Source: Cohnella algarum
Lineage (GTDB): Bacteria > Bacillota > Bacilli > Paenibacillales > Paenibacillaceae
Direction: 5' to 3'
Assembly: GCF_016937515.1 (NCBI RefSeq)
Contig: NZ_JAFHKM010000002.1
Span: 4,955,001-5,019,000, forward strand
DNA: 64,000 bases
Part shown: positions 1 through 64,000 of the stretch, piece after piece
Layout of the letters: every line of letters starts with the position of its first letter
Position numbering within the stretch: the stretch's first letter is position 1
Translations under genes and position numbers: made by a program
The notes under the pieces: model-generated
Databases searched by the model: none
Seen by the model: the letters and a program-made list of their open reading frames with translations, nothing else
What the model was told of the DNA's origin: nothing

Positions 1-220
1 GGCAAGGAACGCTCTGAATGCGGAACCGTTCGGCCAATTCCGGCATGACGTTCAAGTTCGCGGCGGCAATCGGCAATCCCGGAAGCACCTCGCAGGCCAC
101 GCCCAGCATCCGGCGGGCAACCGAGCAGGTTCCGCAAAGAGGCGTATGCACGAAAAGCGCGAACGGAGCCTCCGCCGCTTCCAGTTCCTTCCTCCATGAC
201 GCCGCGTCCCATTCCTTCAT
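1..220 (-). CDS. Thioredoxin-like protein (3' part outside window)
   Basis: Only the first 73 residues lie inside the window; the gene continues past the left edge. The visible part reads as a thioredoxin fold: a beta strand (FALFVHT) leads into a CGTC motif at residues 29-32, and a Val-Pro at 71-72 sits where the cis-proline of thioredoxins is expected. This suggests a cytoplasmic thiol-disulfide protein. Its ATG overlaps the stop of the upstream cpRD gene as ATGA, so the two are probably translationally coupled. The exact redox partner cannot be inferred. Confidence 0.8.
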   Translation of the reverse strand, partial: MKEWDAASWRKELEAAEAPFALFVHTPLCGTCSVARRMLGVACEVLPGLPIAAANLNVMPELAERFRIQSVPC

Positions 221-570
221 GCCCCGGCTCCGCCCTCGGCTTGCCGCGCGGCTGCCTCGAGCACGGACGCCGGCATCGGGCCGTCGTGCACGATGACGGC
301 TGGCGGCTCGGCCTCGCGCAGCGCGCGGATCATTTGGGCCCTGCCCATCATGCTGGAGGAATGCACGTAGACCTCCTTCGGGTATATCGCGCGAGCGATC
401 ATCGCCTGCACGACCGCAAGCCCGTTCGGTTCGCCGTAGCCGAGCTCAAAATCGAGCGAAAGCAAATTGACGTCCTCCTCGGCAAGGAGCAGCAAGCACT
501 CGTCTGCCGAACGGGCGGCGACGAATCCTTTCGGACAAGGCCGGACGTCGTCCAAAAACACGTTGATCAT
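217..570 (-). CDS. Cyclic-phosphate processing receiver domain (cpRD) protein
   Basis: A 117-residue stand-alone receiver-like domain. It begins INVFLDDVRPCPKGF, carries LLSLDFELGYGEPNG at about residues 36-50 and YPKEVYVHSSSMMGRAQM at about 63-80, which is the pattern of the cyclic-phosphate-processing receiver family (an atypical response-regulator fold associated with RNA-repair and nucleotide chemistry). There is no output domain. The gene overlaps endonuclease IV upstream and the thioredoxin-like gene downstream by 4 bases each, so it belongs to one transcription unit with DNA-repair genes. Its substrate is not known from sequence. Confidence 0.8.
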   Translation of the reverse strand: MINVFLDDVRPCPKGFVAARSADECLLLLAEEDVNLLSLDFELGYGEPNGLAVVQAMIARAIYPKEVYVHSSSMMGRAQMIRALREAEPPAVIVHDGPMPASVLEAAARQAEGGAGA

Positions 571-1409
571 TCGGTATCCCCCACAATCGCCAGCTCTCGT
601 ACCCGCTCAATTTGCCTGCGGTGCGTTCCGTCCTCGTCCGCCGGCGTCTCCAGCAGAAGCGGCACCCGGCGGATTTCGGGCGTCCGGAGCAGGTTGGCAA
701 AGCCCTCCGCGCCGATTTCCCCTTCGCCGATCCGCGCGTGCCGATCCCGCCGCATGCCCGCCGGATATCGCGAATCGTTCAAATGGACCGCGGCAAGATG
801 TTCCCAGAATCCGGCCTCACGGCCCCTGGCGACGAACTCGTCCCAATCCGGTCCGCGCCAGTGGCCGCTTGCGAACAAGTGGCACGTATCGAGGCAAAAT
901 CCGATCGCTTCCGGCCGCTCGCACAGCTTGCGGACCGAAACGAGCTCTTCCGGGGTCGTCCCCATCTCCCCGTGGTCGCCGGCCAAATTTTCCAGCAGCA
1001 CCTTTGCCGTCCCGTTCCACTGCCCGAGAACCTTGTTTAACCATTGTATGATATGGGTGTAGCCGAGCAAAGGGTCTTTACCCTTATACATGCCGAAATG
1101 AACGACGACCCCGATCGAGCCGCAGGCCTCGGCGATCGCCAAATCGTTCAGCGTGCTGCGGGCCATCTGCTCCGCTGACTCCCCGTCCGCCGCCGGATTG
1201 ACCGGATAGGGGCCGTGCGCGACGGAAACGACCCCGTTATCGCGGCACCATAACGCGCAGCGCTGCGCTTCGGCGCGGTCAAACGCTTTGAGCTGCAGGC
1301 TGCGCGGGTTTTTCGGAAAATACTGAAAGGCGTTGCCGCCCATCGCCGCGGCCGTTCGCGCCGCTTCCCGGTATCCCCGCCTCGTGCTCACATGGCTGCC
1401 GACAAACAT
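567..1409 (-). CDS. nfo: Deoxyribonuclease IV (AP endonuclease, endonuclease IV)
   Basis: 280 residues, the usual length for endonuclease IV. It starts MFVGSHVSTRRGY and contains AFQYFPKNPRSLQ, VAHGPYPVN, GVVVHFGMYKG, LENLAG, GFCLDTCHLFASG and HLNDSRYPAGMRRDRHARIGEGEIG, which supply the conserved His/Asp/Glu ligands of the trinuclear zinc centre of this TIM-barrel enzyme. It cleaves the backbone 5' of abasic sites in base-excision repair. It lies directly downstream of the Fpg glycosylase gene, which generates its substrate, and overlaps the cpRD gene by 4 bases. Confidence 0.96.
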   Translation of the reverse strand: MFVGSHVSTRRGYREAARTAAAMGGNAFQYFPKNPRSLQLKAFDRAEAQRCALWCRDNGVVSVAHGPYPVNPAADGESAEQMARSTLNDLAIAEACGSIGVVVHFGMYKGKDPLLGYTHIIQWLNKVLGQWNGTAKVLLENLAGDHGEMGTTPEELVSVRKLCERPEAIGFCLDTCHLFASGHWRGPDWDEFVARGREAGFWEHLAAVHLNDSRYPAGMRRDRHARIGEGEIGAEGFANLLRTPEIRRVPLLLETPADEDGTHRRQIERVRELAIVGDTE

Positions 1410-1412
1410 GCG

Positions 1413-2231
1413 TCAATGCGTCCCCTGGCAGCTCGGACAGTAAAACATTTTGCGCGAGGAAATCGTCGCAAGCTGAATCGTGCCGCCGCAGCGGGGACAC
1501 GGCTCTCCCTCGCGGTCGTAAACCTTGCATTTATCGTCGTAGCCGCCGGTCAGCGTGTCGTTCGCGGTCAGCTTTTTGTCCATGTAGCCGCCCTCTTCGG
1601 CAGCCTCCGTCAGCACTTTTCGCATCGCATGATAAACGTTGCGTTTCGTATCGTCCGTCAAGGACGCAATGTCGGCGAACGGAACGACGCCGGCTTCGAA
1701 GCAAATTTCGTCGGAATAGCAATTGCCGATGCCGGCGAGCCATTTCTGGTCGACGAGAGCCGGCTTCAGCTTGCCGCGCTTCTTGGCCAGCTTCAGAACG
1801 AACGCCTCTTCCGTAAGCCGCGGATCGAACGGCTCCGGGCCGAGCTCGCGAAACTGCTCGATTGCCGCCTTGGCCGTTATCCGGTGAAGAAACCCCAGCC
1901 GAAGCCCGCCGAAAAACAACCGGTTGCCGTCTTCGAGCGCAAAGACGACCTGGAACCGGGAATCGTCCTTTTCCGCTTCCGTTCCGTAAACCAGATATCC
2001 GCCGAGCATCAGATGCAGCAGCAGCCGGTTGCCGTCGTCCAAATGGAACAGCAGGTATTTGGCGCGACGCTCCACGAACATGATTTTACGGCCGGTCAAA
2101 GCGCCGCGAAACGTTTCTTCGGGTTCGTTGATCGTTTTTTCGCGGTTGACGTCGACGTTCACGATCGTCTGACCGCATACGAGAGGCGAAAGCAATCGCC
2201 GATAAGTTTCCATCTCCGGCCATTCCGGCAT
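1413..2231 (-). CDS. mutM: Formamidopyrimidine-DNA glycosylase (Fpg/MutM family)
   Basis: 272 residues from the ATG at 2231, chosen because the mature enzyme needs Pro2 as nucleophile: the start reads MPEWPEMETYR, with Glu3 following, and AAAGGA lies about 11 bases upstream. The protein excises oxidised purines such as 8-oxoguanine and nicks the abasic site. A beta-hairpin Lys (RRAKYLLFHLDDG) and a C-terminal zinc finger of four cysteines (CKVY...CPRCGG...FYCPSC, with SSRK supplying the conserved Arg) are present. The stop is 3 bases before nfo, indicating a base-excision-repair operon. The WPEM variant of the usual LPEV is typical of a Paenibacillaceae paralogue. Confidence 0.93.
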   Translation of the reverse strand: MPEWPEMETYRRLLSPLVCGQTIVNVDVNREKTINEPEETFRGALTGRKIMFVERRAKYLLFHLDDGNRLLLHLMLGGYLVYGTEAEKDDSRFQVVFALEDGNRLFFGGLRLGFLHRITAKAAIEQFRELGPEPFDPRLTEEAFVLKLAKKRGKLKPALVDQKWLAGIGNCYSDEICFEAGVVPFADIASLTDDTKRNVYHAMRKVLTEAAEEGGYMDKKLTANDTLTGGYDDKCKVYDREGEPCPRCGGTIQLATISSRKMFYCPSCQGTH

Positions 2232-2317
2232 GTTGAAGTCATTCCTTTGCTTTATGTTGTAAAAGTATGTAGTCCCCGTCGGAACGAAGCGTTCCGAACT
2301 GCCGGCGACCGCCCAAA

Positions 2318-3154
2318 CTATCGATCGTTCGCTATCCAATCCGCCAGCTGATCGAGGTCGGCGCATACGCCGTCGGGCTTGACGTCCGCGTCCTCGCAGC
2401 GGATTCTCCAATCCGCTTCCGAGCACAAGCCGGTCAGCACGAGCACGGTCGGACTGCCGGCCGCCTTTCCGGCGGCAATATCGGTATGGGGGTTGTCGCC
2501 GATGACCCAGGCGTCCCCCGCGGATACGCCGGCACGGGCCAAGGCGTAATCCATCAAGATCGGAGAAGGCTTGCCGACGACGGTCGGCTTCGTGCCGGAA
2601 GCCGCCTCGAGCAACGCCGCAATGCTTCCCGCGCCCGGCAGCAAGCCGGTGCCCATCGGGAGCAGCCGATCGGGGTTGGTCAGCAAAAACGCCGCGCCGC
2701 GCAGCAAATGGCGCACGGCGACGGTCAGCCGGTCGAACGTGAGGGCGCGATCGATGCCTTGAACGACAAGCCGGGCGTCCGTCTCGTCCGCTTCGTCCAA
2801 CAGCCGCAGCCCGGCTTCCCGAAGCGCCTCCCGGATCCCGTGCTCGCCGACGAGAAAGACCGGCGCGCCTGGATAATGCCGCTTGGCATATTCGGCCGCG
2901 GCCTGGGCCGACGTGACGACTTGGCCGGCAGACGCCGGAATCCCCATTTTATTCAAATGGTCCGCGACCTGTGCCGGCGTTCGCGTCGAATTGTTCGTGA
3001 CGAACCAGCAAGGCAGGCCGATTTCCTCCATTTTCGCGATGAGCCTGTCCGCTCCCGGGATCGGCGTATCCCCTTTGTACAGGGTGCCGTCCAAATCGAA
3101 CAGCAGCGCCTTGGGGAGCGTCCGTTCCGGCGGTCGAATCGGATATGCTTCCAT
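2318..3154 (-). CDS. HAD-IIA family sugar/nucleotide phosphatase (NagD-like)
   Basis: 278 residues with the class IIA HAD layout: motif I DLDGTLYKGD (residues ~20-29) with the nucleophilic Asp, motif II FVTNNSTRTP, a central cap, a Lys in GKPSP and motif III GDNPHTDIAAG. Relatives dephosphorylate small phosphorylated metabolites (p-nitrophenyl phosphate, nucleotides, sugar phosphates); the real substrate is unknown. The start has AGGAGAG about 10 bases upstream. It lies between mrfB and mutM with an 86-base gap to the latter. Confidence 0.9.
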   Translation of the reverse strand: MEAYPIRPPERTLPKALLFDLDGTLYKGDTPIPGADRLIAKMEEIGLPCWFVTNNSTRTPAQVADHLNKMGIPASAGQVVTSAQAAAEYAKRHYPGAPVFLVGEHGIREALREAGLRLLDEADETDARLVVQGIDRALTFDRLTVAVRHLLRGAAFLLTNPDRLLPMGTGLLPGAGSIAALLEAASGTKPTVVGKPSPILMDYALARAGVSAGDAWVIGDNPHTDIAAGKAAGSPTVLVLTGLCSEADWRIRCEDADVKPDGVCADLDQLADWIANDR

Positions 3155-3207
3155 GATGCCTGACTCTCCTAACTTGAAAAAATCGGGAACCGCGGTCCGT
3201 TCTTCCT

Positions 3208-3237
3208 ACAATACCCCGATTGCGGGGAAAATGACAA
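3208..3237 (-). promoter_or_regulatory. Candidate sigma-A promoter for the NagD-like gene/mutM/nfo unit
   Basis: On the minus strand a -35 TTGTCA (3232-3237) is followed after 18 bases by -10 TATTGT (3208-3213), about 55 bases before the HAD gene start. A small CCCC/GGGG hairpin lies in the spacer. Motif match only. Confidence 0.4.
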
Positions 3238-3253
3238 GGGAACGGCGTTAAAT

Positions 3254-4627
3254 TTAACCCCGATTTAACCCCGATTTACGCCTGAGCCGCTCGATTCTCC
3301 GCTGCAGCTCTTCCCGTTCCTGCCGGCTCCGGGCGGCGCCGCCCGCCGCAGGCGGTCGGCGAAGCGCCAGGTCAAGAGCCCGCTCGGCCAGCTCCAAAGC
3401 GCCTCCGTAATCTTTAAGCCGATGCTCGTAATGCATCGCCAGCTCGATATGGGCGTCGTACGACGGAATCGCGGCCCGCTCGGCGCGTTCGGCGGTCCGC
3501 CGCCACAGCGGAACGGCCAGGTCGAACCGGCCGAGGCGCTTGTAATGGGCGGCGACCGGGAGCCACCACCGGGCGGTTTGCGGTTCCTCGCTCGCGGCGA
3601 GCAGGGCGTACAGCCGGGCCGATTTTTTCGCGGCGCCGTGCGTTTCCAGCCATGCCGCCGTCCGGTACAGCTCCTCGGCCCCGGCCGGCGCCTCGAAATC
3701 GTCTGCGCCTTCCTCTTCCCCGTCTGCCAGCAGCGCACCGAAATGAACGGCCAGCGTCGCAAGCGTCAGCACGTCCCGCTCGTTATGCCGGTAAACCCCT
3801 TGCAAGCCATCGGCGTCGCCGTCGTTCAAAAACTGCATGTACAGAGCCGGAGCGAGCGAACCCGGTACGTCCTCGCCCCTGTCGATTTCTAGTTTTTCCT
3901 CTTCGATCCGGCTTAGTCGGCACGATTCGAGCGTATTGCGCCACAGCGCCCGGCAAGGGTGAAGAAAATCGAGATGGCCCGGCTCGGGACCGGTCCGCCT
4001 CCATCCGTTCAAAATAAACCGGTTGACGAGAACCGGCCAATCGAACGTGCGCCCGTTGTACGTCGCCAGATGCGTGCGGTTCGCCATTCGCCCGGCCAAG
4101 TAAGCGAGCATGGCCCTTTCCTCGCCGGGATGCCGGATGAGCGTTTGTTCGACGACGAACCGCCCGCTATCCGGTTCGATCCAGCCGATGCCGATCATGA
4201 ACGGGACATTGCCGGCTCCGATGCCGAGCCCCGTCGTTTCGGTGTCGAGAAAAAGCAGCCGCTCCGGCTCGATCGGCCGATGGAGCACCGCTTCGTTCTG
4301 TTTGTTTTGCCGATCGGACACCGGCGCCAGGTAGCGCGCTTTCGCCTGCAGCTCGCCGAGCGCGTAGCGCCCGTGGCGGAAATGCAGCGGGTATTCGATT
4401 TTTCGCAGCAGAAAGCTGCCGTGGGCGTTGGTCTCTTCCGTCACGCCAAGACGGATGAACGCGGGATGCAAAGCCTCCGTTTCCGCTTGCCGTCCGCTTT
4501 CATATGTTTCCGCTCCCGCTTGCCGCCCGCTCACGTACGCTTCGGCCGCCGAGGCCGACCCGGTCGACGCCGCGGCTGGCGATTGCGGGCGCAGCCGCAG
4601 CAGGCGCTCCCTCAGTCCCCCGCTCAC
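3254..4627 (-). CDS. mrfB: Mitomycin repair exonuclease MrfB (YprB-type RNase H-like)
   Basis: 457 residues from a GTG at 4627 that overlaps the helicase stop (GTGA) and has GGAAGG 9 bases upstream. An RNase H-like DEDD exonuclease fold begins near residue 122 with RLLFLDTETTGLG (Asp128, Glu130), followed by FMIGIGW and LATYNGRTFDWPVL, and the last ~150 residues form TPR-like helices. In B. subtilis YprB/MrfB works with helicase MrfA to repair mitomycin C damage independently of UvrABC. The stop region carries a perfect 11-bp tandem duplication (AAATCGGGGTT twice). Confidence 0.9.
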   Translation of the reverse strand: MSGGLRERLLRLRPQSPAAASTGSASAAEAYVSGRQAGAETYESGRQAETEALHPAFIRLGVTEETNAHGSFLLRKIEYPLHFRHGRYALGELQAKARYLAPVSDRQNKQNEAVLHRPIEPERLLFLDTETTGLGIGAGNVPFMIGIGWIEPDSGRFVVEQTLIRHPGEERAMLAYLAGRMANRTHLATYNGRTFDWPVLVNRFILNGWRRTGPEPGHLDFLHPCRALWRNTLESCRLSRIEEEKLEIDRGEDVPGSLAPALYMQFLNDGDADGLQGVYRHNERDVLTLATLAVHFGALLADGEEEGADDFEAPAGAEELYRTAAWLETHGAAKKSARLYALLAASEEPQTARWWLPVAAHYKRLGRFDLAVPLWRRTAERAERAAIPSYDAHIELAMHYEHRLKDYGGALELAERALDLALRRPPAAGGAARSRQEREELQRRIERLRRKSGLNRG

Positions 4628-6915
4628 GTCGCCGCACCTTCCTTCGCATGGGCGAGCAGCTTCTGCGCGAGCTCCTTGCCGAGCAAGCCGACTTCCTCGA
4701 TCGGCCCGACGCAAGCCGGGCAACCGCTCATGCAGCCGCAGCCGGCCATCAGTCGCCCGGCTTCGGCAAGCAGCTCGTCGTGCTTCTCGTACAACCGCTG
4801 GCTGAGGCCGATGCCTCCCGGGTACCGGTCATAGAAAAAAATCGTCGGCCGCTTCGAGTGCAGCGCCTTCACCTGCGGCACGACCCGAATGTCGAGCGGG
4901 TCGCACATCAAATGAAGCGGAGCGAGATGCACGAGCACGTTGGCGAGTCCGAGCAGCGCCATCTGCATGTCGTTGGCGGACAATCCCGCCTCGGCTTCTT
5001 CCGCGAACGAAAACCAGTAGCCGCTCGTGTGCAGGTTCTCCTCCGGCAAATGGATCGGGCCCGAGCCGATATTTTCATGCGTGCGCATGCGGATTTTTTT
5101 GAAAATCGTCGGGCGGCTCGTGACGGCCACTTCCCCGTACTGGCGCAAGAGCCGGCCCGATCGGCGCTCCAGGTCGACTTGCAGGACCTTCAGCTCGATC
5201 GCCATGTTGGCGTCCGTGAAGTAATCGACGTCGACCTTGCGCACGTACGCTTTTTTCTCCGGATAATCGAGCTTCTCGACCTGGTACTGCACGCCTTCGT
5301 GCAAATAGATCGCTTCCTCGTGAATAAGCGTCGGGGCGCTGAACCGGTCGACTTCGCCGATCACCTTGTGGCCTTCGGTCATGTCGATGATGACGAAATT
5401 TTCCTGGGCGGCCGACCGGAGCGATATATTGTTGGCGGGAAAAGCCTGCTCCATCCAATACCAGCGATCCCCCGTTTGATGCAGCACCTTCTCCTCGGCG
5501 AGAAATTCGAGCAGGTCCGTCAGCTTCTCGCCTCCGAACTTGTCGCCGGCCTCGAACGGCAGCTCGTAGGCGGCGCATTTGACATGATCGAGCAAAATCA
5601 GCAGGTTGTCGGGATGAATGCGCGCCTCTTCCGGCGGCCTTCCCAAAAAATAATCCGGATTCTGGATCAAATACTGATCGAGCGGGTTGCTGCTGGCCAC
5701 CAGAAACGTGACCGAGCTCGTATGCCTGCGCCCCGCCCGCCCGGATTGCTGCCACGTGCTCGCGATCGAACCGGGATACCCGTTCAGCACGCACGCCTGC
5801 AGCTGGCCGATGTCGATGCCCAGTTCCAGCGCGTTCGTGCTGACGACGCCCCGGATTTCGCCGGTGCGCAGCCCGTGCTCGATTTCCCGCCGGAGCTTGG
5901 GCAGGTAGCCGCCGCGATAGCCGCGAATCGATTTCGGTCCGAGCTCCCTTTTGACCAGTTCCTGCAAATAGGTCAATAAGATTTCCACTCTCACCCGGCT
6001 GCGCGCGAACACGATCGTCTGGATGCCGCTTTTCAGCAGCAGCGCGGCCAGCCGCTGGGATTCGAGCACGCTCGATCTGCGGATGCCGAGCTGCCGATTG
6101 ACGACCGGGGGATTATAAAACACCATATGCTTCTCGCCGGACGGCGCCCCGTTGTCGTCGACGAGCTCGACCGGCTCGCCGACAAGCCGTTCCGCGTGCT
6201 CCTTCGGATTGCGGATCGTCGCCGAGGCGCACAAAAACTGCGGATCGCTGCCGTAAAACTTGCAAATCCGCTTGAGCCGGCGAATGACGTTGGCGACGTG
6301 GCTGCCGAACACCCCCCGGTACGCGTGAAGCTCGTCGATGACGATGTACTTCACGTTCTCGAACAGTTTGACCCATTTCGTATGATGCGGCAATATGGCC
6401 GAATGCAGCATGTCGGGATTGGTGACGACGATATGTCCCGCGTTGCGGATCGCCTGCCTGACGGTCGGCGGCGTGTCGCCGTCGTATGTATGCGTCTTGA
6501 TGTCCGCCTCCATCCGGTTCGCCAGCTCCTGGAGCTCCGCGACCTGATCCTGGGCGAGCGCCTTCGTCGGAAACAGGTACAGCGCCCGCACGCTGTCGTC
6601 GGCCAGCAAATGCTGAAGCACCGGCAAATTGTAGCACAGCGTCTTGCCGGACGCGGTCGGCGTGACCGTCACGACGTGCTTCCCTTCCCGGACCGCCCGG
6701 TAAGCCGCCGCCTGATGCGTGTACAGCTCATGGATTCCTTTGCTCCGCAGCGCTTGCTCCAGCTTCGGAGCAAGCCGCTCGGGAAACGGAACCGTTCGCG
6801 CTTCCCTTGCCGGCTGCGTATGCCAATGCGTCACGTTTGCCATGATTTCCGGGTGGCTTCGCAGCATGTCCAGCCACTCTTCCACCGTCGCCGCTTTCCC
6901 CGTCCATGGATTCAT
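4624..6915 (-). CDS. mrfA: DEAD/DEAH-box DNA helicase MrfA (YprA) with DUF1998 C-terminus
   Basis: 763 residues from the ATG at 6915, preceded by GGGGGAG at 9 bases. Superfamily 2 helicase motifs are visible: TPTASGKT (motif I), VIDELHAYRG (DELH, motif II), CASATIRNP (III), and QQSGRAGRR (VI). The C-terminal DUF1998 region holds four cysteines at about 726, 728, 732 and 735 (CGCMSGCPAC), the metal site required in B. subtilis MrfA. The enzyme is a 3'-5' helicase of a mitomycin-specific excision pathway. mrfB follows with a 4-base overlap, the usual pairing. Confidence 0.94.
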   Translation of the reverse strand: MNPWTGKAATVEEWLDMLRSHPEIMANVTHWHTQPAREARTVPFPERLAPKLEQALRSKGIHELYTHQAAAYRAVREGKHVVTVTPTASGKTLCYNLPVLQHLLADDSVRALYLFPTKALAQDQVAELQELANRMEADIKTHTYDGDTPPTVRQAIRNAGHIVVTNPDMLHSAILPHHTKWVKLFENVKYIVIDELHAYRGVFGSHVANVIRRLKRICKFYGSDPQFLCASATIRNPKEHAERLVGEPVELVDDNGAPSGEKHMVFYNPPVVNRQLGIRRSSVLESQRLAALLLKSGIQTIVFARSRVRVEILLTYLQELVKRELGPKSIRGYRGGYLPKLRREIEHGLRTGEIRGVVSTNALELGIDIGQLQACVLNGYPGSIASTWQQSGRAGRRHTSSVTFLVASSNPLDQYLIQNPDYFLGRPPEEARIHPDNLLILLDHVKCAAYELPFEAGDKFGGEKLTDLLEFLAEEKVLHQTGDRWYWMEQAFPANNISLRSAAQENFVIIDMTEGHKVIGEVDRFSAPTLIHEEAIYLHEGVQYQVEKLDYPEKKAYVRKVDVDYFTDANMAIELKVLQVDLERRSGRLLRQYGEVAVTSRPTIFKKIRMRTHENIGSGPIHLPEENLHTSGYWFSFAEEAEAGLSANDMQMALLGLANVLVHLAPLHLMCDPLDIRVVPQVKALHSKRPTIFFYDRYPGGIGLSQRLYEKHDELLAEAGRLMAGCGCMSGCPACVGPIEEVGLLGKELAQKLLAHAKEGAAT

Positions 6916-6975
6916 GTTGATTTCTCCCCCGCCGTTCGTTCGATATTTCCCATTGTACAGAATATACGTTCGCAC

Positions 6976-7391
6976 GGCAACGCATCCGCGAGGATAAAGC
7001 TTTGTCGAATCGAACGAATTTGCCGACAGAAGACCGCAGGCGGGAATAAAAAAACTCTATTTTCTGACTATTCCGACACCGGATGTCGGGTCCTGCGCTT
7101 TCCCGGGAAAAGTTTTATTTCCTCGCGATCCCGAAAACGCTTAAACGATCCTCATGTCCCTCCAGCGCTCTCGTTTCCGCCCCTGTAAGTCCCCTTCTTT
7201 GCCGCCACGCGTCCGCATTACCGCCCAAGCAGTCCATCCAGTCCCCTTCTTAGCCGTCTGCGCTCCTTATCATCCGAATCGAACGATACATCGTTTCCTC
7301 CGACCGCTCTTTCCGCATAGAACGCGAAGCCATTAGTTATCCTATCGACGGGAAGCAGCCGCTTCCGAATCGATAACGAATCCATCACGAC
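6976..7391. other. Intergenic region without a supported gene
   Basis: About 400 bases between the divergent mrfA and tlp. Both strands have only short open frames. The longest, 55 codons on the minus strand ending at 7218, lacks a Shine-Dalgarno and resembles nothing recognised. The region presumably holds the promoters of both flanking genes, but no convincing -35/-10 pair was found. Confidence 0.5.
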
Positions 7392-7408
7392 GGGAGGATG
7401 CACAAGCG

Positions 7409-7633
7409 ATGGCAAAGCCGGACGACCGTTCCGATAACGTGGAGCATTTGCAGGAAGCCGTTCAACATACGATCGGCAATCTCGAGGAAGCCGAGGATTA
7501 TTTGGCCGAGCACGCGGAGGAAATCAGCCCCGAAGAGGCCGAATCGATTTCCGACAAAAACGCGCGCCGGCGCAACAGCATCGAGCGGTACCGCAGCGAA
7601 ATTAAAGACGAAGCGGAAGCCGGAGACGAGTAA
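7409..7633 (+). CDS. tlp: Small acid-soluble spore protein Tlp
   Basis: 74 residues, charged and helical, starting MAKPDDRSDNVEHLQE and containing HTIGNLEEAEDYLAEH and KNARRRNSIERYRSEIKDE. This is the Tlp (thioredoxin-like protein, misnamed) family of minor spore proteins made in the forespore. GGGAGG lies 11 bases before the ATG. An independent factor-like terminator follows. Expression under sigma-G is expected from the family; the promoter was not clearly seen. Confidence 0.93.
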   Translation: MAKPDDRSDNVEHLQEAVQHTIGNLEEAEDYLAEHAEEISPEEAESISDKNARRRNSIERYRSEIKDEAEAGDE

Positions 7634-7685
7634 CGAACGTCCCGAGGGGCGATCGCTCCCCATTTATGCCCGCCCCCAAAAAAAG

Positions 7686-7745
7686 CCCCCGATCCTCAGC
7701 CTGCGCCTGAAACGCGCGGCGGCATGGGATCGGGGCATTTATTTT
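7686..7745. terminator. Bidirectional terminator between tlp and metH
   Basis: CCCCGATCC (7687-7695) pairs with GGATCGGGG (7727-7735). A T-rich stretch follows on the plus side and an A-run precedes on the other side, so it can end both convergent genes. Confidence 0.75.
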
Positions 7746-7751
7746 ATGGCA

Positions 7752-10700
7752 TTAACTTTTATCGACGTTAAAATATTTCGCTTCCGGGTGGGCGAACACC
7801 ATGGCGGAGACGGAAGCTTCCGGCTCCATCATGAACCCTTCCGTCAGCTCGACGCCGATATCCTCCGGCTTCATTAAGGCGAACAGCGGCCCTTGATCTT
7901 CCAGGTCGGGACAAGCCGGATAGCCGAACGATACCCGAATGCCCTGGTACCTTGCGCCGAACCGCTGCTTCATCGTCATTTCCGCCGGGTCGGGGAATCC
8001 CCACAAGTCGCGGATGATCTGGTGTACGCGTTCCGCAAGCCCCTCCGCCACTTCCAGCGCGGACGCGGAAAGAGCATGGGAGCGCAAGTAATCGCCGCTC
8101 TTTTTCCACTCTTCGGCCTGCTCGCGCGCGCCCGGGCCGGCCGTGACGACCATGAAGGCGACCGAATCCATGATGCCGCTCTCGACCGATTTCAAAAAGT
8201 CGGACAAACACAGATAGGGCTCCACCGCTTGGCGCGGGAACGTGAACCGGTGCAAAATCCGCGAGCGGTCTTCCGGATCGTAAACGAGGATGTCGTTGCC
8301 CTCCGATTGCGCCGGGAAAAACCGGTACATCGCCTGGGGCTTCATCCAGCCTTCCTTTTCCGCATTCAGCAGGATGCCGTCGACCGTTTCCTTCAGTTGA
8401 ACCGCCTTTTCGTCTCCTTTGGCGAGAAGCTCGTCGACGTTCCCTTTGAGGCCGAGGTGATGTCCCATCAGCATTTGCAGGTTGACGTACGGCAAAATGT
8501 GGGACAGCGGATAGTCGCGCAGCACATGCCGGTCGTAGTCCGGCGGCGAGAACACCGGCGCATCCGGCGAAATGTTGGACCGCCGCGCCCGGGTCAACTC
8601 CGGCTGCTCTTTTTTCTCCTCGTCCGCAAGCGTCAGCGTCGCCAAAGCGGCTTTATGCTCCTGCACCATTTGCTCGCGTTGTTCCGGATTGCTCAGCTTG
8701 TTGGCCAAATCCAGGCCGTCCATCGCGTCTTTGGCGTAAAGCACGATGCCGTCGTACTCGGGGCGATGCGCGTTTTCGTGAATTTCCGCGTCAACGCCGC
8801 CCCGCCGACGAGAATCGGCGCGTCGATGCCCGCATTGCGCAAATCCTGCGCGGTGAGCACCATCTGCTGGGCGGACTTGACGAGCAGGCCGGAAAGGCCG
8901 ATCGCGTCGGGCTTCTCGGCCCGGTAGGCTTCGACCAGCTGCTCCGGCGGCACCTTGATGCCCAGGTTGACGATTTTGTACCCGTTGTTCGAAAGAATGA
9001 TTTCGACCAGGTTTTTGCCGATATCGTGAACGTCGCCTTTGACCGTGGCGAGCATGATTTTGCCTTTGACGGCGGAATCGGCCTTTTCCATATGCGGCTC
9101 GAGATAAGCGACGGACGCCTTCATCACTTCGGCGCTTTGGAGCACTTCCGCCACGATCAGCTCGTTGTTGTTGAACAGCCGTCCGACTTCCGTCATGCCG
9201 TCCATCAGCGGGCCGTTAATGATCTCGAGCGGGCTGTACTTGGCCAGGGCCAGGTCGAGATCGGCAAGCAGGCCGTCCTTGCTCCCCTCCACCACGTATC
9301 CGGCCAGGCGCTCCTCCAAGGTCAAATTTTCGGCCTTCGCCTTTTTCTCGACTTTTTTGTCGCGGAACGCCGCCACGAACGCCGCAAGCGTCTCGTCGTT
9401 CGTGTTGTACAGAAGTTCCTCCGCAAGCTGCCGCTCCTCCGCCGGGATGGACGCGTAGCGCTCGACTTTCTCGGTGTTGACGATCGCGTAATCCAGGCCC
9501 GCTTTCGTGCATTCGTAGAGGAAAACGGAATTGAGCACTTCCCGGCCCGCCTCGGGCAAGCCGAACGAGATGTTGCTCAAGCCCAAAATCGTATGGCATT
9601 TCGGCATCGCTTCCTTGATCAGCCGGATGCCTTCGATCGTTTCCTTGGCGGAACCGATATATTGCTCGTCGCCCGTCCCGACGGGGAACACGAGCGGGTC
9701 GAAAATGATGTCCTCTTCCTTTAAGCCGTACTTGTTCACGAGCAAATCGCGGGACCGGACGGCCACCTCAAGCTTGTCTTCCCGGGTGATCGCCTGGCCG
9801 CGCTCGTCGATCGTGCCGACGACGACGGCCGCTCCGTACCGGTGAACGATCGGCATCACCTTCTCGAATTTCTCTTCCCCGTCTTCGAGGTTGATCGAGT
9901 TGATGATCGATTTGCCCTGAATGTACTTGAGCGCAAGCTCGATAACCGCCGGGTCGGTCGTGTCGACCATGAACGGGGCTTTCACCTTTTTCGTGACGAA
10001 TTCGAGAAAACGCTTCATGTCCTCCGCTTCGTCGCGGTCCGGGTCCTGCACGCAAATGTCGATCACCTGCGCGCCGCTTTTCACCTGGGCGCGGGCAATT
10101 TCGGAAGCTTCCTCGTACTTGCCTTCCGCGATGAGCCGCTTGAACTTGCGCGAGCCCAGCACGTTCGTCCGTTCGCCGACCATATAGGGCCGGCCGCCGT
10201 CCTCCACGTATACCGTCTCGATGCCGGATACGGCCGGAGCGTGCGCGCCCTCGGGCTTGCGCGGCGCGACGTCCTTCATCGCTTCCGCCATGGCGGCGAT
10301 GTGGGCCGGCGTCGTGCCGCAGCAGCCGCCGGCGACGTTGAGCCAGCCCTGCTCGGCGAACGCGCGGAGCTTTTTGGCGAGCGATTCCGGGGACTCGTGG
10401 TAATTCCCGTTTTCGTCCGGGAGTCCGGCATTCGGGTAGCAGCTGACCGCGCGGTCGGCAATGCCCGCCAGCGTCCGGATGTGATCGCGCATAAATTCCG
10501 GGCCGGTCGCGCAGTTCAGGCCGACCGAAATCGGATCGAGGTGCTCCAGCGAAATGTAGAACGATTCGATGCTTTGGCCGGCCAGCGTCGTCCCCATCGG
10601 CTCGATCGTGCCGCTGATCATGACCGGAACTTTGCGTCCCGCGGTTTCGAACGCTTGCCTGACGCCGATGCCGGCCGCCTTCACGTTAAGCGTATCCTGG

Positions 10701-11203
10701 CACGTTTCGATCAGCAGCACGTCGACGCCGCCTTCGAGCAGCGCTTCCGTCTGCTCCCGGTAGGAAGCGACGAGCTGATCGAAGGTGACGCCGCCCGTGA
10801 CGGACAACGTCTTCGTCGTCGGTCCCAGCGCGCCCGCGACGTAACGCGGTTTGTCCGGCGTCGAATGGCGTTCGCAAGCTTCTCTAGCGATTTTCGCCGC
10901 GGCCAGGTTGATTTCCCGCGCTTTCTCGGGAATATCGTATTCCGCGAGCACGACGCTGGTCGCGCCGAACGTATTCGTCTCGATAATATCCGAACCCGCG
11001 GCCAAATAAGCCTCGTGGATTTTGGCAATGACGTCCGGCCTCGTAAGCACGAGCATCTCGTTGCAGCCTTCCAGCTCCTCGCCGCCGAAGTCTTCCGGGC
11101 CGAGATTTTCCTGTTGAATCATCGTGCCCATTGCACCGTCGAGTATCAAAATGCGCTTGGCCATCTCCTCTTGCAAAGACGGCTTCATATACGTTAAAGT
11201 CAT
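7752..11203 (-). pseudogene. metH: Cobalamin-dependent methionine synthase MetH, frameshifted (probably intact in the organism)
   Basis: From the ATG at 11203 (GAGGAAAG 10 bases upstream) the frame encodes the homocysteine domain (GLNCATGP, AGGCCGTTP zinc cysteines), the pterin/methyltetrahydrofolate domain, and the B12 module with DVHDIGKN. The frame then breaks at 8760-8763, after KFTKTRIAP, and resumes one base off as the AdoMet reactivation domain (ending at 7752), which contains GFPACPD-like GYPACPD. One missing base in a GGGG run restores a full-length protein of about 1150 residues. It methylates homocysteine using B12. No S-box or cobalamin riboswitch was seen upstream. Confidence 0.92.
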
Positions 11204-11289
11204 AATTGGGCGACTTTCCTCCATCTGAAAAAATCGTTAACCTTTATACTACCAGAATCGGATGAACTCGGAAAGATGCTCGTATCACG

Positions 11290-11318
11290 TCGACAGGCGG
11301 CGAACTTTGGTTTATAAT
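11290..11318 (+). promoter_or_regulatory. Sigma-A-type promoter of mtnD
   Basis: TCGACA (11290-11295), a 17-base spacer and a perfect TATAAT (11313-11318), about 40 bases before the mtnD start. Confidence 0.7.
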
Positions 11319-11358
11319 ACAATTACTCTAATTCTTATGGGGAAAGAAGGAATTAACC

Positions 11359-11898
11359 ATGGCTAAAATTCGCGTTCGCAATACGAACGAGTTGATCGAA
11401 GGAGAAGCGAATGTCGGCGCCTTCCTGGAGAAGCAAGGCGTACTGTACGAACACTGGGATCCGTCCAAGCTGCCGGAACGCCTGCGGGAAAATTTCAGCC
11501 TGACCGACGAGGACAAGCAAGAAATCCTGTCCACGTTCGACGCCGAAATTCGCGACCTGGCCGGCCGCCGCGGCTACAAAACCTGGGACATCGTCGCCCT
11601 CTCGGACGCTACGCCCAACATCGAAGAATTGCTGAAAAAATTCGAGCAAGTTCACACGCACACCGAAGACGAAGTTCGCGCCATCGCCGCGGGCGAAGGC
11701 ATCTTCATCATCAAAGGCGACGATTCCGTCGGCTACTTTGACGTCATTCTGACGGCCGGCGACGTCATTTCCGTTCCGGAAGGCAATCCGCACTTCTTTA
11801 CGCTGACGGAATCCCGCAAAGTCGTCGCCGTGCGTTTGTTCATCGAAACCGAAGGCTGGATCGCGCACCCGTTCCAGGATCCGGAATTCGTAAAATAA
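11359..11898 (+). CDS. mtnD: Acireductone dioxygenase (methionine salvage)
   Basis: 179 residues of the cupin-type acireductone dioxygenase family. The metal ligands are His99, His101 and Glu105 in HTHTEDEVR and His144 in EGNPHFFTL. The enzyme oxidises 1,2-dihydroxy-3-keto-5-methylthiopentene to formate and 2-keto-4-methylthiobutyrate (with iron), the penultimate step in recycling methylthioadenosine to methionine. AAGAAGG precedes the ATG. It stands alone here; the other mtn genes are not in the window, but metH is divergent next to it, giving a methionine theme. Confidence 0.96.
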   Translation: MAKIRVRNTNELIEGEANVGAFLEKQGVLYEHWDPSKLPERLRENFSLTDEDKQEILSTFDAEIRDLAGRRGYKTWDIVALSDATPNIEELLKKFEQVHTHTEDEVRAIAAGEGIFIIKGDDSVGYFDVILTAGDVISVPEGNPHFFTLTESRKVVAVRLFIETEGWIAHPFQDPEFVK

Positions 11899-11938
11899 TC
11901 CGGTCGGCTGCGACCTTAAGAGAACCGCACATCGAAAA

Positions 11939-11986
11939 AATCCCCGGCCCGCTCAAACCAAAGGTTTGACGGCCGGGGATTTTCTT
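11939..11986 (+). terminator. Terminator after mtnD
   Basis: TCCCCGGCC (11941-11949) pairs with GGCCGGGGA (11971-11979), followed by TTTTCTTTT. An A-run on the other side may also serve the convergent HAD gene. Confidence 0.85.
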
Positions 11987-12019
11987 TTCAAGAATCTGTT
12001 CGATCAAATCATCGATTCG

Positions 12020-12817
12020 TTAAGAGGACAGACGTTCGAGCAGCTTCGGGAGCTCCGTCAGGCTGGCGATTTCATACGCCGGCACGATCTCGTCGTCCCG
12101 GGTCGTCCCGTGGCGGTTAATCCAGATCGACGTCATGCCGATGCCGTTCGCCCCTTTAATATCCGTCGTCAGCTTGTCGCCGACCATAACGCCTTCGGAC
12201 TTCTCGATGCCCAGCCGGCCGAGGGCGAATTCGAACAACCGGGGCGACGGCTTGCCTTCGCCGAAGTTTCCGGAAATGACGATTTCGTCGAAGTAAGGAA
12301 CGAGCTCCGGAGCTCCGTCCAGTTTTTCCTGCTGCAGATCGGGCGATCCGTTCGTCAGCAGCAGAAGCTTGTACGACTTTTTCAGCTCGTCCAATACCTC
12401 GAACGTCTCGTCGTAAATGTGCGAACGCTTGCGCCGCTCCGACGCGAACATCTCGCCCAGTTCCGCGCCGAGCGCCGCGTTATCGACGCCGAGCGCGGCC
12501 AGCCCTCGGGTCCAGGCGTCCCGCCGGTAGCCCGGCGCGATTCCTTGCAGCTTGCGGAACATCGGGTGCTCGCCGCCGCTGAAATTCCCCCACAAGCCTT
12601 CGAACGGATTGATGCCGATCATTTGGGTAAAGGGATACGTTTCATAATTCTCGTAAAGTCCGCGCGCCTCGGCGCGGACCGCCGCTTCCAGCGCGTCGGC
12701 CGCCAAGCCCGCGCGCTCCGCTCCGCAGCTTGCGGTCGCTTCAAACGCTTCTTTGACGCTGCGCTCGTCCCACAGCAGCGTATCGTCCAAATCAAACAGT
12801 ACCGCTTTGATCGTCAT
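12020..12817 (-). CDS. HAD-superfamily hydrolase (YjjG-like)
   Basis: 265 residues. Motif I is VLFDLDDTLLWD near the N-terminus, motif II LLLTNGSPDLQ, the Lys is in GEGKPSPRLF and motif III is GDKLTTDIKGANGIG. The large helical insert after motif I marks a C1-cap HAD phosphatase such as YjjG/YfnB; the substrate (nucleotide or sugar phosphate) is not deducible. The ATG at 12817 overlaps the stop of the upstream membrane-protein gene (ATGA) and is served by AAGGAG; an in-frame GTG 12 bases upstream is too close to that site. Confidence 0.88.
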   Translation of the reverse strand: MTIKAVLFDLDDTLLWDERSVKEAFEATASCGAERAGLAADALEAAVRAEARGLYENYETYPFTQMIGINPFEGLWGNFSGGEHPMFRKLQGIAPGYRRDAWTRGLAALGVDNAALGAELGEMFASERRKRSHIYDETFEVLDELKKSYKLLLLTNGSPDLQQEKLDGAPELVPYFDEIVISGNFGEGKPSPRLFEFALGRLGIEKSEGVMVGDKLTTDIKGANGIGMTSIWINRHGTTRDDEIVPAYEIASLTELPKLLERLSS

Positions 12818-13371
12818 TTTCCGGTCCACTTCTCCTTATCGCTCTGCGCTTTGACCGTTTCGCGTTGCTCCCATTCGATCTTGTGCGCGATTGCATATTC
12901 CCGCAGGCGTTCGCCCATCTCCTCGATCGGGTAAAGGTTTTTGAAACGGGAAAACACCCAGTTTCCGCCTTTCACGGTTTCAACGATGATATAACCGGGC
13001 TGCTGCACGATTTTGCGGATTTCCGCCGGCTTCAACCGCTTGTACCCCGTAAAGCGCCGGGTTTCCAAAGCATCCTTCGCAATCGACAAATAAGGGCGAC
13101 GCAAAAAATAAACCAACGCAAGCAGAACGTAAGCGACGACCGTCAGCCAAAACAGCGTCGCGTTTTGCTCGTAGGCGTCTGACCACGGCTGGGAGACGAC
13201 AATAAAAAACGCCGCGACAAGCAGCAGTAAAATCGGCGCGAAATAGCTCCGTCCCTTGAATTTCTCGACTTTGGAACCGGCTGCCGACAACGCTTGCTTG
13301 CCTTCCTTTTTACGGCGCTTGTTTACCTGTTTCTGATTGCGTTCGATCATTCTCTCCCATGAGCGGGACAT
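12814..13371 (-). CDS. Conserved membrane protein, two transmembrane segments
   Basis: 185 residues, not recognised as a named family. A basic N-terminus (RNQKQVNKRRKKEGK) is followed by two hydrophobic helices (about residues 44-60 and 73-91, e.g. FAPILLLLVAAFFIVV), then a soluble C-terminal part resembling a PH/YcxB-like domain (YLSIAKDALETRRFTGYKRL, then NWVFSRFKNLYPIEEM). The start at 13371 has GGAGGAG 6 bases upstream. It sits in an apparent unit between ynzC and the HAD hydrolase. Confidence 0.7.
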   Translation of the reverse strand: MSRSWERMIERNQKQVNKRRKKEGKQALSAAGSKVEKFKGRSYFAPILLLLVAAFFIVVSQPWSDAYEQNATLFWLTVVAYVLLALVYFLRRPYLSIAKDALETRRFTGYKRLKPAEIRKIVQQPGYIIVETVKGGNWVFSRFKNLYPIEEMGERLREYAIAHKIEWEQRETVKAQSDKEKWTGK

Positions 13372-13405
13372 TCGGGCTCCTCCTTCGGCTGCTTCCAATC
13401 GTGCG

Positions 13406-13591
13406 TCAATGCTTGGGCGGCGGCGGTTCGTCGGTCCATTCGATGCTGTCCAGCTGCTGTCGAAACTGTTGCCTGATGTTGCCCAAATACTGGCGTCTCA
13501 GCTTATCGCGTTCGACTTTTTCCTCTTCCGTCAAACCGACCGATTTATGTTTTCGAGACAGCTCGTTAATTCTGGCGATCAGCTCCTGCAT
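13406..13591 (-). CDS. ynzC: DUF896 family protein YnzC
   Basis: 61 residues, starting MQELIARINELSRKHKSVGLTEEE and continuing EERDKLRRQYL-like helices, the two-helix DUF896/YnzC family. In B. subtilis ynzC is part of the SOS-induced yneA-yneB-ynzC operon next to lexA; the same neighbourhood is kept here, but no yneB resolvase gene lies between yneA and ynzC. Function unknown; likely cytoplasmic. Confidence 0.9.
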   Translation of the reverse strand: MQELIARINELSRKHKSVGLTEEEKVERDKLRRQYLGNIRQQFRQQLDSIEWTDEPPPPKH

Positions 13592-13676
13592 CTTGCGTTC
13601 ACTCCCCTTCCGTTGCCGCTAATCCTTCTATATACTTTGACATTTTCTTTTGTCCGCTGTCAAGGCGAAGACAATC

Positions 13677-13708
13677 GAAAAAGGCCGCCCTCGTTTGCGG
13701 GCCGACCT
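13677..13708 (-). terminator. Candidate terminator after yneA
   Basis: On the minus strand an imperfect stem (AAGGTCGGCCC with GGGCGGCCTT) is followed by TTTTT. It would separate yneA from ynzC, with possible read-through. Confidence 0.5.
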
Positions 13709-13746
13709 TAAGATATACGTATATGACCGCGCGCCGTTTCCAAAAC

Positions 13747-14139
13747 TCATGGAAGAACGTCGGCAGGTATGATCAATTTCTGCCCGTCGTCAATCGAGGA
13801 AGCCGAAAGGCCGTTTCGCTTCATAATGCGATGGACCGCGTCCCGGGTATCCATCCCGTCCTTCTTGAAATCCGACGCGATAGACCAAAGCGTGTCGCCG
13901 GACGAAGCGACAACCGACCTCTCGACGGCCGAGGCTTCCGGAATCGACTCCGGTTCGGCAAACGAGCGCAACAAGCTGAAGCCGGCAAATAAAACGAAGA
14001 AAGAAAAAAGAAAGAACAGAACTCTAGCCGCTTTGAAGGAACGAGTCGCCGTTGACGGACGAGAGCCTTCTCCTGCGGCATGCCGGTTGCGCTTATGTAC
14101 AGAGCTATTGGTTGAATTCATTACCCATACTTGAACCAT
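13747..14139 (-). CDS. yneA: SOS cell-division suppressor YneA (LysM domain)
   Basis: 130 residues: a basic N-terminus, one membrane-spanning segment (ARVLFFLFSFFVLFAGFSLL) and a C-terminal LysM domain (SSGDTLWSIASDF ... LIIPADVLP). In Bacillales YneA is made during the SOS response and delays septation until DNA is repaired. It is divergent from lexA and preceded by LexA boxes. The start is uncertain: the ATG at 14139 follows GGGGTGAG closely, while another ATG at 14121 has no clear ribosome site. Confidence 0.88.
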   Translation of the reverse strand: MVQVWVMNSTNSSVHKRNRHAAGEGSRPSTATRSFKAARVLFFLFSFFVLFAGFSLLRSFAEPESIPEASAVERSVVASSGDTLWSIASDFKKDGMDTRDAVHRIMKRNGLSASSIDDGQKLIIPADVLP

Positions 14140-14150
14140 CGAGCTCACCC

Positions 14151-14199
14151 CAAACGTTTGTTCTGATCACAGAATAACACGAACATACGTTTGAATCAA
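14151..14199 (-). promoter_or_regulatory. yneA promoter with two LexA boxes
   Basis: On the minus strand -35 TTGATT (14194-14199) and -10 TATTCT (14171-14176) are 17 bases apart. The box CGAACATACGTTTG (14180-14193) fills the spacer and CAAACGTTTGTTCT (14151-14164) lies just downstream. Both fit the Bacillus consensus CGAACRNRYGTTYC well, so LexA would block polymerase. Confidence 0.8.
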
Positions 14200-14208
14200 G
14201 CATTTTCC

Positions 14209-14265
14209 GGAACATTTGTTCCCGGAGAACGAATGTTTGTGCGAACTCCGGTTCTATGTTATTAT
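14209..14265 (+). promoter_or_regulatory. lexA promoter with LexA boxes (autoregulation)
   Basis: Boxes GGAACATTTGTTCC (14209-14222), AGAACGAATGTTTG (14226-14239) and a weaker CGAACTCCGGTTCT (14242-14255). A promoter TTGTGC (14237-14242), 17 bases, TATTAT (14260-14265) is embedded in the last two. Confidence 0.75.
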
Positions 14266-14305
14266 TTACTAAAGAGATCTTATTTCATTCGGGGAGGGCT
14301 TCGGC

Positions 14306-14929
14306 GTGTCGAAGATGTCGAATCGCCAGACAGCGATTTTGGAATTTATCAAGAACGAAGTAAGAGACAAGGGCTACCCGCCGTCCGTCCGCGAAATCGG
14401 CGAAGCCGTCGGCCTCGCCTCCAGCTCGACCGTGCACGGCCATTTGGATCGCCTTGAGAAGAAGGGCCTGATCCGCCGCGATCCGACCAAGCCTCGCGCC
14501 ATCGAAATCCTTGGCGACGACGAGGAGAAGTTCGACCCGTTCGCGCGTTCGGTGCGCCACGTTCCGCTCGTCGGCAAAGTGACCGCCGGCGTCCCGATTA
14601 CCGCCACGGAGAACATCGAGGAATATTACCCCCTTCCGGTTCATATGGTGGGAGATCAGCCGGTGTTCATGCTGTCGGTCATCGGCTCGAGTATGATCGA
14701 GGCGGGCATTTTCAACGGAGATTACGTTATCGTCCGCCAGCAGCAGACAGCCAACAACGGCGACATCGTCGTCGCGATGACCGAGGACGACGAAGCGACG
14801 GTCAAGACGTTTTACAAGGAGAAGGACCATATCCGGCTTCAGCCGGAGAACAGCACCATGGAACCGCTTCGGCTCAAGCACGTGACCATCCTCGGGAAAG
14901 TGGTCGGGCTTATTCGCAACTTCCATTGA
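14306..14929 (+). CDS. lexA: LexA repressor (SOS regulator, self-cleaving)
   Basis: 207 residues from a GTG at 14306 with GGGGAGG 8 bases upstream. The N-terminal winged helix ([21 protein letters not shown]) binds SOS boxes; the cleavage site is Ala94-Gly95 (GKVTAGVPI) and the catalytic dyad is Ser129 (GSSMIEAGI) with Lys167 (EATVKTFYK). On RecA activation the protein cuts itself and releases yneA and its own promoter, both of which carry LexA boxes in the shared upstream region. Confidence 0.97.
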
Positions 14930-15029
14930 TCGGCCAAGCCCGCGCCAAGGCCTCATCCTCTTATCCGGCTTTTCCCGCCCGGGTTCCGAATCCGATCGCG
15001 GGGTCCAATTTCTGGGAATGGGTGATGCT

Positions 15030-15254
15030 GTGAATTCCATGCCGAAGCTGCTGATCGGCGCCGGCGTTCTGCTCATCGTCGTCGGGCTGATCTGGATGGT
15101 CGCGGGCCGGTACCTGAATCTGGGCAGGCTGCCCGGGGATCTATCGTTCGAGAAAGGGAACGTCCGCTTCTATTTTCCGATCGTCACCTGCATTTTGATC
15201 AGCGTCATTTTATCGGCGATCGCGTATGTCATCCGCTTGTTTACAAAGTCATAA
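15030..15254 (+). CDS. DUF2905 family small membrane protein
   Basis: About 74 residues. Two hydrophobic segments (LLIGAGVLLIVVGLIWMVAG and FPIVTCILISVILSAIAYVI) flank the family signature NLGRLPGDLSFEKGNVRFYFP. Function is unknown. The GTG at 15030 is chosen because GGTGAT ends 3 bases before it; an ATG at 15018 and the ATG at 15039 are alternatives. Confidence 0.85.
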   Translation: MNSMPKLLIGAGVLLIVVGLIWMVAGRYLNLGRLPGDLSFEKGNVRFYFPIVTCILISVILSAIAYVIRLFTKS

Positions 15255-15293
15255 CATGCAAAAACACGCCCGTATCGGGCGTGTTTTTGCATG
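15255..15293. terminator. Perfect-stem bidirectional terminator
   Basis: An 18-base perfect inverted repeat around a TAT loop (arms begin CATGCAAAAACACGCCCG). A-rich and T-rich arms give an oligo-T run in both directions. Confidence 0.9.
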
Positions 15294-15388
15294 CGTTGTC
15301 CGGCATGGCGGCATACATGTCGCCAATGCCCCCGCGAGCGGCAAGCGTCTTTCGAAATCAGGAGCCGATATCGACCGGCTCCATCCGG

Positions 15389-16384
15389 TCATCCCTCTGT
15401 ATGCCCGTGAGATCGAGGAGCGTAAGCTTCGATGCCGGTTACCCCGTCCAAATGCATGACCCGATAGGAAACGTTGCCGTCGCGAACATTCACCCACAAC
15501 ATGAGGTTGTCGTCCGCTCTTTCGGTTCCATGCGCGGCGGCTCCGGTGCGGCCCAACTGAATATAAGTGCGGTTGTCCTGACGCGAAAACTCGAGCGAGT
15601 GAAAATGTCCGGCAAAAACGGTATACGGCCGATCGCCCAGCAGCAATTCGATACGGGCGAATTCCGGGCTATCCGACTTCCAGCCCGGCTTGTGCATGCT
15701 GACGAACGTATGCCTTGCGTCCTCATTTTCGGCCAGCACTTTCTCGAAAAACGCCAGCTGCCGGTCGCCGATTCCGATACCTACTTTCGACATCTCCTGC
15801 AATTGGTCCGGGGTCAGGCGGCTGACGATTTCGTCGTAAAACTCCTTCATATAGTCCAGCGTGCGCTCAGGCTCGCGATGTACCTTTTCCGTCGCGCGCT
15901 TGACCAGATCGATGAACTCGTCCGACATCTCTTCGAACGGATCTTCCGTATTCAACGTCAGAAAAAGCGTATCGCCGACCCGAAACGCGTAGTAATCCGC
16001 TCCTTTGCGTTCGCGCCATACGTCGACCATCGCCTGCGTACCGTAATCGTGGTTGCCGACCGTCTGAAAGAACGGCAAGCCGGTCGCCGCGATTTGACCG
16101 TCGATATACTCCCATTCTTCGCGCGCTTTCGCGGCGTCCTTCCAGTAGCCTTCCACCAGGTCCCCGACAAAGAGGACAAAATCCGGCCTCAAATCTTTCA
16201 GCAGTTCCAGCGCTTGCTCGAACACTCCGGCGGTCATCATGCCGCTGCGGTCCCCCATAACGGCGAAGGAGAAGTTTCCGTTCAACCCTTCGGGCAATTG
16301 CCCGAACCACGGACGCTTGTCCGTGGCGAACCGGCTTTCGTCAATAAACATTTCGTTGCGCTTGCGATCCAATGAGGTCGTCAT
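15389..16384 (-). CDS. Calcineurin-like metallophosphoesterase
   Basis: 331 residues with the metallophosphoesterase motifs in order: FAVMGDRSG, LFVGDLVEG, TVGNHDYG, a late VSMHKPGW and FAGHFHS, giving the dinuclear metal site. The start at 16384 is supported by AAGGAAG 10 bases upstream; a longer frame from 16423 lacks a ribosome site. No signal peptide is evident, so a cytoplasmic phosphoesterase of unknown substrate is likely. Confidence 0.88.
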   Translation of the reverse strand: MTTSLDRKRNEMFIDESRFATDKRPWFGQLPEGLNGNFSFAVMGDRSGMMTAGVFEQALELLKDLRPDFVLFVGDLVEGYWKDAAKAREEWEYIDGQIAATGLPFFQTVGNHDYGTQAMVDVWRERKGADYYAFRVGDTLFLTLNTEDPFEEMSDEFIDLVKRATEKVHREPERTLDYMKEFYDEIVSRLTPDQLQEMSKVGIGIGDRQLAFFEKVLAENEDARHTFVSMHKPGWKSDSPEFARIELLLGDRPYTVFAGHFHSLEFSRQDNRTYIQLGRTGAAAHGTERADDNLMLWVNVRDGNVSYRVMHLDGVTGIEAYAPRSHGHTEG

Positions 16385-16492
16385 TTTCGTTACGCTTCCT
16401 TTCCGAATTTCAATATTGGCCATATAAACAGTGTGCAGGTTGTATGTAAGTTGTGTGTTAACGAACCGACTCCTTTTTGTTAAATTTTATAG

Positions 16493-16529
16493 AAAAAAAA
16501 TAAAAAACGAGCTTCGAAAAGCCCGTCGT
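16493..16529 (-). terminator. Terminator after the GntR gene
   Basis: Minus-strand stem ACGA..GCTT / AAGC.TCGT with a TTCG loop and a long T/A-rich tail. Confidence 0.65.
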
Positions 16530-16534
16530 TCTCT

Positions 16535-17182
16535 TTATATAATTCCGTTCATAATCAAACTTTCATAAGTCACCGTATAAATTTCCAAAATCGCCGCTTT
16601 GGCCGCTTCCAGATCTCCCCTGACAAGCGCCTCGTACGCTTTCCGGTTCGATTCCAGCGATTTGCTCGGCTTATGCTGCGGGAATTGCTTGCGATAGGAA
16701 ATGATTTTGAATAAAAATCGGCCTCTCGTCTGCTCGAGCACGCCCAGCATGTGCTGATTGTGAATCGTTCGAATGATCGTTTCGACAAACAGCAGAAAGC
16801 TTTCGTAATAGCCGGGGACGTCGTTGGCTTCCTTCGCCTCGATTTGACGCTCGAGATGGCTGCCGAGCGCCTGCAGGTCGAACGTCAACCCGCGTCTTTC
16901 CGCCGTGTTGATGACGTAAAGCTGCATCGAAATGAGCACTTCGATCATTTCCGCATATTCGCGAAACGAAATTTCCTTGACCATAACCCCGCGCCCGCGA
17001 AACGATTCGACGAACCCTTCCGTCACGAGCAAAGAAATCGCCGCCCTGATCGGCGTCCGGCTCATTTGCAGCTGCTCGGCAAGATCGTTTTCCGAGAGCA
17101 GCGTGCCGGGCAAATATTCCGCCGCGATGATTCTCCGGCGAAGTTCCTGATAGGCCCTTGTTTCCAATGTTGGGGGAGACAT
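16535..17182 (-). CDS. GntR-family transcriptional regulator, FCD (FadR) type
   Basis: 215 residues. The N-terminal winged helix shows YQELRRRIIAAEYLPGTLLSENDLAEQL and SRTPIRAAISLLVTEGFVE, the GntR DNA-binding signature; the C-terminal helical bundle (about residues 80-210) is an FCD ligand-binding domain. It lies alone between a phosphoesterase and the yjfB gene with no metabolic partner, so its effector is unknown. The ATG at 17182 follows AAAGGA at 12 bases; a GTG three codons earlier is possible. Confidence 0.88.
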   Translation of the reverse strand: MSPPTLETRAYQELRRRIIAAEYLPGTLLSENDLAEQLQMSRTPIRAAISLLVTEGFVESFRGRGVMVKEISFREYAEMIEVLISMQLYVINTAERRGLTFDLQALGSHLERQIEAKEANDVPGYYESFLLFVETIIRTIHNQHMLGVLEQTRGRFLFKIISYRKQFPQHKPSKSLESNRKAYEALVRGDLEAAKAAILEIYTVTYESLIMNGII

Positions 17183-17337
17183 GTTCCGCACAAATCCTTT
17201 GCTTTTTTTAAATTAATGTTAGCAAAACGAACCGACATTTAAAAGAATGGAATTGTTATCCGAATGTTAAATGCATGTTAGAAACTTCATCTTTTGTTTA
17301 GCGCATCCGATAATGAATGCAGGGGGAGGTGGAACGA

Positions 17338-17514
17338 ATGGACGTTGGAGCTCTATCGATCTCGTTAAGTCAATCCGCGCTCAAGCAATCGGTGGGGATC
17401 CAAGTGCTGGCGATGGCGAAAAACCAGGCGGAAATCCAGGGCCAAATGTTCGTGCAAATGGCGAGCCAAAGCCTCGATCCGAATTTGGGCGGCAAGCTGG
17501 ATATTAAAGTCTGA
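17338..17514 (+). CDS. yjfB: YjfB-family protein (putative motility-associated)
   Basis: 58 residues: MDVGALSISLSQSALKQSVGIQVLAMAKNQ is characteristic of the YjfB family; the rest (QMFVQMASQSLDPNLGGKLD) is also conserved. The ATG at 17338 follows GGGGGAGG at 8 bases. In B. subtilis yjfB is under the motility sigma factor D; here a TCCGATAA element at about 17306 resembles the sigma-D -10 but no matching -35 was seen. The molecular role is unknown. Confidence 0.85.
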   Translation: MDVGALSISLSQSALKQSVGIQVLAMAKNQAEIQGQMFVQMASQSLDPNLGGKLDIKV

Positions 17515-17523
17515 TCGGCAAAA

Positions 17524-17570
17524 AGAGGCCCCGCCCCGGCATCCGGATGCCGGGCGAGCGGCCTCTCTTT
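17524..17570. terminator. Bidirectional terminator between yjfB and sspH
   Basis: AGAGGCC (17524-17530) pairs with GGCCTCT (17560-17566), with an inner CCGGCATC/GATGCCGG stem. A- and T-runs flank both sides. Confidence 0.85.
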
Positions 17571-17581
17571 ATTGCGCGTTC

Positions 17582-17773
17582 CTATTCCTCCGCCGGCTGT
17601 TCCGCCAGCTCGCCGACCGGCACGCTCAATTCCCGCTCCGGATGGTCCAGCGGGAACACGCGGGCCATTTCGGTGTCCTCGTCGACATGCTGGATGTAAA
17701 CCGGAGTTCCGTCGAGCGTCACATTCGCCATGATCGGCGATGCGGCGATTTCCGATGCGCGCTGCGTGTTCAT
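17582..17773 (-). CDS. sspH: H-type small acid-soluble spore protein
   Basis: 63 residues starting MNTQRASEIAASPIMANVTL and containing VYIQHVDEDTEMARVFPLD, the SspH family. It is a minor forespore protein. AGGAGGGG lies 6 bases before the ATG at 17773. It sits between the convergent terminator and glnA's terminator and is therefore probably monocistronic. Confidence 0.93.
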   Translation of the reverse strand: MNTQRASEIAASPIMANVTLDGTPVYIQHVDEDTEMARVFPLDHPERELSVPVGELAEQPAEE

Positions 17774-17860
17774 CCTATCCCCTCCTGTCCGCCTTTGCGG
17801 CGACGATTCCGTATCAGTATGGCCTTGGATCGGAACATCATGCGTCCGAGGCCGTACACG

Positions 17861-17895
17861 AAAAAATCCCCCGGCGCCGAAGCGCCAAGGGATTT
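17861..17895 (-). terminator. Terminator after glnA
   Basis: Minus strand AAATCCC..GGCGC-TTCG-GCGCC..GGGATTT with a T-run after the stem. Confidence 0.85.
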
Positions 17896-17909
17896 CCATC
17901 GTTCGTTTC

Positions 17910-19238
17910 TCAATACGTCATCAAATATTGGTCCCGCTCCCACTGGTGAATTTGGGTCCGGTACATGTCCCATTCGATCGCTTTCAGCTCGTAGAAATAG
18001 CTCAACGCGTGGTCGCCGAGAGCGTCGCAGATGACTTCGTCGCGCATCAGCTCGTTCAGCGCTTCGTGCAGGTCGACCGGGAGGCTTGGAATGCCGGCGT
18101 CGATCCGCTCTTCGTCGGTCATAACGTAAATGTTGCGGTCGACCGGCGCCGGAAGGGGCAGCTTCCGCTTGATGCCGTCCAGGCCCGCCTTCAGCATGAC
18201 CGCCAGGGCCAAATACGGGTTGGCGGCCGGATCGGGATTGCGGACCTCGACGCGCGTGCTGAGTCCGCGGGAAGCCGGAATCCGGATCATCGGGCTGCGG
18301 TTGCTCGCCGACCAGGCGACATAGCACGGCGCTTCGTATCCGGGAACGAGGCGCTTGTACGAATTGATCGTCGGATTCGTAATGACGGCCAGTCCGCGAG
18401 CATGGTGCAAGATGCCCGCCATGTATTGGCGCGCGACGGTGCTCAGGCCCAGCTTGTCGTTTTCGTCATAGAACGCGTTCTCGCTGCCGGTAAACAGCGA
18501 TTGATGGCAGTGCATGCCGGAACCGTTGATTCCGAATAACGGCTTGGGCATGAACGTCGCATGCAGGCCGTGCTGGCGCGCGATCGTTTTGACCACTAAC
18601 TTGAACGTCTGGATCTGGTCGGCCGCACGGATCGCGTCCGCGTATTTAAAATCGATTTCGTGTTGGCCCGGGGCGACCTCGTGGTGCGAAGCTTCGATCT
18701 CGAAGCCCATTTCCTCCAGCGTCAGCACGATATCGCGGCGGCAGTTCTCGCCGAGATCGGTCGGCGCGAGGTCGAAATAACCGCCCTGGTCGTTCAATTC
18801 GGTCGTCGGATTGCCTTTCTCGTCGGTCTGGAACAGGAAAAATTCCGGCTCCGGGCCGACGTTCATCGCGGTGAAGCCCATCTCGGCGGCTTCCTCCAGC
18901 ACCCGTTTCAAAATGCCGCGCGGATCGCCCGCGAACGGCGTGCCGTCCGGCATGTATACGTCGCAAATAAGGCGGGCGACTTTGTCTTCCGTCACCCAAG
19001 GGAATACGACCCATGTGCTCAGGTCCGGGTACAAATACATGTCGGACTCTTCGATTCTTACATAGCCTTCGATCGAAGAGCCGTCGAACATCATCTTGTT
19101 GTCGAGCGCCTTCTCCAATTGGCTGACGGGAATTTCGACGTTTTTGATAATTCCCATCAAATCGGTAAATTGCAAGCGGATGAATCGAACGTTCTCTTCT
19201 TTGGCAATCCGCAAAATATCCTCGCGCGTGTAGCTCAT
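17910..19238 (-). CDS. glnA: Glutamine synthetase, type I
   Basis: 442 residues, the short GSI-alpha form of Firmicutes, which lacks an adenylylation site. Visible motifs are FDGSSIEGY, the metal/substrate region [22 protein letters not shown], the ATP loop [19 protein letters not shown] and [13 protein letters not shown] with the catalytic Arg residues. It forms glutamine from glutamate, ammonia and ATP. GAGGAGG precedes the ATG. It follows glnR by 44 bases: the classical glnRA operon, repressed by GlnR under nitrogen excess with feedback-inhibited GlnA acting as chaperone. Confidence 0.97.
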
Positions 19239-19282
19239 GGGAACCTCCTCAAAAATTCTGGATTCTCAGATCGGGAAGACGT

Positions 19283-19699
19283 TTACTTGTTCTTGAAAAA
19301 ACGCGACAGCTCGCCCTGAATGAGCGACACCTGCCCCGGGCGCTTGCCCTGCATCAGCTGCTGCTTCAGCATGCGGTGCAGCTGCGAATCCGACAGCTCG
19401 CGCCGCTTGACTTCGGTTTGCTCGTTTATGATCGTTCTGTCGTCGCTGTCTTCCCCTACCGGGATCATCACTTGCTTGATTCCGGCGATATTGACGCCTT
19501 TCTCGATTAGCGCTTTGATTTCCAGCAGACGTTCGACATCGTTAAAAGAAAACATTCGTTGGTTGCCTGCCGTCCGGGCCGGTTGAATCAATTCATGTTG
19601 TTCGTAGTACCGGATTTGCCGGGCCGTCAGGTCCGTCAGCTTCATGACGATGCCGATCGGAAACAGCGCCATATTCCTGCGTATCTCGTCCCCAGCCAT
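19283..19699 (-). CDS. glnR: Nitrogen regulator GlnR (MerR family)
   Basis: 138 residues. The MerR winged helix (FPIGIVMKLTDLTARQIRYYEQHELI, then AGNQRMFSFNDVERLLEIKALIEKGVNI) is followed by a short C-terminal tail (QLMQGKRPGQVSLIQGELSRFF) of the kind that senses feedback-inhibited glutamine synthetase. It represses its own operon and other nitrogen genes. GGAAGG lies 8 bases before the ATG. Gene order with ynbB, hflX and spoVK is the Bacillales one. Confidence 0.95.
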   Translation of the reverse strand: MAGDEIRRNMALFPIGIVMKLTDLTARQIRYYEQHELIQPARTAGNQRMFSFNDVERLLEIKALIEKGVNIAGIKQVMIPVGEDSDDRTIINEQTEVKRRELSDSQLHRMLKQQLMQGKRPGQVSLIQGELSRFFKNK

Positions 19700-19744
19700 A
19701 ACATCAACCTTCCATCATCAAGCATAAATTTTGTAAACACTTCC

Positions 19745-19784
19745 ATTGTACCCTCATTACAAATACGTGTCAAGGAATGTAAGG
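19745..19784 (-). promoter_or_regulatory. glnRA promoter with partial GlnR operator
   Basis: Minus strand -35 TTGACA (19768-19773), 17 bases, -10 TACAAT (19745-19750). Plus strand 19768-19784 reads TGTCA-N7-TAAGG, matching eight of ten fixed-pattern positions of TGTNA-N7-TNACA and overlapping the -35. The promoter is strong; the operator is tentative. Confidence 0.65.
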
Positions 19785-19835
19785 TTTAAGGCGTAAATTT
19801 CTTCTCGCAAATTGACGGATTCGTGTCGATTCCGG

Positions 19836-21089
19836 TCAGAGCAGTCCGCGTTCCCGCAAGTCCGATAACGCTTGATGGACCGCCAGCTTGACATGGGCGT
19901 ACGTTAGGCCGCCCTGCATAAACGCAATGTAAGGTTCGCGGATCGGCGCGTCCGCCGAAAGCTCAAGGCTGCCCCCCTGCACGAACGTGCCGGCCGCCAT
20001 AATGACCGGGTGCTCGTATCCGGGCATGTCCCACGGTTCGGGAACGACGTGGGCATCCACGGCCGCGGATTTCTGAATGGCCTGAACGAATGCGATCAAA
20101 TGCTCGGCGGACGTAAAGCGGATCGCCTGGATCAGGTCGGTCCGATTGTCGTTCCAGGCGGGATGCGTCTCAAACCCGAGCGATTCGAACACGGCCGCCG
20201 CGAACACGCTGCCCTTTACCGCCTGGCTGACGAGCAGCGGCGCCATGTACAACCCTTGAAAAATCGATCGCGTCGTTCCGAGCATCGCGCCGACTTCGCC
20301 CCCGATTCCGGGCGCGGTCAACCGGTAAGCCGCCAGCTCGACCAGCTCGCGCCGTCCGGCGATGTAGCCGCCGCTTGCCGCAAGTCCGCCTCCAGGGTTT
20401 TTGATCAGCGATCCGGCGATCAGATCGACGCCGACTTCGGGCGGTTCCTTGTCCTCCGTAAATTCGCCGTAGCAATTGTCGACGAAGACGATCGCGTCCG
20501 GCTTGATCGCTTTCAACTGCCGAACCATCTCGCCGATCTCGGCGACGGTGAAGGAAGGCCGCCAATCGTAGCCGCGCGAGCGCTGAATGGCGAACACTTT
20601 CGTGCGCTCCGTCACGGACGCGCGAACGGCATCCCAATCCACGCTCCCGTCCTCCCGAAGCGGAGCGACGACCGAGCGGACGCCCCAGTCCGCAAGGGAG
20701 CCGGTGCCGTCCCCGGGCTTTCCGATCACTTTGTGGAGGGTGTCGTACGGCTTGCCCGTCACGAACACGATTTCGTCCTGCGGACGCACAACGCCGAACA
20801 GGGCGATGCCGATCGTATGGGTTCCCGATACGAAATGAGGGCGAACGAGGGCGGCTTCCGCTCCGAACGCCTCGGCGTATACTTCGTCCAGCAATTCCCT
20901 CCCCCGGTCGTTATATCCGTACCCGGTCGACGATGCGAAATGAAAATCGCTCACCTTGTTCCGTTGAAACGCCCGAATGACCTTCCACTGATTGCGCTGG
21001 GCGATTTCGTCGATTTCCTTCAATTTCCCCGCGGCATTCTCTTCCGCCGACTTCTCCAGGCTGTCCCATTGCCCGTTCCATTGTGCCAT
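19836..21089 (-). CDS. ynbB: Methionine gamma-lyase family PLP enzyme YnbB
   Basis: 417 residues from the ATG at 21089 (GGAGAG 10 bases upstream). The protein is the YnbB/'aluminium resistance' branch of fold-type I PLP enzymes: FHFASSTGYGYNDRGRELLD, RPHFVSGTHTIGIALFG, FVDNCYGEFTE and SLIKNPGGGLAASGGYIAG, the last supplying the Schiff-base Lys. The physiological substrate is uncertain, probably a sulfur amino acid. It lies 22 bases downstream of hflX, as in B. subtilis. Confidence 0.92.
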   Translation of the reverse strand: MAQWNGQWDSLEKSAEENAAGKLKEIDEIAQRNQWKVIRAFQRNKVSDFHFASSTGYGYNDRGRELLDEVYAEAFGAEAALVRPHFVSGTHTIGIALFGVVRPQDEIVFVTGKPYDTLHKVIGKPGDGTGSLADWGVRSVVAPLREDGSVDWDAVRASVTERTKVFAIQRSRGYDWRPSFTVAEIGEMVRQLKAIKPDAIVFVDNCYGEFTEDKEPPEVGVDLIAGSLIKNPGGGLAASGGYIAGRRELVELAAYRLTAPGIGGEVGAMLGTTRSIFQGLYMAPLLVSQAVKGSVFAAAVFESLGFETHPAWNDNRTDLIQAIRFTSAEHLIAFVQAIQKSAAVDAHVVPEPWDMPGYEHPVIMAAGTFVQGGSLELSADAPIREPYIAFMQGGLTYAHVKLAVHQALSDLRERGLL

Positions 21090-21111
21090 TGCTAACAAGC
21101 TCTCCAATCTT

Positions 21112-22446
21112 TTAGTCCGAACCGGGTTCGACCGGGTTTTCGTTCGTCTCTTTTTCTACGTTGTCCACTCGAAAAGGTTCCAACGGGCGCCCCCACTTTA
21201 CCATATCGGCATGATTCAGCCGAATGTCGAGCAGCAGCCAATCGTCTTCCGTCCGCTGCTCCTTCACGTCGCCGACCCGGTAGGCAAGCGCCGCCAAGTC
21301 GCCGCGCGACGCGGGAATCCGCAACACGCACCGGTCGCCGGGCAGCGCGTCTTCCAGCTTCAGCAGCAGCCTGTCCAAATCCCGCCGATTCATTGCGCTG
21401 ATGCGAAGCGCGTCGCCCCCGCCGCTCAGCAGCGGAAAATCGCTCGCCGATACGGCGTCGATTTTATTGTAAACGAGCAGAGTCGGCTTTGCCGCCGCCC
21501 CCAATTCGGCGAGCACCTGCTCCACCACTTCGCGCTGCCGGTCCCGCATCGGCGATGAAGCGTCAACCACATGAAGAAGCAAATCCGCTTCGTTCGCTTC
21601 CTCCAGCGTGGCCCGGAACGCCGCGACGAGATCGTGGGGCAGATTCTGGATAAAACCGACCGTATCGGTCAGCAGCACTTCTTTGCCGCCGGGGAGCCGC
21701 AGCGTCCGCGTCGTCGGATCGAGCGTCGCGAACAGCTTGTCCTCGGCCAGCACGTCGGCGTTCGTCAACTGCCGGAGCAGCGTCGATTTGCCGGCGTTCG
21801 TATAGCCGACGAGCGCGATCTGCACGACGCCGGCTTTTTTCCTTCTTTCCCGATGCAGTTCGCGGTGCGCGGTCACCTCTTGCAGTTGGCGTTTCAGCTC
21901 GCCGATCCGGTTGCGGATATGCCGCCGGTCCGTCTCCAGCTTCGTTTCGCCGGGTCCGCGCGTGCCGATGCCGCCGCCGAGCCGTGACAAATTTTTCCCG
22001 TGGCCGGAAAGCCTCGGAAGCAAATACGTCAGCTGCGCCAGCTCCACCTGCAAAATGCCCTCGCGCGTCTTCGCCCGCCCGGCGAAAATATCGAGGATGA
22101 GCTGCGTCCTGTCGATGATCTTGGCATCCAGCGCATCCTCGAGATTGCGAACCTGCGCGCCCGTCAGCTCCTGATCGAATATCGCCGTATCGATGTTCTC
22201 CTCGGCGATCCGGCGCTTGATTTCCTCCGCCTTGCCCTTGCCGACGAACCATTTCGAGTCGGGAACGTCGCGGTATTGCATCATCGTTCCGGACACTTCG
22301 ACGCCCGCGGTTTCGGCCAAGTTCACCAATTCCGCAAGCGATTGCTCCGGATCGGAGCCGCTTCTAGCGCTGGCGTCGGTGACCAGGCTGACGAGCAGCG
22401 CCCGCTCCCGCCTTCCGGCGCCCGTTTCATATGTACTCGGCTTCAT
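21112..22446 (-). CDS. hflX: Ribosome-splitting GTPase HflX
   Basis: 444 residues. The N-terminal HflX domain has DSKWFVGKGKAEEI and AIFDQELTGAQVRNLE, then the linker GGIGTRGPGETKLE; the GTPase domain shows GYTNAGKST (G1), DTVGFIQNLP (G3) and VYNKIDA (G4). The C-terminal ~90 residues are a small alpha/beta domain. HflX binds the 50S subunit and rescues stalled ribosomes after stress. It is placed between spoVK and ynbB in the conserved order. Confidence 0.96.
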   Translation of the reverse strand: MKPSTYETGAGRRERALLVSLVTDASARSGSDPEQSLAELVNLAETAGVEVSGTMMQYRDVPDSKWFVGKGKAEEIKRRIAEENIDTAIFDQELTGAQVRNLEDALDAKIIDRTQLILDIFAGRAKTREGILQVELAQLTYLLPRLSGHGKNLSRLGGGIGTRGPGETKLETDRRHIRNRIGELKRQLQEVTAHRELHRERRKKAGVVQIALVGYTNAGKSTLLRQLTNADVLAEDKLFATLDPTTRTLRLPGGKEVLLTDTVGFIQNLPHDLVAAFRATLEEANEADLLLHVVDASSPMRDRQREVVEQVLAELGAAAKPTLLVYNKIDAVSASDFPLLSGGGDALRISAMNRRDLDRLLLKLEDALPGDRCVLRIPASRGDLAALAYRVGDVKEQRTEDDWLLLDIRLNHADMVKWGRPLEPFRVDNVEKETNENPVEPGSD

Positions 22447-22523
22447 TAAAATCGAATTCCCCCAACTTCCTTCTGTCTTGACCTTTTACTAGCCGTCTTC
22501 TCCGATCGGGCCGGAATATCCGT

Positions 22524-22547
22524 CCCGGCGAAAGCCCGTTCGCCGGG
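22524..22547. other. Strong hairpin between spoVK and hflX
   Basis: CCCGGCGAA (22524-22532) pairs perfectly with TTCGCCGGG (22539-22547). No oligo-T follows on either strand, so it may be an attenuator or RNA-stability element instead of a terminator. It lies in a 130-base gap. Confidence 0.5.
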
Positions 22548-22579
22548 AAGCTCGCGGCAGCGTCAACGCCGCTTCCGTC

Positions 22580-23548
22580 TCAAGGCTCCGCGCGCAAATC
22601 CTCGGGCCTTAGCGACAGCAGCTCCTGACGGCCGGGCGAGCCGTTCGGATATTGGTTCAGCAGCCGAACGGCCTGATTGCGGATCGCCCGCTCCAGCATA
22701 TTGCGCACGAAACGCGCGTTGCTGAAATGATAGGGCGACTCCTGCTTTTCCGCGGCCATCAGCTGTCTCAGCTTGAACAGCGTTTGCGGCATCCAGGCGT
22801 AATCTCGCTGCTTGGCCATGCCTTCCGCGATTTGCACGAGCTGATCGATGGAGTAATCCGGAAACTCGATCCGAATCGGGAACCGCGACGGCAAGCCCGG
22901 ATTCGTCATCAGAAACATGTCGATCTCCATCGTATACCCGGCCAAAATGAGAATAAATTGATTTTTGTAATCCTCCATCGCCTTCACGAGCGTATCGATC
23001 GCTTCCTTGCCGAAGTCTTTCTCCCCGCCGCGCGCCAGGCTGTACGCCTCGTCGACGAACAGCACGCCTCCTAGCGACTTCTTGACCAAGTCGCGCGTCT
23101 TCTGCGCGGTGTGGCCGATATACTCGCCCACCAGATCCGCGCGTTCGACCTCGACCAGATGGCCTTTGGTCAGCAGGCCCATCCCTTGAAACAGCTTGGC
23201 GAGCAGTCTCGCCACCGTCGTTTTCCCCGTGCCGGGGTTTCCTTTGAAAATCATGTGGTACACGTGGGCCGGATTTTGCAGCCCCGCGTCCACGCGAAAT
23301 TGCGCGATTTGCAGCAGGGCGTAAATTTCGTAGACGAGCTCTTTGACGCTGTCCAGGCCGACCATCGCATCAAGTTCTCTCTGAAACTCCAGCCACGGTC
23401 CGCTGGTCGGCAGCGCCCGCGCGGCTTCCGCCCCCAACGCGCTTGCCGGCTCAAGCGAATCGTGCTTTCGCAGGACGACGTTGATTTGCCGGGACGGCCT
23501 TGCTGCGGCCGAATGCCGAATTTCGGACGTTTCTGCTCTCGTATTCAA
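22580..23548 (-). CDS. spoVK: Stage V sporulation protein K (AAA ATPase)
   Basis: 322 residues from a TTG at 23548, chosen because GGAGG lies 8 bases upstream and the length equals that of B. subtilis SpoVK; an ATG at 23572 has no ribosome site. Walker A is KGNPGTGKT, Walker B LFVDEAYSLARGGEKDFG, sensor 1 near LILAGY, and the arginine finger NPGLPSRFP. It is a CbbX/SpoVK-type AAA+ ATPase of the mother cell needed for spore maturation. It leads the spoVK-hflX-ynbB-glnR-glnA block. Confidence 0.95.
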   Translation of the reverse strand: MNTRAETSEIRHSAAARPSRQINVVLRKHDSLEPASALGAEAARALPTSGPWLEFQRELDAMVGLDSVKELVYEIYALLQIAQFRVDAGLQNPAHVYHMIFKGNPGTGKTTVARLLAKLFQGMGLLTKGHLVEVERADLVGEYIGHTAQKTRDLVKKSLGGVLFVDEAYSLARGGEKDFGKEAIDTLVKAMEDYKNQFILILAGYTMEIDMFLMTNPGLPSRFPIRIEFPDYSIDQLVQIAEGMAKQRDYAWMPQTLFKLRQLMAAEKQESPYHFSNARFVRNMLERAIRNQAVRLLNQYPNGSPGRQELLSLRPEDLRAEP

Positions 23549-23613
23549 ACGCACTACCTCCGCCCCCGCCATAGTCGGCTTGTTGCGCCGCTATTTCAAT
23601 GTATTCGGGCGGG

Positions 23614-24288
23614 TCACCCTCCATGCAACAGCCATTTTTGGCCGAGCCATTTCGTATAGGCGAGAACTTCGCGGGTGCGGTGGTAGCTCATTTGCAGCAC
23701 TTCGCTTTCGGTCACGCTGACCTGAACCGGATCGTACCCGAGAAATTCGGCGATATCGCCGGCCCGGGAACCGTGATATTGGTGCGTGACGATGACGGCC
23801 GTTTTCCAGCCCCCCTCCTCCATGATGCTTTTGGAAAATTTCAAATTTTCGTAGGTGCTGGTCGATTTCGTTTCCAGCTCCATCGCTTCCGCGGGAACGC
23901 CCTTGTCCAGCAAATAGTTGCGCATTCCTTCGGCTTCGGTAATCGTTGCGCCGGAGCCGAGCCCGCCGGTAAGCAGCAGATGCCGAACCGTTCCGGCCCG
24001 ATAAAGTTCGAAGGCATGATCCAGGCGTTCCGCCAGCCCCGGACTGGGCACGTCGTTCCACAGGCTGGCGCCGAGAACGATCGCCGTATCGGACTTCGCC
24101 GGAGCTCCTGCCGCCGGCTGCCCCTCGTAGCGGAAAATGACGACAAACAACGCGAGGCACCACAGCGCGAGAGCTGCCGCCCCAAGCAGAAAGACGCGCA
24201 GCAAAACGCGCAGCAGTCGGCGTTTGCCTCCTCTCGGCTTTCGCCGCATTCGGGAAAGCGGTCCGCGAACGTCAACGGATTCGTTCAT
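23614..24288 (-). CDS. DUF218 (YdcF/SanA-like) membrane protein
   Basis: 224 residues. A basic N-terminus (RMRRKPRGGKRRLL) precedes one transmembrane helix (about residues 25-50), so the rest is outside. The DUF218 domain shows TAIVLGASLWNDVPSPGLAERLDHAFELY, LLLTGGLGSG, EAMELETKSTSTYENLKFS and VIVTHQYHGSRA, the family catalytic-like residues. Relatives act in envelope integrity (SanA, ElyC) and vancomycin resistance. The ATG overlaps the upstream DUF402 stop as ATGA. Confidence 0.9.
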   Translation of the reverse strand: MNESVDVRGPLSRMRRKPRGGKRRLLRVLLRVFLLGAAALALWCLALFVVIFRYEGQPAAGAPAKSDTAIVLGASLWNDVPSPGLAERLDHAFELYRAGTVRHLLLTGGLGSGATITEAEGMRNYLLDKGVPAEAMELETKSTSTYENLKFSKSIMEEGGWKTAVIVTHQYHGSRAGDIAEFLGYDPVQVSVTESEVLQMSYHRTREVLAYTKWLGQKWLLHGG

Positions 24289-24848
24289 TCCGGCTGCGCG
24301 GCCTCCCAGCCCAGACGCTTCAGCATCGTCGTCCGGTGCTGCCGGCTCAGGTCGAAGTAGGGAAACCGTTTCTGCCGGATCAAGGTCAGCAGCCTGTCGG
24401 CCGTCCTTTGGGCCATGACGGAATCGCGTTCGCTGATCAGCCCGTCGTCGAGGGCTTCTTCCAGCTCGTCTTCGTCCAGCAGCAGCGTCTCGCCCGTCGG
24501 CAACACCACGATGTCCAGATAAAGATCGTCGAACCAGGGAACCTGCTGGTCGGTCATGCCCTGGGTTTTGCAAACGTCGATATACCATTGGACGACTTGC
24601 CCTTTATCGTCAAACATCGTCGTCACGACGTAATGCTCCCCGCGCGGAAAATGCTGCATCCACAAATACCCTTTGTCCGCAATGCACATGCGCCGGCCGT
24701 TGTATTCCTTCCACAGCGGATCGCGCAGCTCGTGTATTTTGTACAGGGTCAGAAACCCGCGAAACGGCGGTTCGTCGAGCGGAAAACAGGCGTAGCTCTT
24801 CTTTAAAATCCGGCGCCAGTTGGCCCGGTCGGAAAATTTTCGTTTCAT
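24285..24848 (-). CDS. DUF402 domain protein (nucleoside di/triphosphatase-like)
   Basis: 187 residues from the ATG at 24848. The DUF402 core is visible as CIADKGYLWMQHFPRGEHYVVT, QVVQWYIDVCK and the signature YLDIVVLPTGETLLLDEDELEEAL. Some DUF402 proteins (Ntdp of Staphylococcus/Bacillus) hydrolyse nucleoside di- and triphosphates with a divalent metal held by the Asp/Glu cluster seen here; others bind RNA. The partner gene overlaps by four bases. Choice between these roles is not possible from sequence. Confidence 0.85.
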   Translation of the reverse strand: MKRKFSDRANWRRILKKSYACFPLDEPPFRGFLTLYKIHELRDPLWKEYNGRRMCIADKGYLWMQHFPRGEHYVVTTMFDDKGQVVQWYIDVCKTQGMTDQQVPWFDDLYLDIVVLPTGETLLLDEDELEEALDDGLISERDSVMAQRTADRLLTLIRQKRFPYFDLSRQHRTTMLKRLGWEAAQPE

Positions 24849-24946
24849 AGGCTTTCTTCGTCCCCGGTAAGCAGATTTAAACAAAGCTTACCACAACTTA
24901 CCTCCCGTCACCAGCAAACGGAGCGAATCGGCCGTTCCGGCCTTGG

Positions 24947-25390
24947 TCAAACGAGGCTTTTTTCCATCCGGACATGCAAAATATCCGCGTCGTAAAAAGG
25001 CTCGCCGGAAATTGTAGCATACCCCAGCTTGCGGTAAAACATTTCGGCGGAACACTGGGCGTCCAGCACGGCCTTCGCGCAGCCGAGGGCTCTTGCCTCT
25101 TCCTCCATCGAAGAGACCAGCAGCCGGCCGACCGACTTTCCGCGATAAGCGGGCAAGACGGCAATTCGCTGAAGCTTGGCCGTCCCCGGCTCGTATTCGC
25201 GCCAGCGCGCGGTACCGGCCGGCCGGCCGTCGTCGTCGAGGGCCAGCCAATGATGGCACGCTTGCGGATTCTCGTCGTATTCGTCCCATTCCAGCCGTTC
25301 GGGAACGCCTTGTTCGTCCACGAACACGGCCTTGCGGATTGCTTTGCAATCGTTCAGTTCGCGTTCGTTCTCCACTTTTAAACCTCTCAT
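24947..25390 (-). CDS. GNAT-family N-acetyltransferase
   Basis: 147 residues from the ATG at 25390 (AAAGGAG 7 bases upstream). The acetyl-CoA binding motif A is LQRIAVLPAYRGKSVGRLLVSSM, with the N-terminal IRKAVFVDEQGVPE typical of the ElaA/YjcF branch and AEMFYRKLGYATISGEPFYDADILHVRM at the C-terminus. The acyl acceptor is unknown. Confidence 0.9.
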   Translation of the reverse strand: MRGLKVENERELNDCKAIRKAVFVDEQGVPERLEWDEYDENPQACHHWLALDDDGRPAGTARWREYEPGTAKLQRIAVLPAYRGKSVGRLLVSSMEEEARALGCAKAVLDAQCSAEMFYRKLGYATISGEPFYDADILHVRMEKSLV

Positions 25391-25470
25391 CGTTTTGCTC
25401 CTTTGCTCAAGAAAAAGGGAACAAGCGAACGCTTGCCCCCGAATCGCGTCAACCTCCGGCTTCAAATCCG

Positions 25471-28121
25471 TTATGGCGAAGGCAGCACGTTCAACGCTTC
25501 TTCCGAATCGTTCAGCGGTACCGTACCCTGTTCGGGCGGCGGAGAAACGGTCGCGGGGTCCGCAGGCGCCTCGGATTCGATCGGGATATCTCCCCATGCT
25601 CCGTCGCCGCCTTCGTTTCCTTGCTCGCCGGTTCCGTTGCCGTTTCCTTGGCCGTTGCCGTTGTTGCCTTGACCGTTGCCGTTGCCATTTCTATTTCCAT
25701 TGCCTTCGCCGTTGCCATTTCCATTTCCATTGCCTTCGCCGTTGCCATTGCCGATTTCGCCTTGGCCGTTCCCGTTCCCGTTCCCATTGCCATTCCCATT
25801 GCCATTGCCGTTCCCGTTGCCGGGATTCTCCGGCGGGAGCTGCTCCCCTTCGCCCTCGCCGTTTTCAGGCGGAAGCTCGAGGTCGCTCGTCACGGTGACG
25901 CTCACGCCGCTCGAAGGCTCCCCTTCGGCGTCGAGCGCCGAAGAGTACGCTTTGACGTAATACGTGTACGTTTTGTCAGGCAAAATCGCAAAATCGTCGA
26001 AGGCGGGCTCGGCCGATTCAGCCAACAGCGCGAAGGAGGCTTCCGACGCTTCCTTGCGGTAAATCTTGTACGTAATATTGTCGCCTTCCACCGGGCTCCA
26101 GGTCAATTCGACCGCGACATTCTGCGTATTGTATTGACCGGCAAGCCCGGTCACGGCGTCCGGCCCTTTCGGTTCCTCCTGGACGTCGCCGGCGTCCGGG
26201 AACGATTTTTTCTCGTAATTTTTCAGCACGGACGTCATGACCTCGGAGAAGAGCGAAGCGGCCTGGCCGCTGCTTTTCTTCACGTAATGCTCCGCGTCCG
26301 TCTTGTCGTAGCCCATCCACACCGCGGCCGTCAGCTCCGGCGTGAAGCCGACGAACCAGACGTCGCGGTTGCCGCCGGAATCGATCCCCTCGATGCCGAG
26401 CTGCGTCGTCCCCGTTTTCCCGGCGACGGTGCGTCCGCTCACTTTCGCGCTTTTGCCGGTGCCGCCCGAAACGACGCCTTCCAGAAGCTCGCGAACGTAG
26501 TAAGCCGTCTGCTCGCTCATGACGCGGTTGTCGCCGGGCGTTTCGATGGAGTAAACGACCTCGCCGGAAGAGTCGGTAATTTCCGAAATGGTGTGCGGCG
26601 TCTGCAGCAGGCCGCCGTTCGCGAACGCCGCATACGCGTTCGCCATCTGAACGGTCGTGACGCCTTCCGAAAGCCCCCCAGCGCGATCGCCAGATTGCGG
26701 TCGTTTTCCCCGAGCTCGATGCCGAGCTTTTTGGCGAAATCGACGCCGGTGCCGACGCCGATTTCGTTCAGCAGCCAGACGGCCGGCTGGTTGACGGAAT
26801 CGCGGATCGCATCCTTCATGCTGATCGGGCCGACGTACTTGTTTCGGTTGGAGTCGGTCGGGCAATACTTGCCGTTGTCGTAACATACTTTATCGTCCCG
26901 CAGCGTCGACCACGGGTACCAGTCCCCGGTTTCGAGCGCGGGGCCGTAGGACACGATCGGCTTGAACGAAGAGCCGGGCTGGCGCTTGCTGTAGACGCGG
27001 TTCAGGTTTTTCGTGCTGTAATCCCGTCCGCCGGCCATCGCGACGATCGAGCCGTCGTGCTGGTTCATGATGACCATCGCGCCCTGCATCGGGATGTCGT
27101 CCACGCTCTCCTCGAAGTTGTCCGGGTCGGAGAACGCCTTCTCGACGGCCGCCTGGGCCGCCGTATCGATCGTCGTTTTGATCGTGTAGCCGCCCGTGAG
27201 CAGCTCTTCCTCGGTTTTGCCCAGCACGTCCTGCGCTTCCTCGACGACATAATCGAGAAACGCGGCGTATTGGGAGCTGTCCTCCGGCACGACGCTCGGA
27301 TCGTATTCGACGGCCATCGCCTGCTGCTTCTCGGCCTCCGTTATGATCCCCTGGTCTTCCATGAGCGTAAGGACGACGGCGCGGCGATCCATCGATTTTT
27401 CCGGATTTCGCACCGGGTTGTACGTGTTCGGCGCTTTCGGCATTCCGGCCAGCGTCGCGATTTGCCACAGCTCCAGGTCGTTCAGATCGTCGACGCCGAA
27501 ATAGTATTTAGCGGCCGTCTTGATGCCATATTGCCCTTTGCCGAAATAAATCCGGTTCAAATACAGCTCCAGAATCTCGTCCTTCGATTTATGGTTTTCG
27601 AGCGCCAGGGCGATCGAGGCTTCCGTGCCTTTGCGGAACAGCGTCTTGTCCGCGTTCAAAAAAATGTTCCTTGCGAGCTGCTGCGTAATCGTGCTCGCTC
27701 CCTCGACCGCGCTGCGGGCGATGATATCCTTGACGAGCGCCCGGCCGATGCCGAACAGATCGACGCCGCTGTGCTCGTAGAAGCGCTTGTCCTCGGTCGC
27801 GACGAACGCCTGCTGCAGCAGCTTCGGGATTTCGCTGATCGGGACGTACTCCCGGTTCCCTTCGAGAACGTACAATTTATCCAGCTCGTTGCCGTTGCTG
27901 TCGACGATGATCGTCGCTTTATCCATGTCGTTCAACTTGTTCATGTTTTGGCTCAAAATCCGTTCGCCGTTCAAAATGACGAGCAAATAGCCGAGGACGG
28001 CGCAAACGGCGAAAAACAAAAGGACGAACAGCAGCCAGATCCAGCCGGTTTTGCGCTTTTGCTTGGCTCCCTTCTTTCCGGAGCGCTTGGTGTTTTTCGC
28101 GGGCGGTGCGGTCTTGCTCAT
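25471..28121 (-). pseudogene. ponA: Class A penicillin-binding protein (PBP1A family), frameshifted
   Basis: From the ATG at 28121 (GGGGGAAA upstream): a basic tail, a transmembrane helix (WIWLLFVLLFFAVCAVLGYLL), a glycosyltransferase domain (EDKRFYEHSGVD, GASTITQQLARN) and a transpeptidase with SSFKP and SVN motifs. The frame breaks at 26674-26679, a run of six C, after LAIALGG; one more base restores LSEGVTTVQMANAYAAFANGG and the KTGTTQ motif. A fibronectin type III domain follows, then a long Gly/Asn-rich tail. The enzyme polymerises and cross-links peptidoglycan. Full length would be about 880 residues. Likely intact in vivo. Confidence 0.9.
25630..25830 (-). repeat. Hexanucleotide repeat encoding the Asn-Gly tail of the PBP
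   Basis: Imperfect tandem copies of GGCAAT/GGGAAC-type hexamers encode GNGNGN with interspersed GQ, GE and GR pairs. The repeat sits in the outermost, C-terminal part of the protein. Such a tract is prone to copy-number change. Confidence 0.85.
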
Positions 28122-28174
28122 GGTGCGTTTCCCCCTTTTTAACAGTCGGTTTCTCTATTTTTCTCTCTCGCCGG

Positions 28175-28209
28175 ACCAAAAGAAGGAGCAACCCGCCAAG
28201 GGGTTGCTC
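28175..28209 (-). terminator. Terminator after hfq
   Basis: Minus strand GAGCAACCC (28201-28209) pairs with GGGTTGCTC (28186-28194), followed by CTTCTTTT. Confidence 0.8.
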
Positions 28210-28283
28210 GGTGGCCGGTCTATTCGGTTAGACGTAGTGTGGGGGCGAAAAGTTTCATTTTCCGCCGTGAACGGGGTGCCCGC

Positions 28284-28526
28284 TCAGGCTTCCGAACCCG
28301 TGTCCTGCTGCTGGAGGGATACGTTGCGCTGCGGCATAAACGTGCTGATCGCGTGCTTATAGACCATTTGTTGGCGGCCTTCGCTGTCGATAACGATCGT
28401 GAAATTGTCAAAGGCGCGCACGACGCCGCGGATTTGGAATCCGTTGGTCAAATAAACCGTGACCGGGACGCTGTCTTTGCGCAATTGATTGAGAAACGTA
28501 TCCTGGATATTAATGGACTTGTTCAT
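28284..28526 (-). CDS. hfq: RNA chaperone Hfq
   Basis: 80 residues. The Sm1 motif [27 protein letters not shown] and the Sm2 motif [13 protein letters not shown] are present, giving the hexameric ring that binds A- and U-rich [14 protein letters not shown] is the conserved N-terminal helix. It lies 28 bases downstream of miaA, the arrangement found in most bacteria. Gram-positive Hfq usually has a short tail, as here. Confidence 0.97.
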
Positions 28527-28554
28527 TACCGGTAACCCCCATCGCCATAAAAGA

Positions 28555-29577
28555 TTATTGACAAGTATATTCAAGATCGCAGAGAAACTTTCCTGCTATT
28601 ATATCACAAATCTCCGTTAAAAGATTGCGGTCTTTTTCTTCCTTCTCGAGACTCACCCATTCAAGCTCTTTCATCCGTCGGAACCAGGACAGCTGGCGTT
28701 TGGCAAAACGGCGCGTATCCCGCTTGAGCAGCTCCACCGCTCCCTTGTAGTCCAGCTCCCCCGCCAGGTAGGACGCCATTTCCTTGTAGCCGAGCGCCTG
28801 CATCGACACGGCGCTTCGCGGCACGCCGGCCGCGAGCAGCCGCTTCACCTCATCCAAAAGTCCCTGCTCGAGCATTTCGTCCACCCGAAGGCCGATGCGC
28901 CGATACAGCTCGGCCCGGTCCATCGTCAGCCCGATCAGGCAGAGTTTGTAGGGAGAAGCTTTATCGTCGCCCCTCTGCTGGCTTTGCAGCTCGGAAAGCG
29001 GCCGGCCCGTCGTTTCATAGATTTCCAGGGCGCGGACGACCCGGCGCACGTCGTTCGGATGAAGCTTGGCCGCGGTTTCCGGATCGACGTCGAAAAGCTT
29101 GCGATGTAGCGCGTCGGCTCCGTGCTCCTGGGCCCAGCGGCTCATTTTTTCCCGAAATTCAGCATCGCCGCCTTCCTCGCGGAAGCTGTACCCGTAGCAA
29201 ACGGATTCGACGTACAGGCCGGTTCCCCCGACGATAAACGGCAGCTTGCCCCGCGCGTGAATGTCGGCGATCGTCTCTTCGCAGCGCGCTTGAAAGTCCG
29301 CGACCGAAAACGGATCGGCCGGATCGAGAATGTCGATCATGTGATGCGGGATCCCTTGGCGATGCTCGGGCTCCAGCTTTGCGGTGCCGATGTCCATTCC
29401 GCGGTACACCTGCATCGAATCGCCGCTGATGATTTCGCAATCGAAGGCGCGGGCGACCGCGAGGCTGAGCGCCGTCTTGCCGACGGCGGTCGGGCCGACG
29501 AGCGCCAGCAGCGGCAGCCTCTCATCCTTGCCGGGCCTTGGTTTCCCGCTTGTCGTTGAGTCAGTCGTTTTCGTCAT
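28555..29577 (-). CDS. miaA: tRNA dimethylallyltransferase MiaA
   Basis: 340 residues. The P-loop is [11 protein letters not shown], followed by [18 protein letters not shown], the substrate motif [23 protein letters not shown] and [16 protein letters not shown]. It transfers dimethylallyl to A37 of tRNAs reading UNN codons. The ATG overlaps the upstream methyltransferase by 17 bases, in the mutL-methyltransferase-miaA-hfq chain. Confidence 0.97.
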
Positions 29578-30355
29578 GAATCGAAATCACTCCATATGCG
29601 ATCGCGGCGCCGGAAGGCCGGACGAGGCGGATGCCGAGCCGCGCGAATTGCCCGCTTTCGCGGTGCTCCTTCAGGACGATCCGCTTGCGGGCGACCCGGC
29701 GGGCTTGGCGAAGCGCCTCCTCCGCGAGCGGCTCGTCCTTGGCGTAAGCCCGAAGCGGCGCAAGGGAGCTTGCGGCCTCCACCGGCACGGTGAACATCGG
29801 GTCGAAATAGACGATGTCCACGCTTTTGTCGGGCATCGCCGACATATATTCGAGATGGTCGGCGCACACCGCGTCGATCCGCCGCATCGCTGCGTTGACG
29901 TCCGCCAGCTCGCTGTCGTACTCGCGCAGGCCTTCGCGCACGATGACGTGCAGCAGCCGCGACGCCTCCAGCGCCGTCACGCGCCCCTTCTCGCCGACGG
30001 CGTAGGACAGCACCAGCGAATCCGCGCCGAGCCCGGCCGTGCAATCCAGCACCGCGTCGCCTTCCTTCGCGTTCGCGGCCTCGACGAGCGCGTCGGTGCC
30101 GCCGTCCCTCAACCGCTTGACGCGGATGAACGCCATGCTCGGATGATAAAACAGCGGGGGCGCGTCGCCGGCGACGAAGCGCAAGCCGTCCGCGCCCGCG
30201 ACGAGCACGCCGTCCCGGGCGTCGGCGTATTTGCGCCGCAATCCGGCCAGCGTCTCGCGCCTTCGCGGCGCGAACCGGCAGGAAAATTCGCCGGCAAGCC
30301 GCCTTGCCCTCTCGATCATCTCCCGATCGGGCCGCTCGGCCGTCGTTACGATCAC
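29561..30355 (-). CDS. Class I SAM-dependent methyltransferase (RsmJ-like)
   Basis: 264 residues. The SAM-binding motif I is AVLDCTAGLGADSLVLS, motif II follows with VTALEASRLLHVIVREGL, and the catalytic-region motif is VDIVYFDPMFTVPV, which resembles the DPMF/DPPY of rRNA base methyltransferases such as RsmJ. The N-terminal ~90 residues (LAGEFSCRFAPRRRETLAGLRRKYADARDGVLV) look like a substrate-recognition region. The start overlaps the mutL stop as ATGA. The RNA target is inferred only. Confidence 0.85.
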   Translation of the reverse strand: MIVTTAERPDREMIERARRLAGEFSCRFAPRRRETLAGLRRKYADARDGVLVAGADGLRFVAGDAPPLFYHPSMAFIRVKRLRDGGTDALVEAANAKEGDAVLDCTAGLGADSLVLSYAVGEKGRVTALEASRLLHVIVREGLREYDSELADVNAAMRRIDAVCADHLEYMSAMPDKSVDIVYFDPMFTVPVEAASSLAPLRAYAKDEPLAEEALRQARRVARKRIVLKEHRESGQFARLGIRLVRPSGAAIAYGVISIHDEND

Positions 30356-32499
30356 GACATCACCCGCTTAAACATTTTCTCGAGCTCGTACGTCGTGAAG
30401 CTGACGACGATCGGCCGGCCGTGCGGGCACGTGTACGGCTGCCTGCAGTCGCCGAGACGCCGCAACAGCGCCTCCCCCGACTCCCTCGTCAGCGACTGGT
30501 TCGCCTTGATCGACGCTTTGCAGGACGTGAGGATCGACGCCTTTTCCCGAAGCTTCGGAAGGTCGACTCCCCGCTCCTGAAGCACCCATTCGGCCATCTC
30601 GCGGACGATGTCCGCTTCGTCCCCGTCCGGGAACCAGTGGGGAACCGCCCGTATGATTAAGGTATTCCCACCGAAATCCTCCATATATACCCCGACTTGC
30701 TCGAACAAGTGCAACCGGGTCCGGAGCGCCGCGAATTCGTCCGGCGCGAACGTAAGCGTCACCGGCAGCAGCAGCTCCTGGCTCGCCTCCTCGGGACGGC
30801 CGAATTTCTCGAAAAAATATTCGTAGTTGATCCGCTCGTGGGCGGCGTGCTGATCGATCAGGTACAGGCCGGTTTCGTTCTGGGCGACGATGTACGTGCC
30901 GTGCAGCTGTCCGATCCAGTGCAGCTCGGGAAACTCCGCCTTCGGATCCCGCTTCGGCGCCGCGTAGGCCGCTTCCCATACCCGTTCCGGAAGTCCGGAC
31001 GCCTTCGGCCGGCCCGACCCGTCCGGGAAGAAGGCCCCGGTCCCCGCTTGCCTCGGGGCAGCAGCGGAGGCGCCTTGCCGCATTTCGCCGCCGAAAGCGC
31101 CGCTTCCGTCCGGCCGCGCCGCCCGCGGACGGCTGCCGCCGGCGCCCGGTTCCGGACGGCCTTCGGGCCCGCCGCCGTCCGCCGGTTGCCCGGCGGCCTC
31201 ATAGGACGAGGCCGCTTCGGTTTCGCGGATGTGCGGCTCCGGCGAAGCGCCATCCGCGTAGCGGGCGGACATCGCGCTCCCGCCGAAGGCGGGCGGCGCG
31301 GTGCGCGCGAGCGACGCCAAGTCCGGCGTCGCGGCCTCCGCCGCGGCCGTTCCGCCGGCTGCCGACGCGTTCGGCGCTGCGGCCCCGGATGCGCCGGACT
31401 CGCCGCCCGACGCCGGCGACGGATCGCTTGGCGCTTCGCGGAAGCGCAGCTGCTCCTGTACCCAGGCGGGCGTCTTCGTCTGCCGCACCGCCGTGCCGGA
31501 CGGGATGTACGCCTGCTCGCCGAGCGCCTGGCGCACCGCTTGCTCGACGAACGCGCGCAGCTCGCTTTCCTTGCTGAATCGGACCTCCAGCTTCGAAGGA
31601 TGGACGTTCACGTCCAGCAAGGACGGATGCATCCGCAAATGAAGCACCGCCAGCGGGAAACGGTTGATCGGCAGCAGCGTATGGTACGCTTGCAGCAGCG
31701 GCTGCGTAACGGCGGCGCTGCGGACGTAGCGTCCGTTCACGAGCACCGTGATGGCGTTGCGGTTCGCCCGGGTTTCCACGGGCAGCGCGGCGAGCCCCGT
31801 CAGCCGATAGTCGGGGTGCTCGGCGGCAAGCGGCACCATCGCTTTGGCTGCCGCATTGCCGTAGATCGCGGCCACCACCTGCCGCAAATCGCCGTTGCCC
31901 GGCGTTCGGAGCAGAACCGAACCGTTGTGCGTAAATGTGAACGCGATGTCCGGCCTGGCGAGCGCCTGCCGGTACATGACGTCGGACAGATGGCCGAGCT
32001 CCGTCTGCACCGTCTTCATATATTTCAGCCGCGCAGGCGTATTGTAGAACAGCTCCCGGACGGTCATGTCCGTCCCCTGCCGGGCCGTGGCGTCCTCGTG
32101 CTTTTTGACGGCTCCGCCTTCGATTTCCAGCACCCGGCCGAGCCCGCCGGAATCCGTCGCGCTGACGCAGCGAACTTTCGCGACGGCCGCGATGCTCGGA
32201 AGCGCCTCGCCCCTGAAGCCGAGCGTCGCGATTTGAAACAGGTCCTTGCCGCTTGCGATTTTGCTGGTGGCGTGGCGCTCGAACGCCGTCGGCAAATCCT
32301 CGGCCATAATGCCGGAGCCGTTGTCCGCGATCCGCAGCAGCGCCAGGCCCCCGTCCTCCGCCGTCACGTCGACGGTCGTCGCTCCGGCGTCGACGGCGTT
32401 TTCGATCAATTCCTTCAACACGGAGGACGGTCTTTCGACCACTTCGCCTGCGGCTATCTGATTCGCCAGATGATCGTCCAACAGCCGAATGACTCCCAT
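30352..32499 (-). CDS. mutL: DNA mismatch repair protein MutL
   Basis: 715 residues. The GHKL ATPase has IAAGEVVERPSSVLKELIENAVDAGA, DNGSGI and FRGEALPSIAAV near the N-terminus. A long Ala/Gly/Pro-rich linker (about residues 345-525) leads to the C-terminal endonuclease domain, where DQHAAHERINYE fits the DQHA(X)2E(X)4E metal motif and CPHGRP is present. MutL nicks the nascent strand after MutS recognises a mismatch. It is separated from mutS by an S41 peptidase gene. AAGGGGGAG precedes the start. Confidence 0.97.
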   Translation of the reverse strand: MGVIRLLDDHLANQIAAGEVVERPSSVLKELIENAVDAGATTVDVTAEDGGLALLRIADNGSGIMAEDLPTAFERHATSKIASGKDLFQIATLGFRGEALPSIAAVAKVRCVSATDSGGLGRVLEIEGGAVKKHEDATARQGTDMTVRELFYNTPARLKYMKTVQTELGHLSDVMYRQALARPDIAFTFTHNGSVLLRTPGNGDLRQVVAAIYGNAAAKAMVPLAAEHPDYRLTGLAALPVETRANRNAITVLVNGRYVRSAAVTQPLLQAYHTLLPINRFPLAVLHLRMHPSLLDVNVHPSKLEVRFSKESELRAFVEQAVRQALGEQAYIPSGTAVRQTKTPAWVQEQLRFREAPSDPSPASGGESGASGAAAPNASAAGGTAAAEAATPDLASLARTAPPAFGGSAMSARYADGASPEPHIRETEAASSYEAAGQPADGGGPEGRPEPGAGGSRPRAARPDGSGAFGGEMRQGASAAAPRQAGTGAFFPDGSGRPKASGLPERVWEAAYAAPKRDPKAEFPELHWIGQLHGTYIVAQNETGLYLIDQHAAHERINYEYFFEKFGRPEEASQELLLPVTLTFAPDEFAALRTRLHLFEQVGVYMEDFGGNTLIIRAVPHWFPDGDEADIVREMAEWVLQERGVDLPKLREKASILTSCKASIKANQSLTRESGEALLRRLGDCRQPYTCPHGRPIVVSFTTYELEKMFKRVMS

Positions 32500-32522
32500 C
32501 CCGTACTCCCCCTTATTCCGCG

Positions 32523-33946
32523 TTATCCTTTATACCCGATCTTCAGCACCCCGCCGGCGGCCGAAAACGTCAGTCCGGAGTACCATTTGGCGAGAAGCCT
32601 GACATCGATATAGGAGGCGCCGCCTTCGCTGCGCATCCGGGAATCGCTCGTTTTGACCTTGTTCAAGGCGTTTTCCGATTTAAAAAACACCGTCTTCGAA
32701 GAGGAATCGTACGACACGCTCGCGCCGACGATCGCCGCCGCGAGCTTCGTGCCGACGTACCAAACGCCGCTCTGTTGGATCGCCGCCGAAGGTTGTCCCA
32801 TGCGCACGCGATTCACCGTTACCGAGCCCTCGCCGATCGCGAGCGCGAGCGAGCCGCCCCCGCGGAACGGTAGCCCGCGATCAACTGTTCGGCCGCCCCC
32901 GCCACGACCGTATCGGGCGCCAGTCCCTTCCGGTCCACCTTGTAGCCTTTGGGCGTATAATATTCTTCCACCGTAACCTTGAGCACGCCGCCGGACGAAA
33001 CGGGGATGATCTGCTGGACGACCCCTTTGCCGTACGTGCGGGTGCCGATCAGCTTCGCGATTCCGTAATCCTGCAGCGCCGCCGCGAACAGCTCCGAGGC
33101 GCTGGCGCTGTTGCCGTTGACGAGAACGCGGATCGGGTAGCTTTTGGACGTTCCTTCCACGACCATCGCCTTGTCGTTGCCTTCCCGGTCGATCATATGC
33201 GCCAAAACCCCGTTCTCGATAAACAGGGCGGCGATTTTTTGCGCTTGATCGGTGTAGCCTCCGCCGTTGTCCCGCAGATCGATCACAAGCCCTTTCATCC
33301 CCTGCCGCTCAAGCTTGTCAAGCTCGGCCGCGAACTTGTCGTACGCATCCGACGAAAAGCCCTCCAAATCCAAATACCCGATCCCGTCGCCCATCCAGAC
33401 GCCTGCCGCCGTCGGCAGCTGCACCGGCTTGCGGACCATCGTGAATTCGTGCGAGCCGGAGCTACGCGTAATGCCGATCGAAACGCTAGAGCCTTCCTCG
33501 CCGAGAATTTCGCTTTGCGTTTCCGCGAACGTCTTGCCGGCGACCGATCGGCCGTCGACGGACACGATTTTGTCGCCGGCGCGTATTCCGGCCTGCTCCG
33601 CGGGACTGCCGCCGATCACGTCCTGGATGTAGACGGCTCCTTTTTCCTCGATGAGTTTGACGCCGATTCCGATGAATTTCTGCTCCAGGCTGCCGGAATA
33701 AGCCGTCCATTCTTCCTGGGTAAAGTATTCCGTGTAAGGATCGTTCAACGATTCGACCATGCCTTTGATGGCCGCTTCGTCCAATGTCGAATCCGCCGGC
33801 TTGCTTAAATGGTACTGCTCCAGCAGCTCGCGAACTTCATCGGATTGCGCGGAGCTTTCCGCGAATGCGGCGGCCGAAGGCCCCGCGGTCAAGGAGACCG
33901 CGAGCAGCAGCGACGCGAATCGGCGCCAAAGCGTCACCGGTTTCAT
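32523..33946 (-). pseudogene. S41 C-terminal processing peptidase with stalk domain, frameshifted
   Basis: The ATG at 33946 overlaps the mutS stop (ATGA). A signal peptide (FASLLLAVSLTAGPSAAAFA) is followed by a PDZ domain (GIGVKLIEEKGAVYIQDVIGGSPAEQAGIRAGD) and the S41 protease core with Ser in NGNSASASELFAAAL and Lys in RTYGKG. The frame breaks at 32857-32861, a CCCCC run; adding one base continues into a copper-amine-oxidase-like stalk domain ending at 32523. The product would be an exported serine protease. Codon use matches its neighbours. Confidence 0.87.
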
Positions 33947-36741
33947 TGGGCATCCCCGCTCTCTACCAATTGATTTTTGACGTCGTTCAGCCATTCCAGC
34001 GCCTGCAGCGGCGTGAGGCGCATGACGTCCACCTTGCGAAGCTTTTCCAAAATTTTGTCCCCGTGCGTTTGCGCCTTGCGCGGTTTGTCCGCCGGGGGAG
34101 CCGGCTCGGCGAACATCGACAGCTGCACCGGGCCGGCCGATGCTGCGTCCTCGGCTGCCAAGGCCGGCGGCGACGAAAACGCCGGCGACGCGGACTCGCG
34201 GATGCCGGATGGGCGGATGCCGCTCTCCCGTTCCGCCGCATCCGTCTCGCCCTGTCCGCTCTCGGCCGCCTCTCGTTCGGCGTTCCCCGCGGCGGCGGCC
34301 TCCAGCGAAGCCGCGGCTTGCCTTCTTGCCGGCGCGCCCGGCAAATTGGCGGTACCCCCCGCTTCGAGCAGATGATACGCCCTCGAGACAATCGAATCCG
34401 GGAGTCCCGCCAGCTCCGCGCAATAGATGCCGTAGCTGGAATCGGCCGCGCCGGGAACGAGCTTGCGCAAAAAGGTCACGCCGTCCTCGCTTTCCTTGAC
34501 GGCCATGCAGCCGTTGCGCAGCCGGGGCAGCGTTCGCTCCAGGTGCGCCAGCTCGTGAAAGTGCGTCGAGACGAGCGCCTTGCAGCCGATGACGTCGTGC
34601 ACGTACTCGATGACCGCCTGCGCGATCGCCATCCCCTCGTCCGTCGACGTTCCGCGGCCCAGCTCGTCGATAATGACGAGGCTGCGGTCGGTCGCCTGCT
34701 CGGTCATCACCTGGATATCCTTCATTTCAACCATGAACGTGCTCTGCCCGCCGACGAGGTCGTCCGCCGCCCCGATCCGGGTGAAAATCCGGTCGATCAG
34801 CGGCAGCTCCGCTTCCTTGGCCGGCACGAAGCAGCCGATTTGGGCCATGATCGAAATCATCGCCACCTGCCGCATGTACGTGCTCTTGCCCGCCATGTTG
34901 GGGCCCGTAATGAGCAAGATCGATCCGTCCTCAGCCGAAAGCGCCGAATCGTTGGCGATAAACGCCGTCCCTTCGGCGACCGCTTCGACGACCGGGTGCC
35001 GTCCTTCCCGAAGGCGAAGGCCGTAGCCGTCGTTCCACTTCGGGCGCACATACCGGCGTTCCGCGCTCACCTCGGCCAGCGATTGCAGCGCGTCCAGCGC
35101 GGCCAACTGCTCGGCCAGCTTCTGGAGGCGGGGAATTTCGGCGGCGATCCGGTCGCGCAGCGAGACGAAAATTTCGTATTCGAGATCGATCATCCGGTCT
35201 TCGGCTTCCAGGATGAGCGCTTCCTTTTCCTTCAGTTCGGGCGTGACGAACCGTTCGGCGTTCGCGAGCGTCTGCTTGCGCTCGTACCGGCCTTCCGGCA
35301 AAGCGCCGAGATTCGCCTTCGTCACCTCGAGATAATAGCCGAACACTTTGTTGAAGCCGATTTTCAGCGATTTGATGCCGGTCGCTTCGCGCTCCCGGCG
35401 CTCGAGCTCCGCGATCCACTTCTTGCCGTTCACGCTCGCCTCCCGCAGCTCGTCGAGCTTGGCGTCGAAGCCCGCGCGAATCAAGCCTCCTTCGCGCAGC
35501 GCGACGGGCGGCTCGTCGGCGATGGCGGCGGCGATCGCATCGGCGAGCTCCGCGCAAGGATCCATCGCGTCGGCCAGCCGGGCGAGCGGCCCGCCCGAAA
35601 GCTGGCCGCACAGCCCGCGAATCGGCGGAACCTTCCGCAGCGACGCCTTCAGCGCGTTCAGGTCGCGGGCGTTCGCCGTCCCGTAAGCGATCCGGCCGAC
35701 GAGCCGCTCCAGATCGTAGACGTCGGCCAGCTCCCCGCGCAATTCCGCGCGCAGCATCCAGTTGCCGTGCAGCGCTTCGACCGCGTCCAGCCGCTCGTCC
35801 AGCATCCGCCGGTCCAGCAGCGGCTGGTCGATCCAGCGCCGGAGCAAGCGCGCCCCCATCGACGTCTTCGTCTGGTCGAGCAGCCACAGAAGCGAGCCTT
35901 TGCGCGAGCGGTCGCGCACCGTCTCGGTCAATTCCAGATTGCGGCGCGTAAACGCGTCCAGCGCCATGAACTGCTGCTGCTCGTACGGCCTGATCTTGCG
36001 CAAGTGGCCGAGCGACCGCTTCTGCGTTTCGCCCAGGTAGGCGATCAGCCGCGCGACCGCAAGCCGCCGCACCCGTTCGTGGCGATCCCATTGCTCCTCC
36101 GGGAACTGCCTGCGCAGCCGCTCGTCCTCTTTCCCGTCGAGGGCGCGTTCCGTGAACAGCAAATTCCGTCCCGAAGCCGCGGCTTCCCCGCGCATCGACC
36201 CGATCGCGGCCGCGTCCCCGACCGCCTCGAGCGGACGGTACACGTTCAGCTCGTTGCGGATGTTCTCCTTGCCGGCGGGAAAAGAAGTGACGTACATCTC
36301 GCCGGTCGTCAAATCGCAGGCCGCGAGCCCGAAGCGGCCGTCTTCCTCGGCCGCCCCGACCAGAAAATTGTTCGCGCCTTCGCCGAGCGATTTCGTCTCC
36401 ATGACGGTGCCGGGCGTGACGATCCGGACGATTTCCCGCTTGACCATGCCTTTCGTAACGGCCGGATCTTCCATTTGTTCGCAAACGGCCACCTTGTAAC
36501 CTTTTTCCACCAGTTTGACTATGTACGATTCGGCGGAATGATGGGGCACGCCGCACATCGGAATCCGCTCTTCCTGGCCGCCTCCGCGCCCCGTCAGCGT
36601 AAGGCCGAGCTCGCGCGAAGCCGTCAGGGCGTCCTCGAAAAACATTTCGTAAAAATCGCCGAGGCGGAAGAACAGGAGCGCGTCCCGCGCCTCCTCCTTG
36701 ACGGCCAAATATTGCTGCATCATCGGGGTATAACCTGCCAT
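33943..36741 (-). CDS. mutS: DNA mismatch recognition protein MutS
   Basis: 932 residues from the ATG at 36741 (GGAGG 6 bases upstream). The mismatch-binding domain starts with TPMMQQYLAVKEEARDALLFFRLGDFYEMFFEDA, containing the FYE wedge; the clamp and lever regions follow, and the ATPase has ITGPNMAGKSTYMRQ (Walker A), LVIIDELGRGTST (Walker B) and STHFHEL. A Pro/Ala-rich stretch of ~80 residues precedes the C-terminal tail LRKVDVMRLTPLQALEWLNDVK. It is the first gene of a mutS-S41-mutL-methyltransferase-miaA-hfq series. Confidence 0.97.
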   Translation of the reverse strand: MAGYTPMMQQYLAVKEEARDALLFFRLGDFYEMFFEDALTASRELGLTLTGRGGGQEERIPMCGVPHHSAESYIVKLVEKGYKVAVCEQMEDPAVTKGMVKREIVRIVTPGTVMETKSLGEGANNFLVGAAEEDGRFGLAACDLTTGEMYVTSFPAGKENIRNELNVYRPLEAVGDAAAIGSMRGEAAASGRNLLFTERALDGKEDERLRRQFPEEQWDRHERVRRLAVARLIAYLGETQKRSLGHLRKIRPYEQQQFMALDAFTRRNLELTETVRDRSRKGSLLWLLDQTKTSMGARLLRRWIDQPLLDRRMLDERLDAVEALHGNWMLRAELRGELADVYDLERLVGRIAYGTANARDLNALKASLRKVPPIRGLCGQLSGGPLARLADAMDPCAELADAIAAAIADEPPVALREGGLIRAGFDAKLDELREASVNGKKWIAELERREREATGIKSLKIGFNKVFGYYLEVTKANLGALPEGRYERKQTLANAERFVTPELKEKEALILEAEDRMIDLEYEIFVSLRDRIAAEIPRLQKLAEQLAALDALQSLAEVSAERRYVRPKWNDGYGLRLREGRHPVVEAVAEGTAFIANDSALSAEDGSILLITGPNMAGKSTYMRQVAMISIMAQIGCFVPAKEAELPLIDRIFTRIGAADDLVGGQSTFMVEMKDIQVMTEQATDRSLVIIDELGRGTSTDEGMAIAQAVIEYVHDVIGCKALVSTHFHELAHLERTLPRLRNGCMAVKESEDGVTFLRKLVPGAADSSYGIYCAELAGLPDSIVSRAYHLLEAGGTANLPGAPARRQAAASLEAAAAGNAEREAAESGQGETDAAERESGIRPSGIRESASPAFSSPPALAAEDAASAGPVQLSMFAEPAPPADKPRKAQTHGDKILEKLRKVDVMRLTPLQALEWLNDVKNQLVESGDAQ

Positions 36742-36887
36742 CGAGAACCTCCAGCACGCGCCTGATTGTTTCAAAAATATGAATCTATTATAGCAAAAAA
36801 GACGGACATCCGCTTCAGGCCGCCGGACGCAACCGCGAAAGCAATTTTTGATAAATTTTATTTATAACATGGAAAGAAAATTATAAA

Positions 36888-36916
36888 TTCCTCGAATCGA
36901 TCGTTTCGAATATACT
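36888..36916 (+). promoter_or_regulatory. Candidate promoter of the citrate synthase gene
   Basis: TTCCTC (36888-36893), 17 bases, TATACT (36911-36916), about 35 bases before the start. The -35 is weak. Confidence 0.45.
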
Positions 36917-36949
36917 GTTATCAATTCAAATGAAAGAGGTGGGCAAAAC

Positions 36950-38065
36950 ATGGCCAGCGTTACCGGATTGGAAGGAATCGTCGCGGCGGAAACGGACATT
37001 TCCCTGGTCGACGGAGAGCGCGGACGGCTTGTCTATCGCGGGTACGAGGCGAAGGAGCTGGCGGTTTCCAAAAGCTTCGAGCAGGTCGCCTTTCTGCTGT
37101 GGAACGGAAGGCTGCCCGATGCGGCGGAAGAAGCGGATCTAAAAAAACGCCTGGCCGCTGGCCGGACGCTTCCCGGCGCCGTCAAGCGTTTGCTCGACCT
37201 GCTGCCCGATTCGGCCGGGCCGATGGGCGCGCTGCAAACCGCCATCGCCGCGATCGGCGCCATGGAAGGCGGCGCATGGCCGCCGTCGCCGGCCGAGGCC
37301 GAGCGGCTGACGGCCGTCGTGCCGACGATCATTGCGTACCGGGCGCGCAAAGCGGCGGGGCTCGCCGAAGTCGAACCCGACCCCGGGCTCGGCCATGCCG
37401 CCAACTACTTGCGCATGCTGACCGGACAAGCGCCCGCGGAAGCGCATGCCGCCGCGCTGGACGCTTATCTCGTCCTCGGCATGGAGCACGGGCTCAACGC
37501 CTCGACGTTCGCCGGACGCGTCATCCTGTCGACGCAAGCGGGCATGGGCGCAGCCGTCAGCGGCGCGATCGGCGCCATGGGCGGACCGCTGCACGGCGGA
37601 GCGCCGTACGAAGTGGTCGCCATGCTGGAGGCGATCGGGACGAAGGAACGCGCCGAGCCGTGGATGCGCGGCGTGCTCGAAAGCGGAGGCCGCCTGATGG
37701 GCTTCGGCCATCGGATCTACAAGACGACCGATCCCCGCGCGGAAGCGCTGCGCGAAGCGACGCTTCGGCTGACCGGCCGGGAAGCGTCGTTCGAACTGGC
37801 GCTTTTCGTCGAGAAGACCGCCGTCCGCCTGCTCGCGGAATACAAGCCCGGACGCCGCCTGCATACGAACGTGGAGTTTTTCGCCGCCGCGATTTTGCGC
37901 GCCCTGAAGCTTCCGCCCGAGCTGTTCACCCCGACGTTTACGGCGGCAAGAATGGCGGGCTGGACGGCCCACCTGCTGGAGCAGGCCCGCGTCAACCGCA
38001 TCTTCCGTCCCCGATCGGTCTATACCGGCAACATGCCGGAACCTATCGAACCCGATCCGGTTTGA
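36950..38065 (+). CDS. Citrate synthase (or 2-methylcitrate synthase-like)
   Basis: 371 residues, the short Gram-positive/archaeal type. Motifs include LVYRGYEAKELA, the catalytic His in LGMEHGLNAST, GAIGAMGGPLHGGAP, RLMGFGHRIYKTTDPRA with the second catalytic His, and the Asp in TNVEFFAAAI-type context. It condenses acetyl-CoA with oxaloacetate; paralogues (CitA, MmgD) prefer propionyl-CoA, and there is no propionate operon nearby to decide. AAGAGGTGGG precedes the ATG. Its 3' end overlaps the convergent amidoligase-like gene by 23 bases. Confidence 0.93.
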   Translation: MASVTGLEGIVAAETDISLVDGERGRLVYRGYEAKELAVSKSFEQVAFLLWNGRLPDAAEEADLKKRLAAGRTLPGAVKRLLDLLPDSAGPMGALQTAIAAIGAMEGGAWPPSPAEAERLTAVVPTIIAYRARKAAGLAEVEPDPGLGHAANYLRMLTGQAPAEAHAAALDAYLVLGMEHGLNASTFAGRVILSTQAGMGAAVSGAIGAMGGPLHGGAPYEVVAMLEAIGTKERAEPWMRGVLESGGRLMGFGHRIYKTTDPRAEALREATLRLTGREASFELALFVEKTAVRLLAEYKPGRRLHTNVEFFAAAILRALKLPPELFTPTFTAARMAGWTAHLLEQARVNRIFRPRSVYTGNMPEPIEPDPV

Positions 38066-39515
38066 GCGGATGCTTGCCGCCTGCAAGAGCGATTTTCCAT
38101 TTGTCCCGGAGGTCGGCGCTTTCGTCCCACCGTTTGTCCGCGGCGATGGCGCGAAACAGCGGATCGATATCGTCCTTGTAGCGGGCGTAGCCGCTCGTCG
38201 CCATGACGGCGCGGCGGACCCGTTCGAAGCCGGCGAGCAGCATCGGCCGGTCGCCGAAGTAGAAGGCGTCGCGCATCGCGTCATCGTCGAGCGGGCGATG
38301 CGGCGCAAGGTCGCGGGAGTGCTCGGCCGCCACCTTGGCGAGCGCCAGCGTGCCTCGCGCGAGCAGCGGCGACACGAGCCAGCTCGGCGGCACGCGGTAC
38401 TCGAAGCCGCCGTGCGGCTTCGGGCGGAAATCGCCGAGCGCGCCGTACCGCGGCCGCCGCCGCCCGGCTTCCGGCGGCTCGAGCAGCCGCAGCGGCAAGG
38501 CGACGGCGTTGTCGAGCGCGCGAAGCCGCTCGCCCGTCAGCGCGACGCCGCTGAAATGCAGGTGCCCGCCGAGCGGAACGCCGCGGGCGGGCGCGGCTCC
38601 GGCGCGGAACGACACGTCCGCGCCGGCCGTTCGTTTTGCCGCGTCGGCGAGCAGCTTGCGCAGCCGCGCGGCGAGTACGCGCGGCTCCGCGGACGGCGCG
38701 GGCCTGAGCTCGGCGAGCGGCCAGCGCAGCGCGCCGCCGATGACGACGCTGTCGCAGCCGACGGCGCCGCCCGGCGCGAAAAAACGGGCCGCGGGTACCA
38801 GCTTCCCCCGCGGCGACAACAGCACGAATTCGGGGTCGGCCCCGAGCACGGCGCATGCCCCCACTCCCGTCTCCCGGCGCCACGCCTCCGCGAAGCTTGC
38901 CGCCGCATGGGCGAGCCGCGCCGCCGCCTCTTTCGCGCGGGGACGCAGCGCGGGGCCGATTTCGACGACCGCGCCTTGTCGGCCTCTGCCGTCCACCTCC
39001 CATTTGACCGTGCCCATATCGAGGCCCAGCGCGTAGAGCGCCCGCGCGGACGCCCGTTCCAACCTTCGCCCGAGCTCCCGTCCCGCTTTCGTTTCCTCCG
39101 GCCGGGGATCGATTTCGACCGCTTGCAGCCCGAACACCGTCACGGCAAACGCGCGCGCCGCCCGTGCAAGGCCGGCGTCCGCTCCCCGAAGCTCCCCGCC
39201 GCGGGCCGAAGCGCGGGCGGCTCCGGGCCGCGGCTTCCGATCGGAAAACGCCGTCCGGAAGCCTTCCCGCTCCAGCCTGCGGGCCGTTTCCGCCGCCCCC
39301 AGTGCCGCGGCCTTTTCGGCGTTCGCGTTCCAGAGCCAGGCTCCTTCCGCTTGTCCGGCCGGAAAGGCAGCCCGCCCCCCGTTCGGAATGACGGCGTCGC
39401 GAGGCCCGACTTTCTCCCCCGGCTTCCACGGGCGCAAGCCCGCGCCGGACAGCCCGCCGTCCGTCCCCCGGGCTCCGCACAGCCATACCGTCCCTTCCGC
39501 TTGGCCGCCGCTCAC
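38043..39515 (-). CDS. Putative phage-type amidoligase (COOH-NH2 ligase type 2)
   Basis: 490 residues from a GTG at 39515 that is preceded by GGGGGAG. The C-terminal ~290 residues carry GADPEFVLLSPRGKLVPA (about 225-242), GCDSVVIGGALRWPLAELRPAPS, GGHLHFSG and FEYRVPPSWLVSP, features of the glutamate-cysteine-ligase-like amidoligases described in phage phiEco32 and in Paenibacillaceae chromosomes. The N-terminal part (GLDMGTVKWEVDGRG, VVEIGPALRPRA) is a separate module. Such enzymes join a carboxylate to an amine using ATP; the substrate here is unknown. It is strikingly Ala/Arg-rich. Confidence 0.75.
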   Translation of the reverse strand: MSGGQAEGTVWLCGARGTDGGLSGAGLRPWKPGEKVGPRDAVIPNGGRAAFPAGQAEGAWLWNANAEKAAALGAAETARRLEREGFRTAFSDRKPRPGAARASARGGELRGADAGLARAARAFAVTVFGLQAVEIDPRPEETKAGRELGRRLERASARALYALGLDMGTVKWEVDGRGRQGAVVEIGPALRPRAKEAAARLAHAAASFAEAWRRETGVGACAVLGADPEFVLLSPRGKLVPAARFFAPGGAVGCDSVVIGGALRWPLAELRPAPSAEPRVLAARLRKLLADAAKRTAGADVSFRAGAAPARGVPLGGHLHFSGVALTGERLRALDNAVALPLRLLEPPEAGRRRPRYGALGDFRPKPHGGFEYRVPPSWLVSPLLARGTLALAKVAAEHSRDLAPHRPLDDDAMRDAFYFGDRPMLLAGFERVRRAVMATSGYARYKDDIDPLFRAIAADKRWDESADLRDKWKIALAGGKHPLKPDRVR

Positions 39516-39764
39516 CGGTCTCCCCCTTCGCCAAAAGCGCGGGAAGGGCCGTCCCGTCGGCGAATCGACGCCGAAACCGGATGACCCTTCCCCGATTGCA
39601 CCCCGACGCGTTGCGTTTCCTGCCGTCCGAAACTTCTCTTCCGCACGCCGAACGCTGACCGCGCCGCCCGAAATAGGCTGCCGATTTTTTTTCGACCGGG
39701 CATCCGCCCTCGACAATCCGCTCGCGTAGGCATAGAATTAAGTACCGCCCCTGACCCGGGCCGC

Positions 39765-40328
39765 TTACAAATCGTCTTCTTCCAGCAAATCCGAATCCAG
39801 ATCGTCGAATTCGCCTTCCGCAAGTCCGAAGTCGGCATCCTTGTCTTCGTCCTCGAAGCCGGTCGGATCGACGACGACGACCACTTTCGTCTCGGCCACC
39901 ATTTCCACGGCGAATTCGCGCTCCACGCGAATGAGCACCGAGGCGCCGTTCGAGCTGATCGTCGCTTCCACGCAATTCGGCTCCTGCGTCGCCTCGGCGG
40001 ACACTTCCTCCGTGGACGAACGGTGCCTCGGATCCACATACGAGAGCGGAACGTGCTCTACATAGGAGATCGTTTCTTTGGCTACGTCGGTTTGCGAGTT
40101 TTTGCTGTAGGAATACCAGATGTTCACATCGTAAGAACCGACGATTTCAATGCCGTCCCCCGATTTGACCGCTTCGTACTGATGGTTGATGATCCAGGCC
40201 CCCAGAATGCTGGAAGGGTGGTGCGGCGGCGTCACGGTGTGGGTAACTGCCTGAAATTTCCGGCCTTTGCCGCAAACTGCTTTCGTGATGATTTCCCGTC
40301 GTTGCAGCCGTTTATCCGCAATAGCCAT
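39765..40328 (-). CDS. cotE: Outer spore coat morphogenetic protein CotE
   Basis: 187 residues from the ATG at 40328, preceded by GGAGG. The family pattern REIITKAVCGKGRKFQ, THTVTPPHHPSSILGAWIINH, VNIWYSYSKNSQTDVAKE and ETKVVVVVDP is clear, with a highly acidic tail (EGEFDDLDSDLLEEDDL). CotE is made in the mother cell and assembles the outer coat around the spore. A sigma-E-like promoter lies about 100 bases upstream. Confidence 0.94.
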   Translation of the reverse strand: MAIADKRLQRREIITKAVCGKGRKFQAVTHTVTPPHHPSSILGAWIINHQYEAVKSGDGIEIVGSYDVNIWYSYSKNSQTDVAKETISYVEHVPLSYVDPRHRSSTEEVSAEATQEPNCVEATISSNGASVLIRVEREFAVEMVAETKVVVVVDPTGFEDEDKDADFGLAEGEFDDLDSDLLEEDDL

Positions 40329-40426
40329 TCGATAGACCTCCTCCATACGTTTCAAGTCAATTAAGTCTATGCAGGACATTCGTCTAGAGTGACAAAAAAG
40401 TATCCGTGCATACGGGCCTCACTTTC

Positions 40427-40455
40427 ATTGTATGACCCGGCTTCCAAGACATGAC
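40427..40455 (-). promoter_or_regulatory. Sigma-E-type promoter of cotE
   Basis: On the minus strand CATACAAT (40427-40434) equals the sigma-E -10 consensus and GTCATGT (40449-40455) sits 14 bases upstream as a -35. B. subtilis cotE also has a sigma-E promoter. Confidence 0.6.
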
Positions 40456-40499
40456 CAAGATTCGTAGATAAGGCGGGTTTTCGAACGGTCTTTTTTGAA

Positions 40500-40541
40500 G
40501 AAAAAAGGAACGCTTCGCCGCGCGGCGGCCGGAAGCGCTCC
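40500..40541 (-). terminator. Terminator after the M32 carboxypeptidase gene
   Basis: Minus strand GGAGCGCTTC (40532-40541) pairs with GAAGCGTTCC (40507-40516), with inner GC pairs, followed by TTTTTTC. Confidence 0.75.
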
Positions 40542-40556
40542 GATTCGGACATCGGT

Positions 40557-42080
40557 TCACAAACGGTAAATGTCCCGGTATTTCGTTTCCAAATAGTCGC
40601 ACAAGTACTTCGATTGCAGCTTTTCCCCGCTGATGCGCTCGATGATTTCGGACGGCCGAAGCAGCCTGCCGAACCGGTATACCCGTTCCGCGAGCCAGCT
40701 TTTGAGCGGCAGAAGCTCGCCGGCGGCGATGTTCGCCGCAAGGTCCGGAAGCTCGCGCCGCGCGACGTTCATCATCTGGGCGGCATACATGTTTCCGAGC
40801 GAATAGGAAGGGAAATAGCCGAACGAACCGCCGGACCAATGCACGTCCTGAAGGACGCCCTCTGCATCGGTCGCGGGGCGGATTCCGAGCGCCTCCGCGT
40901 ATTTCGCGTTCCACGCCTCCGGCAAATCGGCGACGCGCAAGTTTTCGTTGAACAGCATTTTTTCCAGTTCGTACCGAATGAGGATATGCAGGTTGTAGGT
41001 CAGTTCGTCCGCTTCGATCCGGATCAGCGACGGCTCGACGACGTTGATGCCGCGGTAGAACGCCTCGGCGTCCGTTCCTTCGAGCTGTCCCGGAAAATGC
41101 CTGCGCAGCTCGGGAAGATAATGCCGCCAAAATTCGCGGCTGCGGCCGACCATATTTTCCCACAAGCGGGATTGCGACTCGTGGATGCCCATCGACGTGC
41201 CCCCGGCCAGCGGCGTGCCCGCCAGCTGCGGCGAAATATTTTGCTCGTAGAGCGCATGGCCTCCCTCGTGGATCGTTCCGAACAAGGCGCTGGTCAAGTC
41301 CTGCGGCAAATAGCGCGTCGTGATGCGGACGTCCCCTGGGCTCAAGCCGGTCGCGAACGGATGGACGCTTTCGTCGAGCCGACCGGCGCCGAAATCGTAG
41401 CCCATTTCCTTCAGGACGAACAGGCTAAACCGCTTTTGCGCCTCCACCGGAAACGTTCCCCGCAGAAACGACGTATCCGGGCGAACTCCGTCGCTCGCGA
41501 TCGCCTCCGCCAGCGGCACGAGCCGCGCCTTCAATTCGCCGAACAACCGGTCCAGCTCCGCCGTCGTCATGCCGGGCTCGTACATGTCCAGCAGCGTATC
41601 GTAGGGCGTGCCTTTTGCGCCCCACAGCTCGATAAACTGGCGGTTGAACGCGATGATCTTCTCCAAATACGGAGAAAAGCCCGGAAAATCGTTCTTTTCC
41701 TTCGCTTCCTCCCAAGCCGATTCGGCTTGGGACGTCAAGACGACATATTCCCGGTACAGCTCGGGCGGCAGCTTGCGGTTGCGCTCGAATTCCTTTTTCG
41801 TTTCCTCGACCAGCCGCCTGTCCGTTTCCTCCAACGCTTCGTATGTACCTGGCTCGGACAACCGCTCCAACAGCTCGCCCATCTCGTCCGACGTCGCGAT
41901 CCGAAACATGTCGGAGGACAGCGTCCCGACGGCTTCGGATCTCAGCCCGATTCCTTTGCGGGGAGCCCCCGTCCGCATATCCCAATAGACGACTCCCAAT
42001 ATCTCCTCATACTGCTTCAGCTTGCGGGTCAATTCGTAAAAACGTTTGAGTTCTTCCGAACGAATGTTTGGCGTATCCAT
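40557..42080 (-). CDS. Thermostable carboxypeptidase 1 (M32 metallopeptidase)
   Basis: 507 residues from the ATG at 42080 (AAAGGA 9 bases upstream). The zinc motif is HEGGH (His271, His275) in GTIHEGGHALYEQ, with the third ligand Glu in GIHESQSRLWEN; HPFATGLSPGDVRITTRY and the C-terminal GIRPATDAEGVLQDVHWSGGSFGYFPSYSLGN are family hallmarks. It removes C-terminal residues from peptides in the cytoplasm. It is divergent from the Fe-S-type gene. Confidence 0.95.
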   Translation of the reverse strand: MDTPNIRSEELKRFYELTRKLKQYEEILGVVYWDMRTGAPRKGIGLRSEAVGTLSSDMFRIATSDEMGELLERLSEPGTYEALEETDRRLVEETKKEFERNRKLPPELYREYVVLTSQAESAWEEAKEKNDFPGFSPYLEKIIAFNRQFIELWGAKGTPYDTLLDMYEPGMTTAELDRLFGELKARLVPLAEAIASDGVRPDTSFLRGTFPVEAQKRFSLFVLKEMGYDFGAGRLDESVHPFATGLSPGDVRITTRYLPQDLTSALFGTIHEGGHALYEQNISPQLAGTPLAGGTSMGIHESQSRLWENMVGRSREFWRHYLPELRRHFPGQLEGTDAEAFYRGINVVEPSLIRIEADELTYNLHILIRYELEKMLFNENLRVADLPEAWNAKYAEALGIRPATDAEGVLQDVHWSGGSFGYFPSYSLGNMYAAQMMNVARRELPDLAANIAAGELLPLKSWLAERVYRFGRLLRPSEIIERISGEKLQSKYLCDYLETKYRDIYRL

Positions 42081-42207
42081 CCCGGTCCATCCTTTCCGTA
42101 CTGGAGTCATCCCCCCTTGATCATACCCGTCGGGAAAACTATAATCAACATAGCGATCGGCTGCGGGAACGGTTGGGAAAAACGCCACGGCGGGAGGAGA
42201 AACAACG

Positions 42208-42552
42208 ATGATCAGGATCGATTGGAGCGCCGAAGCCGCGGAAGCGTTGCGGGCCGAATTCGGGCCGGAGGGGCCCGTTTGGAAGCTGGTGTACGACTCG
42301 GAAGGCTGCGGCTGCGCGGTCAGCGGCGTGCCCGCTTTGTGGGCGGTGGAAGCTCCGCTTGCGGACGACGTGCAGGCCGAAGGAGGCCCCGTCCGGGTCT
42401 GGTACGAGAAACGCCACGAAGTGTTTTTCGACGAACGGATGCGAGTGGATTACGATGCCGCGGGACGCCGCTTCCGGCTGCTGAGCGACGGCCAAATTTA
42501 CACGAACCGTCTTGCCGTCGTCGACCGGAGAGAAGTTCGAAACACGTTTTAA
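42208..42552 (+). CDS. Iron-sulfur cluster biosynthesis (HesB/YqkB-like) family protein
   Basis: 114 residues of the HesB-like fold: a start of IDWSAEAAEALRAEFGPEG, WKLVYDSEGCGCAVSGVP and FFDERMRVDYDAAGRRFRLLSDGQIYTNRLAV. The CGC lies near the N-terminal third, unlike A-type carriers where it ends the protein, so this is the YqkB-type subfamily and cluster binding is uncertain. GGGAGGAG precedes the ATG. The carbonic anhydrase gene follows after 45 bases. Confidence 0.8.
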   Translation: MIRIDWSAEAAEALRAEFGPEGPVWKLVYDSEGCGCAVSGVPALWAVEAPLADDVQAEGGPVRVWYEKRHEVFFDERMRVDYDAAGRRFRLLSDGQIYTNRLAVVDRREVRNTF

Positions 42553-42597
42553 TGGAAGCAGGAAGGAAATACGTTTTAAAAGGAAAGGTGAACGAGC

Positions 42598-43185
42598 ATG
42601 CGGAGATTGGAAGAGGTTTTGGCCTACAATGAAGCGTTTGTCGAACAAAAAAATTACGAAAAGCTGACGCCCGGCCGCCAGGGCGACAAGCGGATCGTCG
42701 TCGTCACCTGCATGGACGCCCGGCTGACGGAGCTGCTGCCCAACGCGCTGAACCTGCACTCCGGCGACGCCAAAATCATCAAAAACGCGGGCGCGATCAT
42801 TACGGCGCCGTTCGGCAACATCATGCGGAGCGTGCTCGTGGCGCTTTACGAGCTGAACGCCAACGAAGTGTTCATCATCGGCCACCACGATTGCGGCATG
42901 ACCGGCCTCGATCCGAACCGGGTCGTCGGCCATATGCAGGAACGCGGCATTTCGAAGGAAGTCATCCAGACGCTGCGCCATTCCGGAGTCGACTTCAACC
43001 GCTGGCTCCAAGGCTTCGAAAACGTGCGGGAAGGCGTGGAAAACAGCGTGGGCATCGTGCGCAACCACCCGCTGCTGCCGCCGGGCACCCCCGTTCACGG
43101 GCTGATCATCCATCCGGCAACGGGCAAGCTCGAGCTCGTCACGAACGGGTACGAATATTTGGAGCGGCAATCGGAGGGAGCCTAA
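42598..43185 (+). CDS. Beta-class carbonic anhydrase
   Basis: 195 residues. Zinc ligands are Cys38 (VTCMDARL, with the Asp40-Arg42 dyad), His96/His97 and Cys99 (IIGHHDCGMTG). Length and the insert LDPNRVVGHMQERGISKEV fit the YtiB-like subgroup of Firmicutes. It interconverts CO2 and bicarbonate in the cytoplasm. AAAGGTG precedes the ATG. It probably forms one unit with the preceding gene. Confidence 0.94.
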   Translation: MRRLEEVLAYNEAFVEQKNYEKLTPGRQGDKRIVVVTCMDARLTELLPNALNLHSGDAKIIKNAGAIITAPFGNIMRSVLVALYELNANEVFIIGHHDCGMTGLDPNRVVGHMQERGISKEVIQTLRHSGVDFNRWLQGFENVREGVENSVGIVRNHPLLPPGTPVHGLIIHPATGKLELVTNGYEYLERQSEGA

Positions 43186-43333
43186 TCCCCCTTGCTTGAA
43201 GCGGACCTGCCGGACCGTCGTCGCCCAACCCGCGTTTGCGGGCTCGCAGCGGCGTCGTTCGGTCCCTCCTCTCAGGCGGGGTTCTTTTTTTGGGGGGCGA
43301 TGGTTCATGGTCCCATTCACGCGTATTTTTCTC

Positions 43334-43496
43334 CTTATCGGTATCCCCTTCGTTCAGAAGCTTCGCGCCGGTCGATCGCTCCCGCTTGCGGGTGCCGACA
43401 AAGTGCAGATCTACCCGCTAGCGATGCCGACAAAATGCCGCGCTCCCGGCTTCCGAGCCGGCGGAAGCCGTGCTGAGCGAAGGGGATGCCGATAAG
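43334..43496. repeat. Inverted-repeat element with internal direct repeats
   Basis: CTTATCGGTATCCCCTTCG plus TTCAG (43334-43357) recurs in inverted orientation at 43473-43496 with two mismatches in 24; weaker pairing extends inward. Inside are the direct repeats GGTGCCGACAAAGTGC (43391-43406) and GATGCCGACAAAATGC (43423-43438), a third partial copy overlaps the right arm, and CCCGCTTGCGGG is a small palindrome. No gene is present in the 390-base gap 43186-43575, which otherwise shows a GC-rich hairpin and T-run near 43240-43295, a possible terminator of the carbonic anhydrase gene. Confidence 0.75.
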
Positions 43497-43575
43497 AGCG
43501 GACGAAACGGAATTGCCGCCCGAACGTCCGCCTGACGGCATCCGCCGCCGTTCGAATCCGCTCCGCTCGCCGGAT

Positions 43576-44118
43576 TCATTCGCCCTTCTCTCGCTTTGCG
43601 GCCTTCAGCTCGGCCGCGGCGGCGCGAGCCGAAACGACTTCGCTGCGGTCCCGCCGAAGGTGGCGGTGAACGATGTCGTCCGGAACGCGCTGCCGGGGCG
43701 TCGCCCAGCCCCAGCCTTTCTCTTCGCAGCGGGTGCGAACGAGCCTCAGCAGCTCCGGGTCCGCGATCGGCAGCTCGAATTCTTCATAGGTCGCATCGCC
43801 GCCGCTCCATGCCGTCAGCTTGTCCTTGATCATCCGCTCAAGTTCGGCGCCGTCAAGTCCCAGGCGGTCCATCAGGTCGGGACGGACTTCTCCGGACGCT
43901 TTCGCAAGAAGCTTGGCCGCCCCCGCCCCGTTCCCCCTTCGGGCATGATATTGGACGACGGCAAGGCGGATGAGCACCAGCCAGCAGACGGACCATTCGG
44001 AATCGGGCGTCTTTTTCCAATATTCCTCCATAATTTCATGGCATTCGAAAAAATCGCGCGAACCGAAATATTCCGCCAGGTATTCGATATATTCTTCCGG
44101 GTAACGGGAATTCGCCAT
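43576..44118 (-). CDS. DUF309 domain protein
   Basis: 180 residues. The DUF309 helical core is visible as YIEYLAEYFGSRDFFECHEIMEEYWKK and LVLIRLAVVQYHARRGNGAGA, with the family His/Glu residues FECHEIMEE. The function of the family is unknown. The C-terminus is basic (RRDRSEVVSARAAAAELKAAKREK). GAAGGAG lies 7 bases before the ATG. It is divergent from the Tim44-like gene. Confidence 0.88.
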   Translation of the reverse strand: MANSRYPEEYIEYLAEYFGSRDFFECHEIMEEYWKKTPDSEWSVCWLVLIRLAVVQYHARRGNGAGAAKLLAKASGEVRPDLMDRLGLDGAELERMIKDKLTAWSGGDATYEEFELPIADPELLRLVRTRCEEKGWGWATPRQRVPDDIVHRHLRRDRSEVVSARAAAAELKAAKREKGE

Positions 44119-44236
44119 TCGTTTTGCTCCTTCGAAAATCCATTTCGCGAATTATTATTTTTGAAACCGCGAACGATATGATCCGTATATCCATTATGAC
44201 ACCAACTATCACTTTTTGCAGGGGGAATCGCATTAC

Positions 44237-44680
44237 ATGTGGAAGAAACTTTTGCTCGTGCTCGGATTGTTCGCCTTTACGGTCGCGGTAACGGTTCCGG
44301 CCGACTCGGCCGACGCCGCGAGAAAATCGTTCGGCAAGAAGTCATTTTCGCAAACGCCTTCCAAAGCCCAGGATAACGTGCAAAGCAGCAACTCGGGAAC
44401 CGGAACGAAGTCGTCCGGAACGACGGCCGGCTCGACCGCGACGCAAAAAGGCGGCTTTTTCAGCGGCGGCAGCTTCATGAAGGGCATGATGATCGGCGGT
44501 CTCGCGGGCCTGCTGTTCGGCGGCTTGTTCGGCGGAATGGGCTTCTTCGGCGAAATCCTCGGACTGCTCGTCAACGTGCTCGCGATCGTCGCGGTGATCG
44601 CCTTGATCCGCGCCGCATTCGTATACTTCCGGAAGCGCCGCGACGAGCAGCACCGCCCGCAAGACGCCAACAGGTGGTAA
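44237..44680 (+). CDS. Exported Tim44-like/glycine-rich membrane protein
   Basis: 147 residues. A signal peptide (WKKLLLVLGLFAFTVAVTVPADSADA) is followed by a Ser/Thr/Gly-rich linker and a glycine-zipper membrane region (MMIGGLAGLLFGGLFGGMGFFGEILGLLVNVLAIVAVIALI), ending in RAAFVYFRKRRDEQ. This layout is that of bacterial proteins annotated as Tim44-like, but the Tim44 domain itself is absent or truncated. Role unknown. AGGGGG lies 12 bases before the ATG at 44237. The next gene starts 6 bases after the stop. Confidence 0.75.
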   Translation: MWKKLLLVLGLFAFTVAVTVPADSADAARKSFGKKSFSQTPSKAQDNVQSSNSGTGTKSSGTTAGSTATQKGGFFSGGSFMKGMMIGGLAGLLFGGLFGGMGFFGEILGLLVNVLAIVAVIALIRAAFVYFRKRRDEQHRPQDANRW

Positions 44681-44686
44681 TTGGCA

Positions 44687-44965
44687 ATGCGCATTACGAT
44701 GGACGAGATCGTAAACGCCGTTTGCCTGAACATGGCGCAGCGGTACGAAGTTCCCGTTACGGCCGTTGAAGTGGAGCTGTCGTGGGAAGAACACGAAGGC
44801 TTCACGGCCGAGACGTGGATCCAGGGCCGCAGCCGGTTTCTGGTGGAAGCGAATTTGAAGGAAGCGATCATGCGCTATATGGAAACGGAATACAACCAGC
44901 GCGTCTACTCTTCCCAAATTACGCTGCATGTCGATGACGAGGTGTGGGCGGAAATCTCGGTATGA
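44687..44965 (+). CDS. DUF2653 (YxcD-like) family protein
   Basis: 92 residues starting MRITMDEIVNAVCLNMAQRYEV and containing VEVELSWEEHEGFTAETWIQGRSRFLVEANLKEAIMRYMETEYN. This is the DUF2653/YxcD family of small cytoplasmic proteins of unknown role. The ATG at 44687 is preferred to a TTG two codons earlier. It is coupled to the Tim44-like gene and followed by a terminator. Confidence 0.88.
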   Translation: MRITMDEIVNAVCLNMAQRYEVPVTAVEVELSWEEHEGFTAETWIQGRSRFLVEANLKEAIMRYMETEYNQRVYSSQITLHVDDEVWAEISV

Positions 44966-44971
44966 ACGCAG

Positions 44972-45014
44972 GACGGTCTTGCGGCCTTGGCGGCTGCAAG
45001 ATCGTCTTTTTTTA
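44972..45014 (+). terminator. Terminator after the DUF2653 gene
   Basis: GACGGTCTTGC (44972-44982) pairs with GCAAGATCGTC (44996-45006), then TTTTTTT. Confidence 0.9.
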
Positions 45015-45093
45015 CATTGGCGGAATTTACAGTTCTTCACCTCGCTGAAGAGCATTGGGAAAGTTATGGCGGTGGAGTGCATCCCCGGGGATC

Positions 45094-45143
45094 AAAAAAG
45101 CTTTCCCGGACGGCGCGGAGGCCGATTTCGGGAAAGCTTTTTT
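45094..45143. terminator. Bidirectional terminator before the aldo/keto reductase
   Basis: AAAAAAGCTTTCCCG (45094-45108) pairs perfectly with CGGGAAAGCTTTTTT (45129-45143). Confidence 0.9.
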
Positions 45144-45165
45144 AACGAGCTGCCTTTTGCGCGGT

Positions 45166-46144
45166 TTACCAGGCGTAGGCTTGTGGCGCCTCGCCGCCGG
45201 GACCGGGGAAAATTTCGTCCAGCCGTTCCAGCGTCGGCGCATCCAGCTCGATGTCGACGACTTTCAGCGCCGATTCCAGCTGCTCCTGCGTCCGCGGCCC
45301 GATAATCGGGCGGTCATCGCCGGGTGGAGCAGCGTCCAGGCGAGCGCGATGTTGGCCTCGCTTTCGCCGAATTCCCGCGCCAGCTTCTCGAACGCTTCCA
45401 ATTGCGGCCGGTGCTTCGCCACGCGGTCCGGGTTGCCCGACCGGTTGGATCCGGGAAGGGGCCGCAGCGCGTTGCCTCCGAGCAAGCCGCCGTCCAGCGG
45501 GCTCCAGGCGATGACGCCGATGCCCAGCTCCTCGGCGGCCGGCAGAACCTCCAGCTCGGGCAGCCGGCACAGCAGACTGTATTTATGCTGCTCGGACACG
45601 AGTCCTAGTTTGTTGCGTTTCGCCGCTTCGTATTGCGCCTTGACGAGATCGCGGCCCGCGAAGTTGCTCGAGCCCGCGTATCCGATTTTGCCTTGGTACA
45701 GCGCGACGTCGTAGGCCTCCCAAATTTCGTCCCAGGAGACGTTGCGGTCGACGTGATGCATTTGATATAGCTCGACATGATCGGTCCGGAGCCGGCGCAG
45801 CGAGCCTTCCAAATGACGGCGAAGCTTATACGCAGACAGTCCCCGTTCGTCGTTCGGACCGTCGTTTTCGTCGCCCATGATGCCGTAAAACTTCGTCGCG
45901 AGCACGACCTTTTCCCGGCGTCCGCCGCCTTGGGCAAACCAGCGTCCGATAATTTCCTCCGTCCGCCCTGATGCCCGGCGCCTCCGTAGCCGTTGGCCGT
46001 ATCGAAAAAGTTGATGCCCGAATCGAGCGCCGCGTCCATAATCCGGAACGCTTCCTTCTCGTCGGTTTCGGCCCCGAAATTCATCGTGCCGAGGCAAAGC
46101 TTGCTGACCTTGAGCCCCGAACGTCCGAGATACGTATACTGCAT
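45166..46144 (-). pseudogene. Aldo/keto reductase, two frameshifts
   Basis: The start at 46144 (GAGAGGAG upstream) gives [20 protein letters not shown]. Successive frames supply [11 protein letters not shown], then [38 protein letters not shown] and IGVIAWSPLDGG, and finally PIIGPRTQEQLESAL to the end. Frames change at 45966-45968 (CCC) and 45308-45310 (GGG); one base added at each gives an intact ~325-residue NADPH-dependent reductase with the Asp/Tyr/Lys/His tetrad. Substrate unknown. Because both breaks are of the same kind, sequencing error is likelier than decay. Confidence 0.85.
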
Positions 46145-46358
46145 GTACTTATCGCTCCTCTCCCCATCGGAATTCCCTTCTATTGTAAGCGATTCGGGCA
46201 TGGAAGCAAGAGGGTTTCTTGTCGAACGCGTTATTTTTCTTCCGGATGCTCTCGTCGGCCTGCCCATCCGCAGAAACGCTCCCCTCCATAGCCATGAAAA
46301 ATGATGAATTTCGACTCTTTCATTTGTCCCTCTCCATACGGCTGCTAGTCTCATATTG

Positions 46359-47033
46359 ATGATAAGGAACAACTTGAAGGGAAGTGGGATAAACTTGTAC
46401 AAACGAGCTGTCGGAAAAACCGCGGAAAAAAGCAGGCAAACCCTGCGAAAAAAAGTTCAAGCGCCCGCAAAACGAACCGGAATCTCCGCCTCCGGCGTGA
46501 GCAGCATGCTGGTCTCCGCCCAAAAATCGTTGAATTCGCAAAAGCCCGCCGTCGTCAAGCAGACGAGAACCGTTATCCAAACAAATAGCAGTTGGGTAAA
46601 CGCGCTTCAAATCGATCGAAACCCGGCATGGGTAGCGCCGCAGGCAGGCGGATCCTACGTTTGGGGACGAAACGACCCGAATGGACCGGCGGCCGCGGTC
46701 GCCAGAAGATTCCTGATCAACAGGGATATCGAAGAAATAGACAGCGCAACCTTATTTCTGGCCGTTGACAACTACGCCATCGTCTTCATTAACGGAAGAG
46801 CCGTCACGATCGATAACCCGCAGTCCAATTCCTCATTTTTTAATCCGGGAAGATCGTTCGATATCGTCCGCTTCCTTCGCAGAGGCCGAAACGATATCGT
46901 GATTGCCGCTTTTAATTTCCCTTCGAATGCGGACAGGTCCGCAAGCAATCCTGACGGCGTCTATGCGCGCATCGACGTTCAATTCGAATCGAACATCAAT
47001 CGGACCCGTAAAACCTTGCAGCGCAAAAAGTGA
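46359..47033 (+). CDS. Hypothetical protein, C-terminal beta-sandwich-like domain
   Basis: Up to 224 residues, not recognised. The N-terminal third is basic and Ser/Lys-rich ([16 protein letters not shown]); the C-terminal ~140 residues contain [25 protein letters not shown], a [25 protein letters not shown] repeat-free beta pattern, VFINGRAV and [12 protein letters not shown], resembling a jelly-roll carbohydrate-binding fold of the kind found in glycosidases. No signal peptide is seen. The ATG at 46359 has no ribosome site; a TTG at 46395 lies 10 bases after AAGGGAAG and may be the real start. The next gene overlaps its stop. Confidence 0.6.
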
Positions 47034-47277
47034 AATCCGCACAGAAAAGTATCACCGTGCGCCCGGTTCGCCCGGCTTTTTGTTCCTGGGGCTGGCTCTG
47101 TTGATTTTCGGGCGGTGCGGCTATCGTTACCGGAAATTGCAGGATATTCTTTTTTCCTTGTCTTACAGGCTTTGGGTGAACGATCCCGAACCGAGCGACT
47201 TTTATTACTTCATGTGCAATGCGGGCGGACTGATCGTCATGATCGCATCCGTTTTCGTTGCCCTTCAAGCCTTCTGA
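47030..47277 (+). pseudogene. Small two-helix membrane protein, probable frameshift
   Basis: A GTG at 47030 overlaps the preceding stop (GTGA) and starts a frame [17 protein letters not shown] that breaks at the run of five T at 47077-47081. One more T continues into FLFLGLALLIFGRCGYRYR, QDILFSLSYRLWVNDPEPSDFYYF and GGLIVMIASVFVALQAF, about 82 residues with two membrane segments. No family is recognised. As sequenced, the second frame has no good start, so the single-base-loss reading is inference. Confidence 0.45.
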
Positions 47278-47291
47278 CGGGACCGGGCTTG

Positions 47292-47753
47292 CTACTGCTC
47301 CAGCCTTGCGAACGTGATGAAATCCACTTGGACGGGCTCCGCCGAATCGCCTCTCAGCGCCCGGTTGATTTGGCCGCGATGGTATTGGCCGTGCAGGGCG
47401 ACTTGCGTCAAAATATCCCGGACGGAAGTTCGAAACGGGACGCCGCTCTGGTTCGCGTATTCGACCATCTCGTCCAGGTTGCGCTCCTCGAGCCGGCCGA
47501 TATATTGTCTGTACTGTTTTTCGTTTTCCGCGAACATCTTTTTCAGCGTTGCCACGTCTTCCGCGTCTTCCCATAACGCATACTGCGTGCTGCCTCTCCC
47601 TTCCAGGCGGGAAAGCCATACTTGCTCCGCGACGGCAACGTGGCGGGCCAGCTTGAGAATGTCTTTGTTTTCGGTCTTGCTCGCGTCGAGCGCGTCCAGC
47701 ATGCGCCCGTTCGCCCAATACAGATGATCCATCATTCGGCTAATCGTCTTCAT
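47292..47753 (-). CDS. DinB/YfiT-like metalloenzyme family protein
   Basis: 153 residues from the ATG at 47753, which has GGGAGG 8 bases upstream. The four-helix DinB fold shows the metal-type histidines His10 (MMDHLYWANGRML), His38 (KLARHVAVAEQVWL), and His121/His125 (VALHGQYHRGQIN). Family members are DNA-damage-induced or bacillithiol-dependent transferases; this one's substrate is unknown. The upstream reductase frame reads straight into it without a stop. Confidence 0.88.
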   Translation of the reverse strand: MKTISRMMDHLYWANGRMLDALDASKTENKDILKLARHVAVAEQVWLSRLEGRGSTQYALWEDAEDVATLKKMFAENEKQYRQYIGRLEERNLDEMVEYANQSGVPFRTSVRDILTQVALHGQYHRGQINRALRGDSAEPVQVDFITFARLEQ

Positions 47754-48688
47754 TTTCGATTCCTCCCGTTGTTCCGATTCGATGGCCGACCCTTCGGCCG
47801 TCTCTCTCATGACAAGCTTAACCTGATCGAAATACGGTTTCAACCGATAATTTCCATGCCTCGGGGCAACCAGATCCATCTGCATCGCCTCCGCGAAAAA
47901 GGAAAGCGTTCCGTGCAGCCTTTTATGGAACGGCTTCAGCAGTCGGAGCGCGATGCGTACGATTCGCGGAGACAGCGAAACGATTCGGACCGGGCGCCCG
48001 ACCGACCGGAAAGCAAGCTCCGCCAGCTCCCGATGGGTGAAAATTTCCGGCCCCCCCGCCTCCGCCTCCGTCTCCCGGTAATCCGGCGCAGCCGCCCGAA
48101 CGCACACTTCCGCCAGATCCGCCCCATGGATCGGATTCAGGCGATATCGGCCGTCGCCGATCAGGAAGACGACGCCCCGTTCCGCCATGCGAAGCAGCCC
48201 GGCAAGGTCGGAGTAAAAACCGGTAGGCCTTATCACCGCATAAGACAAGCCGGAGGCGGCCAATTCGGAAACGAAACGTTCGCGAGCGTTCACGATGTCC
48301 AGATGAAGCATTCGCGAAGCTTCGTAAACAGAAACGAACAGAAACCGGGTCGCGGTTCGGCTCCGTTTCGCGGCTCGGAGCAAGTTGACGTTTCCTTGAT
48401 AATCGACGTCGTCGAAGGCGAGACCGTCTTTTTGACGGGTGATGCCGACGGAAGAAAAGACGACGTCGATGCCGTCGCATACGCCCGCAAGCGTTTCGGG
48501 CCGCGTAATCTCGCCGACGAAGACGTCGTCCGCTTCCTCCCCGATCGCCGGCTCCAAATGGCCCCCCTCGCGTTCAGGCGGGCGGGATCGCGGACGAGCA
48601 CCCGGACCCAATAGCCTTCTTCTTTAAAACGGCGGACCACGTAACGCCCCAAATAGCCGGACGCCCCGGCCACGAGCACTGTTTTCAA
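47754..48688 (-). pseudogene. NAD(P)-binding SDR-type reductase (NmrA-like), frameshifted
   Basis: A TTG at 48688 follows AAGGAGG and gives KTVLVAGASGYLGRYVVRRF, a Rossmann GxxGxxG start. The frame breaks at 48562-48567, six C, after RDPARLNA, and one added base continues with DVVFSSVGITRQ, FVSVYEAS, YAVIRPTGFYSDL and LNPIHGADLAEV. The typical atypical-SDR/NAD(P)-binding length is ~290 residues. There is no stop before the DinB start, so either the two are fused or a second indel hides the stop. Substrate unknown. Confidence 0.8.
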
Positions 48689-48700
48689 GGCATTTCCTCC

Positions 48701-49297
48701 TTACTTTCGGTAAGGCTCTTCCCTGACAAGATGGCCGTACACGATTTTGATGAACAACAGCGGCATCAGCCATTCGAAACCGGCGATCGGCTCGATCAAG
48801 TACCCGTTGACCAAAAACGACAGCATGATCAGCAGCATGGAGACGGGACGCTGCAAATAAAGTGGCGTTCGCAACACGGCGGCGACGGAGGCCAGAAACA
48901 GACCGTACCAGAGCAGGCCGAACGTCCAGTCCCGCTCCCCGAACAGCAGACCGGCGACGACGGGATGAACGTGGAAGACGCTGAACAGGACCGGATGCTT
49001 CAAAACAAAGCCGAGCTTGCCCTCCTTCTTCTTCGGCGGGGTATGGTAAAATCGCTTGCACGAATTCAGCGCGTTCGAAACGAGGCCGCCGCCGACGTCA
49101 AACGCGAGCAGGAGCGCGACGGCGAGCTGCAAGGCGTTCCATTCGACCGCGCCCGAATGCGCCAGATAGAGCAAAAAACAGGGGATCACGGCCGCGGAAA
49201 GAAGCCCCAACGCTTTCTCCGACGGATAAGCCCCCGTTCCGGAGGAGAAATCGGTTTTCCCGTCGTACTCCCATTCAATCCGAACCCGGCTTTTCAC
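48701..49297 (-). CDS. Conserved polytopic membrane protein
   Basis: 198 residues with about five hydrophobic helices (e.g. ALGLLSAAVIPCFLLYLAHSG, ALQLAVALLLAFDVGGGLV, WTFGLLWYGLFLASVAAVL, LLIMLSFLVNGYLI). Between helices lie the polar SNALNSCKRFYHTPPKKKEG and HPVLFSVFHVHPVVAG, with several histidines. The family is not recognised. Upstream is a pair of palindromes likely bound by the neighbouring TetR protein, which suggests this gene, and the reductase behind it, are regulated. Confidence 0.65.
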   Translation of the reverse strand: MKSRVRIEWEYDGKTDFSSGTGAYPSEKALGLLSAAVIPCFLLYLAHSGAVEWNALQLAVALLLAFDVGGGLVSNALNSCKRFYHTPPKKKEGKLGFVLKHPVLFSVFHVHPVVAGLLFGERDWTFGLLWYGLFLASVAAVLRTPLYLQRPVSMLLIMLSFLVNGYLIEPIAGFEWLMPLLFIKIVYGHLVREEPYRK

Positions 49298-49333
49298 TTT
49301 TCCCCGCTCCTTCCCTGATTCACTGCAACATTT

Positions 49334-49362
49334 ATGAGTGCACTCATATTTTGAGTATACTC
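49334..49362. promoter_or_regulatory. Tandem palindromic operators (putative TetR binding sites)
   Basis: ATGAGTGCACTCAT (49334-49347) and GAGTATACTC (49353-49362) share GAGTNNACTC, with centres 17 bases apart. They lie upstream of the polytopic membrane-protein gene and just after the TetR gene. The shape is typical of TetR-family operators. Confidence 0.6.
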
Positions 49363-49446
49363 GATGAACTCGCTTCTGTCATCCGGCATTTTCCGAACAA
49401 AAAAACACCGCCGGCCGAAAATGGCGCAGCGATGCTTGGCAGGCAC

Positions 49447-50073
49447 TTACGGCGATGCCACATGCCCCGTCAAAATGAACGAAATCTGGTCGAACATCGT
49501 TTTCTTGAATTGCGCATAGGAATACCCCTCGATCAGCACGTATTGATTCATCAGCGTGACGACGCAGCCGAAGATGCAGGACGCCGCCAGATCCGCATCG
49601 AAACCCGCCATCCGCGCGGAAAACGCCTGTTTCTGGGCTTCCAGAAACGAACGCACCCGAACCAGCATCCGCTCGTCCGCCGCGAACAACCCCGCCCGCG
49701 CCTCCGCGCTTTCCGCCAAAGCGCCGCCATATACGATGGCAAAATAATCCTGCAGCATCCGTTTCTCCACGCGCTCGAACCGGGACAGCTCCCCGTCCAG
49801 CATGTCCACGATGGCCGCGGCCAGCCGACGAGGACTGGGATCTTCCAATTCGGCGCCGCGAAACGTCTCGATGGCGGGCTCGGGCATGACGGCCGCAACG
49901 AACAATTCGCCTTTGTTCCGGAAATAATTGAACAGCGTGCCCTCCGCGATGCCCGCTTCCCGGGCGATTTCGGCCGTGGTGACGTTCTGGTAGCCTTTGG
50001 CCGCGAACAGCGCCCCCGCTTGTTCCAGCAGCGTCTTTCTCGTTTCTTCTTTTTTCCGCTCCCTTAATCCCAT
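49447..50073 (-). CDS. TetR/AcrR-family transcriptional regulator
   Basis: 208 residues. The helix-turn-helix is ALFAAKGYQNVTTAEIAREAGIAEGTLFNYFRNKGELF; the C-terminal ligand domain includes MLQDYFAIVYGGALAESAEA and GCVVTLMNQYVLIEGYSYAQF. It closes the type III PKS operon, so it may sense the product or a related lipid and control this export unit, with the GAGTNNACTC palindromes as the obvious candidate sites. The effector is unknown. Confidence 0.92.
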   Translation of the reverse strand: MGLRERKKEETRKTLLEQAGALFAAKGYQNVTTAEIAREAGIAEGTLFNYFRNKGELFVAAVMPEPAIETFRGAELEDPSPRRLAAAIVDMLDGELSRFERVEKRMLQDYFAIVYGGALAESAEARAGLFAADERMLVRVRSFLEAQKQAFSARMAGFDADLAASCIFGCVVTLMNQYVLIEGYSYAQFKKTMFDQISFILTGHVASP

Positions 50074-50116
50074 ATCGCTTCTCCAAATGAAAAATAAGAG
50101 TCATAGCCGTAGTATA

Positions 50117-52189
50117 CTATCCCGGCGCCCACCAATTCCACTTGCCCAGCCATTTCATCAAGGCGGGGACGAGGATCATCCGGATGACGGTCGCATCGAT
50201 GAAAATCGCGGCCGCGATGCCGATCCCGAGCTGCTTGACCCCCGCGACGTCGCCCGATGCGAACGGCGCCGTGACCGCTATCATGATGGCCGCCGCCGAA
50301 GTGATGATTCGGCCCGTCGAGGCCAAACCGACCCGGATCGCCTCGTCGTTGTTTCCCGTTCGCCGATATTCCTCGTAAATGCGCGACACGAGGAACACCC
50401 CGTAATCCATGCTGATGCCGAAGACAAGCCCGAATATAAAGACGGGAATCATGATCGCGACGGGACCCGGCTCCATGCCGAAAGCCCCCCGTTCGAACAG
50501 CCACGCCAAAATGCCGAACGAAGCCCCGATGCTGAGCAGGTTCATCCCGATCATTTTCGCCGGAAGTAGGACGGAGCGGAACGCGGCGGACAGGACGACG
50601 AAGTTTGCGGCAAAAATAAACAGCAGCGCGCGCTTCAGGTTTCGGAAAATCGCATCGTACACTTCCTGCTCATACTTCGCTTCGCCTCCGATCAGGTACC
50701 GGATATCGGACGTCTCTCCGTCCCGTTCCCGGCTGCGGAGCCAGTCCATCGTTTCCCCGGAGGCCGGTTCCCCGCCGACGGTCACGTAGAAAAGCAGCCG
50801 GTTGCCGTTCGCGTACGGCCGAGAAGCCTGGCGGGAAAAGACCGAATCGACCCGGCGAACGAACGGATCGGCCGCGAGGCGCTCCGCCAGCGCTTGCGCC
50901 TGCAGCCATTCCGCTTCGGTCAAGCGGTCGCCCCGCCCCTGCACGACGAAGTAGACTTGCGAAGCGGACGGCGGAGCGAAATTCGCTTCGAAAATCTCGG
51001 CGGCGATTCGGGAGTCGTAGCCGCGCGGCAAGGAAGCGGCATCCGGAACGGCGACCCTCATGCCGCTTAACGGCAGCAAGCAGCCGGCTAGCGCAAGCGA
51101 AGCGAGCAGCGCCATGCGGACGGGCCGCCTCAGCACGAAGCTCGGCCACGCGCGCCAAAGCGCCGCCGGCTCCCCGTTTCCGGCGGGCCTCCCGGCTTCG
51201 GCTGCGATTCGCGCCCGCAGCAAGGCAAGAAGAGCCGGAACGAGGGTGAAGGAAAGCAGCGCCGAGACCCCGAGTACCGCCATCGCCCCCGCCGCGACGC
51301 TTCGGAACATCGGCAGGGGAATGAACAGCGTCCCGCACAGGCCGACAAAAAAGCCGGCCGCCGAATAGACGACGGCCCTCCCGGCCGTTTTCGCAGTTAG
51401 AGCCCACGCCTGTTCGGGCGAAGCCCGAGCCGCTTCCTCCCGGAACCGGCTGACGAGCATCAGCGCGAAATCGATGCTTAATGCGAGTCCCGCCATCGGA
51501 ATGACATTGAGCACGAAGTTGGACAGCTCGAGCTTGGTCCCGATCCAGGCCGTCATGCCCATCGCGACGGCAACCGCGACGACGCCCGTGATGACGGGAA
51601 CGGCCGCGGAGACGGCTCCTCCGAAAGCGAAACAAAGAACGAGGAAAGCAAGCGGAACGCCCAAGAGCTCCGCTTTTCGCAAATCGCGCTCGCTTGCCCG
51701 GTTCACGTCCGCCTGGACGACGGCTTTGCCGGTCAGCGCCGCCGTCATGCCGCCGCCGGCCGGCAAGCGGCTTCGCAATTCCGCCAGCGCCGGCTTTAAT
51801 TCATGGGCGGGCTGGCGAAAGACCAGAAGCGCGTATGCGACGTTTCCGCGGAGCATCCCTTCCCCGTCGAGCGGGGATACCGTTTCCGTCAGCCCGTCGA
51901 TCCCTTGCAGCCGCGAAAGCGCATGCCGGATAAACCGGCGAAAGACGTCTTCCGGCGCATCCGTCCGGTTCTCGAAAACGACGATGACCGGATCCTTCGC
52001 GATATGAAAGTTCTCCTCCAATAATTGCTGCACCCGGGCGTGGCTTCCGTTCGGAGTCAGCCCGTGGTCTTTCAGCGCTTCGGGCAGCTTTTGGGCGTTC
52101 CATCCGAAGAAGGCCGCAAGCAGCAGCCAGATCAGAATGACGGCTTTCGGATGCCGAAACGGAACGACGACTAGCCGGCAACCGCCCAT
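50117..52189 (-). CDS. MMPL/RND-family lipid-type exporter
   Basis: 690 residues, two-fold RND layout: a first helix (AVILIWLLLAAFFGW), an extracytoplasmic loop, then helix blocks around AFLVLCFAFGGAVSAAVPVITG and the signature SIDFALMLVSRFREE; the second half repeats with GLVFGISMDYGVFLVSRIYEE, carrying the Asp-Tyr pair used in proton coupling. MMPL proteins export polyketide or lipid products. GGGGGAG precedes the ATG. Its place directly behind the PKS genes suggests it exports their product. Confidence 0.93.
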   Translation of the reverse strand: MGGCRLVVVPFRHPKAVILIWLLLAAFFGWNAQKLPEALKDHGLTPNGSHARVQQLLEENFHIAKDPVIVVFENRTDAPEDVFRRFIRHALSRLQGIDGLTETVSPLDGEGMLRGNVAYALLVFRQPAHELKPALAELRSRLPAGGGMTAALTGKAVVQADVNRASERDLRKAELLGVPLAFLVLCFAFGGAVSAAVPVITGVVAVAVAMGMTAWIGTKLELSNFVLNVIPMAGLALSIDFALMLVSRFREEAARASPEQAWALTAKTAGRAVVYSAAGFFVGLCGTLFIPLPMFRSVAAGAMAVLGVSALLSFTLVPALLALLRARIAAEAGRPAGNGEPAALWRAWPSFVLRRPVRMALLASLALAGCLLPLSGMRVAVPDAASLPRGYDSRIAAEIFEANFAPPSASQVYFVVQGRGDRLTEAEWLQAQALAERLAADPFVRRVDSVFSRQASRPYANGNRLLFYVTVGGEPASGETMDWLRSRERDGETSDIRYLIGGEAKYEQEVYDAIFRNLKRALLFIFAANFVVLSAAFRSVLLPAKMIGMNLLSIGASFGILAWLFERGAFGMEPGPVAIMIPVFIFGLVFGISMDYGVFLVSRIYEEYRRTGNNDEAIRVGLASTGRIITSAAAIMIAVTAPFASGDVAGVKQLGIGIAAAIFIDATVIRMILVPALMKWLGKWNWWAPG

Positions 52190-52222
52190 GGCCGATCTCC
52201 CCCGCGCAACGAAATGACGGAC

Positions 52223-53368
52223 TTACGATCCGTTGTCTTTCCAGCGGGTCGCCCGAAAGGTGTTCTGCGCCAGCTTCGGCGCGAGACGTCCGATCGCAGG
52301 CAGCATCCGCGGCATGCCCGGCACGCCCACCAGCCATTGCAGCAGCCGTCCCCACCGCAAAGGCCCTCCGAATTCCCGCCGAATCGCGCATATGTATTCG
52401 CTCCGCCAGCGGGAGAGCGAAATTTCCCCCCGCAAATAGCGGTCGGCTTGGAAAACGCATCGCTGGGCCGAACGAAGCGCCATCGACATGCCGTCCCCGC
52501 ACAGCGGCGGAAGCAGGAACGAAGCGTCCCCGATGTGGGGGATCCGGTCCCAGCAAACCGGCTTGCGGCCTAGCCCGACCGGAGCGACGGCCGCCTGCGC
52601 GCCGGGAACCGGGACGGCTCGGGCAAGCTTCTGCCGCAGCTTGGCGTTTTGGCCGATTGCCGCTTCCAGCAAGCCGGGAATCGACGTCGCCTTTCCATGA
52701 AACGCGTTCCGTTCGAGCAGCGCGGCCACATTGACGATCCCGTCTTCAACGGGGGAAATGCCCAAATAGCCTCCGGCAAAAAAATAGAGCTCGACGGCCG
52801 GCTCCGAAGGGATTCCCTGAAAATGAGACTTCACGCCGATGTAGGCGGTATTTCCGGTTTTCCCCGATCGATTGCCGAACAGCTCCGGCCGGCGATGGCC
52901 CCCCCACGCGGCGATGACGGCCCGCGCGTAATGCGTGACAACCTTTCCCCCCTGCCTCGTCTCGATCGCATAGCCCGCCTCGCGGGGAGCGACGGACAGC
53001 ACCGCCGTCGCGGTCCGCACCTCCGCTCCCGACGCTTGCGCCGCGGCGTGAAGCGCGAAGTCGAGCGCATGCCGGCTGATCCCGAAGGCGCTGCCGGGAA
53101 GCGGGATTTCCACGGGGCGGCCGCGTTCGAAGGCCAAGCGCGCAAGATCGATCGGGCTCGGCCGAAGCGGCGTTACGGTGTCCCACAATCCCAACGCCTG
53201 CAGCGTTCCTTGTGCTTCCGGCGAAAGAAATTCTCCGCAAACCTTATGCCGCGGGAACGAATGCCGGTCGAGAAGGAGCGTGTCCCATCCCTTGTCCGCC
53301 AACGCTTTGGCGGCGGCGCTCCCGGCAACCCCCGCCCCCAATACGGCCACATCCCGAAAGCGCTCCAT
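52223..53368 (-). CDS. FAD-dependent oxidoreductase (geranylgeranyl-reductase-like)
   Basis: 381 residues from the ATG at 53368. The N-terminal FAD motif is VAVLGAGVAGSAAAKALADKGWDTLLLDR, followed by HKVCGEFLSP, the pattern of the geranylgeranyl reductase/halogenase class of PHBH-fold flavoproteins; the second FAD motif is DRIPHIGDASFLLPPLCGDGMSMAL. Such enzymes act on lipid-like or phenolic substrates. It starts 4 bases after the methyltransferase stop, so it probably modifies the polyketide. Confidence 0.9.
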   Translation of the reverse strand: MERFRDVAVLGAGVAGSAAAKALADKGWDTLLLDRHSFPRHKVCGEFLSPEAQGTLQALGLWDTVTPLRPSPIDLARLAFERGRPVEIPLPGSAFGISRHALDFALHAAAQASGAEVRTATAVLSVAPREAGYAIETRQGGKVVTHYARAVIAAWGGHRRPELFGNRSGKTGNTAYIGVKSHFQGIPSEPAVELYFFAGGYLGISPVEDGIVNVAALLERNAFHGKATSIPGLLEAAIGQNAKLRQKLARAVPVPGAQAAVAPVGLGRKPVCWDRIPHIGDASFLLPPLCGDGMSMALRSAQRCVFQADRYLRGEISLSRWRSEYICAIRREFGGPLRWGRLLQWLVGVPGMPRMLPAIGRLAPKLAQNTFRATRWKDNGS

Positions 53369-53372
53369 TCTC

Positions 53373-54104
53373 TCAACCCCGTTTGCCGGTTCCGGCTTCG
53401 TTTTTGCGAATGACGACGGCATAGCGGAACAAAGGCCGCCAGGAATAGAACGCGCCGGAAATCCCCAGCTCCGCTCCGAGCTCGTCCCAATCTTCCGGTC
53501 GAAAGCCCTTTGCCACCGACAGCGGACCGTCATTTCGGATATACCGGTTGCCGGACACAATTCTCGTCGCCAGCCAAACCGCGGTCCACGGAATCCAGTG
53601 CCGATGAATGTCGTTGATCGCGACGCCGAAGCGGGCGGACCTGAGCATGCGCCCGACCACTCGCGGAAGCTCGCTCGCCGCGAAATGATGGACGAACTGC
53701 GTTCCGGTGACGACGTCGGCGCAAGCTTCCGGCAAAGCGAACAAATCGCTTCTGATCGCCGTCACCCGCGGCTCGCGGCGAAACAAAAGCCTTGCCTCCT
53801 CGCAGGCTTCCTCCGTCCTGTCCGCCAGCGTGATCCGGAGGTCGATCCGGTTTTGATCCGCCCACCTTAGCAGGCGGCGGTTCACATCCCCCGAGCCCGC
53901 CCCGATATCCAGCAGCGTCCAGCGCCCCGGCCGGCCCGCTTCCTCCCATAATCGCCTGACGCCGTACAGGGTCGGCGAAGCGGCCCCGAACAGCCGGTTC
54001 AGCCTGCGAAGGTGCCGCAGGGCGACCCTCAGTTCGGTCCCTCCGCGCGAAAAATCGTCCATCAGCTCGGGCCGTTCGGCCCGCTGCCGCAAACGGTCAA
54101 GCAA
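53373..54104 (-). CDS. Class I SAM-dependent methyltransferase (PKS tailoring)
   Basis: 243 residues from a TTG at 54104, which follows GGAGG by 5 bases and overlaps the PKS stop. Motif I is LLDIGAGSGDVNRRLL; ITLADRTEEACEEAR and DVVTGTQFVHHFAASELPRVVGRML follow as expected for a small-molecule methyltransferase. Its place between the type III PKS and the flavoprotein points to O- or C-methylation of the polyketide. A later ATG at 54062 would truncate it slightly. Confidence 0.88.
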   Translation of the reverse strand: MLDRLRQRAERPELMDDFSRGGTELRVALRHLRRLNRLFGAASPTLYGVRRLWEEAGRPGRWTLLDIGAGSGDVNRRLLRWADQNRIDLRITLADRTEEACEEARLLFRREPRVTAIRSDLFALPEACADVVTGTQFVHHFAASELPRVVGRMLRSARFGVAINDIHRHWIPWTAVWLATRIVSGNRYIRNDGPLSVAKGFRPEDWDELGAELGISGAFYSWRPLFRYAVVIRKNEAGTGKRG

Positions 54105-55260
54105 GGGCGCCTCCGGCCGCCGCCGCGCCTTGGCCTTGCGGCATGACGGACGGCACATAAGCGAATTTGAGCATTTCCGCCGCGAGGCCGGGACCGAATG
54201 CCATGGCGAGTCCGATCGCGGGCCTCGCGCGGGATTCTTTTCGTTTTAACTCCCGCTTCATCTCGCGAAGCACGAATAAAATGGTGGCGGACGATACGTT
54301 GCCGTTTTGACGGAGAACCGTCCGGCTCGGCCCCGTTTGTCCGTCGTCAAGCTCCAGCGCCTCCTGCAGCGCGTCGACGATTCCGCGGCCCCCGGGATGA
54401 ATCGCCCACAGCTCGGGCCGGGCGTCTCCGGCGCAAAACCGCGCGATCTCCGCGGGAATCCACCCGCCGATCCGCTTCGGAATCGCCGGGGAGAGGTACA
54501 GATCGAACCCGTAATCGCCGACTTCCCATACCATCTCCTCCGCATATTCCGGCAATAGAACGGATCGATGGCCGTCGAGCCGAAAAACGTCCCGGTCGTC
54601 CGGACCGGGACAACCGACGATGCAGGCGGATGCCCCGTCGCCGAAAAAAGAAGCCGCGTACAACGCCTCGCGCCCGGCGGAAGGCTGAATATGCAGCGTG
54701 CAAAGCTCGACGCAGACGATCAAAACTTTGGCGTCCGGCTGCCCCCTGACGACCTGCAGCGACAACCCTACGGCTTTCAAGCCGGCCGCGCATCCGAGAA
54801 ACGTAAGCGGGATCCGGCTTGTTTCCGGCGAAAGTCCCAGTTCCCGGCTAATAACGGCATCCAGCCCGGGAAGAAACTGCCCCGTGCAGCTGACCGTAAT
54901 CAGGTGGGTAATTTCGGATGCCTTCGCGCTGCCGTCCAGCATCGCTTGCCTGGCCGCTTGAAGCCCGAGCGGCACGGCTTCCCGCCTGTACGTCTTCATC
55001 CGTTCCGCGGTCGAAGGAGCCGGCTCGCCCGTTTGCGGAAAGTAGCGGCACCTAGATGCCGGTTCGAGCAAGTTCGGTTCGCACGTATAGCGCGTTTCCA
55101 CTCCGCATTGCCTGAATATTCGCTTGGCCCAGCGGGCCGGATCGGAATTTTCGCCCAGCGCCTCCGCCAACCTTCGCGAAGTGTCAGATTGATCCAGCCG
55201 ATAGTTCGGAACGGCCGTGCCGATGCCCAGTATGGCGATGTCCGGAGCCTCCCGGTCCAT
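54097..55260 (-). CDS. Type III polyketide synthase (chalcone/stilbene synthase family)
   Basis: 387 residues with the complete catalytic triad: Cys157 in LTFLGCAAGLKAVG, His288 in LWAIHPGGRGIVDAL and Asn321 in RQNGNVSSATILFVLREM. GFDLYLSPAIPKRIGGWIP and SFFGDGASACIVG are further family marks. It extends a starter acyl-CoA with malonyl-CoA; bacterial relatives such as BpsA make alkylpyrones and alkylresorcinols from long-chain acyl-CoA. GAGGAGG precedes the ATG. It is the first gene of the PKS-methyltransferase-flavoprotein-MMPL-TetR operon. Confidence 0.95.
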   Translation of the reverse strand: MDREAPDIAILGIGTAVPNYRLDQSDTSRRLAEALGENSDPARWAKRIFRQCGVETRYTCEPNLLEPASRCRYFPQTGEPAPSTAERMKTYRREAVPLGLQAARQAMLDGSAKASEITHLITVSCTGQFLPGLDAVISRELGLSPETSRIPLTFLGCAAGLKAVGLSLQVVRGQPDAKVLIVCVELCTLHIQPSAGREALYAASFFGDGASACIVGCPGPDDRDVFRLDGHRSVLLPEYAEEMVWEVGDYGFDLYLSPAIPKRIGGWIPAEIARFCAGDARPELWAIHPGGRGIVDALQEALELDDGQTGPSRTVLRQNGNVSSATILFVLREMKRELKRKESRARPAIGLAMAFGPGLAAEMLKFAYVPSVMPQGQGAAAAGGALA

Positions 55261-55363
55261 TCCCGCTCCCTCCTCTCGTTCCCGTTTTCAAAATTCTATT
55301 GCGTTAGCCGATTGCGCTCCGTCCTTTCCATCATTTTATTTGTACAGGCCCGGCGATATGACC

Positions 55364-55408
55364 GAAAAAAAAGAAAGAGCCGCCGGATCGACCGTTCCGG
55401 CGGTTCTT
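55364..55408 (-). terminator. Terminator after the stalk-domain gene
   Basis: Minus strand CCGCCGGA and TCCGGCGG arms (extended by AGAA/CTCT) followed by TTTCTTTTTTTT. Confidence 0.85.
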
Positions 55409-55424
55409 CGTAATGGAAGTCCTT

Positions 55425-56678
55425 CTACGCGGACGCAATCGCGATCGTCTTCAGCGTCTCGTCCCAATCGACCTTCGCGCCGAGCGCTTCGCTGACGAAC
55501 CGGAGCGGGACCATCGTGCTGCCGTTCATCGTCCTCGGCGCCGCATCGAGCTTCGCGGCGCTGCCGCCGATTTTCGCGTTCGCGTTATCGAGCTGCAGCC
55601 AGATGGACGTCTCTCCTTTTTTGGCGGCGATCGACCGATCCGCGGCTTTCCAGACCACGGTGGCCCCGAGCTTTTCGAAAATCGCCCGCATCGGAACGAG
55701 CGTGTTGCCGCTGACGACGGCCGGCGGCTGCTCGAAAATCATGAAATCGCCGTCGACGACAACCGTAATCCAGTCGTCCGGAACGAGCGGCTCGAATTGA
55801 ATGCCCGTTCCGGTCAGCTTCTCCCGCGCGGAGGACGCCTCGGCGATCGCTTTCTCGCGCTGCTGCAAAATCGAGTTTTTCGCGTTCAGCCACGCATCGC
55901 GAATGTCCCGCAGCGACTCGTTTTTCCTTGCTTGAACCGCTTTTTTCGTCTCTTCGATCCGCTTGCCCATATCGGCTTCCGCCTTGGCCAGCGCTTCGGC
56001 CATCAGCTTTTCCGCTTCGGCCAGGGAAAGGTCTCCGTCCTCGTAACGGTCCATGACGCTTCCGGCCGAATGGACGGACGAAACGTCTTCGAAAACGTCC
56101 ATGACGCCGCCGGCCGAACTGGGGTTCACGTCGTCCTCGTACAGATCCAGGGCGCTGCCCGCCGAATTCGGATCGAGCTCGTCGTCGTACAAATCCGTCG
56201 CTTCGCCCGCGGAATCGGGATTCAAGCTGTCCTCAAAAAGGTCCATCGGGCTTCCAGCTTGATTCGGATCCATCGCGTCTTCGTACAGGTCCATCGGCTC
56301 GCCCGCGCGGTCCTTGTCCGCCGCCCTCTCGTACGCCCGGAACGCGTCGATGTTGTCGTCATAGCTTTGTTTCAGCTTTCGGATATCGTTTTCAAGAACG
56401 GACGTCATGTTGTTCAAATCCTCTTGGGCCAGCCGCAAAAGCTTGTCGTAGACCGCAGTCATTTGTGCGTGATACGTATCGTACAATTTTCGTTCTTCTT
56501 GGAGATAACGATTGTAGGTTTCGCGATGCTTTTGCTCGAACGCGTCGTATTGTCCGGTCATCCGGGCGATGAAATCCGCGTCCGCCGCCGTTGCGCAAGG
56601 AATAGCCGCACCGAAGCTTAACGCGAAAGCGATGGAAGCGATCCAAACCTTTTTTGCCGTCGGTCTTCTTTTGTTCAT
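55425..56678 (-). CDS. Secreted stalk-domain (copper amine oxidase N-like) protein with 16-residue repeats
   Basis: 417 residues from the ATG at 56678 (GGAGGGG upstream). A signal peptide (KVWIASIAFALSFGAAIPCATA) is followed by a coiled-coil region (about 35-120), six 16-residue acidic repeats (121-216, consensus DPNSAGSPMDLYEDDL), another helical region, and a C-terminal copper-amine-oxidase-like domain in two halves (VPMRAIFEKLGATVVWKAADRSI and VPLRFVSEALGAKVDWDETLKTI). Such domains anchor surface proteins of Paenibacillaceae. The exact role is unknown; a structural or adhesive surface protein is most likely. Confidence 0.85.
   Translation of the reverse strand: MNKRRPTAKKVWIASIAFALSFGAAIPCATAADADFIARMTGQYDAFEQKHRETYNRYLQEERKLYDTYHAQMTAVYDKLLRLAQEDLNNMTSVLENDIRKLKQSYDDNIDAFRAYERAADKDRAGEPMDLYEDAMDPNQAGSPMDLFEDSLNPDSAGEATDLYDDELDPNSAGSALDLYEDDVNPSSAGGVMDVFEDVSSVHSAGSVMDRYEDGDLSLAEAEKLMAEALAKAEADMGKRIEETKKAVQARKNESLRDIRDAWLNAKNSILQQREKAIAEASSAREKLTGTGIQFEPLVPDDWITVVVDGDFMIFEQPPAVVSGNTLVPMRAIFEKLGATVVWKAADRSIAAKKGETSIWLQLDNANAKIGGSAAKLDAAPRTMNGSTMVPLRFVSEALGAKVDWDETLKTIAIASA
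56031..56318 (-). repeat. Six 48-bp tandem repeats coding for acidic 16-residue units
   Basis: Residues 121-216 of the protein divide exactly into six units, each with AG near position 5, a hydrophobic MDLY/F core and an ED end. They encode a regular acidic rod. Confidence 0.85.
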
Positions 56679-56933
56679 TGTTGCCCCTCCAAAAAATTCA
56701 TGGTGATCGGCCGAGGATTTCGGCATTTTCCTATACATTCCATAATCATACAAGAAAAAATATTTGAGAAAAATAGGAAATCCGAGGGGAAATATGCAGA
56801 TGCCGCTCGGCGCATCGCGACCAAGGTCCTATGCCTTTGAATCGATTAGCAGCATCATCCTGCCTATCCCCTGCCAAATTTTTCTTATATAATGAACGAA
56901 GCGGTACATTTCATAAACAGGAGGCCGGAATAC

Positions 56934-58241
56934 ATGAACCAAGCCGTAGAAACGTTGTTCGTCAACACCTTCACGGATGGCATTTTGGACCCTGAAAAAG
57001 AAATGCTGGGCCCGGTCAAGGACGGAGGCCGCATCATCGCCAACACGGCTCCCGGATGCTGGGGCCCGATGATCACGCCGTGCCTGAAGGGCGGCCACGA
57101 AGTGACGAAGCCCGTCTATGTCGAAGGGGCGGAGGTCGGCGACGCGATCGTCATCCATATCAAATCGATCGAAGTGACCTCGATCGCCACTTCGTCGGGG
57201 AACGACAAGCCGGTGGAAGGCCGGTTTCTGGGCGATCCTTTCGTCGCCGTGAAATGCCCGGAGTGCGGCACCCTGCATCCGGAAACGGTCGTCAAGGGCA
57301 TCGGCCCGAAAGCGGTGCGCTGCTCCGGCTGCGATTCCGACATTACGCCTTTCGTTTTTACGAACGGTTATACGATTGCTTTCGATAAAGACGGCCTGGT
57401 CGGCGTCACGCTCCCGAAGGAAGCGGCCGAGCGGATTGCCGAGGACGGCCGCCGCTATATGCGAACGCCGGATCATTCGGTGCAAAACCCGATCGTCACG
57501 TTCGCCCCGCACGATCTCGTCGGCGTCGTGGCCCGGATGAGGCCGTTTTTGGGCCAGTTGGGCACGACGCCCTCCAAGGCGCTGCCCGATTCGCACAATG
57601 CCGGCGATTTCGGCTCGTTTCTCGTCGGCGCGCCGCATGCGTATGCCGTGACCGAGGACGAGCTGAACGAGCATCGCACGGACGGGCATATGGACATCAG
57701 CCGGGTTCGCGCCGGCGCGACCGTCATTTGCCCGGTCAAAGTTCCCGGCGGCGGCGTTTACCTAGGCGATATGCACGCGATGCAAGGCGACGGCGAAATT
57801 GCCGGGCATACGGCCGACGTCGCGGGAATCGTCCATTTGCAGGTTCGCGTGCTGAAGGGCGTGAACCTGGAAGGACCGATTTTGCTGCCGAACGTAGAGG
57901 ATTTGCCCTATACGGCGAAGCCCCTTACCGCGGCGGAACGGCTCGCGGCAGAAGCGCTCGCGAAGGAATGGAAGCTGAAGAAGACGGAAACCTCGCTCCC
58001 GCTGTCCGTCGTCGGAACGGGCAAATCGTTGAACGAAGCGACCGACAACGGACTCGCCCGCGCGGCCAAGCTGTTCGACGTCACGGTTCCGGAAATCATG
58101 AACCGGGCCACGATTACCGGCTCGATCGAAATCGGCCGCCACCCCGGCGTCATTACCGTCACTTTTCTGGCGCCGAAGCGCTATTTGAAGCAGGCGAAGC
58201 TTTACGATGCGGTGGACGAGCATTATCGAGATCGGGAGTAA
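56934..58241 (+). CDS. Acetamidase/formamidase family protein
   Basis: 435 residues from the ATG at 56934, which follows AGGAGG by 10 bases. The FmdA/AmdA fold is visible in GGRIIANTAPGCWGPMITPCLKGGHEV, VGDAIVIHIKSIEVTS, PDSHNAGDFGSFLVGAP, VRAGATVICPVKVPGGGVYLGDMHAMQGDGEIAGHTADVAG and ITGSIEIGRHPGVITVT. It hydrolyses formamide or short aliphatic amides to ammonia, using a metal site. Two CxxC pairs (KCPECG, RCSGC) form a likely zinc ribbon insert. A TATAAT at 56888-56893 lies 40 bases upstream. Confidence 0.9.
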   Translation: MNQAVETLFVNTFTDGILDPEKEMLGPVKDGGRIIANTAPGCWGPMITPCLKGGHEVTKPVYVEGAEVGDAIVIHIKSIEVTSIATSSGNDKPVEGRFLGDPFVAVKCPECGTLHPETVVKGIGPKAVRCSGCDSDITPFVFTNGYTIAFDKDGLVGVTLPKEAAERIAEDGRRYMRTPDHSVQNPIVTFAPHDLVGVVARMRPFLGQLGTTPSKALPDSHNAGDFGSFLVGAPHAYAVTEDELNEHRTDGHMDISRVRAGATVICPVKVPGGGVYLGDMHAMQGDGEIAGHTADVAGIVHLQVRVLKGVNLEGPILLPNVEDLPYTAKPLTAAERLAAEALAKEWKLKKTETSLPLSVVGTGKSLNEATDNGLARAAKLFDVTVPEIMNRATITGSIEIGRHPGVITVTFLAPKRYLKQAKLYDAVDEHYRDRE

Positions 58242-58246
58242 GCAAA

Positions 58247-58289
58247 GGGCCGTCCCGGGAGCCGCCGTACTCGGCTTCCGGGACGGCCC
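58247..58289 (+). terminator. Strong hairpin after the acetamidase gene
   Basis: GGGCCGTCCCGG (58247-58258) pairs perfectly with CCGGGACGGCCC (58278-58289). There is no oligo-T tail, so termination is only likely. The following 58290-58564 shows no gene. Confidence 0.55.
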
Positions 58290-58564
58290 GGCGTATATCC
58301 TCAAGAAAAAACCGGGAGTTCGAAACCGATTGATGTCGAAACGTCAGAGCAAGGGCTCAAGCGCCGGTCGCTTTAATCCCGCGGATCAGGATGAAACTCC
58401 GGCCGCCCGGGCACTCTCGCCGCAGCTCGTCCTTGCTTTCCGGAGCATTTGCGGTTGCCGCCGTCCCCTACTCCTGAAGGTCGAATGCGGGTGCGGGTAT
58501 GATGGAACGCTTTTTGGAAAAACTCTCCGAGACGGACATTTTTACCGAAAGCGAGGTGACGACG

Positions 58565-58708
58565 ATGACGGGACGCAACAACAAGCCGGATAACGACGGA
58601 CCGGCGTCCTCCCCTTCCCGGCTGGATCAATTCGGGGACAAGCTGGCCGACAACTCTGCGCATCTGCCGAAAAAGAAGAAAAACCGGCCGAACCCTGACC
58701 GGTGCTAA
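58565..58708 (+). CDS. Small charged protein of unknown function
   Basis: 47 residues from an ATG preceded by GAGGTGA at 5 bases. The sequence is polar (RNNKPDNDGPASSPS, SRLDQFGDKLADNSAHLPKKKKN) with no membrane segment, and is not recognised. It ends 28 bases before the palindrome array. The good ribosome site is the main reason to regard it as real; it might be a sporulation-associated small protein, which is speculation. Confidence 0.5.
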   Translation: MTGRNNKPDNDGPASSPSRLDQFGDKLADNSAHLPKKKKNRPNPDRC

Positions 58709-58735
58709 CGCTGGCCTGGCACTGCCCATGCGAAT

Positions 58736-59276
58736 GTAGCGTACCGGGTGCGCTACATGGAGGGAGTTTGGCGCAGACAAGGCGATTGTAGCGCATCCAA
58801 TGCGCTACATGGAGGCCATTTCGCGCTGGCATGGCGAATTTAGCGCACCCAGTGCGCTACATGGAGGGAGTTTGGCAGCAGCGATGCGAAAGTAGCGCAC
58901 CCGGTGCGCTACATGGGGGCCATTTGGCGCTGGCATGGCGAATGTAGCGCACCCGGTGCGTTACATGGAGGGAGTTTGACAGCAGCGGTACGAATATAGC
59001 GCACCCAGTGCGCTACATGGGGGCCATTTGGCGCTGGCATGGCGAATGTAGCGCACCCGGTGCGTTACATGGAGGGAGTTTGACAGCAGCGGTACGAATA
59101 TAGCGCACCCAGTGCGCTACATGGGGGCCATTTGGCGCTGGCATGGCGAATGTAGCGCATCCAATGCGCTACATGGAGGCCATTTCACGCTGGCATGGCG
59201 AATGTAGCGCACCCAGTGCGTTACATGGAGGGAGTTTGGCAGCAGCGATGCGAAAGTAGCGCACCCGGTGCGCTAC
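58736..59276. repeat. Array of eleven 52-bp tandem repeats with palindromic core
   Basis: A 21-base palindromic core, GTAGCGCA, five bases (CCCGG, CCCAG or TCCAA), TGCGCTAC, begins at 58736 and recurs at exactly 52-base steps (58788, 58840, 58892, 58944, 58996, 59048, 59100, 59152, 59204, 59256). The 31-base spacers alternate between two types, one with GGAGGGAGTTTG, one with GGCCATTT and CGCTGGCATGGCG, so the array is close to a 104-base higher-order repeat. 52 is not a multiple of three, and no frame is open. The region 59277-59530 after it shows no gene. Confidence 0.95.
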
Positions 59277-59530
59277 TTGGCCAACAAGACGACCGGCACA
59301 CGACTCAGGACCGTTTGCGTGCGCTCGGAGGCGATGAAAGGAGTCATTTTTACTCTACTGCGTACGCTGCATGCGGATGGCGGGGTGAGGTGAGTCATCA
59401 CGACTCAACTGGACCCGCGAAGAGCCGAACCGGCTTCAGATTGGATAACGCGAGCGGCGTTCTCATGCCACGCAAGCTGCCAGAGCGCTTTCGCACGGTG
59501 AAGTTTAACTTCCCGTCCCTATTTAAAAAA

Positions 59531-59576
59531 AGCATGGCGCCTTCCCCGGACGCTTGTCCCGGCTGCGCGCCATGCT
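59531..59576 (-). terminator. Terminator after the alpha/beta SASP gene
   Basis: AGCATGGCGC (59531-59540) pairs with GCGCCATGCT (59567-59576); the minus-strand reading ends in TTTTTTT. Confidence 0.85.
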
Positions 59577-59583
59577 CTTTCCC

Positions 59584-59871
59584 TTACTCCTTCGACCGCT
59601 TCGCGAGCTGCTCCTGGGCCAGCCGAATCAGCTCGCGCACCATCGGGCCGCCGATTCTTCCGCCGACGTTGCCGACCGATTCGGTCGACAGCTCCCCGTT
59701 TCCGCCGGGTTCCAGCGGAACGCCCAGCGAATCGGCGACTTCGTACTTGACGTCGTCGGGACGGTTCGGATCGACCCGGTATCCTTCCCGCTTCATCACT
59801 TCGGCCTTGAATTCCCGCAGCCCTTGCTCGGCTCCCGGTACGACATGCCGTCTGGACCCTCTTCTGGCCAT
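59584..59871 (-). CDS. Alpha/beta-type small acid-soluble spore protein
   Basis: 95 residues from the ATG at 59871 (AGGAGGAG 4 bases upstream). The family core DVKYEVADSLGVPL, GNGELSTESVGNVGGRIGGPMVRELIRLAQEQL is clear; EFKAE at about residue 20 resembles the GPR germination-protease site. Such proteins coat spore DNA and protect it from UV and heat. It has a longer N-terminus (MARRGSRRHVVPGAEQGL) than B. subtilis SspA/B, as is common in Paenibacillaceae. Confidence 0.92.
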   Translation of the reverse strand: MARRGSRRHVVPGAEQGLREFKAEVMKREGYRVDPNRPDDVKYEVADSLGVPLEPGGNGELSTESVGNVGGRIGGPMVRELIRLAQEQLAKRSKE

Positions 59872-60073
59872 TTTCGCTCCTCCTGCTTCAAGCATCATCC
59901 ATCTTGCTTGTCGGGAGTTTCCCCGGAAAAGGAGGAGCTTATTCCCGGAGCTTCCGATTCGCGTTCGATTTCGCTTCGCGAAATAGCCGTACCGAAATTC
60001 GGGTTATAGAAGCCCCGGCTCCTCTCCCGTGTTCCGAAAGCTCGATCCGCGATTTCCGTTTGCGCGCATTCGG

Positions 60074-61497
60074 TCAAGCCTGCTCCGGTAGCGGCCATTC
60101 GCCGACAAACTCATGTTCGTTATAAGCGAAATAATGGCTTAAAATCGCGTCTCGGTCGTCCAGGAAAAGCTGGTCCGCGATCGCGGATACGATTTTCGGT
60201 ATCGCGTATCTCATGCCGGAAAGCGCCGAAGCGGATACCCCGCAGCTGACGAGCGCCGAATACGTGAACGAGAACAGGCCGTGCAGCAGCGGCTTTCCTT
60301 CCTCGCCGCGGCTTAAAAACGCAAAGCCCGGACTGAGGTACGGATGGGCGTCCAGCAACGGATTGGCCGTTTCCGCCGGAGCCTTGTAACGATCGCCCCA
60401 ACGCGCGATATGGCTTTCGACCAGCCGGAGTTCCGGACGCAGCGCAGGATCGGTCATCAAGCCGGTGCTGATAATCAGAAAATCGAACGCGAACTTGCCT
60501 TGAGGCGTCGTGACGACGGCCTGCTCGCCCGCTTCTTCCACATTCAGCCAAGGCGCGCCCAGGTGAAGGCGGAAGCCCGGCCAGGAAGCCGCACGGTTGA
60601 ACGTATCGTTGGTCGGCGGCTGATTATGCTTGAAAAAATGGGAAATAACCGCATATTTTTCGGCATCCGACAGCGTCGGGAATCGTTCGATCATGCCCGA
60701 GCCTTCCATTTGGCGGATCGGATTGATGCGCGGCAGCTCCTGGCGCCGAACGAAAACGTGCGCCTCTCCCACGCCTTCCGCCAGCGCGAAGTTGGCATTG
60801 TCGAAGGCCGATGCCCCGCCGCCGAGAACGGCGATCTTTTTCCCTTTCAGCGCGGCGAAATCGATCGCTTTGGAGGTATGGGCATACAGGCGGGACGGCA
60901 AACGGTCGGCAATCATAGACGGCACGTGCCATTCCCCCCGCCCTGGATGCCGGTCGCCAGCACGACTTTGCGCGCAAGCAGCGATGCCGACGGCGCGCCC
61001 GCGCCTTCGACATGCAGGCGGTGAAGCCCTTCTCCGACGGGTTCGATCAGGTTCAGCTTGGTTTCGTTGAGAACCGGCAGTCCGAGCACCTTCCGATACC
61101 AGCGCAAATAATTCATCCAGTCTCCGCGCGGAATTTTGTCCAGCGCTTCCCAGCCCTCCGGGCCGAACTGCGCTTCCCACCAGGAGCGGAACGTCAAGGA
61201 CGGGATGCCGAGGTCGATGGAGGTCAAATGCTTCGGGGTGCGAAGCGTTACCATCCGAGCGTACGTTTCCCACGGCCCTTCGGTTCCTTCGGGGTTTTCG
61301 TCGATGACGAGAATGTTCGAAACCCGTTCGCGCAGCAGGCCGAACGCGATGCCGAGGCCGCTTTGTCCCCCGCCGACGATCACGACGTCATATACGCGGC
61401 CGTCGGAATGACGACGCGGATGGACCCAGTTCGCCCCTCCGAAAGCCAAATAGGAAAGATCGCTTTTGACTCGTTCGTTCAAAGCTTCCAAACTCAT
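60074..61497 (-). pseudogene. FAD/NAD(P)-binding monooxygenase-like protein, frameshifted
   Basis: From the ATG at 61497 (AAAGG upstream): DVVIVGGGQSGLGIAFGLLRE (FAD site), VIDENPEGTEGPWETYARM and RKVVLATGIQ. The frame breaks at 60935-60940, six C; one more base continues as GGGEWHVPSMI, then KKIAVLGGGASAFDNANFAL (NADP site) and LIISTGLMTDPALRPELRL. About 470 residues when restored. It resembles lysine/ornithine N-monooxygenase-like and Baeyer-Villiger flavoproteins; the substrate is unknown. Likely intact in the organism. Confidence 0.87.
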
Positions 61498-61663
61498 ATA
61501 GATCATACCTTTCATCGCAGACCGCAGGAGGCGAATTGATGTAATGAAACAAGACATCGAATGTGATTATGATCCTATCTTATCCGTTCTTGCGCGCGAT
61601 TGAAAGTTTTGTGTGAGGTTTATTGTAATCGCGACTAAATTGTTGCGGGATATTTGTTCAAAT

Positions 61664-62764
61664 TTACGATCTTCCCGACTTCGAAAGCTTCGTCCGGACG
61701 AGGCCGACCAAATACAGAACGAACGGAAACAGCAGCAAATAAAACAGCGAGTATCCGGCCCATACCTTTTGAATAATTTCCCCGACATAAACGGTATTGA
61801 GATAAGTATTCCAGGCGACGACGATAAACAGGACGGCCAAGGGGTAGATCAGGACGCTGTGGTCTTTCATGCCGAACAGGGTCCGCAATCCGTTCAGGAT
61901 GGACAAAAAGAGCAGCGATATTTTAATGAAAAACGTCAAAATCCAAATGGTAATCAAAATGCCTTCGACCCTCTGGAAAAAATTACCTAAATTGATCGCC
62001 TTGGCCAGCGCATAGGCCGGAAAGGCGCTGTTTTCCGTCTGCTCGATGCCGAGGACAAGCACGCAAAGCAGCACGATGATTCCGAGAGCGAGCCCGCCGG
62101 AAAGCGCTCCTCCCAAGTATGCTTTCTCCCCGCCCTTCTTCTCCCCGGTCAGCGGAAAAAACATCAGCAGCACGACCAGCTCCTGAAACATCGCGGAGCG
62201 AAATCCGGCATTAACGACCGGTTTCCAGCCGTCCTCCATGACCGGCTTGATATAATTCCACTCGATTTGCGGAACGAGCGTCACGACGAGCACGAGAAAG
62301 AAAAAGACGATGCACGGAAACATCAGCTCGCCGACCCGGGCCAAAATGAGCGTTCCCAGGCGGGCGCACATAACGGCCGCAATCAAAAACAGGAGCTGAA
62401 TCGCCTCAATCGGCGTTTCCGGCATCATTTCGGTGGACAGAAAAAAGCCCAGATTGCCGAGCAGCGTGCCGGTAAGAATGAGAAAATAGAACAAATACAG
62501 CAGCGTCAACGCTTTGCCCGGCCATTTGCCCAGCGCCGCTTCGTTGATTTCGAACATCGTTTTTCCCGGATATAGCCGGGCGAGCGCGATATACAGCGCA
62601 ACCATGACGATATTGGTCGCCAGGCTGCATAAAGAAGCGATCCAGGCATCCTCCCTCGCTCCCTGGGCCAAACCGGCCGGCGTCACGAGAATGGATGTGC
62701 CGATGGTCAAGCCGAACGTTAAAACAAAAAATTGTCTTGCCGTCATCTCCATATGTTTGTTCAT
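61664..62764 (-). CDS. Spore germinant receptor B subunit (GerAB/endospore germination permease)
   Basis: 366 residues with ten predicted membrane helices of the APC-type GerAB family, starting MEMTARQFFVLTFGLTIGTSIL with LVTPAGLAQG; FPLTGEKKGG and KDHSVLIYPLAVLFIVVAWN are also characteristic. The B subunit binds the germinant in the inner spore membrane. GGGAG precedes the ATG. It lies 19 bases after the small D-like gene and is the last gene of the ger operon seen. Confidence 0.93.
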   Translation of the reverse strand: MNKHMEMTARQFFVLTFGLTIGTSILVTPAGLAQGAREDAWIASLCSLATNIVMVALYIALARLYPGKTMFEINEAALGKWPGKALTLLYLFYFLILTGTLLGNLGFFLSTEMMPETPIEAIQLLFLIAAVMCARLGTLILARVGELMFPCIVFFFLVLVVTLVPQIEWNYIKPVMEDGWKPVVNAGFRSAMFQELVVLLMFFPLTGEKKGGEKAYLGGALSGGLALGIIVLLCVLVLGIEQTENSAFPAYALAKAINLGNFFQRVEGILITIWILTFFIKISLLFLSILNGLRTLFGMKDHSVLIYPLAVLFIVVAWNTYLNTVYVGEIIQKVWAGYSLFYLLLFPFVLYLVGLVRTKLSKSGRS

Positions 62765-62782
62765 CCCGTCAGCTCCCGTGCT

Positions 62783-63004
62783 TTATGAAATCAGGCCGTT
62801 TACCGGCTGCATAACGGCGCGGACCCAATCCAGGGGCCTTAATCCCGGCCATTCGGCCCAGTCCGCGAACACCGACGCCAGCGCCAATCCCCATACGGCA
62901 AAGAAAACCGCGCTATCCCGCTTCGACCGGGTTTTCCTTGACCGGGTCAACTCCAATGCGGGAGTCGCAAGCAAAAACAGAACCAGGATCAGGCTCCAGA
63001 TCAC
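62783..63004 (-). CDS. Small two-helix protein, putative germinant receptor D subunit
   Basis: 73 residues from a GTG at 63004 that overlaps the GerAC stop (GTGA), with GGGAG about 11 bases upstream. Two hydrophobic segments, WSLILVLFLLATPALELT and AVFFAVWGLALASVFADW, are joined by a short basic loop RSRKTRSKRDS. Size, topology and place between gerAC and gerAB match the D subunits of GerA-type receptors described in Bacillus species. No sequence signature is known, so the assignment rests on context. Confidence 0.6.
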   Translation of the reverse strand: MIWSLILVLFLLATPALELTRSRKTRSKRDSAVFFAVWGLALASVFADWAEWPGLRPLDWVRAVMQPVNGLIS

Positions 63005-64000
63005 CGTTTGTTCATCTCCCGTTTCAGCGGCTGGACGATCGAGCCGGTCCGCCGGACTTTCACGTCGGCGCTTACGCCGATCTTGACCGATTTGAAGCGC
63101 TCGTCCCAATCGTCGCGATACTGCTTCCACGCTTTCGGATTTTGACGGTGAAGCGCCTCCCCGAAGCCGAAAATATCGGAACCGTACCTTTTTTGCGCTT
63201 CTTCGATATAATGCTCGACATTGCCGGATAATTTAAGCTCAAGCCGCTTTTCGATTTCCTCGACGCTGGAAGGCTGATGAAGATCGATCGTGCATTGCAC
63301 GGCGTTGAGATCTCCTTCGACTTTTAGCTTAACGGTAAATTCGGGCTTTCCGTCCTTGCCGGTCGCGACATCGATCTTGCTTTTCGCGCGGCTCACGGCG
63401 TAACCGACGACGCCCCCTTCCGGACAAGCCACGAATCCCGCCGTGGACTCGACGTCATTCAACAGGTAATTGACCGCCTTGCTGGCAGGCTCGCCCAGCC
63501 AGCCGACAAGCCGGTCTCGCTTGAAGACGGCCAATCCGGCATGCTCGATCAACGTTTTCGGCGTTACTTCTTTTAAATCGTCCACGGACTCGCCGTCAGC
63601 CAGGCTTCCGCGCAACCGCACCCCGGACAAAACGGGGTTGGAGCCCCCCCTTTCGAGCTCCGTCACAAACTGCTGCAACGTCACCTTGCCGGTCGCGGCC
63701 CATTTTCGGTGAGAGATAAGAATGGACGTATACAAGGAACCTGCCGGAACGTGCTCGAAGGGCGTAACGACTTCCAGGATGTCCGATGCCTCGGCGTTTT
63801 TGGCGACCAGCATGAAAAAATCGGTGCGCAGCTGATGGCTCCGGGAGATGAAATCGAGCGCGTCGCTCACCCCGCGGCGGGCGAGCTTTTCCCCGAACAC
63901 CAAAACACGGATATGCGACAGGTACAGCATGCGCGGCGCCATGCTCAGCATCCGCTGAAGGGCATCCGGAATCGTCTTCCCTACCGATCTGTAGGTGACG
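63001..64000 (-). CDS. Spore germinant receptor C subunit (GerAC lipoprotein family), 5' end outside window
   Basis: About 333 residues are visible; the gene enters from the right edge, so its signal peptide and lipobox are not seen. The GerAC pattern is clear in RTDFFMLVAKNAEASDILEV, FEHVPAGSLYTSILISHRKWAATGKVTLQQFVTEL, GLAVFKRDRLVGWL and the C-terminal helix YIEEAQKRYGSDIFGFGEALHRQNPKAWKQ. The C subunit is an inner-membrane-anchored lipoprotein of the receptor. The D-like and B genes follow. Confidence 0.93.
   Translation of the reverse strand, partial: VTYRSVGKTIPDALQRMLSMAPRMLYLSHIRVLVFGEKLARRGVSDALDFISRSHQLRTDFFMLVAKNAEASDILEVVTPFEHVPAGSLYTSILISHRKWAATGKVTLQQFVTELERGGSNPVLSGVRLRGSLADGESVDDLKEVTPKTLIEHAGLAVFKRDRLVGWLGEPASKAVNYLLNDVESTAGFVACPEGGVVGYAVSRAKSKIDVATGKDGKPEFTVKLKVEGDLNAVQCTIDLHQPSSVEEIEKRLELKLSGNVEHYIEEAQKRYGSDIFGFGEALHRQNPKAWKQYRDDWDERFKSVKIGVSADVKVRRTGSIVQPLKREMNKR

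Follow-up and report, generated by a model that had tools for sequence, protein, structure and literature searches.

Palindrome arrays with a five-helical-turn period in Cohnella algarum and its relatives, possible platforms for DNA wrapping

What holds eleven palindromes at one exact spacing in a non-coding gap, and would such an arrangement be read as DNA, as RNA or not at all? The question is raised by positions 58736..59276 of the window, by which we mean the whole 64,000-nucleotide stretch of the C. algarum genome that was analysed. An earlier note, made from the letters alone, had described eleven 21-base palindromes at regular 52-base steps there, and reading of the sequence together with TRF bears this out. 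The palindromes are imperfect, have no assignable strand, share the consensus GTAGCGCAC-NNN-GTGCGCTAC and start at 58736, 58788, 58840, 58892, 58944, 58996, 59048, 59100, 59152, 59204 and 59256, so that all ten steps are exactly 52 bp. Between them lie ten 31-bp spacers (58757..59255, likewise strandless and read from the sequence) of two types in the order a,b,a,b,a,b,a,b,b,a, which preserves both the alternation that the note had seen and its single break after copies 8 and 9, where type b is doubled. The proposed unit of almost 104 bases is also recovered, since TRF at 58730-59280 returns a period of 104 (score 753) beside one of 52 (score 597), and the core mismatches are indeed only partly compensatory: the change from CCCGG to TCCAA keeps the arms paired, while GCGTTAC, TTAGCGC and ATAGCGC are uncompensated. 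The consensus spacer of this array has its A/T in helical phase with the ends of the palindrome (P 0.02).

The array is non-coding, as the note had held, in that a codon-usage gene finder predicts no gene over 58736-59276, and it occupies a convergent gap. On its left an acetamidase/formamidase family gene (FmdA-like; 56892..58241, plus strand; Pfam PF03069 and gene model) points to it, as does the nearby alpha/beta-type SASP gene on its right (59584..59898, minus strand; Pfam PF00269, E 5.5e-17, and gene model), which the note had correctly named. A 69-aa small ORF from the ORF list (58499..58708, plus strand) stands between the left gene and the array; its reality is uncertain, as it has no Pfam match at E 0.001 and was not accepted by the gene finder. 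When the neighbouring FmdA protein was used as a query against a contig collection of 84,980 species, seven loci were found, all in other genera. Elsewhere in the window, at 25634-25822, there is a degenerate 6-bp CCGTTG tandem repeat that looks like coding low-complexity sequence.

The earlier note underestimated the scale of the phenomenon. Allowing up to two mismatches, the window palindrome has 192 matches in the 6.21-Mb genome (two contigs), compared with 1 for a reversed-pattern control, and the window array is one member of a large dispersed genome-wide family, here called family A. Neither uniqueness nor an assembly artefact, the two prospects the note had set against its own reading, describes this array: 22 family-A arrays of 4 to 20 copies each were read, with one array that is split by an IS66 transposase gene entered as two, and arrays of the same period occur in other genomes. 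Further arrays were found with a sequence-only model built from 11 arrays; since scoring covered 150 of the 2039 first-look candidates, the catalogue is a lower bound. A length of 52 bp accounts for 201 of the 221 steps across the 22 arrays and 51 bp for 17, leaving one each of 49, 60 and 101, the last of which is probably a double step. The split array (L080:4598-8346, C2 6.17 Mb) comprises about 25 units interrupted by the IS66-family transposase gene, and because spacers are common to its two halves the IS insertion is later than the array. A lone family-A palindrome without an array, at L015:4049, is a possible founder or remnant.

Within each of the 22 arrays the spacers are much alike, with mean identities of 0.74-0.98, and this non-uniqueness rules out a CRISPR, as the note had argued, despite the likeness of regular palindromic repeats separated by spacers of constant length. 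Between arrays the letters diverge: over 210 pairs from the 21 arrays with a 31-bp spacer, the median best-orientation identity of spacer cores is 0.48. Whole spacers from different arrays are still more alike than shuffling allows (mean identity 0.54, versus 0.44 with shuffled core), so common descent contributes, and a few pairs are clearly related, with core identity up to 0.83 when the split array is excluded. End copies of the arrays are often decayed.

TRF on other stretches of this genome brought out three further core families, B, C and D. Family C (AACGGCC...GGCCGTT) forms five tandem pairs at four loci, and although spacings of 39-69 bp were allowed, 5/5 fall at 51 or 52 bp. Family D (GTAGTCC...CCCCTTC), which may be related to family A, also has a step of 51 or 52 bp. 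Family B (TGAGT-N7-ACTCA) often has two alternating units, giving 104 bp, and with spacings of 39-65 bp allowed it yields 173 tandem pairs in this genome, 57 in G020, 30 in G004, 12 in G015 and 0 in the remaining 33 of 37 genus genomes; among the matches listed, all of its steps are 51 or 52 bp except one of 60. The window itself holds a degenerate family-B remnant on the plus strand at 59340..59407, recognised from the sequence, with cores at 59340-59356 and 59391-59407 and a step of 51.

The family-A letters are confined to this species in our searches. The note had proposed a search of related genomes for the same palindrome; 0 of 59 relatives carry it at up to one mismatch, because relatives bear the same geometry in other letters. 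The exact pattern of two adjacent family-A palindromes likewise had 0 matches in contigs of 84,980 species, a collection from which own and near records may have been excluded. When searched with TRF, 37 stretches of congeners (738 kb) gave a period of 51 or 52 in 9 of 25 arrays, and 18 stretches of this genome (360 kb) gave 51, 52 or 104 in 8 of 19, one of these arrays lying in a stretch (L081) that adjoins a known array stretch and the other 17 stretches having been placed at round coordinates. Order-level outgroups (37 stretches, 740 kb) gave a period of 51 in 1 of 16 arrays and 105 in another 1 of 16. Congener cores differ in sequence, as in TGTAAGTCCGG-TGG-CCGGACTTACA of G008 and ATAACGGCAC-CCC-GTGCCGTTAT of G016, the latter found in about ten places, for the most part with a step of 51. 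One G016 array (L242:1657-2693, C1:4235657-4236693) has about twenty units at step 51 in a repeating three-unit pattern, which suggests recent block amplification. Outside the genus, in the order-level relative G057, a 51-bp unit containing a 20-bp palindrome is repeated thirteen times and shows strong A/T phasing at 10.2 bp (L204:15390-16046).

Palindromy in the arrays of period 51, 52 or 104 is common, not universal. Judged on TRF consensus units, it exceeds that of shuffled units (P<0.05) in 6 of 17 arrays, 2 of 8 in this genome and 4 of 9 in congeners, and the G006b and G003 arrays show none beyond shuffled units. Several 51-bp arrays retain an open frame, as a unit length divisible by three makes easier. 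Of the 18 arrays examined in other genomes, one overlaps the 3' end of a predicted gene, and for the other 17 any such overlap is at most 20 bp. As a candidate for shared ancestry at one locus, arrays near cshA in sister species were examined at 29 loci (of 35 matches), some of which end at contig ends, and rejected: a TRF array lies 3' of cshA only in G009, so there is no clear orthology.

At 10.4 bp per turn, 52 bp is five helical turns. We mapped A/T content onto the repeat unit and examined its harmonics in 16 array families, 15 of the genus and one from G057; because recombination copies the steps within one array, array families and not steps are the independent units. With all listed arrays of each family included (19 of 22 for family A), the mean share of the power in harmonic 5 is 0.175 and that in every other harmonic from 1 to 10 is at most 0.057. 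Taking one representative per family, harmonic 5, at 10.2-10.4 bp, is significant (P<0.05) in 9 of 16 families, three of the nine being neighbours in one G006 gap, with a Fisher combined p of about 2e-15; in the same representatives none of harmonics 1-4 and 6-12 reaches significance. Control 52-mers from non-array intergenic (n=1266) and coding (n=5191) sequence are flat. Phasing is absent from family B and from the G008 and G018 arrays, and harmonic 5 is individually non-significant in G013, G014, G026 and G033 (P 0.07-0.11).

In family A, phase with the palindrome ends is recovered from the spacer cores by themselves in all 21 arrays analysed, with P<0.05 in 16, though these arrays are not independent of one another. 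Averaged over the arrays, A/T is highest at unit positions 50-51, 21-22, 29-31 and 40-42; a fifth peak, expected at the palindrome centre, is missing there, the centre being GC-rich, and harmonic 5 makes up only 0.12 of the power in this family. Among 15 other tandem arrays, a significant 10.0-10.5-bp component is found at periods 41, 50, 105, 105, 112 and 114, and none at 31, 42, 46, 56, 57 and 65 or in three coding arrays. The phased periods 50 and 112 miss a whole number of 10.4-bp turns by 2 bp, and the unphased 46, 56, 57 and 65 are off-multiples as well.

Family A lies mostly between convergent genes. Of its 22 gaps, 15 are convergent, 6 tandem and 1 divergent, compared with 25, 106 and 41 among 172 control gaps of at least 100 bp (15/22 versus 25/172, Fisher p 2.8e-7; p 1.2e-5 when the control gaps are 300 bp or longer). 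Beyond family A the convergent bias is weak or absent. Family B lies in 9 convergent, 17 tandem and 3 divergent gaps, with 2 arrays at edges (9/29 convergent, p 0.056), and arrays of other genomes lie in 7 convergent (three of them in one gap), 8 tandem and 2 divergent contexts.

Orientation relative to replication sets the families apart in another way. GC skew is negative to 1.68 Mb, positive from 1.76 Mb and negative again from between 4.82 and 4.955 Mb, with values near zero at about 2.3 Mb. In 23 of 25 family-B clusters the strand that carries the T-loop core fits the half of the chromosome, plus in one and minus in the other, and the window remnant, with its T-rich loop on the plus strand, has the orientation of 13 of the 14 family-B clusters in the same half. 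When family B is oriented by spacer sequence, without reference to position, 28 of 31 arrays follow the replichore (0 of 20,000 permutations); this set, drawn from the matches listed and six sampled stretches, overlaps the 25 clusters. By loop composition 25 of 30 follow it. Of the arrays whose flanking genes converge or diverge, so that gene direction favours neither strand, 11 of 12 follow the replichore. Family A shows no significant orientation (13/21, permutation p 0.086). In G016 the loops mostly track GC skew and the spacers, judged by eye, do not flip, so composition may explain the orientation.

A near-constant five-turn unit, A/T on one helical face, spacers free in sequence and a convergent location together point to DNA bending or wrapping. 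We therefore favour a DNA-level reading, for which the near-constant 52-bp step despite divergent spacers and the A/T content at the helical repeat speak most directly, and of the roles that the earlier note had offered a protein-binding array stands as possible in this form, with the bound protein itself a matter of inference. Units of about five turns (51-52 bp) would place palindromes and A/T-rich steps on one helix face, and A/T on the same face would make the DNA easy to bend or wrap, so that the arrays could serve as platforms for a DNA-wrapping protein. By analogy with E. coli BIME-2, whose binding to gyrase is stated in PMC2817692, DNA gyrase would be the leading candidate and might act at the arrays by removing the positive supercoils that converging transcription generates, a role that has been proposed for BIME-2. 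That the arrays are helically phased architectural elements of this kind, comparable to the BIME-2 gyrase sites, we put forward tentatively, at slightly less than an even chance. At the same level of confidence, somewhat short of probable, the arrays may represent a class of integer-turn satellites that are selected as wrapping sites, across the genus and beyond, not for their sequence but for a geometry of five turns to the unit with A/T on one face; their reader would be gyrase or another wrapping protein, in a logic comparable to that of nucleosome-positioning repeats.

The supercoil function, and selection rather than array-wide copying as what keeps the geometry, are likewise inferred. 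The arrays could instead be non-functional satellites, with slippage, unequal crossing-over or a single-strand process coupled to replication spreading and homogenising their units, which would be best tolerated downstream of genes, with a period inherited from an ancestor and a phasing that reflects what amplifies well. Much would fit: copies are alike within arrays and decayed at their ends, some spacers of different arrays are related, the species-specific core suggests fast turnover, the orientation of family B is what replication-coupled spread would give, and promoter avoidance alone would enrich 3' ends. Neutral descent, however, poorly explains a constant 51-52 bp and A/T phase maintained at a median spacer-core identity of 0.48, and equally poorly an identical step in unrelated cores and species; we regard this account as rather unlikely.

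If the palindromes acted as RNA, their hairpins would shield mRNA 3' ends or end transcription, as proposed for REPs, and one palindrome would serve both converging transcripts. Arrays do lie downstream of genes, and folding is strong (z -4.5 and -4.3 for the window unit pair on the two strands, -1.4 to -4.3 for other arrays), but exact five-turn spacing and A/T phasing are not required for such a role, and family-A stems are not followed by U-tracts. The folding RNA that the note had entertained also lacks a strand signal: among arrays having a better-folding strand, it is the leading strand in only 12 of 18 for family A and 8 of 15 for family B, and in tandem contexts it agrees with transcription in 3 of 5 family-A arrays. 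Rfam gave one sub-threshold match in the window region, outside the array, and none credible, and at eight array loci only a T-box and an L10 leader reached gathering scores, both away from the arrays. We consider an RNA-level element improbable, and more doubtful still a role as arrays to which a protein of partition, segregation or replication polarity would bind by sequence, for which parS, Noc and KOPS are the comparison systems. Palindromes on the same face suit a dimeric binding protein, and family B is polar with the replichore even where genes converge or diverge, but the cores are wholly different between families and species, family A lacks significant polarity, and the loops of G016 flip with GC skew while its spacers do not.

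Among known repeat systems, we place the arrays with dispersed intergenic palindromic repeats, as a variant of these. They resemble BIME-2 in their intergenic rows of palindromes, their downstream or convergent location, their several to many copies per locus and, in part of the arrays, two alternating unit types with linkers (the 104-bp super-unit). They differ in sequence and in being direct repeats of self-complementary cores, whereas BIME-2 REPs alternate inverted; moreover, the step here is an integer number of turns, 10-bp A/T phasing is non-significant in the one E. coli BIME-2 region analysed (sucB-sucC, 274 bp, P 0.20), and no RAYT was found here. GTAG-tagged REPs that favour convergent and same-direction gaps have been described (PMC3733652), and by that account GTAG REPs and REPINs share with family A a palindrome of about 21 bp starting with GTAG, more than 100 copies, an intergenic position and a similar gap preference. 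The units here are, however, tandem at a fixed step, and GTAG pairs with CTAC at the other end of the palindrome instead of forming an unpaired tag at one end, as in REP/RAYT systems.

Mobilisation by a RAYT as the shared current engine is ruled out by array-bearing genomes without a Y1 transposase: PF01797 has no match in 25 of 37 genus genomes, including the array-bearing G003, G004, G006, G008, G015 and G016. This genome has three PF01797 matches, two complete proteins, presumably ordinary IS200 transposases, and a 36-position fragment. NIME/dRS3 of Neisseria, MIRU-type VNTRs and BOX are also intergenic and dispersed, with short, partly palindromic repeats arrayed in a number that depends on the locus, and here too the number of copies varies from locus to locus (4 to 20); to our knowledge none of them has an integer-helical-turn unit, phased A/T and species-by-species replacement of the core. 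A recent REP survey (PMC12306157) does not contain the terms Paenibacillus, Cohnella or tandem in its main text, and the titles and abstracts searched, which cover few subscription journals, hold no description of such arrays in this group. If the geometry is indeed selected, the arrays would be natural experiments on supercoiling or wrapping information stored in DNA shape, not sequence, and would provide gyrase or nucleoid proteins with substrates that are both long and strongly phased.

Two neighbours of family-A arrays may be recorded here. The gene of a ParB/Noc-domain protein, which scores below the curated Noc cut-off, adjoins one array (L076:4796-6007), and less than 1 kb from another there is a CRISPR-like array (L074:5058-5680) with the repeat GTTTCAATCCACGC..., which we take to resemble type I-C.
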